Source of the DNA: an uncultured bacterium
GTDB taxonomy: Bacteria > Vulcanimicrobiota > CADAWZ01
DNA: 64,000 nucleotides
Reading direction: 5' to 3'
Assembly (NCBI GenBank): GCA_902790465.1
Contig: CADASF010000002.1
Location: 1-64,000, forward strand
The notes under the pieces were generated by a model. It had not been told where the DNA came from and ran no database searches. It saw nothing but the letters and a program-made list of their open reading frames with translations. This document shows positions 1 to 64,000 of the stretch, in pieces. Position 1 is the first letter of the stretch; every line of letters begins with the position of its first letter. The translations under genes were made by a program, and so were the position numbers.

Positions 1-162
1 TCTTTCATCAAGACCTTTTGCTGAGCCAACTCTATGTTCATCTGCATATACTTTTTCATCTTTTACTTCATTAAAAGGATTCTTTGCTTTACAGATTGGG
101 CATTCCTCTGGAGGATTGTCTCCTTCATAGACATATCCACATACTTTGCATACATACTTCAT
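1..162 (-). CDS. Reverse-rubrerythrin-type peroxidase, N-terminal rubredoxin domain (partial)
   Basis: The first 54 codons of a gene that runs off the left edge. The N-terminus has a rubredoxin-like zinc/iron knuckle (CKVCGYVYEG ... CPICKA) followed by a YADEHRVGSAKG linker. That order, with rubredoxin before the diiron four-helix bundle, is typical of reverse rubrerythrins (NADH peroxidases) of anaerobes, which reduce H2O2 with electrons from NAD(P)H via rubredoxin partners. The start is the ATG at 162, preceded by a GAGGGGG ribosome site. A strong promoter lies upstream. The catalytic four-helix domain is outside the window, so an ordinary rubredoxin-fusion protein cannot be excluded. It would serve oxygen and peroxide defence, fitting an anaerobe. 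Confidence 0.75.
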   Translation of the reverse strand, partial: MKYVCKVCGYVYEGDNPPEECPICKAKNPFNEVKDEKVYADEHRVGSAKGLDER

Positions 163-205
163 TTGTATTTCCCCCTCATTTAATTAGAAAATAGATACAA
201 GAGAT

Positions 206-233
206 ATTATAATTTATTTTAGTATTTTGTCAA
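206..233 (-). promoter_or_regulatory. Promoter of the rubrerythrin-type gene
   Basis: On the minus strand TTGACA (233-228) and TATAAT (211-206) are separated by 16 bp, both perfect sigma70-type hexamers. The leader to the start codon at 162 is short and carries the ribosome site. Inference from sequence only. Confidence 0.7.
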
Positions 234-250
234 TATTTAAAAACATAATA

Positions 251-287
251 AAAAAAGTGTAATAGAAAAATTCTATCACACTTTTTT
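251..287 (-). terminator. Rho-independent terminator of pckA
   Basis: A 15-bp A/T-flanked stem (251-265 with 273-287) with a 7-nt loop. The one non-Watson-Crick position becomes a G-U pair only on the minus strand, so it favours termination of the pckA transcript. Confidence 0.75.
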
Positions 288-306
288 ACTTAATATTTAC
301 CTAAAT

Positions 307-1953
307 TTATTTGATTTCTTTGATGACATTTTCGAGAGCTTGGAGAGCTTCTTCTGGAAGTTCGTCCTTTCCGCCTTTTTCTGTCTTTCTTGATTTTACA
401 AATTCGATTCTGTCGCTCATGCGTTTTGAGAATTGTTCTGCATATTCTGCGTTGTCAAATGAAGCATCAAATCCTTCGATGTTCATGATTTCGATGTCAG
501 AGAGATTGCCCCATTTTTCAAATTTTGCAGTACCTTCAACGATTGCTTCGAGAACGCCAAGTGTTGTCTCTTTTTTGATCTTCTTGCCCATAAATTCTCC
601 TGTGTTGAGAATGTAGCAAGCAACTCCGTCTTCAATCAATTTTTTGAAGCGTTCGTAGTCAACTTTTAGAGGATAAACTCTGAATGGGTTTGCATAAGGT
701 TCTACAACGAGAGCATTTGGATCTACACCTGGTGCAAGTCTTTCTGCTGATGTTCTCTTTGTTGCAAGTGTTGCACCCATTGTGCTTCCAAGAGCTGCAC
801 CTGATACTTTTACAACAGGAGGAATTGTTGGGTCTTTCATTAACCAGAATATAGCGTTGATTGGTTCATCAACTCTGTCAACTCTGTTTGGAGACCATAG
901 TTTAGATTTTACAGCTCTTCCATTTCCATTTCTGATGTCTTCTGTTATTGAATAGACTTTTCCGTCTTCAGCTGTTATAGCTCCGTTATTCTGCTGTGTG
1001 AGGATATATTTGTTATCTTCACAACCCATTGGATAGTCAGCTGTTTTATCAAAATATGACGGTTCAAGAGCTATTGAATATTTTTTCTCAACATTGATGA
1101 TGAATGCGTCATCATGGAGAACTGTGATGTCATATTTGTTGTTGTGTTTTGCGTGTGTAATTGTTGATTTTCCTGATCCTGAAAGACCAAATACTGCTGC
1201 TTGGAATGACTTTCCACCTTCGAGATTGTAGCGTTTCATTCCACCATGGCATGAAGCATATCCATTTCTTGCTGCTGAACCCCAAGCGAGTGTGAGAGTT
1301 CCTTTTTTGAATTCTCCAAAATATCTCATTCCGAGAATTGCTGCACAGTTGTGTTCAGGATCGAAGAATGTCAAACCTAGTGGGAAATCTGGGTGTGTCC
1401 AGTCAGGATCTGAGAATACATATATGTCGCCTTCTGGGATTTCTCTTGAATTTGCATACATTTTTGCATATTCTTCATTTATATATTGGAAGTTCAAGAG
1501 CCAAGAGTACATTATATTTTCAAAGCCTTGTGGAATCAAAAGATGTGCTTTGATCATAAAATCATTTTCAAGACCGATAACAGCTTCGGTTCTGTACATG
1601 AGTTTATATCTTGTGTTATATACAGCTTCTCTTACTACTGGAAGAATCTTTTTGAGATCACAGTTTGTGTCTCCTACAATTCTTCTTGCAGCAGCACAAC
1701 GACCTACAACATTACCATCGTTGAAAAGAAGTTGATTTGCACCTTTTGGAAGTCCAATTTTTTCAGGTTCATAGACTGGCATTCCTGTCAATTCTATTGT
1801 GCCAGGGCTACGAAGTGCGAGTTTGTACGCTTCTGCTATTGTTTTTACAGCTTCAACATTGTTTCCAAAAAATGGAGTTACTATAGTTGCTCTTGCTGCA
1901 GAAGTCATTGCTTTGAATTCTTCATTTGTTCTGAAATTCTCTATTGTGCTCAT
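307..1953 (-). CDS. pckA: Phosphoenolpyruvate carboxykinase (ATP)
   Basis: Interconverts oxaloacetate + ATP and PEP + CO2 + ADP in the cytosol. In fermenters it often runs toward oxaloacetate, making ATP. The 548-residue product has the PEPCK-specific P-loop (GLSGSGKST, about residue 262) and the downstream kinase-2-like HDDAF motif; length matches the ATP-dependent class. The ATG at 1953 is chosen because AAAGGA lies 6 nt upstream; an in-frame GTG at 1968 would place that ribosome site inside the gene. It is monocistronic, with its own promoter and terminator. The promoter is an almost exact copy of that of the oxaloacetate decarboxylase operon at 13.2 kb, so both oxaloacetate-handling activities are probably co-regulated. 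Confidence 0.95.
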   Translation of the reverse strand: MSTIENFRTNEEFKAMTSAARATIVTPFFGNNVEAVKTIAEAYKLALRSPGTIELTGMPVYEPEKIGLPKGANQLLFNDGNVVGRCAAARRIVGDTNCDLKKILPVVREAVYNTRYKLMYRTEAVIGLENDFMIKAHLLIPQGFENIMYSWLLNFQYINEEYAKMYANSREIPEGDIYVFSDPDWTHPDFPLGLTFFDPEHNCAAILGMRYFGEFKKGTLTLAWGSAARNGYASCHGGMKRYNLEGGKSFQAAVFGLSGSGKSTITHAKHNNKYDITVLHDDAFIINVEKKYSIALEPSYFDKTADYPMGCEDNKYILTQQNNGAITAEDGKVYSITEDIRNGNGRAVKSKLWSPNRVDRVDEPINAIFWLMKDPTIPPVVKVSGAALGSTMGATLATKRTSAERLAPGVDPNALVVEPYANPFRVYPLKVDYERFKKLIEDGVACYILNTGEFMGKKIKKETTLGVLEAIVEGTAKFEKWGNLSDIEIMNIEGFDASFDNAEYAEQFSKRMSDRIEFVKSRKTEKGGKDELPEEALQALENVIKEIK

Positions 1954-1986
1954 GTTTATTCCTTTCACTTTGTATTTTATAAAAAT

Positions 1987-2005
1987 AGGGCTGAAAAATA
2001 GCCCT
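1987..2005 (-). promoter_or_regulatory. Leader hairpin of pckA (possible attenuator)
   Basis: Within the predicted pckA 5' leader, AGGGCT and AGCCCT form a 6-bp stem with a 7-nt loop, followed on the minus strand by ATTTTTATAAA. The arrangement resembles a weak intrinsic terminator between promoter and start codon. No peptide or riboswitch was recognised, so the role is speculative. Confidence 0.35.
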
Positions 2006-2027
2006 TAATTTTTCGCTATATTTAATT

Positions 2028-2064
2028 ATTATACTACTTTTAAAAATTTTATGCAATGATTTTT
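2028..2064 (-). promoter_or_regulatory. pckA promoter, near-identical to the oad promoter
   Basis: Minus strand TTGCAT (2056-2051), 17-bp spacer, TATAAT (2033-2028). A 37-bp block covering both hexamers and the spacer differs at one position from 13232-13268 in front of the oxaloacetate decarboxylase genes. Conservation of the spacer, which core promoters do not require, suggests a shared regulator site or a recent duplication. Confidence 0.85.
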
Positions 2065-2206
2065 AATATATTTTTTTAGGTATTTTATTTTAAAGGCAAA
2101 TAAAAATGGGATAGTGAAAAAACTTTCTAAAAAAAATGCAAATTTTATAAGAATATTTTTTTATTTTATTTTTGTGAATTTTTTCTCAAAAATAAAATTT
2201 TATCTA

Positions 2207-2234
2207 TTGACTTTTGAAAAATATATGTTATAAT
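2207..2234 (+). promoter_or_regulatory. Promoter of the hydrogenase-adhE operon
   Basis: TTGACT (2207-2212) and TATAAT (2229-2234) with a 16-bp spacer, about 45 bp upstream of the first gene. It is divergent from the pckA promoter; the roughly 325-bp spacer between the two start codons holds both promoters and no other gene. Confidence 0.75.
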
Positions 2235-2279
2235 ATTTAAAAATTGAGAAAAAAATCACAATATAAGGTTTTAATATTT

Positions 2280-2528
2280 ATGAGTAAAATAAATTTGACA
2301 ATATGTATGGGGAGTTCTTGTTTTGCAAGAGGAAATAATGATAATCTTGAACTTCTTGAAAAATATATAGAGGAAAACAATTTGCAAGATAAAATAGAAC
2401 TTGCTGGAGCTCGTTGTTCAAATCAATGTTCCGATGGCCCCCATATTTTTATAAATGAAAAAAAATATGATAATATTGATTTTGAAAAAATAAAACAATT
2501 AATATCTGAACATTTAAAAAATAATTAA
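2280..2528 (+). CDS. Thioredoxin-like [2Fe-2S] ferredoxin (NuoE/HydC-like)
   Basis: An 82-residue thioredoxin-fold ferredoxin with four cysteines in a CMGSSC ... CSNQC pattern, as in NuoE, HydC and the small (2Fe-2S) proteins of hydrogenase operons. It probably carries electrons to or from the hydrogenase proteins encoded downstream. The start is the ATG at 2280, after TATAAGG; a TTG at 2244 would sit at the predicted transcript start. It is first in a plus-strand operon, 15 bp before the sensory hydrogenase gene. A second, only distantly similar copy lies at 5438. Confidence 0.8.
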   Translation: MSKINLTICMGSSCFARGNNDNLELLEKYIEENNLQDKIELAGARCSNQCSDGPHIFINEKKYDNIDFEKIKQLISEHLKNN

Positions 2529-2543
2529 AAGAGGTTCTAATAA

Positions 2544-4235
2544 ATGCCTATTTCTCAACCTGTATACACATTGACAAATGAGTGTCAAGATTGTTATAAA
2601 TGTATTAGAGAATGTCCAGTAAAAGCCATAAAAGTTGAAAAAGGTCATGCTTTTGTTATGCAAGATAAATGTATTTCTTGTGGTAATTGTGTTATTGTAT
2701 GTCCTTGTAATGCTAAGAGGGTAAGATCAGATGTCGGAATAGCGACAGAACTTTTGGAATCCACCAAAAAAGTTTATGCTTCATTGGCACCAAGTTGGAG
2801 AGGAGCTTTTGATTGTACAGAAACTGAAATTATTTCATCTCTTAAAAAACTTGGTTTTACTGGAGTTAGTGAAACGGCTTTAGGAGCTCAAGAAGTATCT
2901 ATTAAAACAGCTGAAATATTGAACAAAGCTGAAAATGGATTTTTTATATCGAGTGCTTGTCCAGTAGTTGTAGAATATATAAGAAAGTACCGCCCTGAAT
3001 TTGTTAAAAATATAGTTCCAATAGCTTCTCCTGCATTGACACATGCTAAAATGCTAAAAGAAATGTATGGTGAAGATATTTCTGTTATTTTCATTGGTCC
3101 ATGCATAGGAAAGAAAAATGAATCAGATACCAATAAAAATTTAATAGATGTTTCCTTAACTTTTGAAGAATTAAAATTAATGTTTGAAGAATCTTTTATT
3201 AATATACATAAAGAAAGAAATTTAGAAGACATAAAATTTTTACCACATAATGCAAATGAGGGAAATTTCTATCCTATTGATGGCGGAATGAATCGTACAT
3301 TAAAACAGATAGGTGTTAAAAATTGTATATTGACAGAATTTGCTTCTTTAAAGTCTTTTGAAAAAGCACTTGATGGATTTAATCCAAATGATTGCACTAA
3401 AGTTACATTTGCAGAAGTTCTTGCTTGTGAAGGTGGTTGCATAGGTGGACCTTGTATAAGCACAGAAAAATCAGAGATAATGCTTATTTCAGATATTTTG
3501 ACTCGTACAAAGTTGAGAGATTCTATTCCAAAAGAGCCTTTAAGTGTTGTACATATGGATTATGCACCTAAACAGGAAGATTTAAAAGAATATTCATTAG
3601 AAGAAATAAATGAGGCTTTGAAGAAATTAGGAAAATCTAATCCAGAAGATGAATTGAATTGTGGAGGATGTGGATATAACACTTGTAGAGAACTTGCTTT
3701 AGCACTTATTGCAGGTACTGCGGAGCCTTCAATGTGTGTTTCATATATGAGAAAGTTGGCAATGCAAAAGGCTTCTATAATGATAAGATGTATGCCTTCA
3801 TCTGTTGTTATTGTTGATTCTTTTTTGAGAATATTGGAAGCAAATACATCTTTTATTAGAGCTTTTACAGGTGATATGGCTGATATTTTTGAAGCAGATG
3901 GAATTGCAGGGGCTTCATTAGATCGTATTGTTGATATTGTAGATATATTTAAAGATGTTTTCAAGGTAAATCATGAAATTCACAAAGAACATTATTGTTT
4001 AGATGATAAGATATATGATATTATAGCTTTTGTACTTGAACCTGGTAAAGTTGCTGGTGCTATAATAACAGATGTAACTAAAACACAGATGAATAGAGAA
4101 AAAATAGCACGAAGAGCAAATGAAGTTATTTCAAAAAATATTTCTATTGTTCAAGAAATAGCTTGTTTACTTGGTGAGCATATGGTTGAAACAGAGACTC
4201 TATTAAGTTCTATTGCAGATGATTATGATAAATAG
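2544..4235 (+). CDS. Sensory-type [FeFe] hydrogenase with C-terminal PAS domain (HydS-like)
   Basis: A 563-residue protein. N-terminus: two [4Fe-4S] ferredoxin motifs (CQDCYKCIRECP about residues 14-25; CISCGNCVIVCP about 44-55). Middle: an H-cluster domain with degenerate signatures L1 SSACP (about 136), L2 GPCIGKK (about 185) and L3 LACEGGCIGGPC (about 293). Then a CGGCGYNTC Fe-S motif (about 373) and a PAS domain (about 415-500). This layout is that of group C (HydS) [FeFe] hydrogenases, regarded as H2 or redox sensors rather than bulk catalysts. A SpoIIE-type phosphatase follows after 9 bp, the usual partner. L1 has Ala for the second Cys of TSCCP and L2 has Gly for Met, supporting a sensory role. 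Physiological ligand and output are inferred. Confidence 0.85.
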   Translation: MPISQPVYTLTNECQDCYKCIRECPVKAIKVEKGHAFVMQDKCISCGNCVIVCPCNAKRVRSDVGIATELLESTKKVYASLAPSWRGAFDCTETEIISSLKKLGFTGVSETALGAQEVSIKTAEILNKAENGFFISSACPVVVEYIRKYRPEFVKNIVPIASPALTHAKMLKEMYGEDISVIFIGPCIGKKNESDTNKNLIDVSLTFEELKLMFEESFINIHKERNLEDIKFLPHNANEGNFYPIDGGMNRTLKQIGVKNCILTEFASLKSFEKALDGFNPNDCTKVTFAEVLACEGGCIGGPCISTEKSEIMLISDILTRTKLRDSIPKEPLSVVHMDYAPKQEDLKEYSLEEINEALKKLGKSNPEDELNCGGCGYNTCRELALALIAGTAEPSMCVSYMRKLAMQKASIMIRCMPSSVVIVDSFLRILEANTSFIRAFTGDMADIFEADGIAGASLDRIVDIVDIFKDVFKVNHEIHKEHYCLDDKIYDIIAFVLEPGKVAGAIITDVTKTQMNREKIARRANEVISKNISIVQEIACLLGEHMVETETLLSSIADDYDK

Positions 4236-4244
4236 GAGTGCATA

Positions 4245-5405
4245 GTGTTTATAGATATAGATTGTGTACAAGAAAAAAAATATAAGCAAAATGCCTTTGG
4301 GGATTATTTTGTATCTAAGCGTTATCCGCAAGATAAAAGATTAATAGCTGTTTTGTCTGACGGTTTGGGAAGTGGAATAAAAGCAAATATATTGTCTTGT
4401 ATGACAGCAACAATGCTTTTGAGATTTATAGAAAAAAATATCAAAATAAAAAAGGCAGCTGAAATTGTTATGAATTCTCTTCCTGTCTGTCAAGTGAGAC
4501 ATATAAGTTATTCTACTTTTTCTGCTGTTGACTGCTTTGATGATGGCAAAATTTCTGTTGTTGAAGAAGGAAATCCAGATTTTGTTTGGATTAGAGGTAC
4601 AGAGGTCTTAAAACCAGAATTTACTATAATAGACTCTGTCAATTTCAAAAATAGACACATGAAAGTCTATAAAATGAATGCACAGTTAGGTGATAGATTC
4701 ATTTTTTGCTCAGATGGAGTTACTCAAGCTGGACTTGGTGGCGGTGTTTTAAAACTTGGTTTAAGAAGAAGTGGATTGATTGATTTATTAAAAGTTAAAC
4801 TTGCAAATAATCCTGATATTGCAAGTCATGATCTTGCAAAATATATAGTTCAACAAGCAAAATTAGTTGAACCTAATAGAAAACCTATTGACGATATATC
4901 AGCTTGCGTTTTATACTATAGAGAACCAAGAAAATCACTTGTATTTACAGGACCACCTTATAGACAGTCAAGTGATAGAGAATTTGCTTTTATATTTAAA
5001 AATTTTGTTGGTAAAAAAGCTGTATGTGGAGGAACAACAGCAAATTTATTGTCAAGAGAATTAAATGCTAAAATAACAATGGGGAGATTAATAAGCATAG
5101 ACTCCCTCCCTTCTTGTCTTGAAATGGAAGGAGCTGATTTGGTTACAGAGGGAGTTTTGACACTTACTCGCACTTTTGAATATCTTGATAGTAAAATACC
5201 TGATTCCAATAATGCTGCTGTTAGATTATCAAGGTTTTTTCTTGATAGTGATGAAATATATTTTATGGTAGGAGCTAAATTAAATGAAGCTCATTATGAT
5301 CCTACTTTGCCTGTTGAAATTGCTATAAGAAAAAATATAGTAAAGAAAATTGCAGAAGTTCTCGAAAAAAAATATTTTAAAAAGGTCAATATACAGTATA
5401 TGTAA
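4245..5405 (+). CDS. SpoIIE/PP2C-type serine phosphatase of the hydrogenase operon
   Basis: A 386-residue phosphatase with the SpoIIE signatures LSDGLGSG (metal-binding Asp, about residue 38), FCSDG (about 157) and DDISACVLYY (about 219), which coordinate the two metal ions. The last 160 residues form a conserved extension with an AVCGGTTANLLSREL motif found in hydrogenase-linked phosphatases. The start is the GTG at 4245, preceded by AGGAG. Together with the PAS-bearing sensory hydrogenase upstream it probably forms a signalling pair that dephosphorylates a regulator in response to H2 or redox state. No cognate kinase or anti-anti-sigma factor is encoded nearby. The operon resembles the hfs cluster of Thermoanaerobacterium. 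Confidence 0.85.
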   Translation: MFIDIDCVQEKKYKQNAFGDYFVSKRYPQDKRLIAVLSDGLGSGIKANILSCMTATMLLRFIEKNIKIKKAAEIVMNSLPVCQVRHISYSTFSAVDCFDDGKISVVEEGNPDFVWIRGTEVLKPEFTIIDSVNFKNRHMKVYKMNAQLGDRFIFCSDGVTQAGLGGGVLKLGLRRSGLIDLLKVKLANNPDIASHDLAKYIVQQAKLVEPNRKPIDDISACVLYYREPRKSLVFTGPPYRQSSDREFAFIFKNFVGKKAVCGGTTANLLSRELNAKITMGRLISIDSLPSCLEMEGADLVTEGVLTLTRTFEYLDSKIPDSNNAAVRLSRFFLDSDEIYFMVGAKLNEAHYDPTLPVEIAIRKNIVKKIAEVLEKKYFKKVNIQYM

Positions 5406-5437
5406 TACTGTAATTTTTATAAAAGGATGATACAGCT

Positions 5438-5704
5438 ATGGAAGAAAAGAAAATAGATGTAAAAGTATGTTTGGGCACTACATGTTTTGTCATGGGAGCT
5501 TCAAATCTTCAGGAACTTATTGATTCTGTTCCTAAAAGATATGGTGATAAGGTTGAAGTAACAGGTGTTCCATGTCTTGGGCTTTGTTCTATTGATTGGA
5601 AGTTTTCAAAAGCTCCTTATGTCAAGGTAGACGATGATGTTATAAAAGAAGCTACAATAGATAAGGTTTTTGCAGCAATAGATAAAAAACTTGGAAATTC
5701 ATAG
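5438..5704 (+). CDS. Thioredoxin-like [2Fe-2S] ferredoxin, second copy
   Basis: 88 residues with the thioredoxin-like ferredoxin cysteine pattern (CLGTTC ... CLGLC). The lack of a flavodoxin or NADH-binding domain separates it from HydB/NuoF. It lies between the phosphatase and the group B-type hydrogenase, and probably passes electrons to that hydrogenase. Start ATG 5438 follows AAAGGATGATACAGCT, an ordinary ribosome site. Confidence 0.8.
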   Translation: MEEKKIDVKVCLGTTCFVMGASNLQELIDSVPKRYGDKVEVTGVPCLGLCSIDWKFSKAPYVKVDDDVIKEATIDKVFAAIDKKLGNS

Positions 5705-5730
5705 GACAAAAATAATAAAAGAAAGGCGTT

Positions 5731-5760
5731 TTGACGAAAATTTTTCGTTTTTGATATAAT
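5731..5760 (+). promoter_or_regulatory. Internal promoter in front of the catalytic hydrogenase gene
   Basis: TTGACG (5731-5736), 18-bp spacer, perfect TATAAT (5755-5760). The spacer contains a palindrome (ACGAAAA at 5734-5740 against TTTTCGT at 5742-5748) that could be an operator. The -10 box ends only 3 nt before the annotated ATG at 5764, so transcripts would be leaderless or nearly so. Confidence 0.55.
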
Positions 5761-5763
5761 ATT

Positions 5764-7221
5764 ATGTCTGATATGTCAAATGATACAGTAAGACTGAAAA
5801 AAGAAATTTTAGTCCGTATTGTAAAGGCTTTTTTGAGTGATTCTTTTGAGGACAATGCAAGACTTATTCCTTTTGATATGCGTCCAAAAGGTTGTGAAGT
5901 ACCTTATCGTTGTTGCATATATAAAGAGCGTGCAGCTTTGAGAAATAGGGTTATGGCTGGACTTGGAACAACTCTTGAAAATGATGATGAAAGACATACA
6001 CTTGCTGAGTTTGTCAGAAGAGCCGTAAATAGAAAAAGACCTGATAAAGATGTTTTGACTGTTTTGGAGTCTGCATGTCAAGGTTGTCTTCCAAATGCTG
6101 TTTTTGTTACTGAATTGTGTCAAGGTTGTGTTGCAAGACCTTGTGTGAATACATGTAGATTTAATGCTATTAAATTTATAAATGGAAAATCTGTTATAGA
6201 CCAGTCAAAATGTAAACAATGTGGTATGTGCATGAAGGTATGTCCATATCAAGCAATTGTCAAAAGAATTGTTCCTTGCGAAAATGTATGTCCTGTTGGT
6301 GCAATAGCAAAAGGACCTTCTGGACTTGCCAAAATTGATTTTGATAAATGTATTTCCTGTGGAAAATGTGTTGTTGCATGTCCATTTGGAGCTGTACATG
6401 AAAAAAGTCAACTCATAGATGTTTTGGTAAGAATCAAAAGTGGAATGAAAGTAGTTGCTATGATGGCTCCTTCAGTTGCTGGTCAGTTGCCATGTTCACC
6501 TCAACAGTTAAATACTGCACTTAGAAAAATGGGATTTTATGATGTTTGGGAAGTTGCTGTTGGTGCAGATGTTACAGCTAAAAATGAAGCAAAAGATTTT
6601 ATGGAGAGAATGGAAAGAGGCGACAAATTTATGACGACTTCATGTTGTGCTGCTTACAATGAGCTTGTAAAAAAGCATATGCCAGAGATAAAACCTTTTG
6701 TTTCAGATACACATACTCCACTTTATTATACTGCTGAATTGGTAAGGGAAAAATATCCAGATTCTGTTACAGTTTTTTTAAGCCCTTGTGTAGCAAAAAG
6801 ACAGGAAGCAACAGAATATGATACAATAGATTATGTTTTGACTTTTGAAGAACTTGGAGCAATGCTTGTTGGTTTTAATATCCAAGTTGCAAAATGTGAA
6901 GAGACAGATTTTGAACAATTTGCTTCAAAACAGGGTAGGGGATATCCTCTTACTGGTGGTGTTGCAGAGTCTGTAAGATTTTCACTTGGTAAAAATAGTG
7001 ACAAGGTAAAGCCTTTTGTTGTAGATGGAATAAACAAGATGAGCATAAGAGATCTCAGAAGGTATGCCAAAAATGGTGCTTGTGAAGAAGGTAATTTAAT
7101 TGAAGTTATGTCATGCCCTGGTGGCTGTATTGGTGGAAATGCAACATTAAATTCTATAAAAACTGCTTCAAAGGCAGTAAATGCTTATTTAGATAAAAGT
7201 GAAGATTTAAATTTAGATTAA
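5764..7221 (+). CDS. [FeFe] hydrogenase, group B-type (monomeric)
   Basis: A 485-residue iron-only hydrogenase. A cysteine-rich N-terminal region (CCIYKE, CQGC, CQGCVARPC) precedes two [4Fe-4S] motifs (CKQCGMCMKVCP, CISCGKCVVACP) and the H-cluster domain, with L1 TSCCAAY (about residue 291), L2 SPCVAKR (about 340) and L3 SCPGGCIGG (about 450). It matches the group B [FeFe] family (TIGR04105-like) expected to evolve H2 from ferredoxin. No Shine-Dalgarno lies close to ATG 5764 and a promoter abuts it, so translation may start at the fourth codon (ATG 5773) of a near-leaderless mRNA. The gene also sits in the larger operon, 27 bp before adhE. Maturation genes hydEFG are not in the window. Confidence 0.87.
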   Translation: MSDMSNDTVRLKKEILVRIVKAFLSDSFEDNARLIPFDMRPKGCEVPYRCCIYKERAALRNRVMAGLGTTLENDDERHTLAEFVRRAVNRKRPDKDVLTVLESACQGCLPNAVFVTELCQGCVARPCVNTCRFNAIKFINGKSVIDQSKCKQCGMCMKVCPYQAIVKRIVPCENVCPVGAIAKGPSGLAKIDFDKCISCGKCVVACPFGAVHEKSQLIDVLVRIKSGMKVVAMMAPSVAGQLPCSPQQLNTALRKMGFYDVWEVAVGADVTAKNEAKDFMERMERGDKFMTTSCCAAYNELVKKHMPEIKPFVSDTHTPLYYTAELVREKYPDSVTVFLSPCVAKRQEATEYDTIDYVLTFEELGAMLVGFNIQVAKCEETDFEQFASKQGRGYPLTGGVAESVRFSLGKNSDKVKPFVVDGINKMSIRDLRRYAKNGACEEGNLIEVMSCPGGCIGGNATLNSIKTASKAVNAYLDKSEDLNLD

Positions 7222-7248
7222 ATGATATGAAAGGAGAGATTTATTTTA

Positions 7249-9867
7249 ATGGAAGAAATTTTAAGAACTTCTGATGTAGTTACAACTACTGAACATCTCG
7301 AAGAGCTTATAAAAAGTGTTAAAAAAGCTCAGCAGATATATGCGACATTTTCTCAGGAAAAAGTTGACAAGATTTTTAAAGCAGCTGCAGTTGCTGCAAA
7401 TAAAGCTCGTATTCCTCTTGCAAAAATGGCTGTTGAAGATACTGGCATGGGAATTGTTGAAGACAAAGTAATAAAAAATCACTTTGCTTCAGAATATATC
7501 TATAATAAACATAAAGATACAAAAACTTGTGGTGTTATTTCAGAAGATATAACAAATGGAACAAAAATTGTTGCTGAGCCTTTGGGAGTTTTAGCAGGAA
7601 TAGTTCCAACAACAAATCCAACATCTACAGCTATTTTTAAATCATTGATAGCTCTTAAAACAAGAAATGCCATTATTTTCTCTCCACATCCAAGAGCTAA
7701 AAAGTCAACAATAGCTGCTGCTAAACTTGTTTTAGATGCAGCTGTAAAAGCAGGAGCTCCCAAAGATATAATCGGTTGGATTGATGAGCCTTCTGTTGAA
7801 CTTTCTGCAATGCTTATGAGACACCCAATGATTGACGCTATTTTGGCAACAGGTGGGCCAGGTATGGTTAAATCTGCATATTCGAGTGGAAAGCCTGCAA
7901 TAGGAGTTGGTCCAGGTAATACCCCAGCTGTAATTGATGAAACTGCAGATATAAAAATGGCTGTATCTTCGATTATTCTTTCAAAGACATTTGACAACGG
8001 CATGATTTGTGCATCTGAACAGTCTGTCATTGCTGTTAAAGATGTTTATGAAGAAGTAAGAGAAGAATTTAGATATAGAGGTGCTTATATTCTTTCACCT
8101 GAAGAAAAAGAAGTTGTTGGCAAAACAGTTATAAAAGAAAATGGTAGTGTAAATCCTGCTGTTGTCGGTCAACCTGCATGTAAGATAGCGGAGATGGCTG
8201 GAATAAGTGTTCCTCCAAATACAAAAATTTTGATAGGTGAAGTTACAGATATTGCACTTGAAGAACCATTTGCACATGAAAAACTTTCTCCTGTTCTTGC
8301 TTTATACAAGGCTGAAGATTTTGAACATGCTACAGATATGGCATATAATCTTGTTGAGCTTGGAGGAGCTGGTCATACATCTGTACTTTATACAGATCCT
8401 CGCAAACAAGATAGAATCTCATTTTTCGGCAATAAACTTCATACAGGCAGAATTATAATTAACTCTCCTTCTTCTCATGGTGGTCTTGGTGATCTCTATA
8501 ACTTCAGACTTGAACCTTCTCTCACACTTGGCTGTGGATCATGGGGTGAAAATGCTGTAAGTGAAAATGTTGGAGTAAAACATCTTTTAAATTACAAGAC
8601 TGTTGCTGAGAGGAGAGAAAATATGCTTTGGTTCAAAGTTCCGCCAAAGATTTATTTCAAGAGAGGTTCTGTCGATCTCGCTTTGAGAGAATTGAAAGGC
8701 AAAAAGCGTGCATTTATCATAACTGATAGATTTTTATTTAATTCAAATACAGTATATAAAGTAACAAATGTTCTCGATGAAATCGGTGTTGATTTCCAAA
8801 TTTTCTTTGATGTCAGACCAGACCCAACTCTTTCGACAATTAGAGATGCCCTCAATGTCGTAAGACCTTATGAGCCAGATGTAATTATTGCACTTGGTGG
8901 TGGTTCTCCTATCGACGCAGCAAAGATTGTTTGGTTGATGTATGAAAATCCAGATACTAATTTTGAAGATATATCTATGAGATTTATGGATATCAGAAAG
9001 AGAATTTGTTCAATTCCTGAGCTTGGAAAGAAATCACAGTTGATAGCTATTCCAACAACATCTGGAACTGGTTCAGAAGTTACTCCTTTTGCAATCATAA
9101 CAGATGATGAGACACATGTAAAATATGCTATTGCTGAATATTCTCTCACACCTACGATGGCAATTGTCGATCCAGATTTTGTCGATACAATGCCTCCAGG
9201 TCTTTGTGCTGCAAGTGGTTTTGATTCACTCGTTCATGCTGTTGAATCATATATTTCATCAATGGCAACAAACTTCACAAATTCAAATGCACTTGAAGCT
9301 ATCAAGTTGATATTCAAGTATTTGCCGAGATCTTATCAATATGGAAAAGGCGATCCTGTAGCAAAAGAAAAAATGCACTATGCAGCTACATTGGCTGGTA
9401 TGGCATTTGCAAATGCGTTCCTCGGTGTATGCCACTCAATGGCACATAAACTCGGTTCAATGTTCAATATTCCACACGGAATCGCAAATGCTCTTCTCTT
9501 TAGTCAGGTTATCAAATATAACGCAACAGAAAAACCATTTAAGCAGTGTGCATTCCCACAGTATAAATATCCAAATGTAAAAGAAAAAATTGGACAGATT
9601 GTTGATGAGCTTCACATTGTTGATAAAAATCTAAGTGATGATGAAAAGATAAGTATTTTCTTGAATGAAGTTGACAAACTCAAAGCAACTCTAAACCTTC
9701 CAAAATCAATAAGAGATGCAGGTGTTACAGAACAGGCATTCTATGAAAAATTAGATGAAATGGTTGAACTTGCTTTTGACGATCAATGCACAGGTACAAA
9801 CCCATCATATCCACTTATGAGTGAAATAAAACAGATGTACATAGACGCATTTAATGGCGTTATATAA
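7249..9867 (+). CDS. adhE: Bifunctional acetaldehyde-CoA / alcohol dehydrogenase
   Basis: An 872-residue two-domain enzyme reducing acetyl-CoA to acetaldehyde and then ethanol with NADH. N-terminal aldehyde dehydrogenase half (1-440) with catalytic Cys in GMICASEQS (about residue 254). C-terminal iron-dependent alcohol dehydrogenase half from about 455, with GGGSPIDAAK (about 550) and the metal-binding histidines in HAVESY, HSMAHKLG and HGIANA. Length is normal for AdhE, a protein that forms spirosome filaments. Start ATG 7249 follows AAAGGAGAG. Last gene of the hydrogenase operon, ended by a strong terminator. Its position links NADH disposal as ethanol to H2 sensing and production. Codon choice in the second half is richer in C-ending codons than in neighbours, as in highly expressed genes. 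Confidence 0.96.
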   Translation: MEEILRTSDVVTTTEHLEELIKSVKKAQQIYATFSQEKVDKIFKAAAVAANKARIPLAKMAVEDTGMGIVEDKVIKNHFASEYIYNKHKDTKTCGVISEDITNGTKIVAEPLGVLAGIVPTTNPTSTAIFKSLIALKTRNAIIFSPHPRAKKSTIAAAKLVLDAAVKAGAPKDIIGWIDEPSVELSAMLMRHPMIDAILATGGPGMVKSAYSSGKPAIGVGPGNTPAVIDETADIKMAVSSIILSKTFDNGMICASEQSVIAVKDVYEEVREEFRYRGAYILSPEEKEVVGKTVIKENGSVNPAVVGQPACKIAEMAGISVPPNTKILIGEVTDIALEEPFAHEKLSPVLALYKAEDFEHATDMAYNLVELGGAGHTSVLYTDPRKQDRISFFGNKLHTGRIIINSPSSHGGLGDLYNFRLEPSLTLGCGSWGENAVSENVGVKHLLNYKTVAERRENMLWFKVPPKIYFKRGSVDLALRELKGKKRAFIITDRFLFNSNTVYKVTNVLDEIGVDFQIFFDVRPDPTLSTIRDALNVVRPYEPDVIIALGGGSPIDAAKIVWLMYENPDTNFEDISMRFMDIRKRICSIPELGKKSQLIAIPTTSGTGSEVTPFAIITDDETHVKYAIAEYSLTPTMAIVDPDFVDTMPPGLCAASGFDSLVHAVESYISSMATNFTNSNALEAIKLIFKYLPRSYQYGKGDPVAKEKMHYAATLAGMAFANAFLGVCHSMAHKLGSMFNIPHGIANALLFSQVIKYNATEKPFKQCAFPQYKYPNVKEKIGQIVDELHIVDKNLSDDEKISIFLNEVDKLKATLNLPKSIRDAGVTEQAFYEKLDEMVELAFDDQCTGTNPSYPLMSEIKQMYIDAFNGVI

Positions 9868-9890
9868 TTGAATTGAAAAATATTTTATAA

Positions 9891-9926
9891 AAAAATCCAG
9901 TAACTCAATTGAGTTACTGGATTTTT
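9891..9926. terminator. Bidirectional terminator between adhE and oadB
   Basis: A perfect 36-bp palindrome with ATCCAGTAACTC arms and A/T tracts on both sides. It serves the plus-strand adhE operon and the converging minus-strand decarboxylase operon. Confidence 0.9.
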
Positions 9927-9942
9927 TTTATAAAATTAATTA

Positions 9943-11130
9943 TTATCTACAAAGTGCAATTAATATTCCTGCTGCTACAGCAGAACCTATAACACCTGAT
10001 ACATTAGGTCCCATTGCATGCATAAGTAAGAAATTTTGTGAATCACTTTCAAGTCCTACTTTGTTTACAACTCTTGCTGCCATTGGAACAGCAGAAACGC
10101 CAGCTGCACCGATAAGTGGATTGATTTTCTTTTTTGAAAGAAGATTCATAAGTTTAGCAAATAAAACACCTGAAGCTGTTGCTATTGAAAATGCTATAAG
10201 TCCTAAAAGAAGGATTCCAAGTGTCTGAACTGTCAAAAATTTATCTGCAGATAATTTTGAACCAACTGCCAATCCGAGAAGAATTGTAACAATATTCATA
10301 AATTCATTCTGCATTGTTTTTGAAATTCTGTCAACAACTCCTGACTCTTTAGCTAAATTTCCAAAACATAATGCTCCCATTAGTGGGGTTGCGTCTGGAA
10401 GAAATAATGCACAAAGTCCAAGAACTACAATAGGGAATAATATTTTAGTTGTTTTTGATACAGGTTTTAGCTGTGTCATTTTTATTTTACGTTCTTCTTC
10501 GCTTGTCAATAATTTCATTATTGGTGGCTGAATTATTGGAACAAGTGCCATATATGAATAAGCAGCAACCGCAATAGCACCGAGTAAATCAGGAGCTAAT
10601 TTTGTGGTTACAAATATTGAAGTTGGTCCATCAGCACCTCCTATGATTCCGATAGAAGCTGCTTCTTTTAATCCAAAACCAAATCCACAGTATTCACCAA
10701 GTACAAGGGCTCCCAATAAGGCACCAAAAATTCCAAATTGTGCTGCACCACCTAAAAGTGCCATTTTGGGGTTTGCAATCAGTGGACCAAAGTCTGTCAA
10801 TGCTCCTACTCCCATGAATATAAACAGTGGAAATAATCCTGATTCTATACCGAAATTATATATTTGGTGAAGAAATCCATTGCCCTCGGCCATATTTATA
10901 ACTGGAATATTTGCCAAAAATCCTCCAAAGCCTATAGGAAGAAGTAAAAGAGGCTCATATTGTTTTTTAATTGCAAGATATATCAAAAGGAAGCAGATAA
11001 TAAACATTATCGGAGTTCCAAATTGATATAAAAATTGCTCAATTCCACTTAGTGCTGGATTTGGTGGTTTTATTAAGTTCCAATATCCAGTGCTTGCATT
11101 TAATGCTTGTAATTTACTTCCGAAATCCAT
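9943..11130 (-). CDS. oadB: Sodium-translocating decarboxylase beta subunit (oxaloacetate decarboxylase type)
   Basis: A 395-residue, very hydrophobic membrane protein with about nine to eleven predicted membrane spans and the family signature [10 protein letters not shown] in the Na+/carboxylbiotin site. It couples decarboxylation of carboxybiotin, carried on the alpha subunit, to Na+ export. The family also covers methylmalonyl-CoA and glutaconyl-CoA decarboxylases. The alpha subunit beside it carries a pyruvate/oxaloacetate-type carboxyltransferase, favouring oxaloacetate as substrate. It is last in the operon, 8 bp after oadA, and ends at the bidirectional terminator. Confidence 0.92.
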
Positions 11131-11138
11131 GACCCCTC

Positions 11139-12950
11139 CTATTCTTCTACAGTCATAATTGCTTGATCTGTAAGTACATCTGTTCCAAATTCAACATCTA
11201 TAGAAGAAATAGTACCAGCGACTGGACTTTTTATCTCTGTTTCCATTTTCATTGCTTCAATGATAGCTACTGTATCTTCTTTTTCTATCTTATCTCCAAC
11301 TTTGACAAGAACTTTTGTAATTTTTCCAGGTAGTGGAGCTTTTATCTCTGTGCCTTCACTTGATGAAGAAGATTTTTTGACAAGAGATGTAGAACCTTCT
11401 TTTACATCTATGTCATAAGTAGAATTATTTACAGTTGCCTTTGTGCATTGTGAATCAAGTTTAACTACATAACTCTTGCCATTTACAGTTACTGTATATG
11501 TATCTGATTTTTTGGTTTTTGTCAACGATGTAGTTTTCTTTTCAGGTTCGTTCTTTCTGACACCGATTTTTCCATTTCCTTTTAGGAATTCAATACCTTT
11601 TTCTTTACAAGAGGCAGCTATAAATATATTTTCGTCTGTCTCTTCAAGACCAGCTTCTTTTAAAACTTTTTTTGCATATTCAATACCTTTTGTTTTGTCT
11701 CTGTCATTGATGTCAACAACTTTTTCTTTTGTTGGTTCAAGTTTTAACTGTTCTGAAGCCATTTTTACTACTTCAGGATCAGGTTCACATGGTGTTTTTC
11801 CAAAATATCCAAGAACCATTTTACCATATCCGTCTGTTATCTTTTTCCAAGGTCCAAACATCACATTTGAATATGCCTGTTGGAAATAGAATTGTGAAAC
11901 AGGTGTTACAGAAGTTCCAAAACCGCCTTTTGATACAACTTCATTCATTGCTGTTACAACTTCTGGGAATCTGTTCATAGTGCCGTTGTCTCTCATCATT
12001 TGGGTATTTGCCGTTAAGGCACCACCTGGGAGAGGAGATTGAATGATCATAGGATTTACTGTTGTAGCCTCTGGAGGAAGGAAATAATCCTTCATACACT
12101 CTTTGAAAATTTCTTCAGTTTCTATGATTTTTTTGATGTCGATTCCGAGATCGTATTCGGTTCCTTTGAGGGCATGCCACATTGAAACGATGTCAGGCTG
12201 TGCTGTTCCACCTGAAACAGGTTTCATTGACAAATCTATTGCATCTGCTCCACCTTCGAGAGCTGAAAGGTAACAGGCCAATCCTGTTCCAGCTGTTTCA
12301 TGTGAATGGAATCTTATGCTTTTGTCTGAACCTATCAATTTTCTTGCCATCTGTACTGTTTCAAAGACTTTTCTTGGTCTTGAAGTACCAGAAGCATCTT
12401 TGAAACATAGAGAATCAAATGGAATTCCTGCATCAAGTATGCTTCTTAATACTTTTTCATAAAATGCTACATCATGAGCTCCTTCACAACCGATAGGTAA
12501 TTCCATCATTGTTACGGTTACTTCATGTTTTAATCCATGTTTTTTGATACATCTTCCTGAATAGTCTAAATTATTGACATCATTTAATGCATCAAAATTT
12601 CTAATTGTGGTCATGCCATGTTTTTTGAACATCTTAGCATGAAGATCGATGATGTCTTTAGGCTGTGATTCAAGACCTACGACATTTACACCTCTTGCAA
12701 GTGTCTGAAGTTCAATATCTGGACCTGCTGTTTTTCTTATTGTGTCCATCATGTCAAAGGCATTTTCGTTACAGTAGAATATAGGGGCTTGGAATCTTGC
12801 TCCACCACCTACTTCAAAATGTCTTAATCCTGCTTCTATTGCACTTTTAAGAGCGGGAAGAAAATCTTTAGTGAAAACTCTCGCTCCATAGACTGACTGA
12901 AATCCGTCTCTGAAAGACGTATCCATTACTTTAATTTTTTTCTTACCCAT
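11139..12950 (-). CDS. oadA: Oxaloacetate decarboxylase alpha subunit (carboxyltransferase-biotin carrier)
   Basis: 603 residues. HMGL-like carboxyltransferase TIM barrel from the N-terminus ([10 protein letters not shown], metal-binding HSH in FHSHETAG, carbamylated Lys in LCFKDASG), the conserved PYC/OADA domain to about 460, a Ser/Lys-rich linker, and a C-terminal biotinyl domain with the EAMKMETE attachment site (biotin on Lys about 569). Transfers CO2 from oxaloacetate to biotin. The start motif [10 protein letters not shown] differs from the more usual DTTLRDGQQS, so another 2-oxo-acid or acyl-CoA substrate is possible. Two bp separate it from oadG. Confidence 0.9.
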
Positions 12951-12952
12951 AT

Positions 12953-13180
12953 TTATACTAACTCTCCATGTTTAATTGCCGCAGCAATGGCAACGGCTAT
13001 AACTTCTTCTTCTGGTATAGACTTTTTAGCTTTTGGTTTATTTGCAATTTCTGCTGGTGGATTTGCTTTTTCGTATTTAGCTACAATCATATCTGTCAAT
13101 GTTATAGCAAGTACAAGAATACATAGAAAAGCAAATACAACCCCCATGCCTATCCCAGTAACATAAAGACCTTCTACCAT
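12953..13180 (-). CDS. oadG: Oxaloacetate decarboxylase gamma-like subunit
   Basis: 75 residues: one N-terminal transmembrane helix (about residues 8-30) followed by a short charged cytoplasmic tail rich in Lys, Pro and Ala. This is the OadG pattern, whose role is to hold the alpha and beta subunits together at the membrane. Family identity rests on layout and operon position (first gene, directly before oadA and oadB) more than on sequence motifs. Ribosome site AAAGAGG precedes ATG 13180. Confidence 0.8.
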   Translation of the reverse strand: MVEGLYVTGIGMGVVFAFLCILVLAITLTDMIVAKYEKANPPAEIANKPKAKKSIPEEEVIAVAIAAAIKHGELV

Positions 13181-13231
13181 ATTTTGTCCTCTTTCCCTTT
13201 ATTGTTGGGGTATTTTTTGCTGTATTTTATA

Positions 13232-13268
13232 ATTATACTACTTTTAAAGATTTTATGCAATGATTTTT
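13232..13268 (-). promoter_or_regulatory. Promoter of the oxaloacetate decarboxylase operon
   Basis: Minus strand TTGCAT (13260-13255), 17-bp spacer, TATAAT (13237-13232). Over 37 bp it is identical except for one base to the pckA promoter at 2028-2064. Confidence 0.85.
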
Positions 13269-13341
13269 TTTTGTATTTTTTTTGGGTTAATAATATAAAA
13301 AAATTTTATAATTAACTCGTTGTGTTAGTTAATAAAAAAGT

Positions 13342-13422
13342 GCTTGAGATTGCCACGGCTAAAGCCTCGCAATGATAAAGTGGCAGTATACAGGCATATA
13401 TTGGATAGTTTATTGCAACTTT
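13342..13422. repeat. Palindromic intergenic repeat, copy 1 (REP-like core plus flank)
   Basis: Contains the core ATTGCCACGG ... CCTCGCAATGAT (13349-13376), typical of the widespread 'TTGCGAGG/GTGGCAAT' REP-like family, followed by about 45 bp of flank. The whole unit recurs almost identically and inverted at 41331-41412. An adjoining TTAACT ... AGTTAA hairpin (13312-13332) also recurs at 41290 and 41580. There is no gene here. Confidence 0.8.
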
Positions 13423-13461
13423 AAAATATGCAAAAATAGTTTTTCCCCCTATAAAAAATAA

Positions 13462-13490
13462 AAAACTCCAGTCAAAATCACTGGAGTTTT
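13462..13490 (-). terminator. Terminator downstream of the 13.6 kb small gene
   Basis: Stem AAAACTCCAGT (13462-13472) with ACTGGAGTTTT (13480-13490), followed on the minus strand by a T-rich run. Confidence 0.75.
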
Positions 13491-13555
13491 AAAAACACTC
13501 ATTTTTTATGTAAATATCTGTTGAAGGAGACCTTTTGGTAAGTCTTTTGCTGTTT

Positions 13556-13861
13556 TTATTTCTCTTCTAAATCTTCTTCTTTATCTTCGTATTCTTCCTC
13601 ATTATAATCATCGTCGGATTCAGAAAAATACTCTTCATAGAAAGCGGGATCATTTACCAATCGCAAATATAATTCTTTTTCTTTTTCAGGAACTTGCAAT
13701 ATTTGCATTACTTTTTCTGCTGAAAGATTAGCATTCTGCATTAACAACCTTATATTACCGACTAATGTTTCCACTATTCCCTCAAGCTTGCCCTCAAGCC
13801 TTCCAGCCTCACGCTCTTCACGCAATCTCAATTCGTACTGCATATATGTTTTCTCCTTCAT
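13556..13861 (-). CDS. Small acidic-tailed protein, likely C-terminal remnant of an Rpn/PD-(D/E)XK transposase-nuclease
   Basis: 101 residues. The segment LRLREEREAGRLEGKLEG followed by a helical region looks like the C-terminal tail of Rpn-family (YhgA-like) recombination-promoting nucleases, without their catalytic domain. The last 25 residues are almost all Asp and Glu. ATG 13861 overlaps the stop of an upstream broken frame (ATGA overlap); ATG 13843 has the better ribosome site (AAGGAG 8 nt upstream) and may be the true start. No intact nuclease is present, so this is probably a decaying gene. Function unknown. Confidence 0.5.
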   Translation of the reverse strand: MKEKTYMQYELRLREEREAGRLEGKLEGIVETLVGNIRLLMQNANLSAEKVMQILQVPEKEKELYLRLVNDPAFYEEYFSESDDDYNEEEYEDKEEDLEEK

Positions 13862-14012
13862 TTATGAAGGAGCTTAAATGCTCCTCTTAAATAAAAGCTC
13901 CTTTCTATTTCTTTTTGTTTAATCTCTCCTATTCGAGTATCCACTGTTTTTACAAAATCATTTTCAGGCAACCAAATGGTTTGATTTGTCTTTTCTTCTT
14001 TGTTTTACCCAT
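13858..14012 (-). pseudogene. Frameshifted small gene fragment (WLPENDFV frame)
   Basis: A ribosome site (GGAG) and ATG at 14012 begin MGKTKKKRQIKP, but this frame soon stops. A second frame without its own start codon reads KTNQTIWLPENDFVKTVDTRIGE and ends at a TGA overlapping the next gene's ATG. One frameshift would join them into a roughly 50-residue product. It probably belongs to the same decayed locus as the Rpn-like tail downstream. I do not recognise the family. Confidence 0.4.
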
Positions 14013-14144
14013 ATTTTTCTCCATTTAATTATAGTATAGCACAAAAAATATTATGTTACAATTCCCTTAATCACCAAGTTAATAATATTTTATTTACTAT
14101 AATTATGTTAAATTTTTATTATTACAAATTATGAGTACATATCG

Positions 14145-14181
14145 TTAAAATTGTGTTAAGTTTGTTAATTTTTTGTTAAAG
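14145..14181. other. Degenerate TTAA-rich direct repeats in a gene-free stretch
   Basis: The stretch 14013-14493 holds no convincing complete gene. TTAAAA, TTAAGT, TTAATT and TTAAAG begin at 14145, 14156, 14165 and 14176, a broken version of the 11-bp TTAACA array seen at 24.7 and 41.9 kb. A REP-like core, an A/T-flanked hairpin (about 14299-14328) and a short gene remnant follow. Confidence 0.3.
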
Positions 14182-14222
14182 AAAATTGGTAAATTACTAA
14201 TTAGCCTCTATTTAGAAGCGAG

Positions 14223-14250
14223 GTCATTGCGAGGAAGCGACCGTGGCAAT
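14223..14250. repeat. Palindromic REP-like repeat, copy 2
   Basis: Core GTCATTGCGAGG, a short GC-rich centre, then CCGTGGCAAT. Same family as 13349-13376 and 41374-41406, without the extended flank. Confidence 0.75.
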
Positions 14251-14341
14251 TGACTATGCCACCTAAACTGCGAAAAGCACACCAAGAAAATACTAATTTT
14301 TTCTCCTTAATGAAATTAAGGAGAAAATTTTTTTAGCCGTT

Positions 14342-14431
14342 ATGCGTGCTTATGGATTTCCAATCAAGAAAACAACAGAATCCACCTGTGTCGCAAAATT
14401 GATTAAGATGTACGAAGAACTGACTAAATAG
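14342..14431 (+). pseudogene. Short 3' remnant of an unknown gene
   Basis: 29 codons (start MRAYGFPIKKT, end YEELTK) with protein-like composition, but no ribosome site and immediately after a hairpin. It ends just before a good terminator at 14441-14476. Most likely the tail of a lost gene. Family not recognised. Confidence 0.3.
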
Positions 14432-14440
14432 ACCAATATA

Positions 14441-14476
14441 AAAAAACAGGTATGAAAACTTTCATACCTGTTTTTT
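14441..14476. terminator. Bidirectional terminator at the end of the toxin/immunity-like gene run
   Basis: 17-bp stem: AAAAAACAGGTATGAAA at 14441-14457 pairs with 14460-14476, leaving almost no loop. A and T tracts on both sides. Confidence 0.85.
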
Positions 14477-14493
14477 TTCATATATAGTCAAAT

Positions 14494-14826
14494 TTAATCT
14501 CTTAATTCACCTTCTGCATAGATTATACATCTTTTATAATCTTCTTCCCAAGTCTTAGGAAATTTACTTTTCAATCCCTTCAAACAATCTACAAATTTTC
14601 TACTCTGTGTTTCTCTTGCGACATCATCCATTATTTCACTAATCCAGCTATATTCATCTTCTGTACATTCTGTTTTCAAAAATTTTATTGTACTGTCAAT
14701 GTCTTTTGAAAGAATTTTTATTTCTTCTTGAAAACATTGATTGACCCCATACTCCCATTCATCGTGAGTTTCTTCACAAACTCTTCTTCTTTCTTTCAAG
14801 ACTTCCCTAAATTTCTCAATATACAT
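14494..14826 (-). CDS. Small hypothetical protein, possible immunity protein
   Basis: 110 residues, predicted almost all helical, rich in Glu, Lys and Trp, with no signal peptide. Its ATG at 14826 lies inside the end of the preceding 41-codon frame. It is the last of four overlapping minus-strand frames that begin with a polymorphic-toxin-like tail, an arrangement typical of immunity-gene arrays. No family is recognised, so the immunity role is inferred from context only. Confidence 0.55.
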   Translation of the reverse strand: MYIEKFREVLKERRRVCEETHDEWEYGVNQCFQEEIKILSKDIDSTIKFLKTECTEDEYSWISEIMDDVARETQSRKFVDCLKGLKSKFPKTWEEDYKRCIIYAEGELRD

Positions 14827-14941
14827 TTTTTATTTTCTCTTCTTTGTATTTTTCAACTTCTACTATTATTTTTGGATCATTTTCAGGCATGTAGTAGGGA
14901 TTATGATATAAATCTGCTTCAGAAATTCCGCATTTCACCAT
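14816..14941 (-). CDS. 41-residue overlapping small protein
   Basis: Starts at an ATG overlapping the stop of the upstream gene (TGATG at 14943-14939) and ends 11 nt inside the next gene. Product MVKCGISEADLYHNPYYMP..., ending in a Lys/Glu-rich helix. The double overlap suggests translational coupling. It could be an intact small protein or the tail of an eroded immunity gene. No recognisable family. Confidence 0.4.
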   Translation of the reverse strand: MVKCGISEADLYHNPYYMPENDPKIIVEVEKYKEEKIKNVY

Positions 14942-15393
14942 CAACACCACTCATAGCTATAAAAAAGATCATCATCAAGAATTTCTCTTATAAAAACAGC
15001 TATTGTAACTATTTTTTTTGTAGCTACTTTATCTTCAACCCAATATCCTATTGAAGATTTCCAAATTTCATTCCAATCATCAAATTGAAGTTCAGAATCA
15101 ATTTTACAGGCTTCTTCCATTAACATTCCAACTTTTAATCCATTAGGCAAAATACCTAAGAATTTTTTTTCAACCCAAATTTTAAAAAGTTTATTTTTTA
15201 CAAACCAAAAACCTATCGTATCTTTAACTTTTAATTCAACCCAAGGCTCAGGATTTGTACAATATTTATTATCATAAATTTTCTCATTATATGATATTTT
15301 TTCTTCGTCAAGAATCTTTTTTATATCTGAAACAGAACTATAAAGTTTAAATTTTCCTATACCTTCAAAAGGCACTATGTCCCAATTTATCAT
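14941..15393 (-). CDS. Predicted immunity-type protein paired with the toxin tail
   Basis: 150 residues, rich in Trp, Lys and acidic residues, cytosolic (no signal or membrane segment), with a predicted alternating beta pattern (KFKLYSSVSDIKKIL; WVELKVKDTIGFWFVKN; LFKIWVEK). Its ATG overlaps the stop of the toxin-like frame by four bases (ATGA) and is preceded by AAAGGAGGAAG. Size, composition and position fit an immunity protein for the upstream toxin domain. I cannot assign a named immunity family. Confidence 0.6.
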   Translation of the reverse strand: MINWDIVPFEGIGKFKLYSSVSDIKKILDEEKISYNEKIYDNKYCTNPEPWVELKVKDTIGFWFVKNKLFKIWVEKKFLGILPNGLKVGMLMEEACKIDSELQFDDWNEIWKSSIGYWVEDKVATKKIVTIAVFIREILDDDLFYSYEWC

Positions 15394-15578
15394 TTCTTCC
15401 TCCTTTTGTTTTTATTTCTTTTTCGTTTGAAAAAGATTTTAGCCTTTTCATTTTTATCACCTTTATACTCTTTTTTAGTTCCATTAACAACTTTAAATTT
15501 TCCTATATCATTCGTACTTATTTTTACATAAGGACAATCTCCATGTCTTCCTCCACCTGGCGAAACCTGAACCTGCAT
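15390..15578 (-). CDS. Polymorphic-toxin C-terminal fragment
   Basis: 62 residues from ATG 15578 (MQVQVSPGGGRHGDCPYVKIST...), then a very basic tail (KRKRNKNKRRKK). GGGRHG-PYVKIST-DIGKFKVV resembles short C-terminal nuclease-like domains of polymorphic or contact-dependent toxins. The open frame extends upstream of the ATG to an in-frame TAA at 15674-15672 that separates it from a DUF4417-like fragment. The delivery and N-terminal parts of the toxin are missing. It may be a silent cassette usable by recombination, or simply decayed. Confidence 0.5.
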   Translation of the reverse strand: MQVQVSPGGGRHGDCPYVKISTNDIGKFKVVNGTKKEYKGDKNEKAKIFFKRKRNKNKRRKK

Positions 15579-15671
15579 TATATTTCTGATATTATTATGA
15601 TTTTTTATTTCTATAATTTCTGCTTGTGAAGTTTTTTGATTTGATTGCCTAATATTTGTTTTATAACCAAT

Positions 15672-15851
15672 TTAATGTACAAATTCTGAAGAATCTTTTG
15701 AACGATTCCTTTTTGAAAAAGGGATCATTTTTTCAGGATCAGGAATTATTATTTCTTTTGGTCGTTCTATTACTGGAATTTCCAGAAAACCATCAAAATT
15801 AGCATTTGTGACAAGTTCAGGACTGAAGCCGTCGTCTATACCGATTTTCAT
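15672..15851 (-). pseudogene. DUF4417-like N-terminal fragment
   Basis: 59 residues from ATG 15851 (MKIGIDDGFSPELVTNANFD...) reaching MIPFSKRNRSKDSSEFVH and then TAA. The ...DGFLEIPVIERPKEIIIPD...IPFSKRNRSKD...EFVH pattern is the start of DUF4417 proteins, which normally continue for about 200 residues and are common on phages and mobile elements. Here the body is gone and a toxin-like tail follows in the same frame after the stop. Truncated and probably non-functional. Confidence 0.55.
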
Positions 15852-15894
15852 TTAATTTACTTATAAAAGGTATTATCTATTACATGCTATAAAA

Positions 15895-15925
15895 AAAGCG
15901 GTAAAGAAAATTTCCTTACCGCTTT
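15895..15925 (-). terminator. Terminator of the flagellar operon
   Basis: Stem AAAGCGGTAA (15895-15904) with TTACCGCTTT (15916-15925), followed on the minus strand by a T run. It lies 33 bp past the fliK stop. Confidence 0.85.
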
Positions 15926-15957
15926 CACAATATAGTTCTACTTTTTATTTCAAATTT

Positions 15958-16854
15958 CTATGAAACTTTATCAACGAGTTTTACACCGATATGACCAACT
16001 TTAATACCCTTTTCATTAAATGCCTGTGAAAGTTCATCTGAAGAATCAGCGATTGCTTCACGAACAGCTTTTGAAGTTGTATTAAATTCTGCAGAAACCT
16101 TATCGCCTTCAAATATAAGTCTCATCTTCATAGCACCGAGGAATTCAGGATTCATCTTGATTGTGAGTTCTGATTTACCTGCAAAATTCTTTAATTCAAC
16201 ATGGTTGATGATCTGTTTGATGACTTCTTCTCTCTTGACATTGCGTTCAGCTTCTGTCTTTTCGGCTTTACTGACTTCTTTAGTAATTGGTTTTTCTGTC
16301 TGTTCTGTATTTTGAGCAGAAATATTTGCATTGACACCAAGTGCTGGAGATTTTGCCTTTGATTCTTTGCCAGCTTTTGCTTCATCAGTTTTTGCAATTC
16401 CATTTGCTTCTGCAGCCTTTGTCTGAGCTTGAAGATTGACAGCTTCACCAGTCTTGCCTGCTGTCATGTTCTGATTATTTCCATACATAACCATAGCCTT
16501 TGAAGTACCATCAGCATTTAATCCTAAAGCACTTTTCTGAGCGAGTGAAAGAGTAGCCTTGTTCATATATGGCATATTATAAAGAAGTTGTTTTGAGGCA
16601 GACATCTTTGCTGTATTTGGCAAATTAGAAGCTGTTTTAGCATTCTTTTCGCTTTCTTTTTTAGCTTCTTTATCTGAATAAATAGCTTCTTTTGTTTTTT
16701 CTTTAACTTCGTTGTCGCCATTTGTCTTGCGTTCAAGCATATTTGCAAATGTAGCGACATCACCTTCTGTTATAGCTCCACCCTTTGCAGATGAAGAAGA
16801 TGAAGACTTTTCGTAATCTCTATCCTTTAAAGGATCATAACTTGTTATATTCAT
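15958..16854 (-). CDS. fliK: Flagellar hook-length control protein
   Basis: 298 residues. A long low-complexity N-terminal region rich in Lys, Ala, Glu and Asn (to about 210) precedes a C-terminal Flg_hook domain with the typical pattern SELTIKMNPEFLGAMKMRLIFEGDKVSAEF (shown here in parts: LTIKMNPEFLG, GDKVSAEF). FliK measures hook length and switches the export gate from hook to filament substrates. It is the last gene of the operon. The ruler region is shorter than in enterobacteria. Assignment rests on the C-terminal domain and position. Confidence 0.82.
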   Translation of the reverse strand: MNITSYDPLKDRDYEKSSSSSSAKGGAITEGDVATFANMLERKTNGDNEVKEKTKEAIYSDKEAKKESEKNAKTASNLPNTAKMSASKQLLYNMPYMNKATLSLAQKSALGLNADGTSKAMVMYGNNQNMTAGKTGEAVNLQAQTKAAEANGIAKTDEAKAGKESKAKSPALGVNANISAQNTEQTEKPITKEVSKAEKTEAERNVKREEVIKQIINHVELKNFAGKSELTIKMNPEFLGAMKMRLIFEGDKVSAEFNTTSKAVREAIADSSDELSQAFNEKGIKVGHIGVKLVDKVS

Positions 16855-16958
16855 GAAAAAATCCTCTCTTTGTTTTTAAGATTTTTTTTCTTTTGTTTTA
16901 CAATAAAATTATATTTCAACGAGTTTTATCAGCTAAATCAAGACTATTAAAACTAGAA

Positions 16959-17585
16959 TTATGATTTTTTATATTCTTGATACATTGAAAGAATATTGTT
17001 TACATAATTTTGTGTCTCTGAGAAAGGAGGAACACCACCATATTTATCGACATTTCCAGGACCTGCATTATATGCTGCGAGTGCTTTTGTCTTGTTTCCA
17101 TCATAACGATCGAGCATCTGTTTGATGTATTTTACACCGCCCATGATATTATCTCTTGGATCCATTGGATTTGTAACGCCCAAATCTTTTGCTGTTTCAG
17201 GCATTAACTGCATCATTCCCTGAGCTCCACAACAAGATACAGCATTTGGATTAAATCCTGATTCCTGTTTGATTATAGCTCTTATGAAATCTTCTTCTAC
17301 TCCATATTTTTTAGAAGCGTCTTTTATTATACCTTCAAAATCTTTTTCCGAACCTTTGTAAGCAGTATTTGAAGAAATATTTTCTGAAGAAGAAACACCT
17401 TCGCCTGGTTTTAAACCAGAATTTGCAAGAATCTGCTCAAAAGTCTGAGCAGATGGAGTGTTTAAGCATGCTGGTCCAGATGTAGCGACTGAAGGAGCAA
17501 AATTTGAAGCTGAAACATTTGAAAACTGAGATTGCATACTCTGCATTCTCGAATTAATTTGAGAAATTCTGTCAAAAACGGACAT
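16959..17585 (-). CDS. Lytic transglycosylase (SLT family) of the flagellar operon
   Basis: 208 residues. An N-terminal low-complexity region (1-75) precedes an SLT lysozyme-like domain with catalytic Glu in IKQESGFNP, then GAQGMMQLMPETA and LAAYNAGPGNV. It would open the peptidoglycan for the rod, the job done in other bacteria by FlgJ's muramidase half. No Sec signal is seen, so it may leave through the flagellar export gate. Located between fliJ and fliK; ribosome site AAGGAGG precedes ATG 17585. Confidence 0.88.
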   Translation of the reverse strand: MSVFDRISQINSRMQSMQSQFSNVSASNFAPSVATSGPACLNTPSAQTFEQILANSGLKPGEGVSSSENISSNTAYKGSEKDFEGIIKDASKKYGVEEDFIRAIIKQESGFNPNAVSCCGAQGMMQLMPETAKDLGVTNPMDPRDNIMGGVKYIKQMLDRYDGNKTKALAAYNAGPGNVDKYGGVPPFSETQNYVNNILSMYQEYKKS

Positions 17586-17644
17586 TTGAACCCTCCTTAT
17601 TTTTTTATTTTTTAAGTTGTTTATATATAAATTAATTTATTATT

Positions 17645-18109
17645 TTATTCTTCTTCTTTAGGTTTAACCTTAGCATATTTCAAAGTTGCCAATTCATCTA
17701 TAAGCAACTTCTCTTTATATTCTTCTTCCTCTTTAAAGGCCTGTTGTTGTTTTTCTTTTAACTTTTCGTAAATTTTTCTCTCTTGAGTTGCTGTTATAAG
17801 TCTTTTTCTCTGATCATCAAGCATGATCGCAACTTCTTTTAAACGAAGCTGTTGACCAATTATATCATTTTTAAGTTTTTCGATACCTCTTGAATACATC
17901 TGAAGCTCAGTTATATTTATTGCACCTTCACCCTGTTTCTTTTTAAGTTCAGCAATCAACTGTGCCTGTCTTGCCTGCATGCTCATCAATTTCTGTTCTT
18001 CTCTCTCTTGAAGTTGCATGACATCAGCTAATTTTCTTTTTTCCTCTTCTTCAATATCAAATTTCAAATCGAGAACACTTTGAAGTTTAAACTTAAAACC
18101 TTTTGCCAT
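17645..18109 (-). CDS. fliJ: Flagellar export chaperone / ATPase stalk protein
   Basis: 154 residues, predicted to be one long antiparallel coiled coil rich in Lys, Glu, Gln and Arg, starting with the FliJ hallmark FKFKLQSVLDLK. FliJ inserts in the FliI hexamer and contacts FlhA. Directly follows fliI (15 bp), the standard order. Confidence 0.85.
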   Translation of the reverse strand: MAKGFKFKLQSVLDLKFDIEEEEKRKLADVMQLQEREEQKLMSMQARQAQLIAELKKKQGEGAINITELQMYSRGIEKLKNDIIGQQLRLKEVAIMLDDQRKRLITATQERKIYEKLKEKQQQAFKEEEEYKEKLLIDELATLKYAKVKPKEEE

Positions 18110-18124
18110 TATAACTTAGCCTCA

Positions 18125-19453
18125 TTAATTCATCATATTGATCAATCTCTGTATTGTATCATCAAAAGTTGTAGGTTCATCAATACCTTGTTTCAAAAAT
18201 GTATATACAGGGTCTATCATCTTTTTTGCATAGTCAACCTTGGGGTTACTACCATCTTTATAAGCACCGATGTTGATCAAATCTTCATTGTCTTTATATG
18301 TTGATAAAACATCACGCATTTTAGATGCTGCCGCTCTATGTTCTTTAGTTGTAACTGCGTTAAACAGACGAGAAACACTTTGAAGAATATCTATAGCAGG
18401 ATATCTGTTGGCATGTGCAATTTTTCTTGATAGAACAATATGTCCATCGAGAATAGAACGAACATTATCTGCAATAGGCTCTGTCATATCATCACCATCG
18501 ACAAGAACTGTATAAATTGCAGTGATAGAACCTTTGGGAGCAGTACCTGCTCTTTCAAGCAAACCTGGCATTTTAGCAAACACAGAAGGTGTATAACCTT
18601 TTTGTGCTGGTGGTTCACCAATAGCAAGTCCAATTTCTCTCTGAGCCATGGCAAAACGAGTAACAGAATCCATCATAAGGAACACATCTTGACCTTGGTC
18701 TCTAAAATACTCAGCAACAGCAGTTCCAGTATATGCCCCTTTCATACGAACAAGAGCAGGTCTATCTGAAGTAGCAACAACTACAACACTTCTTGCAAGT
18801 CCTTTGGGACCTAAATCTTTTTCAATAAAATCTCTAAGCTCACGACCACGCTCTCCAACAAGTGTCAAAACATTGATGTCAGCCGTTGTATTACGAGCAA
18901 TCATACTTAGAGTAGTAGATTTACCGACACCAGAACCTGCAAAAATTCCCATACGCTGACCAGTTCCAAATGTAAGAAGAGAATCAATAGCTCTTACACC
19001 AAGTGCCATAGGTTTTTTAATTGTTGGACGTTGAAATGGGTTTGGAGGGTTATTTATGACAGGATATTCAGTTTCATATTCAATAGGTCCTTTACCGTCA
19101 ATAGGCTCTCCAAGACCATCTAAAACTCTACCCAACAGTTTTGGACCTACTTTTATCATCAACGGATTACCCGTAGCCCTAACTTCACAACCTGGTGCAA
19201 TACCAGACATGTCATCAATAGGCATTAAAAGAACTTTATTTCCCTTAAAACCTACAACCTCAGCCCTACAAGGGTTGGGACTATTTTTTCTATAAATATA
19301 ACACAACTCGTCCATTTGAACAGAAGGACCTTCTGATTCAATAGTCAAACCAATAAGTTGAGTTACCTTGCCATGCATTTTTACAAGAGGAGTTGCCTCT
19401 AATGCATTTCTGTAAGGTTCAAAATTAATCTTAAAATCTTCTAACTTTTTCAC
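18125..19453 (-). CDS. fliI: Flagellum-specific export ATPase
   Basis: 442 residues, an F1-beta-like ATPase with Walker A GIFAGSGVGKSTTL, Walker B-type segment VFLMMDSVTRFA and the signature QREIGLAIGEPPAQKGYTPS (parts shown) of the FliI/YscN family. Energises protein export at the base of the flagellum with FliH and FliJ. Length is normal. Confidence 0.97.
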   Translation of the reverse strand: MKKLEDFKINFEPYRNALEATPLVKMHGKVTQLIGLTIESEGPSVQMDELCYIYRKNSPNPCRAEVVGFKGNKVLLMPIDDMSGIAPGCEVRATGNPLMIKVGPKLLGRVLDGLGEPIDGKGPIEYETEYPVINNPPNPFQRPTIKKPMALGVRAIDSLLTFGTGQRMGIFAGSGVGKSTTLSMIARNTTADINVLTLVGERGRELRDFIEKDLGPKGLARSVVVVATSDRPALVRMKGAYTGTAVAEYFRDQGQDVFLMMDSVTRFAMAQREIGLAIGEPPAQKGYTPSVFAKMPGLLERAGTAPKGSITAIYTVLVDGDDMTEPIADNVRSILDGHIVLSRKIAHANRYPAIDILQSVSRLFNAVTTKEHRAAASKMRDVLSTYKDNEDLINIGAYKDGSNPKVDYAKKMIDPVYTFLKQGIDEPTTFDDTIQRLINMMN

Positions 19454-19467
19454 TATTTATCACCTTA

Positions 19468-20505
19468 CTAACCTACAGAATTTTCACTTGGTTCTTCTTC
19501 ATATTCTTGTTTTCTTTCTTCTGCAACTTTATCAAAAACAAGTTCTAAAGTATGAATCTGTGTAGAGATTCTGGCATCTATATTGCCAAGGTCTGTTTCT
19601 ATTATGCAACCACCTCTATCAACACCTGAATCAACAACAACATCAAGTTTTTTAAGACCTTCTACCATAGAGGCAAAAACAGACTTTTTTTCTTTTGCAT
19701 AATAATAATCTTCTTGATTTACTTTTATTATTATTTCTTCCCTCTGTTTTAAAGTATCAAGGGCTGAACTTATCATATTTACAACGGCACCTTGGTCTAT
19801 GTCAATTTGGTACCGCATTATTTTCTCTGCTATTCTTACCGAGAGCTTTGCCATTTCTGGCTCAATACTTCTAATTAGGAGCTCTCTTTCTTTTATTGCC
19901 TGATTTAAAACATCTTTAGCTTGAAGAATGAGATTTGTCATCTCCTCTTTACCTGCTTCAAATCCACTTTCTCTTCCCTTATTAAAACCATCAGTCTCAG
20001 CTTGTGCAAAAGCTGACTGGCTGTACAATTTTGTTTCTTCTATCAATTTTTTAGCTTCTGCTCTTGCTTTTTTTACAATATCAGCAGCTTTTTTCTCTGC
20101 TTCTTCGATCAAAAGTCTATCTATTTGAGGGGAAGCAGGAGGAGCTGGTGGCAAACTACCTGAAGATTTAACACCCTCTGGATGTAAATCTTCTTCAAGT
20201 TGCATTACACCATCTAAATCGTCATTATCATTATTATTGAGGATAGGTGGAGTAACTTCTGATTCCTTATTTGTTGAAAAAGAAGCATAAGAACCGCCTT
20301 TTATAAGACCTCCACCATATGTCTTAGTCATTGTTTGATTTAAATTAGTAACAGTTGGAGAAGGCATGTTTATAGAATTTGATTGTGAACCTTTAAATAA
20401 AGGACTTGTAAGTCCAGTATTAGTCATGGTGGAATTAAATCCACGATTTTCAGATTCTTGATTTTCCGATGGTATAAATCGGCGTTTTACAATACCCACA
20501 AACAT
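19468..20505 (-). CDS. fliH: Flagellar assembly protein, ATPase regulator
   Basis: 345 residues. A long disordered N-terminal half (to about 125) precedes a helical region with AEKKAADIVKKARAEAKKLIEE and a C-terminal V-ATPase E-subunit-like domain (LSVRIAEKIMRYQIDIDQGAVV...; VVDSGVDRGGCIIETDLGNIDA in part). FliH holds FliI inactive and delivers it to the C ring. The ATG at 20505 sits only 1 nt after GGAGG; the GTG two codons later (20499) has ideal spacing and may be the real start. Longer than most FliH proteins because of the disordered half. Confidence 0.88.
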   Translation of the reverse strand: MFVGIVKRRFIPSENQESENRGFNSTMTNTGLTSPLFKGSQSNSINMPSPTVTNLNQTMTKTYGGGLIKGGSYASFSTNKESEVTPPILNNNDNDDLDGVMQLEEDLHPEGVKSSGSLPPAPPASPQIDRLLIEEAEKKAADIVKKARAEAKKLIEETKLYSQSAFAQAETDGFNKGRESGFEAGKEEMTNLILQAKDVLNQAIKERELLIRSIEPEMAKLSVRIAEKIMRYQIDIDQGAVVNMISSALDTLKQREEIIIKVNQEDYYYAKEKKSVFASMVEGLKKLDVVVDSGVDRGGCIIETDLGNIDARISTQIHTLELVFDKVAEERKQEYEEEPSENSVG

Positions 20506-20541
20506 ACCTCCTCTTTTAAAGTCGAATTAAGACTCGAGTTC

Positions 20542-21537
20542 TTATTTAAACTTAACTTTTCCTAAAGTAACAAGTCCTCTTAAAATATTTCTAACTTGCT
20601 GTTGAGCATTTTTAATATTTTCCCAAGGTACTGTTCCAAGTGCTTCGACATCATCTCTTAAAGCCTTAGAAACTTCAGGTTCCATACAGTTATAAATTCT
20701 CTCAGATAAATGTTTACTTGCACCTTTAAGTGCCATAACTAAATCTCTGATATCTGTCAATCTCAAAACTGCTTGAAGTGAATTTTCATCAATAAGTTCA
20801 AGGTCTTCAAAATCACAGAGTTTGTTTTTAATATCACTGGCAAGATGAGGACTTTTTTTAGTCAATCCTGTTATAATTTTCTCCTCAGTAGAACGATCTG
20901 ATTGACTTAAAATTTCAACAAGTGCCTCTTTGCCATCTGACTCATCAAGGCCATCGCCTTCCATAAGTGAATATAATCTATTTTGAAGAACAGATTCAAC
21001 TTCTGTAAGGACTTCTGGCAATACATGCCCAATTTCTGCAAGTCGTCTTGCAACTTCAGTTTGCATCTGAGAAGGCAACTCTGAAATCACTGCTGAGGCT
21101 TGTGAAGCATGTAAATATGATAAAACTAAAGCTATTGTCTGAGGATGTTCTTTTCTTAATAGCACTATAAGCTGTTTGGGATCCACATTACGCAAAAAAT
21201 CCAGAGGACGCTGGCGAGAAACTGTAGTCTTGGTTCCTCCTCCCATTGTCGGAGAGGTATCTCCACTAATTCTTCTCGTCGGCGGTCCACCAACAGTTGG
21301 AAATGGTGTATTGCTTTTCTGATTTGGATCTTTTAGCCCTGGTATATCCGAAGTACCGAGGAACTCCTCAATAACTTTGGATCTGACTTCTGGTGAAATC
21401 TGAGGCAATTTAGATATTTCCAAACTGATGGCCTGGACTTCCTCTGGACCGAATTCTTTAAAAACCGATGCTGAAACCTCCGGTGGTAAGGATACCAACA
21501 GTATAGCTGCTTTCTGTTTTGCCGAAAGGTTCGAAAT
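20542..21537 (-). CDS. fliG: Flagellar motor switch protein, apparent ATT start
   Basis: 331 residues if started at ATT 21537: [I]SNLSAKQKAAILLVSLPPEVSA..., which restores the conserved FliG N-terminus (LSxKQKAAILL). GAGGTGA lies exactly 6 nt upstream (21550-21544) and a stop codon (TGA at 21546-21544) blocks the frame above. The only conventional start nearby is TTG 21498, which has no ribosome site and would cut 13 conserved residues. Middle domain with the FliG EHPQT motif (KEHPQTIALVLSYL) and the C-terminal motor domain are present. FliG binds the MS ring by its N-terminus and generates torque with the stator. Confidence 0.93.
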   Translation of the reverse strand: MSNLSAKQKAAILLVSLPPEVSASVFKEFGPEEVQAISLEISKLPQISPEVRSKVIEEFLGTSDIPGLKDPNQKSNTPFPTVGGPPTRRISGDTSPTMGGGTKTTVSRQRPLDFLRNVDPKQLIVLLRKEHPQTIALVLSYLHASQASAVISELPSQMQTEVARRLAEIGHVLPEVLTEVESVLQNRLYSLMEGDGLDESDGKEALVEILSQSDRSTEEKIITGLTKKSPHLASDIKNKLCDFEDLELIDENSLQAVLRLTDIRDLVMALKGASKHLSERIYNCMEPEVSKALRDDVEALGTVPWENIKNAQQQVRNILRGLVTLGKVKFK

Positions 21538-21577
21538 TTGAGTTCACCTCTATTATAATATTTTGTTATTTCAAAAA

Positions 21578-23245
21578 TTACTTATCTACGAGCCATGTGC
21601 TCTTTAGAAGTTCAGCAACCTTAGTTGGTTGATTCTTTGCCAATTTTTCAAGTGTTTCTGAAGTATTGACTTTTGTTTCTGTTGGAAGTGTACTTGTTCC
21701 ATTCTTTGTAGATGTCAAATCAGAAATATCAACTGTTGTTGAATTTATAGAATTTGAACCAAGAAGAACTCTTGACTGTTCTGTCTGTACATTTTTCTGG
21801 CGAACCATATAAACTACAGCAAGTACGAGAAGAATTGCAATTACACCAGCACCAGCAACTGTAGCAACTGAACCCATATTTGTATTTGCAGGAGCAGTAA
21901 CTGCAGGAGCAGCAGCCATAGCAGCTCTCATATCATTCATTTCATCATTCTGACGATTGAAAGGCATACTTTCGACTGTTATTGAATCACCACGTGTTTC
22001 ATCAATTCCGATAGCGTCTTTGACGATACCTTGAATTTTTGCTACTTGATTTGGTTTGAGATTGTCAACGAGAACACTGCAAGAAAGTCTTTCAAGTGTT
22101 CCAGCAGGTGTCTGAACCTTTATGATTGTCTGGTTTACATCTTTGATTTCTGTTTTGTCAACTTTTTTGTAATTTGCGTTTGCATCTGCAGAACCGCCCT
22201 TGAAGGACATCTGAACTGCACCATTTGAATCATCTCCAGAATTTGGATCTGATGTATATGTTTCTGTTGAAGTTTTGCTCTTTACAACTACTTCACCGCT
22301 TGTATTTCCTACGCCACCAACAACTTTGCTCTCTTTTGTCTTTGAAGAAAAATCGAGTGTTGCATTTACAGCAACTCTTGCTTTGTTAGGACCTAATGTT
22401 GAATCAAGCATAGCCTGTACTTTTTTCTGAAGTTCTTGTTCGTAAGCAATTTTCTTGTCATTCTGCTGTCCAGTTAAAACTGAAGGATCGTTTTGGTCGT
22501 CATTGATTGAAGGAATATCACTTAAAATCATACCGTTTGTATCAACAACTTTTACATTCTTTGGATCAAGACCTTCAACTGAGAAAGCGATAAGATGAAC
22601 AACACCTTTAATTTGACTTGCAGTAAGAGTAATTCCTGGTTGAAGTTTTAACATTACTGTAGCTGTTGAAGGAGCTTTTTCTGTTGAAAAACTGTCATCT
22701 TTTGGCATAACAACTTTTACATAAGCATCAGCAACACCATTTATCTGTCTTACAGATTCTGTAAGATCAACTTGAAGAAGTTGAAGATTGTTTGCATCAA
22801 TCTGCTTTGGAGTTTGTGGGGTAAGTCCACCCTGCTCAGGGATACTGAGTTTACGAAGTGGAAGACCATATTGAGCAAGTCTCATTCTGATTCCGCTTCT
22901 CTCTGATGGAGCTACGAGGATATCCTTTCCACCTTCAGATGTTGAATATTTTGTTCCGAACTCTGTGAGTTTTTCAGAAATTTGTCTTACATCTGTTTCT
23001 GTCAAAGGAGTTTCATAAAGTGGTACAAACTCATTGTTTTTACTTATTACAGCAAATACTATTGCTGAAATAAGAAGAACACCAATAATACTACCAAATA
23101 TTATTTTTTGTGTTTTTGACAAAGCATTGAGCGACTGCATCATTTTTTGGATTGGAGAACCGCCACCTGCAGGAGCACCACCACGAGTACCTGTAGGCAT
23201 AGGTGCTGAACCAGTCCTCATTCCTGTTTGTATTCCAGTAGCCAT
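21578..23245 (-). CDS. fliF: Flagellar MS-ring protein
   Basis: 555 residues. N-terminal membrane helix (about 45-68), periplasmic ring-building domains with YscJ/FliF motifs (FVPLYETPLTETDVRQI; GGKDILVAPSE), a second membrane helix (about 460-483) and a cytoplasmic C-terminal tail that binds FliG. Length is normal. The ribosome site AGAGAGGTGC precedes ATG 23245. Confidence 0.96.
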   Translation of the reverse strand: MATGIQTGMRTGSAPMPTGTRGGAPAGGGSPIQKMMQSLNALSKTQKIIFGSIIGVLLISAIVFAVISKNNEFVPLYETPLTETDVRQISEKLTEFGTKYSTSEGGKDILVAPSERSGIRMRLAQYGLPLRKLSIPEQGGLTPQTPKQIDANNLQLLQVDLTESVRQINGVADAYVKVVMPKDDSFSTEKAPSTATVMLKLQPGITLTASQIKGVVHLIAFSVEGLDPKNVKVVDTNGMILSDIPSINDDQNDPSVLTGQQNDKKIAYEQELQKKVQAMLDSTLGPNKARVAVNATLDFSSKTKESKVVGGVGNTSGEVVVKSKTSTETYTSDPNSGDDSNGAVQMSFKGGSADANANYKKVDKTEIKDVNQTIIKVQTPAGTLERLSCSVLVDNLKPNQVAKIQGIVKDAIGIDETRGDSITVESMPFNRQNDEMNDMRAAMAAAPAVTAPANTNMGSVATVAGAGVIAILLVLAVVYMVRQKNVQTEQSRVLLGSNSINSTTVDISDLTSTKNGTSTLPTETKVNTSETLEKLAKNQPTKVAELLKSTWLVDK

Positions 23246-23317
23246 ATAAGCACCTCTCTTTTAAATTTTTTCCAAAATTATATTTTGACAAATATAAATA
23301 AATATCCTTGACAATGT

Positions 23318-23635
23318 TTACATCTGCATATTGAAAAGTGTAGAAGCAGCAGATGAAAGTTTTGCAGCAACTTGTGTTGTAAGCTGAAGCATAATCTTTG
23401 ATTTCATTTCAGCTATTGAAACTTGGTGAAGACTACCGACCTCACCTGTTGCGATTTTATCTCCTAGTTCTTGAGTTGCATTCATTGTAGTATTTACTTT
23501 GTTCATACAACTTGTAAAAACTGAATCGAATCCACCGCCTACTTCAGGTTTAGCAAAAACAGACTTCGTCATATCCGAAGATATTGACGGAATATTGCTG
23601 GTTATACCAGAGATTGCATTTAAAGGAGCTGACAT
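23318..23635 (-). CDS. fliE: Flagellar hook-basal body protein, MS-ring/rod adaptor
   Basis: 105 residues with the FliE C-terminal pattern GEVGSLHQVSIAEMKSKIMLQLTTQVAAKL (shown partly: LHQVSIAEMK), predicted helical. Joins the MS ring to the proximal rod. Follows flgB-flgC in the usual order; ribosome site GAGGAGG. Confidence 0.9.
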   Translation of the reverse strand: MSAPLNAISGITSNIPSISSDMTKSVFAKPEVGGGFDSVFTSCMNKVNTTMNATQELGDKIATGEVGSLHQVSIAEMKSKIMLQLTTQVAAKLSSAASTLFNMQM

Positions 23636-23659
23636 TTTCTATTTCCTCCTCAAGTTAAA

Positions 23660-24130
23660 TTATATTCTGCTCATCTGAATGGCTTTTTGAGCCATTGTTT
23701 TAGCAGATTCGATAATAGTTGAATTGGCTTCAAAAGCTCTTGAAGCTTTCATCATCTCAGTCATTTCAGAAATAATGTTGATATTAGGCATGGCCACATA
23801 TCCTTTCCATTTTCCTTCTTTAACTGCATCTGGATGACTTGGGTCATATACATATCTAAGAGAATTTTCAGATGTATCAACTTTGAATCCTGAAATCTGA
23901 ACTCCAGTTGAAGGAACTGAAGGTTCATCATCTCCTAAGCCACATGGGAGTGCAAATGCTGGAGCATCTTTTGCAGTGATAACAGCCATCTTTCTCAAGT
24001 AAGGTGTCCCATCTTTAGTGGAAGTCGTGTTTACATTAGCGATATTGTCGGCGATTAAATCAAGTTTAAATCTTTCTGCAGACATACCTGATGCCGCTAT
24101 ATCCATTGATCTGAACATTCCGCAATCCAT
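23660..24130 (-). CDS. flgC: Flagellar basal-body rod protein FlgC
   Basis: 156 residues with the rod-protein N-terminal motif (DIAASGMSAERFKLDLIADNIANVNTTST, in part ADNIANVNT) and the C-terminal heptad region (MNIISEMTEMMKASRAFEAN, in part). Proximal rod component. Start ATG 24130 after AAAGGAGG. Confidence 0.95.
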   Translation of the reverse strand: MDCGMFRSMDIAASGMSAERFKLDLIADNIANVNTTSTKDGTPYLRKMAVITAKDAPAFALPCGLGDDEPSVPSTGVQISGFKVDTSENSLRYVYDPSHPDAVKEGKWKGYVAMPNINIISEMTEMMKASRAFEANSTIIESAKTMAQKAIQMSRI

Positions 24131-24179
24131 ATTCTAAATAGCCTCCTTTTCTTAACCTTTTATATATTATATTTCAAAA

Positions 24180-24581
24180 TTATCTTCCATAGTTATCTAT
24201 AACATATTTTAGATTTGAATATCTACCAGTAACCTGTGCTGTCAATGCATCAAAAATAACATTGTTCTTAGCTAAATCAACCATTTCTTGGTTTACATCT
24301 ACTTTAGTACCACTTGAAACAACACTTGGTTTTACGCCTGCAATACCATCTGCTGAACCGACAACACCAAGGTCTTCGTCAGAAAAATCACAAACTACTT
24401 GAAAACCGTCATTGTCATTTGCAGCAGCCATACATCTCTTCATTTCATCTTCAAAATTGACTTTTGAAGGAGTAAATCCCTGAGTATTTACATTGGCTAT
24501 ATTGTTTGAAATGACCTGTTGACGAAGGGTTGCAGCGTCAAGAGCTTTTTCATAACATTGTGAAACATTAAATATATCCAT
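24180..24581 (-). CDS. flgB: Flagellar basal-body rod protein FlgB
   Basis: 133 residues with the rod motif ISNNIANVNTQGF. The ATG at 24581 is preferred because GAGGGGGG lies 7 nt upstream; an ATG at 24599 would put the ribosome site inside the gene. First gene of the flagellar operon, so its upstream region (24582-24897) should hold the operon promoter. Confidence 0.94.
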   Translation of the reverse strand: MDIFNVSQCYEKALDAATLRQQVISNNIANVNTQGFTPSKVNFEDEMKRCMAAANDNDGFQVVCDFSDEDLGVVGSADGIAGVKPSVVSSGTKVDVNQEMVDLAKNNVIFDALTAQVTGRYSNLKYVIDNYGR

Positions 24582-24666
24582 TAAATATGCCCCCCTCATT
24601 TCTTGGAGAATTTCTTAAAATATCTATAAAAAGACTTTTACTTGTTTAAATAATAACTAAAACAGT

Positions 24667-24705
24667 TTACAAATTCGTTAACGAAATATTAACAGTATGT
24701 TAAAA
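24667..24705 (+). promoter_or_regulatory. Four 11-bp TTAACA-type direct repeats
   Basis: TTACAA, TTAACG, TTAACA and TTAAAA begin at 24667, 24678, 24689 and 24700, each followed by a 5-nt spacer. This is the geometry of binding sites for OmpR/PhoB-family regulators (the Bacillus Pho box is TTAACA repeats at 11 bp). A further TTAACA is at 24744. The array lies between divergent flgB and the gene at 24898 and could control either. The rest of 24582-24897 is AT-rich, with a hairpin at about 24748-24767 and no gene. Confidence 0.6.
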
Positions 24706-24897
24706 AGAGTGATATTACAGACTCTTAAAGATTTTAGACATTTTCTTAACATTTTTTTAAAAAATGTACGTATTTGTAAGAATTAGTTGCAAATAAAAAA
24801 AAAACAGGAAAAGTATTTACTAAAAATGAAATTAAAGTGATTATATTAAAGAGCAGTTTGCAAATTATTTAATAATATAATATAGGATATATCTAAA

Positions 24898-25365
24898 ATG
24901 AATAATTCTATAAATCCTAATCAATTTGGGATGATGTTTACAACTGAGGAGTTGTATATATCTCAAAAAAAAGCTAAAAATGAATCAAATTCTCCTGTAG
25001 AAAAACATCAAGGACATTTTTTTGGAATACAAAGTGGAGATACATCTGCAATAAGTGAACAAGCCCAACAACAAGCAGAAAATGAAAAAATGCAGGAATT
25101 TAGAAATAGTGCTATAAAAAATCTATCAAATTTAGATGAAAATTCAGAAAATTTTCTTGAAGAAGCTACAGATAGGATAGTTGAGAGTGCTTTAAAAAAA
25201 GAATTTGGTTCAAAAATGGCAAAAAATAAAGGATTTTCTGCAATGAAATCAAGTATTTTAAAACAGATACTTGAAAATGATGAACAGAGGGGAAAAATGG
25301 AACTTTTTATAAATGATTTAATGCCTTCTGTTAAAAAATTTATACAGAGTGAAGAGAAAAATTAA
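24898..25365 (+). CDS. Hypothetical helical protein divergent from the flagellar operon
   Basis: 155 residues. Polar, Gln- and Asn-rich N-terminal half (to about 70), then predicted helices (SENFLEEATDRIVESALKKEF; SILKQILENDEQRGKMELFINDLM in part). No signal peptide or membrane helix. It shares an intergenic region with flgB and has the -10-like sequence ATAATATAGG (24877-24886), also found before the 42.0 kb gene, so it may belong to the flagellar regulon. A FlgJ-like or chaperone role is possible but not supported by motifs. Confidence 0.7.
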   Translation: MNNSINPNQFGMMFTTEELYISQKKAKNESNSPVEKHQGHFFGIQSGDTSAISEQAQQQAENEKMQEFRNSAIKNLSNLDENSENFLEEATDRIVESALKKEFGSKMAKNKGFSAMKSSILKQILENDEQRGKMELFINDLMPSVKKFIQSEEKN

Positions 25366-25368
25366 AAT

Positions 25369-25860
25369 ATGAAACTTTTTATTACAAAGAATATATACAT
25401 TGTAGTTTTGTTATCATTTACTTTATTTTTAACTTTTTTAGGAATTTCTAATGCTGATAATTTAAGAAGAGGTTTTTTGATACCACATGATTCTTCATCT
25501 TATGAAGTATATTCGTATCCAGAGGGAAATGCAAAATTTTCTGTACCTTACAAGTTCAGTGTAAAATTTACAATAAAAAATGGAAAATATTTTTATTTAA
25601 ATTCAGAAGATATTATAGGAACAATGGATTGTAATTTTGATATATGGTTTTTCAGCCCAGAGGGTGAAAAAATTAAAAAAATCAATGTGAGACAATTGAC
25701 CGAAAGTTACGAAATTCCACAAAATGAAAAATCAATAAATGCAGAATATATTGATGTATTGATTATAAATAATAACAAAAAATTTTCAAGAAATTTTAAA
25801 TTTGTAGTTGCTTCAGAAATAAATTCTGTACATGGAGAACTTCAAAAAGAAAAAATATAA
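25369..25860 (+). CDS. Secreted hypothetical protein
   Basis: 163 residues with a clear N-terminal signal (KNIYIVVLLSFTLFLTFLGISNA, in part LLSFTLFLTFLG) and a predicted beta-rich body (VYSYPEGNAKFSVPYKFSVKF in part; FDIWFFSPEGEKIKK). Only 3 bp follow the preceding stop codon, so the two genes are co-transcribed and end at the terminator at 25899. No family recognised; likely an envelope or surface beta-sandwich protein. Confidence 0.75.
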   Translation: MKLFITKNIYIVVLLSFTLFLTFLGISNADNLRRGFLIPHDSSSYEVYSYPEGNAKFSVPYKFSVKFTIKNGKYFYLNSEDIIGTMDCNFDIWFFSPEGEKIKKINVRQLTESYEIPQNEKSINAEYIDVLIINNNKKFSRNFKFVVASEINSVHGELQKEKI

Positions 25861-25898
25861 TTTTCATATCAACACAAAAAATATAAAATGAAATAATC

Positions 25899-25927
25899 AA
25901 ATCCCCAAATAAAAATGGGGATTTTTT
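25899..25927 (+). terminator. Terminator after the secreted protein
   Basis: Stem AAATCCCCA (25899-25907) with TGGGGATTT (25916-25924), running into a T tract. Confidence 0.85.
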
Positions 25928-25933
25928 ATAATT

Positions 25934-27085
25934 ATGATCAAAAATATTTTAATATTTTTTATAGCTTGGCTGTCAATGGCTGTAATGGGAATAAATATAC
26001 AATTATTGACACCAATAAACAATGATTTAAAAGAAATTCTAAACATATCATATTCAATGTTGGGGATATTGATGGGTATAATATCTCTACCTGGAATATT
26101 TATATCAACTCCAATAGGAAAATTAGCAGATAAAATAGGTCGAAAATATATTTTAGTATTGGGATTATTTTTAATATGTATAGGAAATTTGTTATTTCCT
26201 ATTTTTGCAAATTACAATTCAGCAGTTATTGGAAGAATATTAATAGGAATAGGTTGTGCTACAATATCAGTTTTAGTGCCTGGGATTATTCCGCAATATC
26301 TACCAAAAGAACATGTCCCACAATTAATGGGATTTTTTAATACAGCCATACCAGTTGGTTCTATTTTAACACTGACTTTTTATCATAATATAGCACAAAA
26401 AATAGGGTTATTTGAATCTTTTTATATTCCTACAGTTATTTCAGGATTATTGGCAGTTTTATTTTTATTCTTCCCAGAGACAAATAACAAGGATAAAGAT
26501 GTAAAAGACAGACAAAAAAATAAAGGAATTCCAAATGCAAATATAATAATTCCACTTGCAATAATAGTATTGTTGGCAAATCTTGCTTCAATGGCTTATG
26601 TAACATTAGCTCCTTCTTATTATGAACATTTGAAAATAGGTTGGCATATAAGAGGCACAATGTTATCTGCTGGATTATGGGGGACAATATTATTTGCTCC
26701 TATTGTTGGGAAAATATTGTCTAAGGGTGAACATTCGAAAATAATATTGAATATTGGATTGATTTTCCAAGGATTAGGACTTATATTGATTCCATTTGTT
26801 CAAATACCAATTTTTATATCTTTAATATTATTCTGTTTTGGGGCAGGAATAATAATGACACCTATATATGTTATAATTCCAAAAGTCTTACCTAAAGAAA
26901 AGATAAACACTGCATTTGGAATTATAATATCGGCGATGATGATAGGCTGTTTGATAGGACCTTATGTCGCAGGTAAAATAATGGATATGTCAAACTTTGC
27001 AATTAGTTTTGCTGTATGTGGTATAATATCAATATTGGGAATTTTCGCATGTTTTGCAATAAAAGTAAGTGAAAAAACTACCTAA
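25934..27085 (+). CDS. Major facilitator superfamily transporter
   Basis: 383 residues with about twelve hydrophobic segments and the MFS motif GKLADKIGRKYIL between helices 2 and 3. The FRILIGIG-like VIGRILIGIG motif in helix 4 is also present. Resembles drug or small-metabolite H+ antiporters; the substrate cannot be told. The start lies 7 bp after the upstream terminator and has no ribosome site, so initiation or promoter position is unclear. The gene is followed after 24 bp by a His-rich secreted protein, possibly in the same transcript. Confidence 0.9.
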   Translation: MIKNILIFFIAWLSMAVMGINIQLLTPINNDLKEILNISYSMLGILMGIISLPGIFISTPIGKLADKIGRKYILVLGLFLICIGNLLFPIFANYNSAVIGRILIGIGCATISVLVPGIIPQYLPKEHVPQLMGFFNTAIPVGSILTLTFYHNIAQKIGLFESFYIPTVISGLLAVLFLFFPETNNKDKDVKDRQKNKGIPNANIIIPLAIIVLLANLASMAYVTLAPSYYEHLKIGWHIRGTMLSAGLWGTILFAPIVGKILSKGEHSKIILNIGLIFQGLGLILIPFVQIPIFISLILFCFGAGIIMTPIYVIIPKVLPKEKINTAFGIIISAMMIGCLIGPYVAGKIMDMSNFAISFAVCGIISILGIFACFAIKVSEKTT

Positions 27086-27109
27086 AATAAAGAATACGAG
27101 GAGGAAAAT

Positions 27110-27502
27110 ATGAATAAAAAATATTATGGACTTATAATTATAGCTTTTATATGTTGTCTATCTCTATTTACAAAAACTGCTTTAGCACATCCATACCACC
27201 ATGATCATCACCATCACGATCATGATCATGAGCATAAAAGAGAAGGTATAATTAAAATAATAAATGAGACAGAAGTAAAATTTTATGTCGTAATAGATGA
27301 TCACAATGAAAAACAACTTGATCCAAATGACAGAGAAGAATTTAAAGTTCCTTTTGGTTCACATAAGGTAGTTCTTGAATATAATGACGGTGCATGTGAA
27401 ATAAAAGAATATATAGAGATAAAGCCTGGAAGTGAAGAAAAAGAATGGACAATAAATGAAGACGAGATAGAATACAAAGGCAAAGACTATAGAACAAGAT
27501 AA
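27110..27502 (+). CDS. Secreted histidine-rich small protein
   Basis: 130 residues. Signal peptide (YGLIIIAFICCLSLFTKTALA, in part LIIIAFICCLSLF) followed directly by a His/Asp cluster (HPYHHDHHHHDHDHEHK), then a predicted beta-sandwich domain (KFYVVIDDHNEKQ; EFKVPFGSHKVVLEY). The cluster should bind Zn, Ni or Cu at the new N-terminus in the envelope. The body resembles small carboxypeptidase-regulatory or PEGA-like folds. Strong ribosome site GAGGAGG. Being next to an MFS gene it may act in metal capture or protection, but this is inference. Confidence 0.72.
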   Translation: MNKKYYGLIIIAFICCLSLFTKTALAHPYHHDHHHHDHDHEHKREGIIKIINETEVKFYVVIDDHNEKQLDPNDREEFKVPFGSHKVVLEYNDGACEIKEYIEIKPGSEEKEWTINEDEIEYKGKDYRTR

Positions 27503-27512
27503 ATACTAATTA

Positions 27513-27556
27513 TAATAAAAAAGTGGTGTGAGTAAAATCACACCACTTTTTTATTA
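27513..27556. terminator. Bidirectional terminator between the His-rich gene and murB
   Basis: A 19-bp stem (27513-27531 with 27538-27556) with core AGTGGTGTGA / TCACACCACT, flanked by A and T tracts. It overlaps the last codon of murB. Confidence 0.88.
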
Positions 27557-28486
27557 TAATTTTAATGATAAAAATGGAGGTTCATCTGAAATAATTCTGA
27601 CTTCATTTTCGAGAACGATTCCCGTATTATCAAAAACAATAGATTTTAATTTTTTAGCAAGTTCAAAAATATCTGAGGAAGAACAATTTGCTTCATTTAT
27701 CAAAAAATTACAATGCTTTTTTGAAACGCAAGCATTGCCAACTCGCATATTTTTAGCTCCAAACATATCGAGTAGTTTACCTGCAGATATCTTTTCACCA
27801 TTAAATAATTGAGATGGATTTTTAAAGAAACAACCACATGATTTTATCAATTTAGAAGGATGATTTTTTACTCTTCCGACCATTGATTTTTTCATTTTGT
27901 CTTTTATTTCAAAAATGTTTCCTGTTTTTAATTTTAATTTAGCAGATATTGCTATAATTTTTGATATTTCATTTGCTTTTAAAACACTGTTTCTATATGA
28001 AAATGACATGCCCCATGAATCTAAGGTAAAAAAGTCTTTATCTTTAGAAAATAATTCTACATTTTCGATTAAATTTGATATCTCAGAACCATTAGCCCCT
28101 GCATTTCCATAAATAGCTCCTCCTATTGTTCCAGGAAGACCTGTCAAAAATTCAGCTCCAGAAAGGCTATTTTTTAAACAAAATGACATAAGTTTTTCTA
28201 TTTTTATACCAGAAGAGCATGTAATATAATTATCATCTAACAAGTTTATTTCAGAAGTGGCATTGACAATTAACATGCCCCTCAATCCTCTATCTGAAAA
28301 TAATATATTAGTTCCACCACCTACAATAAAAATGGGAATATCTTTTTGTGCAGTATAGGATAGAATTGATTTCAACTTTTCAGTTGTATCTGCATAGAAA
28401 AAAAGATCGGCCTTTCCTCCTGTTTTAAAAGAGGAATATTTTGAAATATCAATATTTTTTAGTATATTTTTTTCAATATTTAACAT
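27554..28486 (-). CDS. murB: UDP-N-acetylenolpyruvoylglucosamine reductase
   Basis: 310 residues. Reduces UDP-GlcNAc-enolpyruvate to UDP-MurNAc with NADPH and FAD in peptidoglycan synthesis. FAD-binding features SSFKTGGKADL, VVGGGTNILFSD-like IVGGGTNILFSD and GLPGTIGGAIYGNAGANG are present, as is the C-terminal ENEVRII with the catalytic Glu. The motif that normally supplies the catalytic serine (GS-FKNP) reads CGCFFKNP, a cysteine instead of serine. Length fits the short type. It follows the upstream secreted-protein gene by 5 bp. Confidence 0.93.
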   Translation of the reverse strand: MLNIEKNILKNIDISKYSSFKTGGKADLFFYADTTEKLKSILSYTAQKDIPIFIVGGGTNILFSDRGLRGMLIVNATSEINLLDDNYITCSSGIKIEKLMSFCLKNSLSGAEFLTGLPGTIGGAIYGNAGANGSEISNLIENVELFSKDKDFFTLDSWGMSFSYRNSVLKANEISKIIAISAKLKLKTGNIFEIKDKMKKSMVGRVKNHPSKLIKSCGCFFKNPSQLFNGEKISAGKLLDMFGAKNMRVGNACVSKKHCNFLINEANCSSSDIFELAKKLKSIVFDNTGIVLENEVRIISDEPPFLSLKL

Positions 28487-28491
28487 AGCAA

Positions 28492-29853
28492 TTAATCATT
28501 AATCATAAACATACTTGGAGGAGCTTCATTTCCAACTTTCCCATCAGGAAAAACTGGTTTTACAAACCAATAAAAAGTTCCAGTCCCCAATTCACTCCAT
28601 TTTACCCATGTTGGAGTATAACTATTTGTTGTACAATCAACCCATACTTTAGAAGAGTCTTCTCTCTTTTTGGAAATTGCAAATTTATATGAAATAGCAC
28701 CAAGAGTTGAAGCCCATTTAAATGAAGGAGTAGTTGAAGAACCCTTTTTAAATATTTGTGAATGCTTTGGATACATCAATATAGGAGAATTTACAGGAGA
28801 AGCACTAACAATATATTCAATCGGTTCGCAGGTCATTTTTACAGGTGATATGATTTGAAGTGCAACAGAATAAGTTCCTGAATTTGCTGCTAAAAATTTA
28901 TCAGAGAAAGATTGTTTTAATCTTCCATTAGCATCTGTATTTGCTGCAAAAAATCCAGTTGGAGTTCCATTTACAACCCAACAACCATGAACCTGACTGT
29001 TTGGGACTCCATTTAGTATTGATTCGACAGAAATAATAGAACCTTTTGGAACAACAGCTCCGTATTCTGGAGATGTTACAGTTGCTTTCCAATTATTATT
29101 TGAAGTATTTATATTGTCAGCAATAGTTGCTTTTATTCCTGTTCTTATTGTAAAGTAATTATTATCTCCATCAACGCCTTCAAAAATTCTTCTTATATAT
29201 ATAGTAGAACCTTTAAGGCGATTTCCAAGTTCAATAGGAATAGAAATAGAAGCAGGAAGAGTTACTGTTTCTTTATCTTTTATAAACAGTTTCATCTCAT
29301 TCATACTATTGCTTATTTCTTGACCATTTAAAGTTTCATAGGAGAGTTTACAACGCTTTATTTCACCTATTCCACCACCTGTTTCTGTAAATTTATATAA
29401 CACATCTTTAAAACCACCTGGTGGAAGTATTACTTCAGCAGGGGTACTATAGGCAATACATCTAAAATTTCCACCTATTGTTGTAAAATGAATATCTTTT
29501 GTATAGAAATCTCTTAGTTCCATATCTGAAATAAGTGTTGTTATGTTTACCATATAATAAGTATTTCTTTTTAATGGTTGATTAGGTGTTACAAAAATTG
29601 TTCTTTTATCGTCTGAAAAAGAAAGAGTTGATTTAACAGGAGTTTTGGATTGAACTTCAAAAATTAAATCAGGATTAGCTATATTTTTTCTCAAGGGCTG
29701 TTTAAATCTTATAACAATAACTTGATCTAAAGGAACATCTTTTTGGTTATTTACAGGAACTGTACTGACAACTTTCATAAACTGACAATAACCATTAGAA
29801 AAACATATGAATAAGAACAAAAAAATAATGGCTATTGTATTTAAAACTTTCAT
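28492..29853 (-). CDS. Secreted Ig-like (Big_5/SbsA-type) protein
   Basis: 453 residues with a signal peptide (VLNTIAIIFLFLFICFSNGYC). Residues about 30-125 form a bacterial Ig-like Big_5 domain (VVSTVPVNNQKDVPLDQVIVIRF in part; TYYMVNITTLISDMELRD in part). Further beta-sandwich domains follow, with PEYGAVVPKGSIISVES and the fibronectin-like C-terminus GAISYKFAISKKR...WFVKPVF. Probably exported to the surface or periplasm, where it may bind polymers. ATG 29853 has GGAAGGAG upstream; an earlier frame-start at 29883 lacks one. Probably co-transcribed with murB. Confidence 0.78.
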   Translation of the reverse strand: MKVLNTIAIIFLFLFICFSNGYCQFMKVVSTVPVNNQKDVPLDQVIVIRFKQPLRKNIANPDLIFEVQSKTPVKSTLSFSDDKRTIFVTPNQPLKRNTYYMVNITTLISDMELRDFYTKDIHFTTIGGNFRCIAYSTPAEVILPPGGFKDVLYKFTETGGGIGEIKRCKLSYETLNGQEISNSMNEMKLFIKDKETVTLPASISIPIELGNRLKGSTIYIRRIFEGVDGDNNYFTIRTGIKATIADNINTSNNNWKATVTSPEYGAVVPKGSIISVESILNGVPNSQVHGCWVVNGTPTGFFAANTDANGRLKQSFSDKFLAANSGTYSVALQIISPVKMTCEPIEYIVSASPVNSPILMYPKHSQIFKKGSSTTPSFKWASTLGAISYKFAISKKREDSSKVWVDCTTNSYTPTWVKWSELGTGTFYWFVKPVFPDGKVGNEAPPSMFMIND

Positions 29854-29985
29854 AATATTATTACTCCTTCCTAAAAAATACATTATATTTTAAATATAGT
29901 CGTCTTTTTGTTATAATTATATCAAATATTTCTAAAAATAAATATTTTTTCTAAAGAATTATTCTTCCTTTATTTATTTTTGATC

Positions 29986-30014
29986 TTGCATTTACAAAAA
30001 ACACATGCTATAAT
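29986..30014 (+). promoter_or_regulatory. Promoter of rpmA
   Basis: TTGCAT (29986-29991), 17-bp spacer, TATAAT (30009-30014). A leader of about 100 nt runs to the rpmA start; no L21-binding or other leader motif was recognised. The remainder of 29854-30123 is AT-rich and holds no gene. Confidence 0.75.
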
Positions 30015-30123
30015 ATTTCAACTGTAATAGATTGCATATTCAAAAATCACAATAATTTTGTTTAAACATGCTAATCAATTCAAAAAAGAATTAAACCTTA
30101 TTGAGTAGAAAGGATTAAAAACA

Positions 30124-30411
30124 ATGAAATTCGATCTTCAAATATTTGCTCATAAAAAAGGAATGGGAAGCTCTAGAAATGGAAGAGATAGTAACTCACA
30201 GCGTCTCGGAGTAAAGAAATTCGGAGGCAATGTCGTAATTCCTGGAAATATAATAATTCGTCAGCGTGGAACACAGTTCTATCCTGGAGAAAATGTAGGA
30301 ATGGGCAAAGACCATACTATTTTTGCAACAGCTACTGGTATAGTAGAATTCACAATGCGTCATAACAAAAAATATGTAAATGTAACAGAAGTTGAAGAAG
30401 TAGCTGAGTAA
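30124..30411 (+). CDS. rpmA: Ribosomal protein bL27 with cleavable N-terminal extension
   Basis: 95 residues. The L27 core ([20 protein letters not shown] in part; ITVRQRGT-like [13 protein letters not shown]) is preceded by MKFDLQIFA, the extension removed by the cysteine protease Prp in Firmicutes and relatives to expose the peptidyl-transferase-reaching tail. The usual operon partners rplU and prp are absent here: the gene has its own promoter and is followed by a terminator and obgE. Confidence 0.96.
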
Positions 30412-30438
30412 TAAATTTTCCCATAAAATAAAAGTTAT

Positions 30439-30462
30439 GGCTGTTTTAAACAGCCTTTTTTT
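30439..30462 (+). terminator. Terminator of rpmA
   Basis: Stem GGCTGTTT / AAACAGCC (30439-30455) followed by seven T. Confidence 0.85.
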
Positions 30463-30560
30463 AAGGTGTGTTGGTATAATCATGATTATTCTTTGAAATC
30501 TTTGTTGGATATTTTAGATTTTACCAACATGCCCTAATTAATTAATTTAGAATAAAGAAC

Positions 30561-31838
30561 ATGAGAGAACGTTTTATAGACGAAGCGAAAATTTTTGTAA
30601 AAGGCGGAGATGGCGGAAACGGTTGCACTAGTTTCAGAAGAGAAAAGTATATCGCTAACGGTGGTCCAGATGGTGGAGATGGCGGAAGCGGTGGAAATGT
30701 AATACTTGAAACAGATGCAGGAGAAAACGATCTTTTACAATTTAAATATAAAGCACATTTTAAAGCCTCTCCTGGGGGTCATGGTCAAGGTTCAAGAAAA
30801 AATGGGAGAAATGGAAAAGACATCATTTTATATGTTCCACCAGGTACTCTTGTATATGACTGTGAAACAGGTGATCCAATATGTGATTTAACAGAGCATG
30901 GACAACAATTTATAGTTGCCCATGGCGGAAGAGGTGGAAGAGGTAACGCTAAATTTTCAACACCTACAAGACATGTTCCACGTTTTTCTGAAAAAGGAGA
31001 ACCTGGTGATGAAAAATGGGTTAGGCTTGTATTAAAAATATTGGCCGATGCTGGGATAGTAGGTTTTCCAAATGCTGGAAAGTCATCTCTTTTATCTAAA
31101 ATAACATCTGCAAATCCTAAAATAGCTTCATATCCATTTACAACATTAAATCCTGTGTTGGGCATAATGCAAGACGGAGATGTTGAAGTCGTTTTGGCAG
31201 ATGTTCCAGGGCTTGTTGAAGGAGCTCATAAAGGTCAAGGACTTGGACTTCTCTTTTTAAAACATATTGAAAGAACAAGAATGTTGATCCACATGATTGA
31301 CATATCTGATGAGAAAACACAAGAGAATCCTATCAAAACTTATGAATCAATAAGAAATGAATTAGATTTATATGATGAATCAATGGAAAACAAACCTGAA
31401 ATAGTTGTTTTAAATAAAATTGATTTAGTCCAAGATAGGGAAATCTTGAAAAAAATAGAGAATATTTTTAAAGAAAAAGGAATAGATGTTCTTTTCACAT
31501 CTTGCGATACAGGGGAAGGAATAGAAGAACTTTCAAAAAAAATATTCCAATATGCCCAAGAAGCTCCAGATGTTCCTGAAACAATAATACCAATACGCCC
31601 TGAAAAAATGATTACAGATTTTACTGTGGAAAAAGAAGATAACTCATTTATAGTTAAGGGATATAAAATAGAGAAACTCATGGCTATGATGGATTTATAT
31701 AATCCAGATGTTGTTTCATATCTACAGAAAAAATTTAAAGGTATTGGATTGGAAGATGCACTTATAAATGCAGGTGCAAAAGCAGGGGATAATATAATTA
31801 TAGGTGGTCAGAACTTTGATTTTGATCCAGATTTATAG
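30561..31838 (+). CDS. obgE: GTPase Obg/CgtA
   Basis: 425 residues. Gly-rich Obg domain (FVKGGDGGNGCTSFRREK in part; GGPDGGDGG), G domain with GFPNAGKSSLL (about residue 165), DVPGL, and NKID, and a C-terminal OCT domain (about 345-425). Late 50S-assembly and ppGpp-responsive GTPase. Lies downstream of rpmA, the common pairing, but separated by a terminator, so it may have its own promoter. No strong ribosome site is seen before ATG 30561. Confidence 0.97.
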   Translation: MRERFIDEAKIFVKGGDGGNGCTSFRREKYIANGGPDGGDGGSGGNVILETDAGENDLLQFKYKAHFKASPGGHGQGSRKNGRNGKDIILYVPPGTLVYDCETGDPICDLTEHGQQFIVAHGGRGGRGNAKFSTPTRHVPRFSEKGEPGDEKWVRLVLKILADAGIVGFPNAGKSSLLSKITSANPKIASYPFTTLNPVLGIMQDGDVEVVLADVPGLVEGAHKGQGLGLLFLKHIERTRMLIHMIDISDEKTQENPIKTYESIRNELDLYDESMENKPEIVVLNKIDLVQDREILKKIENIFKEKGIDVLFTSCDTGEGIEELSKKIFQYAQEAPDVPETIIPIRPEKMITDFTVEKEDNSFIVKGYKIEKLMAMMDLYNPDVVSYLQKKFKGIGLEDALINAGAKAGDNIIIGGQNFDFDPDL

Positions 31839-31908
31839 TGTTTTTTTTATATTTATAAGATATAATCATTAATTTTGAAAATTATATTATAAAAAAATAA
31901 AATAAAAC

Positions 31909-31937
31909 TTGCATTATTTAAATCAAAATAGTATAAT
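31909..31937 (+). promoter_or_regulatory. Promoter of the rpsF-ssb-rpsR-rplI operon
   Basis: TTGCAT (31909-31914), 17-bp spacer, TATAAT (31932-31937), about 85 bp before rpsF. Confidence 0.75.
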
Positions 31938-32022
31938 GAAAAAATAGTTTTGTAAGAAAACCACTTTTTGAAAAAAAATAGTGATAAAGTTATAGAAAAG
32001 AAAAATACGGAGGTATATTTTT

Positions 32023-32310
32023 TTGAACGCTTACGAAGTAACTTATATAATAGCTTCCAGTCTTTCTGATGACGAAATTCGTGCAATTATGGATAAATAT
32101 GCCGAATTAGTTAAGAATCATGACGGAGAAGTTGTAAAGATTGACACTCTTGGAAAAAAGAGACTTGCTTATGAAATCAATGGTCATTTTGAGGGATTCT
32201 ATGTTTGCATGAACTACAAAGCAACTCCTGCAACAACAGATGAAACAAAAAGACTTATGGGACTTGATGAAAAAATCGTTCGTTCATTATTCATAAGACT
32301 TGACAAATAA
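32023..32310 (+). CDS. rpsF: Ribosomal protein bS6
   Basis: 95 residues with the S6 fold pattern (YEVTYIIASSLSDDEI in part; DTLGKKRLAYEINGHFEGFY in part). The start is TTG at 32023: GGAGG lies 9 nt upstream and the family N-terminus begins here. First gene of a conventional S6-SSB-S18-L9 operon. Binds 16S rRNA next to bS18. Confidence 0.95.
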   Translation: MNAYEVTYIIASSLSDDEIRAIMDKYAELVKNHDGEVVKIDTLGKKRLAYEINGHFEGFYVCMNYKATPATTDETKRLMGLDEKIVRSLFIRLDK

Positions 32311-32331
32311 AAATAAAAAGGGTAAATCGAC

Positions 32332-32766
32332 ATGTTAAATAGGATTATTTTAATAGGTCGTACAACAGCGGCTCCACAAATGAGATATACTCAAACAGGC
32401 AAGCCTGTTTGTTCATTTACACTTGCAGTAAACCGTCTAAAAAAAGCTCCTACAGATCCAACACAACAAAATGTTGACTTCATAAATATAGTAGCTTGGC
32501 AAAATTTAGCAGAAATATGTGGAAAATACCTTGAAAAAGGTAAACTCATGTATGTAGAAGGAAGATTACAAATTCGTAGCTATACAGCTCAAGACGGCTC
32601 AAAAAGGACAGTCGCTGAAGTAATAGCAAGCGACATAGGAATGTTAGATCGCAAAAATAGTTCTGGTAATCCACAAGCAAAAGATGAAATACCAGAAATT
32701 TCAGATGCAGACATGCCACAGTCCGACAGTTCGGATTTTGGAATGAGCGACGATTTGCCATTTTAA
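32332..32766 (+). CDS. ssb: Single-stranded DNA-binding protein
   Basis: 144 residues: OB fold (MLNRIILIGRTTAAPQMRYT in part; FINIVAWQNLAEIC), acidic linker, and the C-terminal tip DDLPF that recruits replication and repair proteins. Lies 21 bp after rpsF in the typical order. Confidence 0.96.
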   Translation: MLNRIILIGRTTAAPQMRYTQTGKPVCSFTLAVNRLKKAPTDPTQQNVDFINIVAWQNLAEICGKYLEKGKLMYVEGRLQIRSYTAQDGSKRTVAEVIASDIGMLDRKNSSGNPQAKDEIPEISDADMPQSDSSDFGMSDDLPF

Positions 32767-32843
32767 AAAGTAATTTTTGAACAAAATATGCCAGTCGTAT
32801 TAAATGCGACAAGTGCAAAAGTTATATAAGGAAGGATAAAGCC

Positions 32844-33083
32844 ATGATGAGACGTGAAGGTGGCTCCAGAATGAGAAAGCCAAAAAGAAAAGTCTGTTTA
32901 TTCTGTTCTAAAAAAGACAGTGTTGCAGATTACAAAGATGTTGCAACATTGAGAAAATACATAAGTGAAAGAGGAAAAATTCTTCCAAGAAGAGTTTCCG
33001 GAAATTGTGCAAAACATCAAAGAGCTTTGACTCGTGCTGTACAAAGAGCAAGAGTTATAGCACTTCTTCCGTTTACCGCATAA
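32844..33083 (+). CDS. rpsR: Ribosomal protein bS18
   Basis: 79 residues with [11 protein letters not shown] (a two-Cys, zinc-type N-terminus), [15 protein letters not shown] and the basic helix [14 protein letters not shown]. Partner of bS6 on the 30S platform. Ribosome site AAGGAAGG. Confidence 0.96.
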
Positions 33084-33125
33084 TCAACGCCGGATTACCG
33101 AAATTTTTAATGAGGTGAAAAAACA

Positions 33126-33611
33126 ATGAAAGTAATTCTTACAAAAGACGTCGATTTTCTTGGAGAAGAAGGGGATATCGTAACTGTAAAAAATGGATAT
33201 GCAAGAAATTATCTTCTCCCAAAAAGTTATGCGGTAATTGCTACTCCAGGTAATCTCAAAACTTGGGAAAATGAAAAAGTAGCTCGTGATCGCAAAATAG
33301 CAAAGAGTACGGCCAAAGCAGAAGAGCAAGCAAAGATCATCTCTGCAAATATATATGAAGTAATTGCAAAAGTCGGTGATGAGGGTAAGCTCTATGGTTC
33401 AGTTACAACACAGGACATTTCTAATGCAATCGAAGCAAAAACTAAAATTGTTATAGATAGAAGAAAAATCAGTGTTGAAGAACAGATCAAATCAGTAGGC
33501 GAATATCATGCTGTAGTAAAAATCTACAAAGATGTAAAAGCTGAAGTAAAAGTCGTTGTAAAATCAGAAGAAGAAAAGGCAGAAGCCGTAGCTGAAGGTG
33601 AAAAAGAATAA
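33126..33611 (+). CDS. rplI: Ribosomal protein bL9
   Basis: 161 residues: N-terminal RNA-binding domain (KVILTKDVDFLGEEGDIVTVKNGYARNYLLP in parts), long connecting helix and C-terminal domain (GEYHAVVKIYKDVKAEVKVVV in parts), with an extra acidic tail of about 15 residues. Last ribosomal gene before a terminator. Confidence 0.96.
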   Translation: MKVILTKDVDFLGEEGDIVTVKNGYARNYLLPKSYAVIATPGNLKTWENEKVARDRKIAKSTAKAEEQAKIISANIYEVIAKVGDEGKLYGSVTTQDISNAIEAKTKIVIDRRKISVEEQIKSVGEYHAVVKIYKDVKAEVKVVVKSEEEKAEAVAEGEKE

Positions 33612-33633
33612 CTTTTTCCGAATAAGATGACAT

Positions 33634-33667
33634 AAAGCGGTAGAGATTTTAAAATCGGCTCCGCTTT
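33634..33667 (+). terminator. Terminator after rplI
   Basis: AAAGCGG (33634-33640) pairs with CCGCTTT (33661-33667) and runs into a T tract. The loop is 20 nt, partly structured (GATTTTAAAATC). Confidence 0.75.
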
Positions 33668-33709
33668 TTTTATTTTCAAATATTCAAATTATTTTTTTAA
33701 GGATAATAT

Positions 33710-35059
33710 ATGTATATACCATTAGATAAACTTCCTCCACAAAATCTATTTGCTGAAGAAGCAGTTTTAGGAGCTGCATTGTTGGACAAAGATGCCCTTG
33801 CCGAAATTGCAGAAATAATAAAATCACCAGATAGATTTTATAAAACAGCAAATCAAATAATATATGAAACAATCTTAAGTCTTTCAACAAATAATGAACC
33901 TGTTGATATACTTACTGTAACAAATTACCTAAAAAATAATGGAAATCTTGATAAAGTAGGTGGAATTGAATATTTGACACATATTCAAGACAATTTACCT
34001 GCCTTGTCTAATGTTTCATATTATGCTGATATAGTCAGAGAAAAAGCCCTGTTGAGAGATTTAATAACTGTGGGCATGAATATTATTTCTTATGGTCAAA
34101 CAGAAAATGACAGTGTTGTAAATCTAATGGATAAAAGTGAGCAAGAGATTTTTTCTCTTGCTCAAAAACAAACTCTAAATGATTATGTACATATAAAAGA
34201 CATACTTGATCCAGCTTTTGAAAAACTCTCAAAACTGTATGAAAGACAGTCAAAAATAACAGGAATACCTTCTGGATTTGACGATCTTGATTATTTAACA
34301 GCGGGTTTTCAAAATGGCAATCTTGTTATAGTAGCAGCTCGTCCAAGTATGGGTAAAACTGCATTATGTCTTAACATGGCTCAAAATATGGCAATAAGAA
34401 ATAACATACCTGTAGGAATATTCAGTCTTGAAATGCCAAAAGAAGAACTTGTAATGCGTATAATGTGTTCAGAATCAAGGATAGACGGAAATAGATTAAA
34501 AACAGGTATGTTAAAAGATGGTGATTGGAGCAATCTTACTGCCAGTCTAAATAATATAGACAAAGCCCCAATATACATAGATGACTCAAGTAGTCTTTCT
34601 GTAATGGAAATTCGTTCTAAAGCAAGACGAATGAAAAATAAGCATAAAATTCAAGTAATAATAGTTGACTATCTACAGTTAATAAGAGGAAATCCAATAT
34701 TTAAGGGAGATGTCAACAAAGAAGTTTCCGATATATCCAAACAGTTAAAATCACTTGCTAAAGAACTCGATATACCTGTTATAGCACTCGCCCAGTTAAA
34801 CAGAGGTGTCGAAAGTCGTCAAGATAAACATCCTCTACTATCTGATCTCAGAGATTCTGGAGGAATAGAGCAGGATGCGGACCTCGTTTGTTTTATATAT
34901 AGAGATAGTTATTATAACAAGCCCAAAGAGGGTGAAGAAAAAAATATGACAAGTGAAATTATAATAGCAAAACATAGAAATGGTCCAACTGCGACAATCA
35001 AACTTGTATTTAAAGATGAATATGCGACATTTTTGCCAATGGATAAAAGATTTAATTAG
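33710..35059 (+). CDS. dnaB: Replicative DNA helicase
   Basis: 449 residues. N-terminal helical domain beginning PPQNLFAEEAVLGAALLD, and a RecA-like helicase domain with Walker A ARPSMGKTALCLN (about residue 210), Walker B VIIVDYLQLI (about 319) and arginine-finger/H4 motifs (LRDSGGIEQDADLV in part). Ring helicase at the replication fork. Position after rplI matches Firmicutes gene order. No intein. Confidence 0.97.
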   Translation: MYIPLDKLPPQNLFAEEAVLGAALLDKDALAEIAEIIKSPDRFYKTANQIIYETILSLSTNNEPVDILTVTNYLKNNGNLDKVGGIEYLTHIQDNLPALSNVSYYADIVREKALLRDLITVGMNIISYGQTENDSVVNLMDKSEQEIFSLAQKQTLNDYVHIKDILDPAFEKLSKLYERQSKITGIPSGFDDLDYLTAGFQNGNLVIVAARPSMGKTALCLNMAQNMAIRNNIPVGIFSLEMPKEELVMRIMCSESRIDGNRLKTGMLKDGDWSNLTASLNNIDKAPIYIDDSSSLSVMEIRSKARRMKNKHKIQVIIVDYLQLIRGNPIFKGDVNKEVSDISKQLKSLAKELDIPVIALAQLNRGVESRQDKHPLLSDLRDSGGIEQDADLVCFIYRDSYYNKPKEGEEKNMTSEIIIAKHRNGPTATIKLVFKDEYATFLPMDKRFN

Positions 35060-35091
35060 ATAAAACAAACAAGGTCGGAGAAAAGAGAGAC

Positions 35092-35937
35092 ATGGATTAC
35101 ACAACAATAAAAATAGAAACAAGCTTAAATGATTCATGTATAACTGAAGAATTTCTGTATTTAGCTGGAATTTCTGGTTGGTTGGAAGAAGAAAATGGAG
35201 ACAGGAAAACAATAACTTTTTATCTTCCACAAGATGAATCAGGAGAATTAAAACTAAAAATTATATCTGAAGGCATAAAAAATATAGATTCCAAAACGAA
35301 TAAAACAATTTTGAAAGCCGAAGATTGGGAAAATGACTGGAAGAAAAATTTTAAGGCTATAAAAATTGGAAAGATAATAATAACTCCACCTTGGGAAAAT
35401 CCAAAAGCAGAAAATGGAGAAAAAATAATAACAATAGAACCTGGCATGGCCTTTGGGACAGGCGATCATGCAACAACATCATCTTGTATAGAATTGATTC
35501 AAAAATACTTGCAAAAAGATATGTCCATGATTGATTTGGGAACAGGTTCGGCTATTCTTTCGATGGTAGGGGCTTTGATAGGTGGAAGGAAAATAACAGG
35601 AATTGACAACGATCCAATTGCAACAACAGAAGCAAGAAGAAATATAGACAGGATGAAGTTGTCAAATGATATAGAAATTATAACAGGTGATGCCATGACC
35701 GATGTTCATGGTCAATATGATTTAGCTGTAGCAAATTTATTTCTATACCAAGTTAAAGACATAATAAAAGGTAGTCTCCCATGCCTTAAAAAAGATGGAA
35801 TTTTTATAGGCTCAGGAATAACAATAGATCAAGAGGAAGAAGCCAAAAAAGCTGTTATCGAAAGTGAAAATTTCGAGATGATAGAAGTTCTTGAAAAAGG
35901 GCTTTGGATAGCATTTGCTGCAAAAAAAGTAAAATGA
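35092..35937 (+). CDS. prmA: Ribosomal protein L11 methyltransferase
   Basis: 281 residues with the PrmA features WENDWKKNFKAIKIG, IEPGMAFGTGDHATT and the SAM-binding loop IDLGTGSAILSM. Trimethylates lysines of L11. Overlaps rsmE by four bases (ATGA), the usual pairing. Confidence 0.94.
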   Translation: MDYTTIKIETSLNDSCITEEFLYLAGISGWLEEENGDRKTITFYLPQDESGELKLKIISEGIKNIDSKTNKTILKAEDWENDWKKNFKAIKIGKIIITPPWENPKAENGEKIITIEPGMAFGTGDHATTSSCIELIQKYLQKDMSMIDLGTGSAILSMVGALIGGRKITGIDNDPIATTEARRNIDRMKLSNDIEIITGDAMTDVHGQYDLAVANLFLYQVKDIIKGSLPCLKKDGIFIGSGITIDQEEEAKKAVIESENFEMIEVLEKGLWIAFAAKKVK

Positions 35938-36650
35938 GAAGAATATTTATTCCACACGAAAATATAAATGGGGATATTATTGAAACAGACCAAGAAGCAC
36001 AAAAACACATTGTCAAAGTATTGAGAATGAAAGAAAAAGACAAATTTATTGCTGAAGATGGTTCTGGAATTGAATATGTAGCAGAAATAATATCTTTTGA
36101 TAAAAAATCTGTAAGAGCTAAAATAGTTGAAAGAAAAGAAAAAATAGATAATGGAATAAATATCAATCTGTACATGAGCATGATAAAGCCGACAAAATTT
36201 GAAATAGTGCTTGAAAAAATGGCCGAAATTGGAGTAAAGAAAATAGTTCCAATTATATCCAAAAACTGTGGAGAATTTCAATTAAATGAAAATAAAAAAG
36301 CCAGATGGAATTCAATATTAAATCAAGCAACAAGGCAATGTGCAGGCTCTTTCATTCCTTTATTAGAGGATACAATTAAATTTCAAGAAGCAATAAAACA
36401 AGCTGAATTAGATAGTACGATAATTTTTCCAGACCCAAGTGGAAAGATGTCATGGCTACAAATAAAAGATTCAATCAACACTAAAGATAAAATAAGTATT
36501 TTCATTGGTCCAGAAGGTGGATTTACAAAAGAAGAAGTTGAATTTGCTAAAAATGCAAATGCTTTTATTTTAAATTTAGGGGAACGAATATTGAGAGCAG
36601 AAACAGCTGCAATTTCAGTTGCTTCAATTGTTCAATTCTGTTTAAAATAA
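35934..36650 (+). CDS. rsmE: 16S rRNA m3U1498 methyltransferase
   Basis: 238 residues. PUA-like N-terminal domain (MRRIFIPHENINGD; HIVKVLRMKEKDKF) and SPOUT knot with IGPEGGFTKEEV and LNLGERILRAETAAI. The ATG at 35934 overlaps the prmA stop and begins the family N-terminus, so the longer frame from 35904 is rejected. Confidence 0.94.
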   Translation: MRRIFIPHENINGDIIETDQEAQKHIVKVLRMKEKDKFIAEDGSGIEYVAEIISFDKKSVRAKIVERKEKIDNGININLYMSMIKPTKFEIVLEKMAEIGVKKIVPIISKNCGEFQLNENKKARWNSILNQATRQCAGSFIPLLEDTIKFQEAIKQAELDSTIIFPDPSGKMSWLQIKDSINTKDKISIFIGPEGGFTKEEVEFAKNANAFILNLGERILRAETAAISVASIVQFCLK

Positions 36651-36689
36651 AAAAGTTTGGGCATGATCATGCCCAAACTTTTTTATTTT
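36644..36689. terminator. Bidirectional terminator between rsmE and the ASH-like gene
   Basis: A 46-bp perfect palindrome (centre GATC, arms AGTTTGGGCAT, flanking A/T tracts). It contains the rsmE stop codon and faces the converging gene at 36694. Confidence 0.9.
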
Positions 36690-36693
36690 AAAC

Positions 36694-37686
36694 TTATTTT
36701 ACAGTTACTTTGAATGGAATATCAACAATTCCATAATCTGAAGTCAATCTAACAGAGTTTTTTGTAACTCCAATTGGAAGATTTTTTGTATTTATTACAA
36801 GTAAAACACTTCTCTCTTTTGTTACTTCTTTCAACTCATCTAATGGCTCATGGGCATATTCAGGATATATCAATTTGCAATCAAATGGAGTTTTTCCCTT
36901 ATTTCCAATTTTAAATTTTCCCCTTGCTTTTCTTCCTTTTTTGACTGTTCCTAAATCTAAAATTTTAGGAGATACAGTTATTATTGGATCATCTGGTCTT
37001 GCTTTTACTTTTATGGAAATAGGGACTTTTGTCATATCTCCAGATTCGTCTTTTAGAACAAGTTCTCCAGTATAAGTATCAGGTAAAAGTCTTTTCGTCA
37101 ATGCTCTGTAATAGAGATTAATTTTTTGTGTTGCTCTAATTTTTACCTCAGAATCTGCTATTAACCAATCTGGAAAAGATACTGAAAGATTGAGAATGCC
37201 AGAACCAATATTTTCTAAAACGATTTTATCAAGTGGATTTTCTCCTCTTTCAACTGTTCCAAAATCTATTGATTTTTTATCGATCTTCAAAATAGGATCA
37301 TTTTTTCCCTCAATAATCGTACAGGAGGCAATAGAAGTAATATCGCATTTTCCAATAACAGGACTATATTTTATATCTGCTTTATAGTCATTTGGATCAA
37401 GTAAAGCAGAATCAACAAAAAAAGAAATTTCCTTTTTTTCTTTTGGAGAAAGAGCTATCTCTCCAGGAGTTATTTTGAACCATTTTGCTTCTGAAGTTAT
37501 GCTTCCCAAAAAAGGTGAATCTGAATTGTTAAAAACTTCAACTATAAGTTTTTTGGTTTTAGGTCTCATCAAAACTCCAAAATCTATGTGTTTTTCAGAA
37601 ACTTCCAAATCTGCATATACAGGCAAAACTGACAATATAAGACAAAATATAAACATAAAATAAAATAAATTCTTATTTAAAACCAT
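36694..37686 (-). CDS. Secreted protein with three ASH/Hydin-like beta-sandwich repeats
   Basis: 330 residues, signal peptide (LFYFMFIFCLILSVLPVYA) and three domains each opening with a 'hIDFGxh' strand: VSEKHIDFGVL, IDKKSIDFGTVERGE and VSPKILDLGTVKKGRK. This is the ASPM-SPD2-Hydin/MSP-like Ig fold found in many bacterial envelope proteins. It may bind other surface proteins; no enzyme motif. ATG 37686 is preceded by GGAGGG; the frame upstream to 37737 has no ribosome site. It follows a small hypothetical gene by 57 bp on the same strand. Confidence 0.8.
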   Translation of the reverse strand: MVLNKNLFYFMFIFCLILSVLPVYADLEVSEKHIDFGVLMRPKTKKLIVEVFNNSDSPFLGSITSEAKWFKITPGEIALSPKEKKEISFFVDSALLDPNDYKADIKYSPVIGKCDITSIASCTIIEGKNDPILKIDKKSIDFGTVERGENPLDKIVLENIGSGILNLSVSFPDWLIADSEVKIRATQKINLYYRALTKRLLPDTYTGELVLKDESGDMTKVPISIKVKARPDDPIITVSPKILDLGTVKKGRKARGKFKIGNKGKTPFDCKLIYPEYAHEPLDELKEVTKERSVLLVINTKNLPIGVTKNSVRLTSDYGIVDIPFKVTVK

Positions 37687-37743
37687 ATTTTTTCCCTCCG
37701 AATATCTTAGAGACCTATAGAACAAAAAATATTTCATCAGAAA

Positions 37744-38052
37744 TCAATCTAAATTTAATTCATCTTTTAATTCTTGTGGTATTTCCAAAACTTCTTTTAT
37801 TTTCTCTTCTGAATGAGTAGAACAGGCGTTTTCTATCATTTCCTTCACTTTAGATAAAATAAATTTATTGTTCTCATTAATAGTTTCCGAAAAAGCATCT
37901 GCAATATAATTTCTAAAAATCCAATCTCCCAAAGTAGAAATCTCTACAGGGTCTTCTGAACTACCAATCGTTTCATCCAGTTCTTCCATCAATTTTGAAT
38001 CATTTTCTTCAAAATATTGATCAATGAAAGCCCTTACATCAAAATCATACAT
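37744..38052 (-). CDS. Small acidic hypothetical protein
   Basis: 102 residues, predicted helical, acidic, cytosolic (RAFIDQYFEENDSKLMEELDE in part; FSETINENNKFILSKVKEMIEN in part). Ribosome site GGAGG precedes ATG 38052. It is upstream of the secreted ASH-like gene. No family recognised. Confidence 0.65.
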   Translation of the reverse strand: MYDFDVRAFIDQYFEENDSKLMEELDETIGSSEDPVEISTLGDWIFRNYIADAFSETINENNKFILSKVKEMIENACSTHSEEKIKEVLEIPQELKDELNLD

Positions 38053-38236
38053 ACTGCCTCCGAAAAAATTATTTAAATCTTATTATACATCAATAAGAAA
38101 TCTAAATCAAGAAATAACTAAAGATAGATTTAATTGAAGGAAATTCAAAAATAAATATAAAATTTAATAATAGAATGGTGAATATTATATACATTTATAT
38201 ATTTTTGAATACTGATTTAAAGTGAGGTTGCGTTTT

Positions 38237-39445
38237 ATGGCAGGAACAAGATATGACATATTTCTCACAGTAGCGGCAAGAGGCGAAGTTTTATCATCAG
38301 AAGTACAAAAAATAACTGGAATTGAAAGAGATATGCAATTCAATCAAGATGTGCAGATACTTATTGTCAATAAATTGATTGAAAGAAGTGGAAGCATGCT
38401 AAAATTTCCACAAAATAGTGAAGATGCAAATCTTCTTTTTGATGTTCTTTCATTTGCATTGATGTATGATATAAATTATAACAATTACATATCAAGCCCA
38501 ATGATGATATTCTTGGAACAGACATACAATCAAAATTTCTTTACATTTTCATCAGTACAGCAATCACCAGAAGCAAAAACTTTAAATATTTCTATTTTAA
38601 AGAAAAATGGCTTCTTATTAATGTATGAAGAATCTCCACTTAGAGCAAAAATCATCCAAAATTCTTTTTTGGATTTAATCTTGAAGCTAAATAACAGAGT
38701 TCCTGAAAAAGAAAACAAAAAAATAAAACCACTCTCTGTTGAAAATATACTCATGGAAGAAATGATGAGAAAGCAAATGGTCGCAAAATTTGGTTCCATG
38801 AATACTCCAACTGAAGTAAAATATATAACAGAAGACGATCCAACTAAAGATATACAATTAAACTTGACTCCTCTTCAACAAGAAATGAAAAAAATTCTTG
38901 CTGAGAAAAATCCAGAGTCTCTGAATACAACATTCAAAGATAATTTTGAGAAGGCAAGCAAGTATATGAGAGAACAAGTTGCAAAAGGAAGACCTCTCTC
39001 AATAGAATTATTCATGGAATATCATAAACTTCTTATGAACGATCCAGAAATCGGTGGTATTTTCAGAACTGAACAAGTACAAATAGGTGGAAATCCATAT
39101 TTTAAAATATGTCCATACAAAAAAATCGAACAAACTCTCAAAAAATTGATTGAAAAATACCAAAAGGACAGTGCTAAATTTAAAGGGTTGCCTGATGTCA
39201 TAAAATTTGGTGCATTCTTACACAATGAACTACAACACACTCATCCATTTGTAGATGGAAATAGCCGTTTGACAAGACTTGTATTAGAGCATTTCTTCAA
39301 TCAAAATAGACTTCCAAATTATGAAATTCCACCTGCATATATAAGTAGATATACCCAATATACAAAAGGTGCAAGAAATAGGGACGACAATAAATTATTC
39401 AATTTATTAAAAGAAATATTTTTATTCCAACTTAAAAAAAAGTAA
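38237..39445 (+). CDS. Fic-domain protein (AMP-transferase type)
   Basis: 402 residues. N-terminal DNA-binding-like helical domain (YDIFLTVAARGEVLSSEVQKITG in part), a linker, and a C-terminal Fic fold with the active-site loop HPFVDGNSRLTR, which fits HPFxxGNGRxxR except for Ser in place of the second Gly. Fic enzymes transfer AMP or another phosphate-containing group to target hydroxyls. ATG 38237 is preferred (GAGG 9 nt upstream) over GTG 38222. First gene of a tight four-gene operon. Whether the Ser loop keeps AMPylation activity is unknown. Confidence 0.88.
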   Translation: MAGTRYDIFLTVAARGEVLSSEVQKITGIERDMQFNQDVQILIVNKLIERSGSMLKFPQNSEDANLLFDVLSFALMYDINYNNYISSPMMIFLEQTYNQNFFTFSSVQQSPEAKTLNISILKKNGFLLMYEESPLRAKIIQNSFLDLILKLNNRVPEKENKKIKPLSVENILMEEMMRKQMVAKFGSMNTPTEVKYITEDDPTKDIQLNLTPLQQEMKKILAEKNPESLNTTFKDNFEKASKYMREQVAKGRPLSIELFMEYHKLLMNDPEIGGIFRTEQVQIGGNPYFKICPYKKIEQTLKKLIEKYQKDSAKFKGLPDVIKFGAFLHNELQHTHPFVDGNSRLTRLVLEHFFNQNRLPNYEIPPAYISRYTQYTKGARNRDDNKLFNLLKEIFLFQLKKK

Positions 39446-39454
39446 ATAATTAAA

Positions 39455-40105
39455 ATGTATGTAGTAAATAATTGCAAAAATATAGGGTTAATAGCTGGAA
39501 TTATAACAGCAAGTGGCATAAAAATTGCTGAATCTGATGAGAACTTAAAATCAGAAATAAAGCAACTTGTAAAAGAAAAACAAAAAGAAGAAAATATTGA
39601 CAGAGAGCTTTTAACTTCTGTAAGAAAAATGTTAAAAAGTGGAGGTTATAAGCCCTCTGGACGAAATAAGCCTGCAAGTGAATATCTATTGAGGACAGTT
39701 TCAGAAGATAATTTTCCATTTATAAATAATGTAGTTGATATAAATAATTATTTTTCAATACTATGGGAACTTCCAATATCAACACTTGATTTAAATCAAA
39801 CTGGAGATAATATTTTTATTAAATTGGGGGTACAAGGTGAAAAATATATCTTCAATAAATCAGGTCAAGAACTTGATCTAAAAGGTTTGATAACTGTATG
39901 TAATTCAAAAGAAGAGCCACTTGGAACTCCTGTAAAAGATTCAATGCTTGGAAAAACAACTGAAAATACATCAGATATAATGGTAGTAATATATGCTCCA
40001 GCTGATAAAATAGATGAACTTCAAGTAGAAAAAATGTGCATGAAATATGCTGAAAAATTGAGAACATTTACGACTGCAACTGAAACTGCAACATTTACTG
40101 TATAG
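39455..40105 (+). CDS. Stand-alone B3/B4 tRNA-binding (editing-like) domain protein
   Basis: 216 residues with the B3/B4 pattern of phenylalanyl-tRNA synthetase beta subunits (GYKPSGRNKPASEYLLR; FPFINNVVDINNYFSILWELPIS in part). Free-standing relatives are thought to act on aminoacyl-tRNA or remain uncharacterised. It follows the Fic gene by 9 bp and precedes the ankyrin gene by 2 bp, so the products are probably functionally linked. A misacyl-tRNA clearing role is possible but unproven. Confidence 0.82.
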   Translation: MYVVNNCKNIGLIAGIITASGIKIAESDENLKSEIKQLVKEKQKEENIDRELLTSVRKMLKSGGYKPSGRNKPASEYLLRTVSEDNFPFINNVVDINNYFSILWELPISTLDLNQTGDNIFIKLGVQGEKYIFNKSGQELDLKGLITVCNSKEEPLGTPVKDSMLGKTTENTSDIMVVIYAPADKIDELQVEKMCMKYAEKLRTFTTATETATFTV

Positions 40106-40107
40106 CC

Positions 40108-40806
40108 ATGAAAGAAAATCAAACTAAAACCTATGATGTATTTATCAAAGGGGAAAGAAAAAAATATCTTTCAAAAACTGGTAAAAAAATAGAAAAATAT
40201 ATATCAGATACAGAAAATAACAATGGAGAATACAATTTTAAAATAGCAACAAATATTTCTCCTGCAGAAGTAAGACATCTTGAAAAAACACTAAAAAAAA
40301 ATAGCATTCCATTTGGAACATCTATTCATAAAGAAATAAAAAATTCAAAATCTCAAAAACAAAAGTTTGTAAGAAGTAATATAGCTCTTTATGAATCGCT
40401 AAAAAATAAAAAAGATTATAAAATATCAATAACAGATTACTTTTTTTTCTCAATATTGGTATTATTTGTAATAGTGGCAGGAATAAATGTGGTAACAGTG
40501 GAGAAAAAAGCATATACAGAAATGCATAGGTCTGTAATAAGAAGAGATAGAAATAAAATATTGAGAATACTTGAAAAACATCCAAATAGTGTATGTGTAA
40601 GAGATAAATATGGAAGAATTCCACTTCATTACCTGAGAACTGACGGTACTCCAGAAATATTGAGGATATTGACAGAAAATAAATCACCAATAAATACTAT
40701 AGATAATATGGGAAAAACTCCGATAGACTACATAGATAAAAATAAAAATAAAACACTATATTTCATGATGATAAAAAGTGGAGCAATTCCAAGAGGAGAT
40801 ATTTAA
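40108..40806 (+). CDS. Membrane-anchored ankyrin-repeat protein
   Basis: 232 residues. Basic cytosolic N-terminal half (1-110), one transmembrane helix (YFFFSILVLFVIVAGINVVTV, about 112-131, in part FFSILVLFVIVAG), then two to three ankyrin repeats (DKYGRIPLHYLRTDGTPEILRIL in part; DNMGKTPIDYIDKNKNKTLYFMM in part). Its topology is uncertain. Ankyrin repeats mediate protein contacts. Third gene of the Fic operon, with 2-bp spacing on both sides. Confidence 0.75.
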   Translation: MKENQTKTYDVFIKGERKKYLSKTGKKIEKYISDTENNNGEYNFKIATNISPAEVRHLEKTLKKNSIPFGTSIHKEIKNSKSQKQKFVRSNIALYESLKNKKDYKISITDYFFFSILVLFVIVAGINVVTVEKKAYTEMHRSVIRRDRNKILRILEKHPNSVCVRDKYGRIPLHYLRTDGTPEILRILTENKSPINTIDNMGKTPIDYIDKNKNKTLYFMMIKSGAIPRGDI

Positions 40807-40808
40807 AA

Positions 40809-41084
40809 ATGCTTTGGAAACATGACGAATCAAATAATTGTTGGATTCTAAATGATAACGAAGAAATAGCTTCAAAAATATACATAAAAATAAAAGAAAA
40901 TCAAATAAATAAATATATTGTAAGAACTCTTATTCATTCTGTATATTTGGGATGTAAAAAATTTCAAAAGTTAGAAAAAAGTGGAAAAGATTGGTATTCA
41001 AAAGTACGCAAATTTAAAACAAAAGAAGACATGGAAAAATATATTGAAACAAAAAAGCATGATATTCTAAAAATTGTTAAATGA
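40809..41084 (+). CDS. Small basic hypothetical protein of the Fic operon
   Basis: 91 residues, rich in Lys, Trp and Tyr, no signal or membrane helix. It starts 2 bp after the ankyrin gene and ends 53 bp before tRNA-Leu. No family recognised; basic character would suit nucleic acid or acidic protein binding. Confidence 0.65.
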   Translation: MLWKHDESNNCWILNDNEEIASKIYIKIKENQINKYIVRTLIHSVYLGCKKFQKLEKSGKDWYSKVRKFKTKEDMEKYIETKKHDILKIVK

Positions 41085-41137
41085 ATTTCATGAATATTGG
41101 ATAAAAAAGTGTCATGAGGTAATTTTAAAAATTTAAA

Positions 41138-41220
41138 GCGGAAGTGGCGAAATGGCAGACGCGTCAGTTTCAGGAGCTGATATCCTTAAGGATGTATGGG
41201 TTCAAGTCCCATCTCCCGCA
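41138..41220 (+). tRNA. tRNA-Leu (anticodon CAG)
   Basis: Class II tRNA, 83 nt. Acceptor GCGGAAG with CTCCCGC (one A-C mismatch at position 5-68), anticodon stem TCAGT/GCTGA, loop TTCAGGA, so anticodon CAG for CUG codons. Long variable arm (ATCCTTAAGGAT) as in leucine tRNAs, T arm ATGGG-TTCAAGT-CCCAT, discriminator A73; CCA is not encoded. Confidence 0.92.
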
Positions 41221-41234
41221 TATTATTATAAAAG

Positions 41235-41273
41235 GAGCTGTGAAAAAAGTATTTTTTTCACAGTCTCTTTTTT
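41235..41273 (+). terminator. Terminator of tRNA-Leu
   Basis: Hairpin of GAGCTGTGAAAAAA with TTTTTTCACAGTCTC, then TTTTTT. The stem sequence is the same CTGTGAAAAAA motif that forms the ends of the repeat at 50086-50244. Confidence 0.8.
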
Positions 41274-41289
41274 ATATAATCTTCGTAAA

Positions 41290-41599
41290 TTAACTCGTTG
41301 TGCTAAATGTAAAAAAACAAGTAAATAAAAGTTGCTATAAACTATCCAATATATGCCTGTATACTGCCATTTTGTCATTGCGAGGGAGCTGTGCGACCGT
41401 GGCAATCTAAGCCTGTAAATTATTATTTACTTAAAAATTGAGTCGATTGCCTATATTTAAAATGCTGTATTCGGTCTATTTAATTTTTTCACAGCCCCTT
41501 TGTTTTCATGGGGATTTGAAAGCAGATAACAAACTATTATTTAATTTTTTCACAGCCACTTTGTTTCATGACTTATAAATTAACTCTTTGTGTTAGTTA
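41290..41599. repeat. Repeat-rich intergenic block
   Basis: The 806-bp stretch 41221-42026 has no gene. It contains TTAACTCGTTGTG (41290) and TTAACTCTTTGTG (41580), relatives of the hairpin at 13312; the REP-like unit 41331-41412; a direct repeat of ATTTAATTTTTTCACAGCC (41478-41496 and 41539-41557); and TGAAAGCAGATAACAAAC (41517-41534), which recurs at 50205. It looks like a landing site for small non-coding elements next to a tRNA. Confidence 0.7.
41331..41412. repeat. Palindromic intergenic repeat, copy 3 (inverted, long form)
   Basis: Flank (ACTATCCAATATATGCCTGT...) plus core GTCATTGCGAGG ... ACCGTGGCAAT (41374-41406). Reverse complement of 13342-13422 with only a few substitutions and a slightly longer loop. 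Confidence 0.8.
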
Positions 41600-41889
41600 T
41601 TTTTTAGATATTTAGCAGGTAAAAGAGTTTTTATGGTGTAATTCGGAGAACGATAAGTTTTTTTCATAGTAGTTTCTTGTACAATTAACACAATATATGC
41701 GGAAAAAAAGAACTAATTTTATAAAATGAGTTTGTAAAAAAAAGAACATGACTTATGTAAATATCTAAAATAGTAAAAAAAAAATTTAACATTTATACAG
41801 GGATAAAAAAAATAAAAAAAGAATATTTAAATAAATAAGTAATAAGTTACCTATATACCACCTGACCATTTTTAAAAAAACTTTTTCAG

Positions 41890-41917
41890 TTAACATTTTC
41901 TTAACAAAAAGTTAACA
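41890..41917 (+). promoter_or_regulatory. Three perfect TTAACA boxes at 11-bp spacing
   Basis: TTAACA begins at 41890, 41901 and 41912 with 5-nt spacers. Geometry and hexamer match Gram-positive Pho boxes and other OmpR/PhoB-family operators. A -10-like ATAATATAGG (41962-41971) follows 44 bp later, shared with the 24.9 kb gene. The downstream gene starts at 42027. Confidence 0.65.
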
Positions 41918-42026
41918 AAAAATATTCATTTTTAGTCTTTATTTTAAATAATAAACAAGTGATAATATAGGTAATAAATTATTATTTAAAAATTCTCATA
42001 AAAAGAATTATTTAGGAGGCATCATA

Positions 42027-43424
42027 ATGGTTAACTTTAATGTCAACTTCAATGCAATCATAAACAACTATGCTAATTTCGGTTCAAGCTTTGGTTATGG
42101 CAATATGTCTTCAATGCTTTCAGGTATGCTCGGTATGGGTGGAATGTATGGAATGAGCGGAATGTCTGGAATGTATGGCATGAGCGGAATGTACGGAATG
42201 AGCGGAATGGGCAATATGTTCGGAATGGGCGGAATGCAGAGCATGCTCGGTATGGGCGGAATGTTCGGTATGAGTGGCTCAATCAATCTTCCTATCTATG
42301 GATACTCAATGGGTAATGCATGGGCAACAACTCTCGATACAACACTTGGAAAGAGAGACCCAATCTATCTCGATACAAACCATGATGGTCAGCTCAATGT
42401 AGAAAAACTCAAAAAGAATATTAGTTTTGATATGAATGGCGATGGTATCGCAGATACAGTAAAAGAGTGGAACACAAAAGATGCTCAGCTCGTATATGAC
42501 AAAAATGGTGATGGTCAGATCAACAATGGTAGAGAAATGATGAACGAAGTTGGTCTCAATGGCGAGCAGAACAAATACAAAAATGGTTGGGAAAAAGCTC
42601 AAGATGTCTTTGATAAAGATAAAAATGGCTATATTGATGAAAAAGAACTTGAACAAGCAAAATTCTGGACAGATAAAGATGGTGACGGCAAAGTTGATGA
42701 AGGCGAAATGCTCTCAGCTAAAGAAATGGGAATCATCGGAATCGATACAAAGAATGGTAAATACATAGAGAAACAGCAAGTTGGCAACTTCAGCGTGAAC
42801 TTTGGCATGTATGGCAATATGGGCATGTTCGGTGGAATGGGCATGAACATGGGTGGATATGGTAACTATGGAATGCCAGCTATAGGCGGTGGATATGGTA
42901 ACTATGGCAACACATATGGCAACTATGGTGGCAACTATGGTACAGGCGGAGCATTTGGTAACTACGGTGGTGTAAATGGATACGGTGCTGGTAACTATGG
43001 TCTTGGTAACTATGGTTCAATAGGTACAGGTGCATATGGCAATCCATACATCGGTGGCGGATTGGATATAGGTTCTATAATCGGTGGAATCGGAAACATT
43101 GGTTATGGTGGTGAATATAGTCAGGAAATTCAGAAACTTGACCAGCAGATTCACAAATTGACATCAAAAGTTGTCAACCTTGAAGTTAAGCTCAGCGAAC
43201 TTGATACTGATAGCAAGGGTATCATGGGAATGATTAACAAATCAAAAGCCAAAAAGATCAAAAAACAGATCAAATCATTAGAGAAAAAGATCCAGAGACT
43301 CAATCAGGCAAAGCAAAAAGTAATGCAACAGGCTATGGGATTGGGAAATAATGGTGGAATCAACACATCTTATGGCAACGGATATGGCAACAATGGTCAT
43401 GTATTCTTGGGATTCGGTTTCTAA
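42027..43424 (+). CDS. Met-Gly-rich / EF-hand / Gly-Tyr-rich coiled-coil protein
   Basis: 465 residues in distinct zones. Residues about 26-92: a Gly-Met-x triplet repeat (GMSGMYGMSGMYG...). About 115-226: five Asp-rich calcium-type loops, two of them canonical EF-hand loops (DKDKNGYIDEKE, DKDGDGKVDEGE) and three variants (DTNHDGQLN, DMNGDGIAD, DKNGDGQIN). About 253-360: Gly/Tyr/Asn-rich low complexity (GNYG repeats). About 365-435: Lys-rich coiled coil. The tail again carries GYGN. No signal peptide or membrane helix. Ribosome site AGGAGG is strong, and codons end in C or G far more often than in neighbours, suggesting high expression. I know no described family with this layout. Calcium binding is well supported; methionine clusters could bind Cu(I), and the Gly/Tyr zone could drive self-assembly. 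Confidence 0.8.
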   Translation: MVNFNVNFNAIINNYANFGSSFGYGNMSSMLSGMLGMGGMYGMSGMSGMYGMSGMYGMSGMGNMFGMGGMQSMLGMGGMFGMSGSINLPIYGYSMGNAWATTLDTTLGKRDPIYLDTNHDGQLNVEKLKKNISFDMNGDGIADTVKEWNTKDAQLVYDKNGDGQINNGREMMNEVGLNGEQNKYKNGWEKAQDVFDKDKNGYIDEKELEQAKFWTDKDGDGKVDEGEMLSAKEMGIIGIDTKNGKYIEKQQVGNFSVNFGMYGNMGMFGGMGMNMGGYGNYGMPAIGGGYGNYGNTYGNYGGNYGTGGAFGNYGGVNGYGAGNYGLGNYGSIGTGAYGNPYIGGGLDIGSIIGGIGNIGYGGEYSQEIQKLDQQIHKLTSKVVNLEVKLSELDTDSKGIMGMINKSKAKKIKKQIKSLEKKIQRLNQAKQKVMQQAMGLGNNGGINTSYGNGYGNNGHVFLGFGF

Positions 43425-43452
43425 GTTAGATTTTAAAAATGAATAGATAATG

Positions 43453-43485
43453 GAAATCCTTCATCAAAATTTGGTGAAGGATTTC
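43453..43485 (+). terminator. Hairpin after the Met-Gly protein gene
   Basis: GAAATCCTTCA (43453-43463) with TGAAGGATTTC (43475-43485), extended by two further pairs. No clear T tract follows, so it may act as an mRNA-stabilising end. Confidence 0.6.
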
Positions 43486-43498
43486 TTATGTTTATATC

Positions 43499-43527
43499 TT
43501 GATTAAGTTGAAAATATATGTTATACT
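43499..43527 (+). promoter_or_regulatory. Promoter of the ffh operon
   Basis: TTGATT (43499-43504), 17-bp spacer, TATACT (43522-43527), about 60 bp before ffh. Confidence 0.65.
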
Positions 43528-43589
43528 AAATAGAAATTCGCTTATTAATAATTCGAATTAAAAACTTTTGGATTAGTAAACTCAGTTAA

Positions 43590-44921
43590 ATGTTTGAATC
43601 ACTACAAGAAAAATTAAGTTCAATATTCAAAAAACTTCGTGGCAAAGGCAAATTAACTCCACAAGATGTTGACACTGCATTAAGAGAAGTTAGAATTGCT
43701 CTTTTAGAGGCAGATGTCAATTTAAAAGTTGTAAGAACTTTCATTTCAAAAGTAAAAGAAAAAGCTGTTGGCTCAGAAATTTGGGAAAGTCTTTCTCCAG
43801 GTCAACTTGTAATAAAGTTTGTAAAAGATGAACTTCTTGAGTTGATGGGCAATGAAAATTCAGAACTTATTTTATCACCTACTCCTCCGACAGTAATAAT
43901 CATGGTCGGATTGAATGGAGCAGGAAAAACGACATCTTCTGGAAAACTTGCAAAATATTTAAAAAACAATGGTCATTCTCCTCTACTTGTTGCAGCTGAT
44001 GTTTATAGACCTGCAGCTATAAAACAACTTGAAGTATTAGCAAATGGCTTAAATGTACCCACATTTACTCTCGGAGATAAACAAAAACCTGTCCAAATAT
44101 GTAAAGGTGCAATTTCCCATGCCCTATCTTCTGGTTGTGATGTAGTTATAATAGATACTGCAGGAAGAATGCAGATAGATGAGACACTCATGGCTGAACT
44201 CGAAGAAATCAAAAATGAGATACAGCCACATGAGATACTTTTGACAGTAGATGCAATGACAGGACAAGATGCCGTAAATATTGCACAAGTATTTAATGAA
44301 AGACTTGACATAACAGGTGTAATACTAACAAAGTTAGATGGTGATGAAAGAGGTGGAGCTGCTCTTTCAATAAAAGAAGTTACAGGAAAACCGATCAAAT
44401 TTGTTGGAATGGGTGAAAAGCTTGATGCTCTTGAACCTTTCCATCCAGACAGAATTGCTTCAAGAATTCTTGGAATGGGCGATATATTAACTCTTATAGA
44501 CCGTGCAGAAAGAGAATTTTCAGAAGCAGAAGCTCTTGAACTTGAGAAAAAATTTAGAAATAAAGAATTTTCCCTACAAGATTTTTTAGATCAACTTCAG
44601 AGAATCAAGAAAATGGGACCGATAAAAAGTCTTCTTGAAATGATTCCAGGATTTGCACAAATAACAAAAGATATCCCAATTGGTGATAAACAGGTAAATC
44701 AAGTTGAGGCAATAATTCGTTCCATGACTATGGAGGAAAGATTAAATCCTTCTATATTAAATGCAAGTAGAAAAAAGAGGATTGCAAGTGGTTCTGGAAC
44801 AGAAGTTTCAGATGTAAATAAATTAGTAAAACAATATACAGCAAGTAAAAAAATGTTTAAACAATTTGCTGATATGGAAAAAATGAGTAAAATGGGTTTG
44901 CCTTTTAGGCTTCCTTTCTAA
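43590..44921 (+). CDS. ffh: Signal recognition particle protein
   Basis: 443 residues: N domain, GTPase G domain (GLNGAGKTTSSGKLA; DTAGRMQID; TKLDGDERGGAALS) and Met-rich M domain (MIPGFAQI; IIRSMTMEERLNPSILNASRKKRIASGSG in parts). Targets nascent membrane proteins to FtsY with 4.5S RNA. First gene of a Firmicutes-like block running to lepB. Confidence 0.97.
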   Translation: MFESLQEKLSSIFKKLRGKGKLTPQDVDTALREVRIALLEADVNLKVVRTFISKVKEKAVGSEIWESLSPGQLVIKFVKDELLELMGNENSELILSPTPPTVIIMVGLNGAGKTTSSGKLAKYLKNNGHSPLLVAADVYRPAAIKQLEVLANGLNVPTFTLGDKQKPVQICKGAISHALSSGCDVVIIDTAGRMQIDETLMAELEEIKNEIQPHEILLTVDAMTGQDAVNIAQVFNERLDITGVILTKLDGDERGGAALSIKEVTGKPIKFVGMGEKLDALEPFHPDRIASRILGMGDILTLIDRAEREFSEAEALELEKKFRNKEFSLQDFLDQLQRIKKMGPIKSLLEMIPGFAQITKDIPIGDKQVNQVEAIIRSMTMEERLNPSILNASRKKRIASGSGTEVSDVNKLVKQYTASKKMFKQFADMEKMSKMGLPFRLPF

Positions 44922-44965
44922 ATAACAAAAAATAAAACCAATAGTATTTTATAAGGAGAAAAATA

Positions 44966-45286
44966 ATGGTTAAAATCAGATTAACAAGAATGGGAAAGAA
45001 GAAACAACCAAGCTATCGTATAGTCGTAGCAGATGCAAGATGTCCAAGAAACGGCAAAGTAATTGAAAATATCGGAACCTACAATCCGAGAAACAAAAGA
45101 GATGCCGAAGGTAAAGACATTGAAAATAAAATGTTTGTAAAACAAGATAGACTCAACGAATGGCTCTCAAAAGGTGCTCAACCAACAGATTCAGTAAGAC
45201 GTATACTTGTCAAACTCGGTATCTTCAAACCTGAAACACCTACTGTTAAGACAGCAAGCAAAAAGAAAGACAAAAAAGAAAACTAA
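44966..45286 (+). CDS. rpsP: Ribosomal protein bS16
   Basis: 106 residues starting [30 protein letters not shown] (shown in parts, e.g. [17 protein letters not shown]) with a basic C-terminal extension. Ribosome site AAGGAG. Follows ffh directly as in Bacillus. Confidence 0.97.
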
Positions 45287-45401
45287 TTGTTAAAGGGCTA
45301 TTGACAAACCCTTAGCGAATATTCGCAAAAATTCCATTACTCGATTTTGGAAAAGTCATGGCACATGGGGACAGCATAAAAAAATAATTGGAGGCAAAAT
45401 T

Positions 45402-45629
45402 ATGAAGGAGCTTTTGGAATACCTTGCAAAATCTCTCGTTGACAATCCAGATGAAGTACAGGTAAAGCTATTAGAAGCCGAAAAAACAGTTGTTCTTGAA
45501 CTCAGAGTATCTCCCGAAGATATGGGAAAGATTATAGGAAAACAAGGACGAATTGCACAAGCAATAAGAACAGTCATAAGAGCGGCTGCCGTAAAAGAAG
45601 GCAAGAGAGTCGTTGTTGAAATAATATAA
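45402..45629 (+). CDS. khpA: KH-domain RNA-binding protein
   Basis: 75 residues with the GXXG loop of a KH domain ([16 protein letters not shown]). KhpA pairs with KhpB/Jag in several Gram-positive bacteria, influencing division and RNA stability. Located between rpsP and ylqD as in Firmicutes (ylqC). A 115-bp spacer with small hairpins precedes it. Confidence 0.93.
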
Positions 45630-45651
45630 AAATATATTAGGAGGATCAATT

Positions 45652-46059
45652 ATGAGTTCTATACAGGTAAAGAGACCAGTTGCTATCAAAGTTATAATGA
45701 CTGAAGATTTTCGCAAACAAATTCTTGACGAAACTACTGAATCACTAAAAAAGAATGAAGAAATGTTTTCACAAGCAGAAGACATGTACGAAAAAACCAA
45801 AAAAAGTGGTGCTTCTAAAGACGATCTTACAAACATAAAAAAACAGCTTGAATTTGAAAAAGTAAGACTTGCAGACATCAAAAAAGACATGGAAGTAAAA
45901 ATGAATGCTTTCAAAAATGTCCCAGAAGGTCAAGAAATAGTTTTCAGAATTCTTGAAGGTCCAGTAGATGTAAAAGAAGGCGATGATATTCAGAAAATAT
46001 TAAAAGGTGCTGAAATTGTCGTCAAAGACTGGAAGGTAGTGGAACTGAGAGGCTTATAA
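45652..46059 (+). CDS. ylqD: YlqD-family protein
   Basis: 135 residues: N-terminal strand-rich start (IQVKRPVAIKVIMTEDFR), a central coiled coil (about 30-95) and a short C-terminal beta part (VFRILEGPVDVKEGDDI). Matches YlqD in size, layout and position between the KH protein and rimM. Function unknown in any organism. Confidence 0.8.
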   Translation: MSSIQVKRPVAIKVIMTEDFRKQILDETTESLKKNEEMFSQAEDMYEKTKKSGASKDDLTNIKKQLEFEKVRLADIKKDMEVKMNAFKNVPEGQEIVFRILEGPVDVKEGDDIQKILKGAEIVVKDWKVVELRGL

Positions 46060-46066
46060 AAATTTT

Positions 46067-46579
46067 ATGGCAGGAAAAAGAATTCAAATAGGAGCAGTTA
46101 CAAGTGCTCGTGGAATAAAGGGAGAGGTTTTTGTTAAAGTTTTGACTGATTTTCCCGAAAGATTTGATGAAGGAAACAAACTTGTAGGAGCTAAAGAGGG
46201 TGTAGTTGGTGAAAAACATCTAACTATAGAAAAAAATCGTTCCCACAATGGAAAATTGATTCTAAAATTTAAAGAAATAAATGACAGAAATGAAGCAGAA
46301 CTTTTAAAAGGATATGCTTTTTATACAGAAGAGCCAAAAGAGTTGGAAAAAGACCAATATTACATTTTCGATTTAGAGGGAATGGAAGTATTTGATCTAA
46401 ATGATAATAAAATTGGAATTCTTAAAGAAGTTCTTGAAAATCCTGCAAATGACATTTATTCAGTGGAAACTGCAAACGGTGAATTACTTGTTCCTGCTTT
46501 AAAAATATTTATAAAAGACATAGACGTGTCAAAAAAAATAATGCATATAGACACGGAGAAATTAAATTTTGAGAATTGA
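46067..46579 (+). CDS. rimM: Ribosome maturation factor RimM
   Basis: 170 residues: N-terminal RimM domain (IGAVTSARGIKGEVFVKVLTDFPERF in parts) and C-terminal PRC barrel (DLEGMEVFDLNDNKIGILKEV in part). Assists 30S head assembly. Its end overlaps the trmD start by 11 bp. Confidence 0.95.
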   Translation: MAGKRIQIGAVTSARGIKGEVFVKVLTDFPERFDEGNKLVGAKEGVVGEKHLTIEKNRSHNGKLILKFKEINDRNEAELLKGYAFYTEEPKELEKDQYYIFDLEGMEVFDLNDNKIGILKEVLENPANDIYSVETANGELLVPALKIFIKDIDVSKKIMHIDTEKLNFEN

Positions 46580-47252
46580 CATATTGACTGTGTTTCCAGA
46601 GATGTTTGCACCTCTTTCATACAGTATTATTGATAGAGCTGTCAAAGCTAAATTAGTGGAACTTCACATACATAATTTAAGAGAATTTGCTACAGATAAA
46701 CATAAAAGTGTTGATGATTCTCCTTATGGTGGAGGTTCTGGAATGGTCATGACTGCTCCAATATTGTATAAAGCTGTTGAATCAATAAAAAAGCAAAATC
46801 CCAATGCTCCTGTATATTTGACATCTCCCCAAGGAAAAGTTTTGACACAAGAAATGTGTAGAGAATTTTCCAAATTAGAGGGAATGATTCTTGTATGTGC
46901 ACATTATGAAGGAGTAGATGAGCGTTTTATTGAGCTAGCATGTGATGGAGAGATTTCCATAGGAGATTATATATTAACTGGTGGAGAAATCCCAGCAATG
47001 GTTATTGCAGATTCAACGATAAGACTTATTCCAAAAGTCATAGATTCTCAATCAGCCTTAGAAGAATCATTTACTGATAATAGATTGGATTATCCTCAAT
47101 ATACAAGACCTGTTGAATTTATGGGACTAAAAGTTCCTGAAATCCTCCTTTCAGGAAATCACGAGAAAATAAAAAAATGGCGAGAACTTCAAAAGACAAC
47201 AAATACTTTGAAGAAGCGTCCAGAACTTCTCATAAAACATAAAAAAGAATAA
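46569..47252 (+). CDS. trmD: tRNA (guanine-37 N1)-methyltransferase
   Basis: 227 residues with the TrmD knot motifs SPYGGGSGMVM, CAHYEGVDERF and SIGDYILTGGEIPAM. The start is TTG at 46569 (MRIDILTVFPEMF), with GGAG about 10 nt upstream and inside the end of rimM. Makes m1G37 to prevent frameshifting. Confidence 0.96.
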   Translation: MRIDILTVFPEMFAPLSYSIIDRAVKAKLVELHIHNLREFATDKHKSVDDSPYGGGSGMVMTAPILYKAVESIKKQNPNAPVYLTSPQGKVLTQEMCREFSKLEGMILVCAHYEGVDERFIELACDGEISIGDYILTGGEIPAMVIADSTIRLIPKVIDSQSALEESFTDNRLDYPQYTRPVEFMGLKVPEILLSGNHEKIKKWRELQKTTNTLKKRPELLIKHKKE

Positions 47253-47348
47253 AAGAATAAAGAGAAGAAAAATGGCAAAAAAATAAAAATTGCCATAAAA
47301 TTCTTGTAAACAGCAAATAAAAAAGAAACACATCAAGGGAGAAAAACA

Positions 47349-47699
47349 ATGACTATTATAGATGAACTTGCAAAAGAACAAATGAAAAATAATTTTCAGG
47401 ATTTTAGACCTGGAGATACAGTAAAAGTACAACTCAAAGTTGTAGAAGGTGGAAAAGAGAGATATCAAGCATTTGAGGGAATCTGTATTGCAAGACAAAA
47501 TACAGGTTTAAGAGAATCTTTTATTCTCAGAAAAATCTCTCACGGCGTTGGTGTAGAAAAAACATTTTTATATCATTCTCCAATGCTCCATTCTCTTACA
47601 GTAACAAGATATGGTGATGTAAGAAAAGCTAAACTCTATTACCTCAGAGATAAAGTTGGTAAAAATGCTCGTGTAAAAGAGAGAAAAGTAACAAAATAA
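47349..47699 (+). CDS. rplS: Ribosomal protein bL19
   Basis: 116 residues with [26 protein letters not shown] (in parts) and the C-terminal [20 protein letters not shown]. Ribosome site AAGGGAG. Standard position after trmD. Confidence 0.97.
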
Positions 47700-47718
47700 A
47701 CAATATTGTAGATAAATT

Positions 47719-48324
47719 ATGAATCCAATATATTTAGTTATAGCGGTAATTATATTAGGGATAGTTAGTCTTGTACTTCGTTTCAAAAAGGATATCAAAA
47801 TAGAAGAAGAAAAAAAGAAATCTATAATAGAAAATATTGATTCAGTAGTTCTTGCTGGAGTTACAGCATTAATAATCATAACTTTTGTTATCAGAACTTT
47901 CTATATTCCATCTTCTTCAATGGTTCCAACCTTAAAAATAAATGATTTTATAATTGTAAATAAATTTGTTTATGCTTTTTATAATCCAGCACGCCATGAT
48001 ATTGTAGTTTTCCATCCACCAGCGGAAGCACAAGCAGAAGGCAAAGATTTTATAAAAAGAATTGTTGCAGTCGAAGGCGATACTGTTGAAGTAAAAAGTG
48101 GGGTTTTATTCATAAATGATGTGGCTCAAAATGAACCATATATTTTAGAACCTATCCTTTATGATATGGATAGACAAACTGTTCCAAAAGATTCTTATTT
48201 CGTGATGGGAGATAATAGAAATAACAGTGCAGACAGTCATGTTTGGGGATTTCTACCAAGAAAGAATTTAGTAGGCAAAGCTGTTTTAGTTATTTTTCCA
48301 TTTAATAGATGTAAAACTTTATAA
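47719..48324 (+). CDS. lepB: Signal peptidase I
   Basis: 201 residues. Two hydrophobic segments (about 4-20 and 36-58), then catalytic Ser in PSSSMVPTL (about residue 67), Lys in KRIVAVEGD (about 114), and box E GDNRNNSADSHVWGF. Cleaves Sec/Tat signal peptides outside the membrane. Last gene of the ffh block; no evident ribosome site. Confidence 0.95.
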   Translation: MNPIYLVIAVIILGIVSLVLRFKKDIKIEEEKKKSIIENIDSVVLAGVTALIIITFVIRTFYIPSSSMVPTLKINDFIIVNKFVYAFYNPARHDIVVFHPPAEAQAEGKDFIKRIVAVEGDTVEVKSGVLFINDVAQNEPYILEPILYDMDRQTVPKDSYFVMGDNRNNSADSHVWGFLPRKNLVGKAVLVIFPFNRCKTL

Positions 48325-48326
48325 AT

Positions 48327-48364
48327 AAAAAATCCAGCCGAGAAATCACTCGACTGGATTTTTT
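48327..48364. terminator. Terminator after lepB
   Basis: A 16-bp stem (48327-48342 with 48349-48364; core ATCCAGYCGAG / CTCGACTGGAT) flanked by A and T tracts. Also suits the converging peptidase gene. Confidence 0.88.
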
Positions 48365-48375
48365 ATTTATTCACT

Positions 48376-50061
48376 TTATTTTATTCTTTCAACAAAATAT
48401 TTTGATGTCAACTCTTCGCCTGTTGCTTTTTTAATTAGAATATTCCAATTATATTTTGCACCAGGTTTGTATATGTTCATTCTTAGCCATCTTCCTATTT
48501 CTTTATTGCCTGTTACATCAAATTCATCCCAATTTTCATCTTTTGCAAATTTTGTTCCTATTTTGTGTTGCATTTGTGCAACCATAAGACCTGCAAGCAT
48601 GTAATTATGATAATATACAGGAGCACTTACCAAGTGGATTTTAGATGCCCAATCAGGTTTATTTCTACCTTCTGGTTTTTTGATGTTTTGGTATTTTTCA
48701 ACGAGTTCCCACCAAAGTTTATTTAAATCTTGATCTGGATTTTCATACATACTTTTTTCGAAATTGTACATTACTATTGTCCATCTGCAGAAAATCAAAT
48801 CTGAAAGAGTTTCCTGTTTTTTGAGATTTTTTGCTTCATCTTCTGACAATTTTATGCCCATATTTTTTTCAAGCCATTTTGGATTTTTTGTGAATCTTTC
48901 AAAATACATTGCAGAACCTTCTGTTGTCAGTGTATGGGCTTGTGTTCTGTATAGCCATGATTGGCTTTTGTCTGTGTTTAGATCATATACTGCATGTCCG
49001 CTTTCGTGAAGAAGTGTTGACAGTGATTCTTCATTTGGTCTTATGTTCATCAAAATTCTTACATCATTGTTTCTGTCTATGTCAAAACAAAAAGCGTGTT
49101 GTGATTTTCCTTCTTTTTCATATAGATCGCTATTTTTGAGAACATTTCCGAGAGGAAGTCCAATTTCATTATAAAAACTGTAGCCAATAAGTGGAATATT
49201 TCTGCCTTCATAGTATTTGCTTAAATCAGGAGCAAATCCCTCAGATTCATCTTGGAAAAATGGATTTGAGTAATCCCAAGGCATTAATTCTTCAACTTTT
49301 TTATTTACTCTTAAAGCAAGTTTTTTATCGAGTTCTTTTTTGTATTCTATAAATTTTTTGTCTGTATCAGAAGCTAAATTTTTAAATATATTTTCAACTT
49401 CTTTTGGGTCTTCGTCTGAAAATGTTACAGACATTTCATGAAAATTTGAAAATCCAAGTTCTTTGGCACCTTGATTTCTCAATTTTATGAGTTCTATCAA
49501 TTTTTCAGCAACTTCAGAACCTACAGATTTTTGTGATTCCCAGGCTTTTTCTCTTTCTTTTGTATTTTTACTATTTCCTAAAATTTCATAGATGTCTTTT
49601 TCTGTAACTGTTTTGTCATCTATTTTGCCTCTGTAAGAATTGAACATTCTTTGAAGTTCAGCTTCTTTTTGGCTTATTTTTTCTATAAGTTTTTCTGAAA
49701 ATTGGAATGGACCATAGCTATTTATTAAAATAGATAATTTTCTCTTTAAATCTGGAGAAGTTATATTGTTTGAATCTCTCCATTCAATGAGCTGTTTATA
49801 TACATCTTTGTTAGAATGATATATATTCCAAGCAATTTCTGCTTTGCTCATTTTGTCATAATCTTCTTTTTTGCCACTTACATAGGCATTCCACTCAGTT
49901 TGATTGACTTCTAATTCAAGTTTTGAAGCCTCTGATTCATATTTTTTTATGAATTCAGATAGCTTTTTCTCTTCTTTAGATATTGCATAGACAGGGTTTA
50001 TCGAAGCAATAAATAAAAACAGAGAAAATGAAATAGCTGTGAGCAGTAAAATTTTGTTCAC
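48376..50061 (-). CDS. Secreted M2-family (ACE-like) zinc peptidase
   Basis: 561 residues. Signal peptide (ILLLTAISFSLFLFIASINPVYA in part) and an all-helical M2/M3-type gluzincin fold with the zinc motif HESGH (about residue 352) and the second ligand Glu in TTEGSAMYFE. Similar bacterial M2 proteins are peptidyl-dipeptidases or carboxypeptidases. Probably periplasmic or surface digestion of oligopeptides. A 159-bp inverted-repeat element lies 25 bp upstream of the start, so the promoter is probably inside or beyond it. Confidence 0.88.
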   Translation of the reverse strand: MNKILLLTAISFSLFLFIASINPVYAISKEEKKLSEFIKKYESEASKLELEVNQTEWNAYVSGKKEDYDKMSKAEIAWNIYHSNKDVYKQLIEWRDSNNITSPDLKRKLSILINSYGPFQFSEKLIEKISQKEAELQRMFNSYRGKIDDKTVTEKDIYEILGNSKNTKEREKAWESQKSVGSEVAEKLIELIKLRNQGAKELGFSNFHEMSVTFSDEDPKEVENIFKNLASDTDKKFIEYKKELDKKLALRVNKKVEELMPWDYSNPFFQDESEGFAPDLSKYYEGRNIPLIGYSFYNEIGLPLGNVLKNSDLYEKEGKSQHAFCFDIDRNNDVRILMNIRPNEESLSTLLHESGHAVYDLNTDKSQSWLYRTQAHTLTTEGSAMYFERFTKNPKWLEKNMGIKLSEDEAKNLKKQETLSDLIFCRWTIVMYNFEKSMYENPDQDLNKLWWELVEKYQNIKKPEGRNKPDWASKIHLVSAPVYYHNYMLAGLMVAQMQHKIGTKFAKDENWDEFDVTGNKEIGRWLRMNIYKPGAKYNWNILIKKATGEELTSKYFVERIK

Positions 50062-50085
50062 TTAATTTTTCCTCCTATTTTTAGT

Positions 50086-50244
50086 GGGGCTGTGAAAAAA
50101 CGATAAATTAGTAACTTTTGTGCGGTGTCTTTTTTAGGAAATCAATTTTTGCTATGAACTAAAAAAATGATTTTCGTTACTTCCTCTTTGCACCCAAAAA
50201 GTTGTGAAAGCAGATAACAAACTATTTTATTTTTTCACAGTCCC
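50086..50244. mobile_element. MITE-like element with 15-bp terminal inverted repeats
   Basis: GGGGCTGTGAAAAAA (50086-50100) and its imperfect inverted copy TTTTTTCACAGTCCC (50230-50244, 14 of 15 matching) bound 159 bp without coding potential. Parts recur at 41.2-41.6 kb (CTGTGAAAAAA ends; TGAAAGCAGATAACAAAC). No target duplication is clear. The stretch 50062-50392 contains no gene. Confidence 0.55.
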
Positions 50245-50392
50245 TAAATTTTCCGTAGAGCTTATTTTTTTGTTTTTCGTTATAAAATAAAAAGTTCCCC
50301 TTAAATCTTATTATTATTAATAGAAAGATTATAAAATTTTTTGTAGAAGTAATTTAAGTTAAATATTTTTTTGAAATGGTCGTTTAAAAATT

Positions 50393-51016
50393 ATGATAAT
50401 TCAAGTAGATCCAGAATATCCTTTGAGAAAAGATATAAAATATGCAGTTAATATTTTGTCAAGAGGTGGAGTTATAGCCTATCCAACAGATACTATTTAT
50501 GGAATAGGCTGTGATTTGATGAATAAAGATGCAATAGAAAAAATTTACAGAATAAAAAAATTACCTAAATATAAACAGTTGAGTTTTATCTGTCATGATA
50601 TAAAACAGGTCTCTGAATATGCCCAAGTTTCAAATGCTGTTTATAAAATAATGAAACAGTTGACACCTGGACCTTTTACATTTATTTTAAATGCTTCTAA
50701 ATCTGTTCCAAAAATTATGATGAACAAAAGGCGTGAGGTTGGAATAAGAATTGCAGATAATGCAATATGTTCTGCCCTTATAGAAGAACTTGGAAATCCA
50801 ATCATAAATACAAGTGCTTCTTTTGATAAAGATGAAGAAGATGAAGAAGAATATTTATGCAATCCTGAACATATACATGACAAATTTGGAAACAATTTAG
50901 ACCTTGTTATAGATGGAGGTCTTGCATATTTTGATCCTTCTACGATAATTGACATGACAAAAGATTATCCTGAAATAATTAGACAGGGAAAAGGAGATGC
51001 TTCATCTATTTTATGA
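50393..51016 (+). CDS. YrdC/Sua5-domain protein, YciO type
   Basis: 207 residues with the YrdC fold motifs AYPTDTIYGIGCDL, KRR-like basic patch and TPGPFTFIL. The sequence KLPKYKQLSFICHD and the lack of the classic KxR-SxN set place it nearer YciO than TsaC/Sua5, so a direct role in t6A threonylcarbamoyl-AMP synthesis is likely but not certain. The stop overlaps the next start by four bases (ATGA). Confidence 0.87.
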   Translation: MIIQVDPEYPLRKDIKYAVNILSRGGVIAYPTDTIYGIGCDLMNKDAIEKIYRIKKLPKYKQLSFICHDIKQVSEYAQVSNAVYKIMKQLTPGPFTFILNASKSVPKIMMNKRREVGIRIADNAICSALIEELGNPIINTSASFDKDEEDEEEYLCNPEHIHDKFGNNLDLVIDGGLAYFDPSTIIDMTKDYPEIIRQGKGDASSIL

Positions 51017-52638
51017 TATTTAATGGAAAAAAGCTTGCTATTATCTCTCTTTTGTTTTTTTTATTTATTCTTATTATCTCTCTTTTTATTTATGTATTTG
51101 GGTCAGTTTTTGGTGAACAAAATAAAAAGAAAAATATAAAGATAGGTGATGATTTTGTTCGTTTTTATTCAAAACATGATTGGAATTATATAAAAAATAC
51201 TTATCCTGATGAATTATGCACAATATTGAGTAAATATAAAAACACAAAGTCGAAGTTGTATAACTATTATCTCACAAAATATACAATGTCGGATTTTGTT
51301 CCTATAAGAAAAGCAATTAAAGCGATAAATCCAAATTACACAGAATCTGAAGTAACAGATGCAACTTATGAAGTTCTCGCATATAGACATGTTATTTTTC
51401 ATGATTCAGGCTCTCATAAACTTGATAAAAATGTTGAGATAATAAAAAGATATGAGAGTATAATAAGGAAAAATGCAATAAAATATAATATTCCTGTCGA
51501 GATACCTCTTGCTGTTATGACTTGGGAAAATAGTGGAGATACATCAAAGATGTCTTATGCTGCCTGTTCAGGATTGGGGCAGATGAGTGCAGGGGCTGTA
51601 AAAATTGCTCATGATTACGCAGGTAAGATTTCAAAAGAATTTAAAGAGAAAGCAAATAGAGCTGTTAGTGCAGAAGAAAATAAAGAATTTCTCATTCGTG
51701 CAGATTTATTTAATATTGCAACTCGTCATAAAAAAATGGCTAAAGAATTAAATATAGCTGATGAAAGAATAATTCCAGAGTGTAATGCTGAAGATTCTGT
51801 AATCTATTTGAAAACTTTGATGAATTCTTTTGAAAATGTTCCTGATTTGGCTATTTCGGCATATCACAATGGAACAACAAATAATGCCGACCTAATGAAG
51901 GCATTGATGAAATCTTATTCTTATCATTCAAATATGAAAGATTTTATTAATGAAAAAAATATAAATTATTTATCACTTTGGAAAAATCAAAAAGTAAGAA
52001 ACATGATGAATGGTTATCTAACTATGGAGGGCGAAATAACAAATTCAAAAAATTATTATGATGCTCTTGCTGATGAAAGTGATATTTACCCTTGGAAGAT
52101 TTTTGGAGCTTATTCTGCTTTTATAGATACTCCACAAGGATTAGCTGATAAGATTTATAAATGCAGAGGAACTTTAATTGAAACAGAAACAGAGGGAATA
52201 GAAAAGTTCAATTCTTTAAAAGATGTTGAAAAAGCTGTAAAAGAAAAAATTCTTATAAAACAGAAACATAAATCAGGTAAGAAAAAAATAGATGTATATA
52301 TGAGACCAGAATTGGCTGGTTTTATTGCTTATATGTTTAATAGATTAAAGACAGAAACAAATGGTAAAGCAGGTTCTTTACCTGCTACAGGATTTATCAG
52401 TGAAAAGTATTTTTCTAAAGAAAATACAAGAGATGATAATTTGATGGGCATTGCCTTTGATTGTGATTTAAAAAAATTTAAATATGCTTCTAAATTGAGG
52501 AATCTATTACATCATGAGTATTTGAATGATAGAATTTATTTGAGTAGTAGGGGAAATGTTATTCACATTTGTTTAAATCCTCGTTTTGGACTTGAATTTT
52601 ATGAGTATGCTGAAAAGTATAAGATTATTTCAAATTAA
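51013..52638 (+). CDS. Membrane-anchored lytic transglycosylase fused to a DUF5715-like domain
   Basis: 541 residues. N-terminal membrane anchor (LLFFLFILIISLFIYVFG, about 13-30). SLT-like domain about 150-300: IPVEIPLAVMTWENSG with a putative catalytic Glu, then CSGLGQMSAGAVKIA and AISAYHNGTTN. C-terminal region from about 415 (IDVYMRPELAGFIAYMFNRL in part; GIAFDCDL; IYLSSRGNVIHICLNPRFG) resembles DUF5715/M15-like peptidases. It would thus combine glycan-strand and peptide cleavage at the wall. Translationally coupled to the YciO-like gene. Confidence 0.72.
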   Translation: MIFNGKKLAIISLLFFLFILIISLFIYVFGSVFGEQNKKKNIKIGDDFVRFYSKHDWNYIKNTYPDELCTILSKYKNTKSKLYNYYLTKYTMSDFVPIRKAIKAINPNYTESEVTDATYEVLAYRHVIFHDSGSHKLDKNVEIIKRYESIIRKNAIKYNIPVEIPLAVMTWENSGDTSKMSYAACSGLGQMSAGAVKIAHDYAGKISKEFKEKANRAVSAEENKEFLIRADLFNIATRHKKMAKELNIADERIIPECNAEDSVIYLKTLMNSFENVPDLAISAYHNGTTNNADLMKALMKSYSYHSNMKDFINEKNINYLSLWKNQKVRNMMNGYLTMEGEITNSKNYYDALADESDIYPWKIFGAYSAFIDTPQGLADKIYKCRGTLIETETEGIEKFNSLKDVEKAVKEKILIKQKHKSGKKKIDVYMRPELAGFIAYMFNRLKTETNGKAGSLPATGFISEKYFSKENTRDDNLMGIAFDCDLKKFKYASKLRNLLHHEYLNDRIYLSSRGNVIHICLNPRFGLEFYEYAEKYKIISN

Positions 52639-52655
52639 AAGGAATATATCCTTTT
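52637..52655 (+). terminator. Weak terminator after the transglycosylase gene
   Basis: AAAAGGA pairs with TCCTTTT over a 5-nt loop and ends in T residues, overlapping the stop codon. Confidence 0.5.
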
Positions 52656-52706
52656 TTCGTTTAAATTAAAATTATTCTATTTTTTGTATTAAAAGGGCAG
52701 ATTTTT

Positions 52707-54107
52707 ATGGGATTATTCTATAAATTTTCCATTTGGTGGGTTTTATCATATATAATATTAAATGCTTGTCTATTTTATGTTCTTTATGGATATATAAAGA
52801 ATAATGTGTCACCAGCTCCTTGGACTTCTATTATTTTCGTTGTCTTTGGATATTTTACTATAAAATTATATCCTGCTTTAAATTCTGATTCAGATGATTT
52901 GATGTTCTTTTTTGGAACTTATGCAGCTTTGTCGCTTATTCCATTTTCACAACTTGCTGTTATAACGACGAAAGTTATTGCAGATATATTAATTAACAAT
53001 GATGACTTCAATCCAACAGATTTAAAGAATTATTTGAGCGAAATAAAAATTCCGCTTGATTCATTTATTTCTACTGGAAAATATAGAGAAGCTATCGAAT
53101 TTTTAAAAGAACAACAGAGAACAAAGCGTTATGCTAAGGATTATAGATTGTGTATAGAAATAGCAACTATAGCAATGGGTAATCTGAATGATTTAAGGCT
53201 TGCTATGTCTGAATATAGTAAAGTTTTGTTGATTACAAAGAAACCAGAAGCATTGGCATATTCTCTTTTTAGAATGGCAGATATATATGCTCTAAAAGAG
53301 GAAACAAAAGACAAAGCTAAAGAATGTCTTGAAAGACTTAAAAATGATTTCTATAAAACTGAATATGGTAAAAATGCTGAACTTAAACTTCATTTTATGG
53401 AAATGCAGGAAAAAGGTTTGATTGATGAACATGAATTTGAAGTTACAGAATCTGATTCTTCAAAACCAGATATGATTCAAACAGATGAGAATGGTGAACA
53501 ACTTGTTTTTGGAGCTGATACTTCATCTCTGATAAATGCTTCACCTGGGGCTTATGAACAAGCTCTTTCCATTGCAAATAATTCTGCTGATTCTACACCT
53601 AGAACACAAGATAATGGAGGGCAAGAATATCAAGCACTTCTACAAAGGTCTATGGAAAAAGGTGGTAAGAAAGACCAAAAATTGACTTCAAATCTTGCAA
53701 GAGAAAAAGTTTCTTCATTGTTGATGCCAATGAAGAATATGGGAACAGATAAAGATTCTTTGCTTTTGAAGCGTTCTCAATCTTTCTCAAGAGACAGTTA
53801 TCAATCATTGTTAAATAGTAGTATGGAGAGAAATGCGGCAAAGAAATCACACAGTGGAAAAACTGGACTTTTGTCAGATTCTAAAACAGGTTCTCTTGCT
53901 CATAGACCTGCACCTTCTTCAAGACTTGGTCAAAGACCACCTGTTATGAGTGATAGTGAAGCATATCAGATGATGTTGAGTAGGCAGGGAATAAAACTTC
54001 TCGATCAGAAATCCCAGACTTCAAAACAGGATAATAAGGTAAATGTAAGAGAAGATGGCTTGACAGGATTTACAAGATTAAATCGTATGCGTCGTCCAAA
54101 AGAATAA
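52707..54107 (+). CDS. Membrane protein with TPR-like domain and repeated YQxLLxxSMEK tail motifs
   Basis: 466 residues. Three membrane helices (about 7-29, 36-57, 64-88), a TPR-like cytosolic domain (about 115-235), then a disordered Ser/Lys/Gln-rich tail. The tail repeats a short motif: EYQALLQRSMEKG, SYQSLLNSSMERN and AYQMMLSRQGIK, possible docking sites for a partner. No family recognised. The ribosome site is weak (AAAAGGG). Confidence 0.7.
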   Translation: MGLFYKFSIWWVLSYIILNACLFYVLYGYIKNNVSPAPWTSIIFVVFGYFTIKLYPALNSDSDDLMFFFGTYAALSLIPFSQLAVITTKVIADILINNDDFNPTDLKNYLSEIKIPLDSFISTGKYREAIEFLKEQQRTKRYAKDYRLCIEIATIAMGNLNDLRLAMSEYSKVLLITKKPEALAYSLFRMADIYALKEETKDKAKECLERLKNDFYKTEYGKNAELKLHFMEMQEKGLIDEHEFEVTESDSSKPDMIQTDENGEQLVFGADTSSLINASPGAYEQALSIANNSADSTPRTQDNGGQEYQALLQRSMEKGGKKDQKLTSNLAREKVSSLLMPMKNMGTDKDSLLLKRSQSFSRDSYQSLLNSSMERNAAKKSHSGKTGLLSDSKTGSLAHRPAPSSRLGQRPPVMSDSEAYQMMLSRQGIKLLDQKSQTSKQDNKVNVREDGLTGFTRLNRMRRPKE

Positions 54108-54165
54108 AAGAATAATTTTATAATATTTTTCAAATACTTATTTTGCATTTTATCAGGAGGAATTT

Positions 54166-55239
54166 ATGTTAACTCAAAAGGGAGCTTTGACATTAAGTGA
54201 GTTGTCAAGTCAGGGTGATGTTTGGAAACAAGTTATACAAACAGTTGATAAAGAACAACAAAAAATAGTACCTTGGTTTATGAAAGAGGGCTTTACTGCT
54301 GTTGTTTTTACAGGTGCGGGAAGTTCTTTAAATGTAGCACGTGTATGTAGGAGATTCTTTTCTGATTTTACAGGTGTAACTTCTGGATGTTTTCCACCTT
54401 CTGAAATTTTTGCAGGTTTGAGACTTCCTTTTGAGGATAGGAGAAAAACTCTCGTTGTTCTATTTTCGAGAAGTGGTGCAACATCAGAAATTATTTGGGC
54501 ATTACAAAAACTTCGTCCTTATCCTGGGGTAAAAACATTGTTGATAACTCCTGCAACTGATTCTCCTGCAGCTTCTTTGGCTGATATGACTTTGTTGATT
54601 CCTTCTGCTAAGGAAGAAAGCCATACAACTACAAGAGCATATACAAGTTCTATACTTGCTTTTAAATATTTGGTATCTTTTTTGATGAAAAATGCCAATT
54701 TATATAAAGAAATTAGAACTCTTCCTGATTTATTTAAAGTTAAACAATTCCAAAGAGAAATTCAAAGGGTTACATCAACAAAACCTACAAGTGCTATTAT
54801 TTGTGGAAATGGCATAAATTATGGACATGCAATGGAAGCAGCGAATATTATTTCGAAAATTGCTGTTATTCCTGCAGTTGCAGATTATGTTTCACAGATG
54901 AGACATGGAATAGCTGCACAGTGTACCCCTAATACTCTTGCTATTATGTTAGTAAGTGATACAATGAAAAAAGAAGAAGCTGAAGTCCTCGGTGAATTGG
55001 CAAGTATTAGATGTCATAGACTTGTTATTTGTGAACAAGCTGATAATAAAATTGGAAGTGCAGATTTTGTCTTTGAATTGAAATCAAAGTTATCTGAATA
55101 TACGAGAGATCTTCTTATGATTCCAATTTTGCATGAATTGGGATTTTATATGTCTGTACAAAAAGGTGTAAATGCCGATAAACCAAAGGGTGTTCCTTTT
55201 AGTGTAACCTTTAAAGAACCTTATTTCGCAGGTAAGTAA
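54166..55239 (+). CDS. SIS-domain sugar-phosphate isomerase-like protein
   Basis: 357 residues with two SIS domains (VVFTGAGSSLNVARVC and LFSRSGATSEIIWAL in the first; ICGNGINYGHAMEAAN and DYVSQMRHGIAAQCTP in the second). It resembles the isomerase half of GlmS and AgaS-type deaminase-isomerases acting on amino-sugar phosphates; no glutaminase domain. The start ATG 54166 follows CAGGAGG. Two bp separate it from the FlhA-C-like gene, so the two are co-translated partners. The actual sugar is unknown. Confidence 0.85.
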   Translation: MLTQKGALTLSELSSQGDVWKQVIQTVDKEQQKIVPWFMKEGFTAVVFTGAGSSLNVARVCRRFFSDFTGVTSGCFPPSEIFAGLRLPFEDRRKTLVVLFSRSGATSEIIWALQKLRPYPGVKTLLITPATDSPAASLADMTLLIPSAKEESHTTTRAYTSSILAFKYLVSFLMKNANLYKEIRTLPDLFKVKQFQREIQRVTSTKPTSAIICGNGINYGHAMEAANIISKIAVIPAVADYVSQMRHGIAAQCTPNTLAIMLVSDTMKKEEAEVLGELASIRCHRLVICEQADNKIGSADFVFELKSKLSEYTRDLLMIPILHELGFYMSVQKGVNADKPKGVPFSVTFKEPYFAGK

Positions 55240-55241
55240 AT

Positions 55242-56651
55242 ATGGAAAAAAAACAAGTTGTTTTAAGAATAGACGAGCAGGATGCTGTAATAAAATTTTT
55301 CTCTACCGATGAGATGAATATGCCTTTTGTTCCATGGTTAAAAGGAGAAAGAGGACAACAAACTTTTTTGAAATTGAGAAAACATGGAAAAGATGCTTTT
55401 TTATATGCAGGTGCAGGTTCTGTAATGCAGGCAGAAATTCAAAAGGCTATTATGAAACTTTCCAGTGATGGTTGGACTGTAGAGGGAGATGTTCAGGTAA
55501 GTTTTGATGGAGCTCCTGACGTCATGTCAGATAGACTTTTGTGTAGAGATGAGATAACTGTTGAAATTGGAGCAGAACTTCTTCCATTGGTTGATCCATG
55601 TAATGGTTCTCCACTTCTTGAAAGATTAAATGCAATAAGAGAAGAGCTTGTAAAAAGCCTCGGTTTTATACTCCCAGGTATAAATGTAAAAGATAATATG
55701 CTTCTTCATCCAAATGCCTATGTTATAAAATTTAGAGAATTACAGGCAAGTTCTTTTGAACTTTATCTTGATAGAATGATGGCTATAGGTAATCAAGAAG
55801 ATCTCGATAAAGTTACAGGTTGGGCGGTTACAGAACCAACTTATAAAATGCCTGCTAAATGGATTGAATCAAAAGATAGAAGTCTTGCTGAATCATCTGG
55901 TTGTATTGTTCAGGGAGCTTTAAATGTGATGTTGACACATATTTCTGATACAATACACAGAAATGCTGGAAGAATTTTAGGAGTTCAAGAAACTTATAAC
56001 CTTCTTGCAGACCTTGCAAAAACACATCCTATTTTGGTTGATGAATTCTTACAAGATATTCCTGCGATAAGAAAAATAAGAAAGATTTTGTTTAATCTTT
56101 TAAATGAAAAGGTTTCAATATCTGATCTTGTTACCATTATGGAAGTAATTGGAGAACATATATCTGAATTATCTTCTATAGATTTGATGACAGGATATGT
56201 CAGAAAAGCACTTTCATCACAAATTTGTTATTCTCTTATTGATGCAGATGGTTTTATGAGGGCAATTACATTGAATACAGCTCTTGAAGATGAATTAAAG
56301 GGTATGTTAGTAGAGGCTCTTGGAGGAGTATTTTTGAAAATAGAAGATCAAAAAGAAGAAAAACTTGTAAAGATGTTTAAAGAAATTGTTGACAATCTTG
56401 AAATTCCTCCAGTGGTAATTGTTGCTCCGACACTTAGAACTCACATATATAATATTCTCTCTGAACATAAGATGAATATTACTGTTCTTTCTTTTGATGA
56501 AGTCTATCAAGATATAAAAATTTTGTTTACTGGAGAAATTAAAGGTACTTTATTTACCGAGGAAGAAAAAAAGGCGGCTTCAAAGAGTAAAGAAAAGACA
56601 ATTTTTTGGAGTAAAAAAATAAATAAACCTGATCAAAAAAAGAAAGATTAA
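55242..56651 (+). CDS. Soluble protein homologous to the FlhA/SctV cytoplasmic domain, lacking the membrane part
   Basis: 469 residues, no membrane helix or signal. Residues about 105-445 match the FHIPEP C-terminal domain: VEIGAELLPLVDP, LLERLNAIREELVKSLGFILPGINVKDNMLL (in parts), PNAYVIKFRELQ, EPTYKMPAKWI, VMLTHISDTIHRNAGRILGVQE (in parts), ISDLVTIMEVIGEH. The roughly 330-residue membrane channel that normally precedes this in FlhA is absent, replaced by an unrecognised N-terminal domain of about 100 residues. It lies 2 bp after a SIS isomerase gene and 4 bp before rph. It could bind flagellar chaperone-substrate complexes or FliJ, or have been recruited to another role. Confidence 0.8.
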   Translation: MEKKQVVLRIDEQDAVIKFFSTDEMNMPFVPWLKGERGQQTFLKLRKHGKDAFLYAGAGSVMQAEIQKAIMKLSSDGWTVEGDVQVSFDGAPDVMSDRLLCRDEITVEIGAELLPLVDPCNGSPLLERLNAIREELVKSLGFILPGINVKDNMLLHPNAYVIKFRELQASSFELYLDRMMAIGNQEDLDKVTGWAVTEPTYKMPAKWIESKDRSLAESSGCIVQGALNVMLTHISDTIHRNAGRILGVQETYNLLADLAKTHPILVDEFLQDIPAIRKIRKILFNLLNEKVSISDLVTIMEVIGEHISELSSIDLMTGYVRKALSSQICYSLIDADGFMRAITLNTALEDELKGMLVEALGGVFLKIEDQKEEKLVKMFKEIVDNLEIPPVVIVAPTLRTHIYNILSEHKMNITVLSFDEVYQDIKILFTGEIKGTLFTEEEKKAASKSKEKTIFWSKKINKPDQKKKD

Positions 56652-56655
56652 TTTA

Positions 56656-57390
56656 ATGGGCAGAATTGATAGACTCTCCAATGAGGAGAGAAAAATAAAA
56701 TTTACAAAAGATTTTACATCATCAGATTATGGAAGCGTTTTTGTAGAATGTGGAAAAACTCGTGTTTTGTGTACAGTTTCTGTTTCAAGCAAGATTCCAG
56801 ATTGGATGAAAACATCAAATACAGGTTGGCTTACTGCAGAATACGGTATGATTCCTAATTGTTCAAAAAATCGTATTTCAAGAGAAAAACATCTTTCATC
56901 TGGTCGTACAAAAGAAATACAGAGATTAATTGGTCGTTCTCTTAGAACTGTTGTTGATTTTGAAAAACTTGGACCTCTGATGTTAAATGTTGATTGTGAT
57001 GTTATTGAAGCAGATGGTGGCACAAGAACTACTTCAATAAATGGAGCTGTTGTTGCACTTGCAGATAGTTTTTTAAAAATGCACAAAAGGGGTGAACTTG
57101 AAAAATCACCTTTTAAAGGATTTATTGCAGCAATAAGCGTTGGTATTGTTGAAGGAGTTCCTGTCTGTGATTTGGAGTATTCTGAAGATTCAAATGCAGA
57201 TGTTGATATGAATGTTGTTATGAATAGTTTGGGACAATTTATTGAGATTCAGGGGACTTCTGAAAAAGGGTTGTTTGATAGAGATAAATTGAATATATTT
57301 TTAGATGTTGCTTGTGATTCTATAAAGAGAATAATAGAAATTCAAGAATCGCTTTTTACTGCTGAAGAAATTGATTGGCTTCTTAGATAA
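56656..57390 (+). CDS. rph: Ribonuclease PH
   Basis: 244 residues with RNase PH motifs (GYGSVFVECGKTRVLCTVS-like DYGSVFVECGKTRVLCTVS; SGRTKEIQRLIGRSLR; DCDVIEADGGTRTTSINGA in part). Phosphorolytic 3' trimming of tRNA precursors, hexameric. Starts 4 bp after the FlhA-C-like gene, so it is probably co-transcribed with that pair. Confidence 0.95.
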   Translation: MGRIDRLSNEERKIKFTKDFTSSDYGSVFVECGKTRVLCTVSVSSKIPDWMKTSNTGWLTAEYGMIPNCSKNRISREKHLSSGRTKEIQRLIGRSLRTVVDFEKLGPLMLNVDCDVIEADGGTRTTSINGAVVALADSFLKMHKRGELEKSPFKGFIAAISVGIVEGVPVCDLEYSEDSNADVDMNVVMNSLGQFIEIQGTSEKGLFDRDKLNIFLDVACDSIKRIIEIQESLFTAEEIDWLLR

Positions 57391-57437
57391 GCCTTGGATT
57401 TTAAAAAATAGCTTAATTGTTTTTAAGAGGTTTTTAT

Positions 57438-60400
57438 ATGGCAAAACAAGATACGGCTCAAAATAAAACAGAAGTTGATGTTCTTGACAAAGCTCTTGAA
57501 CATTATAAAAAAGGAACAGAATATTTAAATACCAACAATATCGAAGAGGCTGAAGTTGAATTTAAAAAGAGTTTGGAATTGAATTCGGATAATTATTTGC
57601 CTCACTATGAGCTTGGTACTATATATTCAAGAAATGGAAATGTTGACATGGCCATTAAAGAATGGCAAGAGTCTATTTCTATCAATCCTAATTATCATAG
57701 AGCTCATTTTAGCTTAGGACTTGCTTTTGAAAAACAAGGACTTAAATCAAAAGCTATTACCGAACTTCAAATAGCTTTGAAAATTGTCCAAAATCGACAT
57801 GACGGAAATGCTGAACAGAGAATTTATCGTGAGTTAGAGAGACTTCAGCGAATTGATGATTTCCAAAAAGCTGTTACAGATGATCCAGGTGATTCGGATG
57901 CTCGATTAAATTTGGGAATTGTCTATTATAGACAGGGAAAATACGATTTAGCACAGGAAGAATTTGAAAAAGTAGTTCTAATAAATTCAGAGGACATGCA
58001 GGCACATTACTATCTTGGTTTGATTGCTTCAAAGCTTAATAAATATGATATTTCTATTGAAGAATTGAAGAAAGCAATGCACTTAAATCCTTCTTATGCT
58101 CCTATATGTATTGCATTGGGTTTGGTCTATATGCAACAAGAACAGTTTGAGCTTGCTCTAAAGCAATTTGAGCTTGCTGTTAAGCTATCTCCAGAAGATG
58201 CTGTTTCGCATTACAATTTGGGACAGGTTTATGCAGCTCTTAATTCTTGGCCAGAAACAATAGAAGCATATAAAAATTCAATCAAAATAGATCCTAATGA
58301 TCCTTCTTCGCATTATCATCTTGGTATTGCTTATTTGAAAACAGAACAATTTAATGATGCTATTAGAGAATTTACAAGAGCCATTGATTTAGATCCAAAT
58401 GATCCAAAAATAAGGTTAAATCTTGGTATTACTTATATTAAAGCTGGACATTTATCTGATGCTTTAAAAGAATTGATGACATCAATAACATTAGATGACA
58501 AAAATCCAGTTGCTTATTTTGAATATGGCAAATTATGCAGCAAACTTGGAGATTTTGCTGCAGCAAATAGAGCTTTCCAAAAAGCAATAGATAATGAGCC
58601 TGAGATGAGTGAAGCATATATAGAATTTGGTCTATCTCTTTCAAGAGTTGGAAAATATGAATATGCTATTAAGAAACTTCAAAAGGCTATGACTTATTTC
58701 CCTGACAATAGTCGCATTCATACAGAATTGGGTATTGCATATTTAAAACAGGGAAAAGTAGATCTCGCAAATAATCAGTTTCAGCAGGCTATAGAGTTCG
58801 GAGCAACTGGGGCAGTATATAAATTAATTGGTGATACTTATTCTTTGATGGAGCGTTATTCAGAAGCTATTGAGGCTTATAAAACTGCTCTTGAATCAAA
58901 TAAAACAAGCTATGCTTTATATAGAATTTGTGGCTGTCTTTATGCAAAGATAGATGAGAAAGATTTAGCAGTTAGATATTTGAGAAAGTCTATTGAAATA
59001 AAACCTTCAGATGTTGCTTTTTTTGAACTTGGAAAAATTTATGAAGCACAACAGCTTTGGTCTATTGCTGCTGATGCTTATAGTTCTTGTATTTCACTTA
59101 ATCCATATATACATGAACCATATTATAGAAAAGGTTTATGTCAAATGAAAATAGGTGAATATGATAAGGCAATAGAGAGTTTTTTAAATGCAGTTGAACT
59201 AAATAAAGATAATTGTGAATATTTTTATATGACTTCTATTGCATATAAAAATGCAGGTGATTTACAAAATGCAGTCGTCTTTGCAGAGAAAGCACTTGAA
59301 ATAAGTCCAAAGAGTATTCAATATCTTGAAGAACTCGGAAAATTGTACCATGTTCTTGAAATGAGAGATAAGGCAATAGACAAGATTAAAAGTGCTTTGG
59401 CTCTAGCCCCTTCAAATTATCTATTAAATTATAATTTAGGTGTTTTGTATTTTGAGATAGGTCAATATGAATTGTGTATTGATGAATTTTTGACAGCTCT
59501 GAAACTAGATTCTGACAATGCAGATTTATATCACTATATGGGAATTGCATATTCTATAATAGGAAAATCAAAAGAGGCATTAGATGCACTTTATCAGGCT
59601 GTGAAGCTGAGGGATAATGATTGGGTTTTCTGTAGGGATTATGCAGACATGGCTTCATCACAAGAAATTTATACTGATTCTATTTTCTATTATAAGAGAG
59701 CTGCTATGTTGTCAGATGATAAATCTGAATGTGGCAAAATTCTCTTTAAAATGGGAAATTTACTAGTGTCTTTAGGACGTTTCTCTGAAGCACTTGATTC
59801 TTTTAAAAGTAGTCTTGAATATGGAGAATCAAAAGTAGATATTTCATATAGCACTGCTTCTATTTTAATGGAAATGGGCGAATTTTCAAAGGCTGAATCG
59901 CTGATGAGAGATGTTATATCTGAAGGAGCTGTTGGCAGTCATATATATATGACATTTGGTGATATATTGTTTAAAGAGTGCAAATGGAGTGAAGCTATTG
60001 AGCAATTTGAGAATGTTATTAATTCATCTTCTGAAACAACTATTGATAAGATAAAAGCGATTATTAGAATAGCACAAATCAAAATTAAAAATAATGATGT
60101 TTCAGATGATGTTTTAAATAGATTAATGGATTTAGTTAATCAGTCCCCAGAAAATTATGAGGCATTGATTCTTCTCGGTGATATATATAAGCTACAAAAT
60201 AATTTGGAACTTTCTATTGAACAATATCAAAAAGCATTGATTTTAGATGATACAGATCCCGATTTGCTTATAAAATTGGGCAATTGCTATTTTGATAGAG
60301 GAGATTTGGATTTAGCTATAGTGTATTTTGAAAAAGCTGTTGTATTTACTCCAAGTCCTTCTTTATATGTAAAATTGGGTGATATATTCCAGAAAAAGGC

Positions 60401-61136
60401 AAAATGGGATATTGCAATAAATTCATATAAAAATGCTCTTTCACTCGATCCGAAATATCCAGAAGCATTGATTGGAACTGGAGATGCTTTGATGTGGAGA
60501 GGAAAACTTGATGAGGCTTTGAAATTGTTTGAAGAGGCTTCTTTAGTTGCTCCTGATATGTCTCAACCTTATAGCCATGCTGGTAGAGTTTATTTCCAAA
60601 AGAATATGACAGGCGAATCTATTGTATCTTTTGAAAAAGCTGTTTCAGTAAATCCAAAAGATGATGAAAGTTTTGCACAACTTGGATTCATATATCTCCA
60701 GAAGCAAAATTACGAAGAGGCTGTTGTAAATCTTGAAAAAGCAATAGAAATAAATCCAAATAATTTTGAGGCACATAGCCATTTAGGCATATCTTATGCA
60801 GGCATAAATAAACTTGAAGATGCCATAAGAGAATACGGAGAGGCTATAAAAATTAATCCAAACGATCAGGGAACTTATTTCAATTTAGGTGTTGCTTACA
60901 ATAAGGCTTCTAAGTTAAATGAGGGAATTGGAGCATATCTAAAAGCTATTGAACTCGATCCGTTGAATATTTCTGCTATGTTTAATCTTTCTCTTATTTA
61001 CAAAAAGAAAAAAATGTATGCAGAATGTAAAAAACAGCTTGAAAAAGCAATTCAAATTGCAGCAAAAACAAACAGTGATAAAATACATCAGAGAATAAGT
61101 AAAGAATTGGAAAAAATAAAAAGGTTGATTAAATAG
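57438..61136 (+). CDS. Very large TPR protein (about 30 or more repeats)
   Basis: 1232 residues built almost entirely of 34-residue TPR units (for example YLPHYELGTIYSRNGNVDMA and FEAHSHLGISYAGINKLEDA), forming a long superhelical scaffold. No signal peptide, membrane helix or catalytic domain, so it is presumably a cytosolic assembly platform. ATG 57438 follows AAGAGG; the earlier TTG at 57417 has no ribosome site. Followed after 58 bp by a multidomain protein and a roadblock protein on the same strand, suggesting a joint complex. Confidence 0.88.
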   Translation: MAKQDTAQNKTEVDVLDKALEHYKKGTEYLNTNNIEEAEVEFKKSLELNSDNYLPHYELGTIYSRNGNVDMAIKEWQESISINPNYHRAHFSLGLAFEKQGLKSKAITELQIALKIVQNRHDGNAEQRIYRELERLQRIDDFQKAVTDDPGDSDARLNLGIVYYRQGKYDLAQEEFEKVVLINSEDMQAHYYLGLIASKLNKYDISIEELKKAMHLNPSYAPICIALGLVYMQQEQFELALKQFELAVKLSPEDAVSHYNLGQVYAALNSWPETIEAYKNSIKIDPNDPSSHYHLGIAYLKTEQFNDAIREFTRAIDLDPNDPKIRLNLGITYIKAGHLSDALKELMTSITLDDKNPVAYFEYGKLCSKLGDFAAANRAFQKAIDNEPEMSEAYIEFGLSLSRVGKYEYAIKKLQKAMTYFPDNSRIHTELGIAYLKQGKVDLANNQFQQAIEFGATGAVYKLIGDTYSLMERYSEAIEAYKTALESNKTSYALYRICGCLYAKIDEKDLAVRYLRKSIEIKPSDVAFFELGKIYEAQQLWSIAADAYSSCISLNPYIHEPYYRKGLCQMKIGEYDKAIESFLNAVELNKDNCEYFYMTSIAYKNAGDLQNAVVFAEKALEISPKSIQYLEELGKLYHVLEMRDKAIDKIKSALALAPSNYLLNYNLGVLYFEIGQYELCIDEFLTALKLDSDNADLYHYMGIAYSIIGKSKEALDALYQAVKLRDNDWVFCRDYADMASSQEIYTDSIFYYKRAAMLSDDKSECGKILFKMGNLLVSLGRFSEALDSFKSSLEYGESKVDISYSTASILMEMGEFSKAESLMRDVISEGAVGSHIYMTFGDILFKECKWSEAIEQFENVINSSSETTIDKIKAIIRIAQIKIKNNDVSDDVLNRLMDLVNQSPENYEALILLGDIYKLQNNLELSIEQYQKALILDDTDPDLLIKLGNCYFDRGDLDLAIVYFEKAVVFTPSPSLYVKLGDIFQKKAKWDIAINSYKNALSLDPKYPEALIGTGDALMWRGKLDEALKLFEEASLVAPDMSQPYSHAGRVYFQKNMTGESIVSFEKAVSVNPKDDESFAQLGFIYLQKQNYEEAVVNLEKAIEINPNNFEAHSHLGISYAGINKLEDAIREYGEAIKINPNDQGTYFNLGVAYNKASKLNEGIGAYLKAIELDPLNISAMFNLSLIYKKKKMYAECKKQLEKAIQIAAKTNSDKIHQRISKELEKIKRLIK

Positions 61137-61194
61137 TTTTATAATTTTGGAAAGTCTTTTTAGGCTTTTGTAAGTTTTGACAGAGGTGGTAAAG

Positions 61195-63588
61195 ATGGAA
61201 TTTTACAAACAAATACTACCTGTTGTTATTGACAGGAAAGAAAAAAGAAGTATTTTGAAAAGTCTTGCTAAAGAATATACCGCTGTAGTTGATGGAGCTG
61301 ATGAGATACTTAAAACTCGTTTCAATAGAGTTTGTATGTGTCAATCATCTAATACTTGGGATATATTCAGAGATGAGCAGACTGGCTGTTTATTATATGT
61401 TATGATTCCTGAACATCATAAACATATAGAAGTTGGCTGTTTTGCCAACAATAGTGATGACAAAAAAGTTTTTGACAATTTTAAATCTATTGTAAGAAAA
61501 GTTTTGAGTTCTTTTAGTGATGTCAGCTATGTAAGATGGAAACAATTCAATTTTGTAAATGAGAAATTTAACATATTGAATGTTGATTCATCTGAAAAGT
61601 TGTTTACAAAAATAAATCCTTCTGTCATAACATATTTAAAAGAACCTTTTGTTTTAAATATTTTGAGAGCTATTGGTCATGGTAAAACATCTCTAATGGA
61701 CGAGATATCCAAGGAATTTACAAATGTTGATCTTTTCTCTGTGATAAGTACACTTGTCGATCTCGGTCTAACAAGTAAGAGTTTCTTCGTATATTGCCGT
61801 GAATTTGGTCATCAGATAAGCAGAATGAAAGATCTTGAATCCATAAGAGATGCTTCTTCTCGCGGTCTTCAATGTCCTTTCTGTGGTAAATTGTTCCTTG
61901 AAGAAAAAATAGATCAAGTTTTATATCTTACAGATGAAGGTAATAAATTTATAAAAAATAATTTTTGGCTTTCACTTTATGTAGGTTATACTCTTTTGTC
62001 TATTGGAATATATCAGGATAATATTGCTGTCAGAAATGAACATGGTTTAAAAGATACAGATATTTTTGTAAGTTATTTTGGAAAACTTATATATATATGT
62101 GTAAAAGAAGGTCCTATAAACAAGGAAGATATATTTACTTTTGCTGAAAGAGCTGAATTTTATAATGCAGATAAGACCGTATTGATTACAGATACAATTT
62201 TTGATCAAACAGATATTGTATTTTTCAATAAGGCAATAAAGAATATTACTATTATAAATTATTTGGGTGATGTTCAATCGGCTTTAAAAGATGTTTTAAA
62301 TGAAGTCAAGTTGATGAGTGTTTCTGATTCTATCAGGAATTTTGGGCAGATGTCTTATATTAATTTGACATCAACACTTACAGATAATTTCTTTAAGGAT
62401 CAGAAAGAAAATATAATTTCTAAATTAGACCCTGTAAATATACATACTTCTTTCTTTGGAAATGATTTAATTGATAACAAATTTGAAGATTCTAAAGATA
62501 TGATAGAATATGAAGAAGAATTGATAGATGAAGTCATATCTTCAAATACTCCTTTTGTTTCTGAAGCAGAAGAAGAAAATGTTTCATTAGATTCAACTTC
62601 TTTAGATGAAGAAGATAAAAGTGTAACTGATGAACAGGAAATAGAATTCTCAATAGATGAACCAATCGAAGTAGAACCTGAATTACAGGAAAATATACCT
62701 GAAGATGAAGAGTCTAAGTTATCGGAAATAGATATTGAAGAAGAATTTGATGATGACGATGATGATTTCTTGATTCAAGAAACCATGAGGGTTGGATTCC
62801 AAGCAGAAGATAATATTGTTGAAATTCCAAAGATGTCTGATTATGATATCAAAATCAGTGAAAGCTCTTCTAAAGTATATGATAATGTTTACAATATTTG
62901 TAAATCTTCATCAATTATTTCTTATTCAGAACTTGAAGATGTTGTGTCTGAACTTGATGAAAATATAAATTTTGCATTGGCTTCGAAAGATGGTTTTTCT
63001 GTTTTTTATAAAAAATATGATAGACCAGATGCAGAAATTGTTTCTGCTTATTCTTCGGAATTTTTTGATAGGATTTCTAAAGAATTCTCCTCTGTTTCAG
63101 ATAAAAACATAAAATCAGTTTTTATCAATTCTGCTGATTCATATATGACTATATCGCCTGTTGAATTGGGATATACAATATTTAAGTGTGAAAAAGAAGT
63201 TGAAGATATTGAATTAAAAATTCAGTCTTCTGAAGATGTAAGGAATTCCTTATCAGATAAGGTTTTTGATGACTTAAATAAAATAGATACAGTAAAAGCT
63301 CTTCTTCTTTGTGATGAATCAAGTGCAAATGAAAAACAAGTTGGAAACATAAATTCTGTAGAGAATATCAAGGAATTTGTTTTTGGATTCTGTAAAGAGA
63401 ATATGCACATGATAAATAAAATTATGGGAGATAGCAAGATAAGTCAAATTTGTATTATTACAGATTCGCTTATATATTCATTTGTATTCTTTGAGGAGAA
63501 AACAGTATTTGTTTCTCTTATTGATGCATCGGCTGGAAAAGAAGTATGGTATTTGAAAATAATGGAATCTGCAAAACTTATTGCATAG
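61195..63588 (+). CDS. Multidomain protein: zinc knuckle, degenerate PD-(D/E)XK-like fold, tandem roadblock-like domains
   Basis: 797 residues from ATG 61195 (GAGGTGG upstream; the TTG at 61177 is rejected). Residues 1-225: alpha/beta region with a possible winged helix. About 227: CPFCGK, a half zinc-ribbon whose partner cysteines are not evident. About 282-370: NEHGLKDTDIFVSYFGKLIYICVKEG..., resembling the core of PD-(D/E)XK nucleases but with ICVK where ExK is expected, so probably inactive. About 432-530: strongly acidic linker ending in a run of Asp. About 560-665 and 700-797: two segments with roadblock/LC7-like strand-helix patterns. The next gene is a stand-alone roadblock protein. 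Regulatory or polarity complex likely; family not recognised. Confidence 0.65.
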   Translation: MEFYKQILPVVIDRKEKRSILKSLAKEYTAVVDGADEILKTRFNRVCMCQSSNTWDIFRDEQTGCLLYVMIPEHHKHIEVGCFANNSDDKKVFDNFKSIVRKVLSSFSDVSYVRWKQFNFVNEKFNILNVDSSEKLFTKINPSVITYLKEPFVLNILRAIGHGKTSLMDEISKEFTNVDLFSVISTLVDLGLTSKSFFVYCREFGHQISRMKDLESIRDASSRGLQCPFCGKLFLEEKIDQVLYLTDEGNKFIKNNFWLSLYVGYTLLSIGIYQDNIAVRNEHGLKDTDIFVSYFGKLIYICVKEGPINKEDIFTFAERAEFYNADKTVLITDTIFDQTDIVFFNKAIKNITIINYLGDVQSALKDVLNEVKLMSVSDSIRNFGQMSYINLTSTLTDNFFKDQKENIISKLDPVNIHTSFFGNDLIDNKFEDSKDMIEYEEELIDEVISSNTPFVSEAEEENVSLDSTSLDEEDKSVTDEQEIEFSIDEPIEVEPELQENIPEDEESKLSEIDIEEEFDDDDDDFLIQETMRVGFQAEDNIVEIPKMSDYDIKISESSSKVYDNVYNICKSSSIISYSELEDVVSELDENINFALASKDGFSVFYKKYDRPDAEIVSAYSSEFFDRISKEFSSVSDKNIKSVFINSADSYMTISPVELGYTIFKCEKEVEDIELKIQSSEDVRNSLSDKVFDDLNKIDTVKALLLCDESSANEKQVGNINSVENIKEFVFGFCKENMHMINKIMGDSKISQICIITDSLIYSFVFFEEKTVFVSLIDASAGKEVWYLKIMESAKLIA

Positions 63589-63605
63589 TCTAAACGGAGG
63601 AAGAT

Positions 63606-63956
63606 ATGGAGAAAATATTGGAAGATATAGCTAAATTAAGTGGAATTCAAGGTTCTCTTCTCATTGGAAAAGATGGTATTTTGATTTCATCTTTGGGAGA
63701 TTTTCAAAATGATGTAGAATTTATTAGTGCTTGTATTTCTGAGGTATATGCTTCTGCAGACAGTATGACTAATGAAAGATTTGATATTGGTCATCCTCTT
63801 GAAATGGCTATTTCTGCAAACAATCACAATACATTTATTTTTGATGTAAATGAAGATACTATTTTGGTCATAGTTTCTGATGATACAGTAAATAAAGGAT
63901 TTGTCATGATCCAAGGCAGAGAATCTGCAAAAGAATTGAAGTCAATTTTGAGTTAG
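63606..63956 (+). CDS. Roadblock/LC7-domain protein
   Basis: 116 residues, a complete roadblock/LC7 fold (IQGSLLIGKDGILISSLGD; HPLEMAISANNHNTFIFDV; DTILVIVSDDTVNKGFVMIQ). Such proteins act as GAPs or dimer scaffolds for small Ras-like GTPases (MglB type). No MglA-type GTPase is visible before the window ends. Starts 17 bp after the multidomain gene, with GGAGG upstream, so the two are likely partners. Only 44 bp of AT-rich sequence follow. Confidence 0.87.
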   Translation: MEKILEDIAKLSGIQGSLLIGKDGILISSLGDFQNDVEFISACISEVYASADSMTNERFDIGHPLEMAISANNHNTFIFDVNEDTILVIVSDDTVNKGFVMIQGRESAKELKSILS

Positions 63957-64000
63957 AAAAAAAAATATATATAGTGAAACAGGCACTGCAGAATTTTTTG

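Follow-up and report, generated by a model that had tools for sequence, protein, structure and literature searches.

FrpC, a meningococcal RTX protein, carries a rare self-processing module (SPM) that cuts its host protein at Asp414–Pro415; the chemistry of this module comprises a Ca2+-triggered Asp–Pro cleavage and an isopeptide linkage to lysines (PMC7078468). Four Ca2+ sites (D419–G424 together with D456, D462–E474, D499–D511, and D521–E532) and a Trp pair (W451/W519) have been described in the module; D478 and D579, located near the scissile bond, are non-catalytic and bind a fifth Ca2+ ion, D478 being the proposed ligand of this ion, which is bound transiently at the scissile bond (PMC7078468). 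The FrpC SPM has been put to use as NeissLock (PMC7846742, PMC12538545), and no strand is needed before its cut site, a position that accepts fusion to arbitrary proteins (PMC12538545). In the literature searched, demonstrations of SPM chemistry were confined to the RTX exoproteins FrpC, FrpA, and ApxIVA and to homologues at 60% identity or above, and no report of a protein from the lineage studied here was found. In the present work, a gene located in a 64,000-nucleotide stretch of DNA from an uncultured bacterium (the whole stretch analysed is referred to as the window) was compared with these systems.

Results

Gene and genomic surroundings

The gene (42,027–43,424; forward strand, like its parts and its flanking signals given below) encodes a protein of 465 amino acids plus the stop codon. 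An AGGAGG ribosome-binding site lies 7 nt upstream of the ATG (42,014–42,019), and a stem–loop resembling an intrinsic terminator follows the gene (43,452–43,486). With a tRNA gene (41,138–41,220) and a terminator-like site upstream, the gene is solitary. The approximately 760 very AT-rich bases between that terminator-like site and the gene (41,265–42,026) contain no listed ORF and gave no match in Rfam; the tRNA was the sole Rfam match in the surroundings of the gene. In the window, as in the sister genus (L026), the gene precedes ffh, while the context differs in L028, thus the neighbours give no pointer to function. Farther upstream (38,222–41,084), genes for a Fic-domain protein, a B3/4-domain protein, a protein with a weak ankyrin match and a likely membrane segment, and a 91-aa orphan are oriented in one direction, and the Fic-domain, B3/4-domain, and ankyrin genes occur in the same order in a sister genome (L027). 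An exported-looking protein with HYDIN/ASH-type Ig domains, which are otherwise best known in eukaryotic ciliary proteins, is encoded at 36,694–37,737.

An earlier note on this DNA, made from the sequence alone, had deduced abundance of the protein in part from its codon bias. The codon adaptation of the gene to the ribosomal proteins of the genome is 0.69, which ranks it only 41st among the 55 genes of the window (median 0.71), and the ribosomal genes do not stand out themselves (mean only 0.71). Codon usage is therefore uninformative on abundance, and this deduction is not supported.

Layout of the protein and its low-complexity flanks

The ORF, the Gly-Met units, the five Ca2+-type loops, and the Gly/Tyr/Asn zone listed in the earlier note were all found, together with a predicted helical hairpin, and the zone layout is kept in sister genomes. 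The N-terminal Met-Gly segment (aa 1–110, 42,027–42,356) contains 21 Met, 26 Gly, and a single Lys (K109), and its first 103 residues include no D, E, K, or R. Gly-Met pairs occur 21 times in the protein, 15 of them within aa 1–110, compared with a mean of 7.7 and a maximum of 17 in 2,000 shuffles of the same composition. The zone rich in Gly, Tyr, and Asn (aa 263–360, 42,813–43,106; 40 Gly, 14 Tyr, 13 Asn, and no Lys) is predicted to be disordered. It is followed by a lysine-rich helical hairpin (aa 362–438, 43,110–43,340), confidently predicted in the full-length AF2 model at 362–391/399–438, with 16 Lys within aa 361–440, and by a Gly/Asn tail ending in HVFLGFGF (43,347–43,421). The same model predicted disorder at residues 1–87, 260–360, and 440–465 and a folded core between them. 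The hairpin is kept in a sister species (G001, contig C95) and missing from the next genus, consequently, it cannot be essential to the function of the core.

In the flanks, Gly is constant and its partner residue varies: Met in the family of the window protein, Phe in L028 (GGFGGFGGFG), Pro or Tyr in L015, and aromatic residues in L037. This variation speaks for a generic sticky, uncharged chain. Two SPM-like proteins have extreme low-complexity arms: in one (L015:826–2556), PGPYPGPGPYPGPG repeats precede the R-D-P module, and the other (L116:616–2493) has long SGSGST repeats. The genome of the window also encodes a second, unrelated Gly-Met protein without an SPM core, whose long QGMPNM/QGMPDM repeats run to the contig ends (G000:C65:11–151, L005; C52:17166–17333, L006).

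The calcium-binding core

The region between the flanks (aa 111–262, 42,357–42,812) is almost certainly homologous to the Ca2+-dependent SPM of FrpC, as sequence, profile, and fold searches agreed on this assignment. When PDB chains were searched with the single sequence, the FrpC SPM (6sjw/6sjx) was the best match (E 3e-6), ahead of every calmodulin, and residues 112–254 of the query aligned with residues 1–143 of the chain. A profile built from ten family members matched the FrpC SPM at E 8e-24, and this alignment starts exactly at the scissile Pro, with the Pro at profile position 32 lying on chain residue 1. The AF2 model of aa 83–276 (pLDDT 85, pTM 0.78) retrieved only 6sjx and 6sjw from the PDB at E ≤ 0.001 (7e-5 and 2e-4, respectively; probability 1.00). 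The overall similarity of the model to the FrpC SPM is moderate (TM-score 0.45–0.48, rmsd 11 Å), the TM-scores thus indicating a diverged fold. No Pfam family model spanning the whole SPM-like domain was seen.

A motif scan detected five D-x-[DN]-x-[DN]-G loops, starting at D116, D135, D158, D196, and D216. Four of them align with the Ca2+ sites of FrpC: D116–G121 (42,372–42,389) with D419–G424, D158–E170 (42,498–42,536) with D462–E474, D196–E207 (42,612–42,647) with D499–D511, and D216–E227 (42,672–42,707) with D521–E532. The DxNxDG loop D135–G140 (42,429–42,446) is present in the FrpC sequence too, outside its four named sites. D152 is the counterpart of D456, which is joined to the first Ca2+ site, Trp148 (42,468–42,470) and Trp214 (42,666–42,668) correspond to W451 and W519, and Glu174 (42,546–42,548) occupies the position of D478. 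In FrpC, the scissile bond is bent over beta-14 (D579–L582), where the module ends; this C-terminal part has no clear counterpart here, and a different strand (aa 245–262) follows in its place. A conserved strand (aa 81–100, LPIYGYS..AW, 42,267–42,326) precedes the cut site, and its LPIYxY...AW motif is predicted to be part of the folded core. This strand would pair with the 245–262 strand and might keep the clipped segment anchored.

The loops D196 and D216 match the full 12-residue EF-hand pattern, and Pfam EF-hand models score above their cut-offs. Independent EF-hands were nevertheless rejected, since the profile (8e-24) and fold searches place the loops in one SPM-type domain. The AF2 model consists mainly of strands and short helices rather than paired helix–loop–helix units, and the fold search of the PDB gave no significant match to an EF-hand structure. 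The novelty claimed in the earlier note is consequently refuted for the calcium zone, which belongs to a characterised family, but not for the flanks. Its proposal of a Ca2+-gated, possibly self-assembling protein remains a fair guess, except that the loops are parts of a single FrpC-SPM-type domain.

The cut site and its conservation

The counterpart of the FrpC cut site is Asp111–Pro112 (42,357–42,362), the only Asp–Pro in the protein, in the context R-D-P. Relatives were found in 29 of the 149 genomes of the phylum surveyed; 97 related ORFs were collected, and 10 proteobacterial ones from plasmids were included as well. The tree, containing 103 rows, was built on the core with the residue before the Pro excluded. 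This residue is Ser in 68 rows, Asp in 27, Thr in five, and Glu in three. Since the Pro is kept without the Asp in most relatives, it must be of structural importance by itself, and the presence of Asp–Pro alone is no proof of cleavage. On the tree, the Asp is clustered (7 changes vs. 24 in shuffles): it is found in all 11 members of the clade of the window protein (SH-aLRT 98), whose cores have diverged to approximately 40% identity, and in 16 of the 18 members of the wider branch, so it reads as a trait retained in this clade. Asp–Pro was also found in seven of the ten proteobacterial SPM-like proteins fetched. A near relative (L014:949–2004) has Thr–Pro at the cut position together with His-rich and Ala/Ser-rich stretches, and is a candidate for natural loss of the cut site.

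By a simple hydrophobicity rule, all but two of the Asp–Pro proteins of the phylum lack a signal peptide, and many of them have low-complexity flanks. Most Ser–Pro relatives resemble Sec-signal proteins and extend only a short way past the core; a sister clade (L016, L017, L063–L067, and L070) is signal-less and of low complexity, yet has Ser–Pro. Glu at the place of D478 was seen in ten Asp–Pro proteins vs. two Ser–Pro proteins in a motif scan in which many Ser–Pro rows were unscored, so a link of this Glu with Asp–Pro is suggestive only. The secreted SPM-like family is large across the phylum, with as many as nine SPM-like matches in a single genome. The genome of the window itself encodes three more such proteins with Sec signal peptides and Ser–Pro or Glu–Pro (L002, L003, and L004, at G000:C5:182907–183242, C1:98808–99269, and C17:15212–15535, respectively).

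Export

Sec export of the window protein was rejected, as neither a signal peptide nor an in-frame upstream ATG was found; the lack of an export signal noted earlier, in line with the uncharged first 103 residues, was thus borne out. Genes of HlyD type (HlyD_3) and TolC type (OEP) are present in the genome. In a genome search for the HlyB-type exporter, the best score was 400 bits, compared with the cut-off of 725. The sequence contains none of the nonapeptide repeats GGxGxDxUx, and no hemolysin-type repeat was among the Pfam matches listed. Membership in the RTX family was rejected on the grounds of the missing repeats and the lack of an HlyB-type exporter above the cut-off in the genome.

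Discussion

The best explanation of these data, and one we hold to be somewhat favoured, is a small, non-RTX, low-complexity “clip-and-link” protein built around a FrpC-SPM-type core. Its parts differ in strength. Given the homologous core and the retained Asp, Ca2+-dependent cleavage at D111–P112 is probable. A meaningful Asp–Lys linkage, proposed by analogy with FrpC, is possible but on balance doubtful; the lysine poverty of the N-terminal segment lends it little support, because this feature is not peculiar to the Asp–Pro group. A cross-linked material and the route of export are conjectural.

The reaction might proceed as follows. In the cytosol, the module would be unfolded, because the Ca2+ level would be too low for a domain with the affinity of the FrpC SPM, about 150 μM (PMC7078468). 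High Ca2+ would be met after export by a conjectural route or after lysis, the latter being the only possible trigger for a protein that stays inside the cell. The module would then fold round four Ca2+ ions and put strain on D111–P112, which would be cut via an aspartyl anhydride. The cut would free the 111-residue Met-Gly segment with K109 as its sole lysine, and the new N-terminus would be PIYLDTNHDGQLNVEK. The C-terminal Asp of the freed segment could join nearby lysines, such as those of the module or the hairpin, either in the same or in a neighbouring molecule. The uncharged Gly-Met and Gly-Tyr zones could hold the molecules together, by which the short-lived anhydride would meet a partner and linkage could compete with hydrolysis. 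In its furthest extension, which we regard as unlikely, the protein would be the first of a new kind of protein material that is genetically encoded and cured by Ca2+: uncharged low-complexity Gly-Met/Gly-Tyr chains would condense and then be locked covalently by the internal self-cutting module through Asp–Lys isopeptide bonds. Its export would require neither Sec nor RTX signals, and its source would be an uncultured lineage with rumen bacteria among its members.

The strongest alternative is a module that still folds with Ca2+ but has lost its cutting activity. Stabilised by calcium, it would serve as a structural knot that links the two disordered low-complexity zones of a cytosolic or surface scaffold. 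The Ser–, Thr–, or Glu–Pro of most relatives, showing that the fold is widespread without the reactive Asp, and the missing counterpart of the bond-straining part of FrpC (D579–L582) agree with such a role. However, 11/11 members of the clade and 16/18 members of the wider branch have kept the Asp, and the place of D478 is taken by an acidic residue, hence we consider this alternative fairly unlikely.

A Ca2+-gated intracellular condensate held by aromatic and Met stickers without covalent chemistry, the model put forward in the earlier note, would suit the predicted disorder of residues 1–87, 260–360, and 440–465, the extended Gly-rich stretches that lack charge and include aromatic residues, and the lack of an export signal. 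It is improbable, though, as cytosolic Ca2+ would be far below the about 150 μM needed by the FrpC SPM (PMC7078468), the module is homologous to a FrpC domain that acts outside the cell, and the sticker residue varies among relatives. Cu(I) binding by the Met clusters, also suggested there, is scarcely credible as a function despite the 21 Met of the N-terminal segment (aa 1–110), because Met is not conserved: same-clade relatives have Phe, Tyr, or Leu instead. The zone pairs Gly with Phe in L028 and with aromatic residues in L037.

If the clip-and-link reading is true, the natural role of SPMs would widen from attachment to host cells to possible matrix building, and the family would offer distant, compact modules for protein ligation of the NeissLock type.

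Among known systems, the EF-hand/calmodulin superfamily (PF00036, PF13405, and PF13202) resembles the window protein in the 12-residue pattern matched by two of its loops, but the Pfam matches span single loops only and the predicted fold is that of an SPM, not of paired EF-hands. The Sec-signal SPM-like proteins of the phylum (L002, L004, L018–L020, L022, and others) share the same core with the W and the DxNxDG loops, but they have a signal peptide and Ser–Pro and lack a low-complexity arm after the core. The FrpC SPM is the closest counterpart: the domain is homologous, Asp–Pro occupies the equivalent position, the four Ca2+ sites and the Trp pair recur, and the position of D478 is acidic. 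In contrast to FrpC, the window protein has neither RTX repeats nor a type I exporter over the cut-off, the module resides in a 465-aa low-complexity protein instead of a large exoprotein, its C-terminal strand is different, a conserved strand precedes its cut site, and its host lineage lies outside the Proteobacteria genera carrying proven modules. The FrpC-type module itself is known; new is the host of this distant SPM, a low-complexity protein outside the RTX family.
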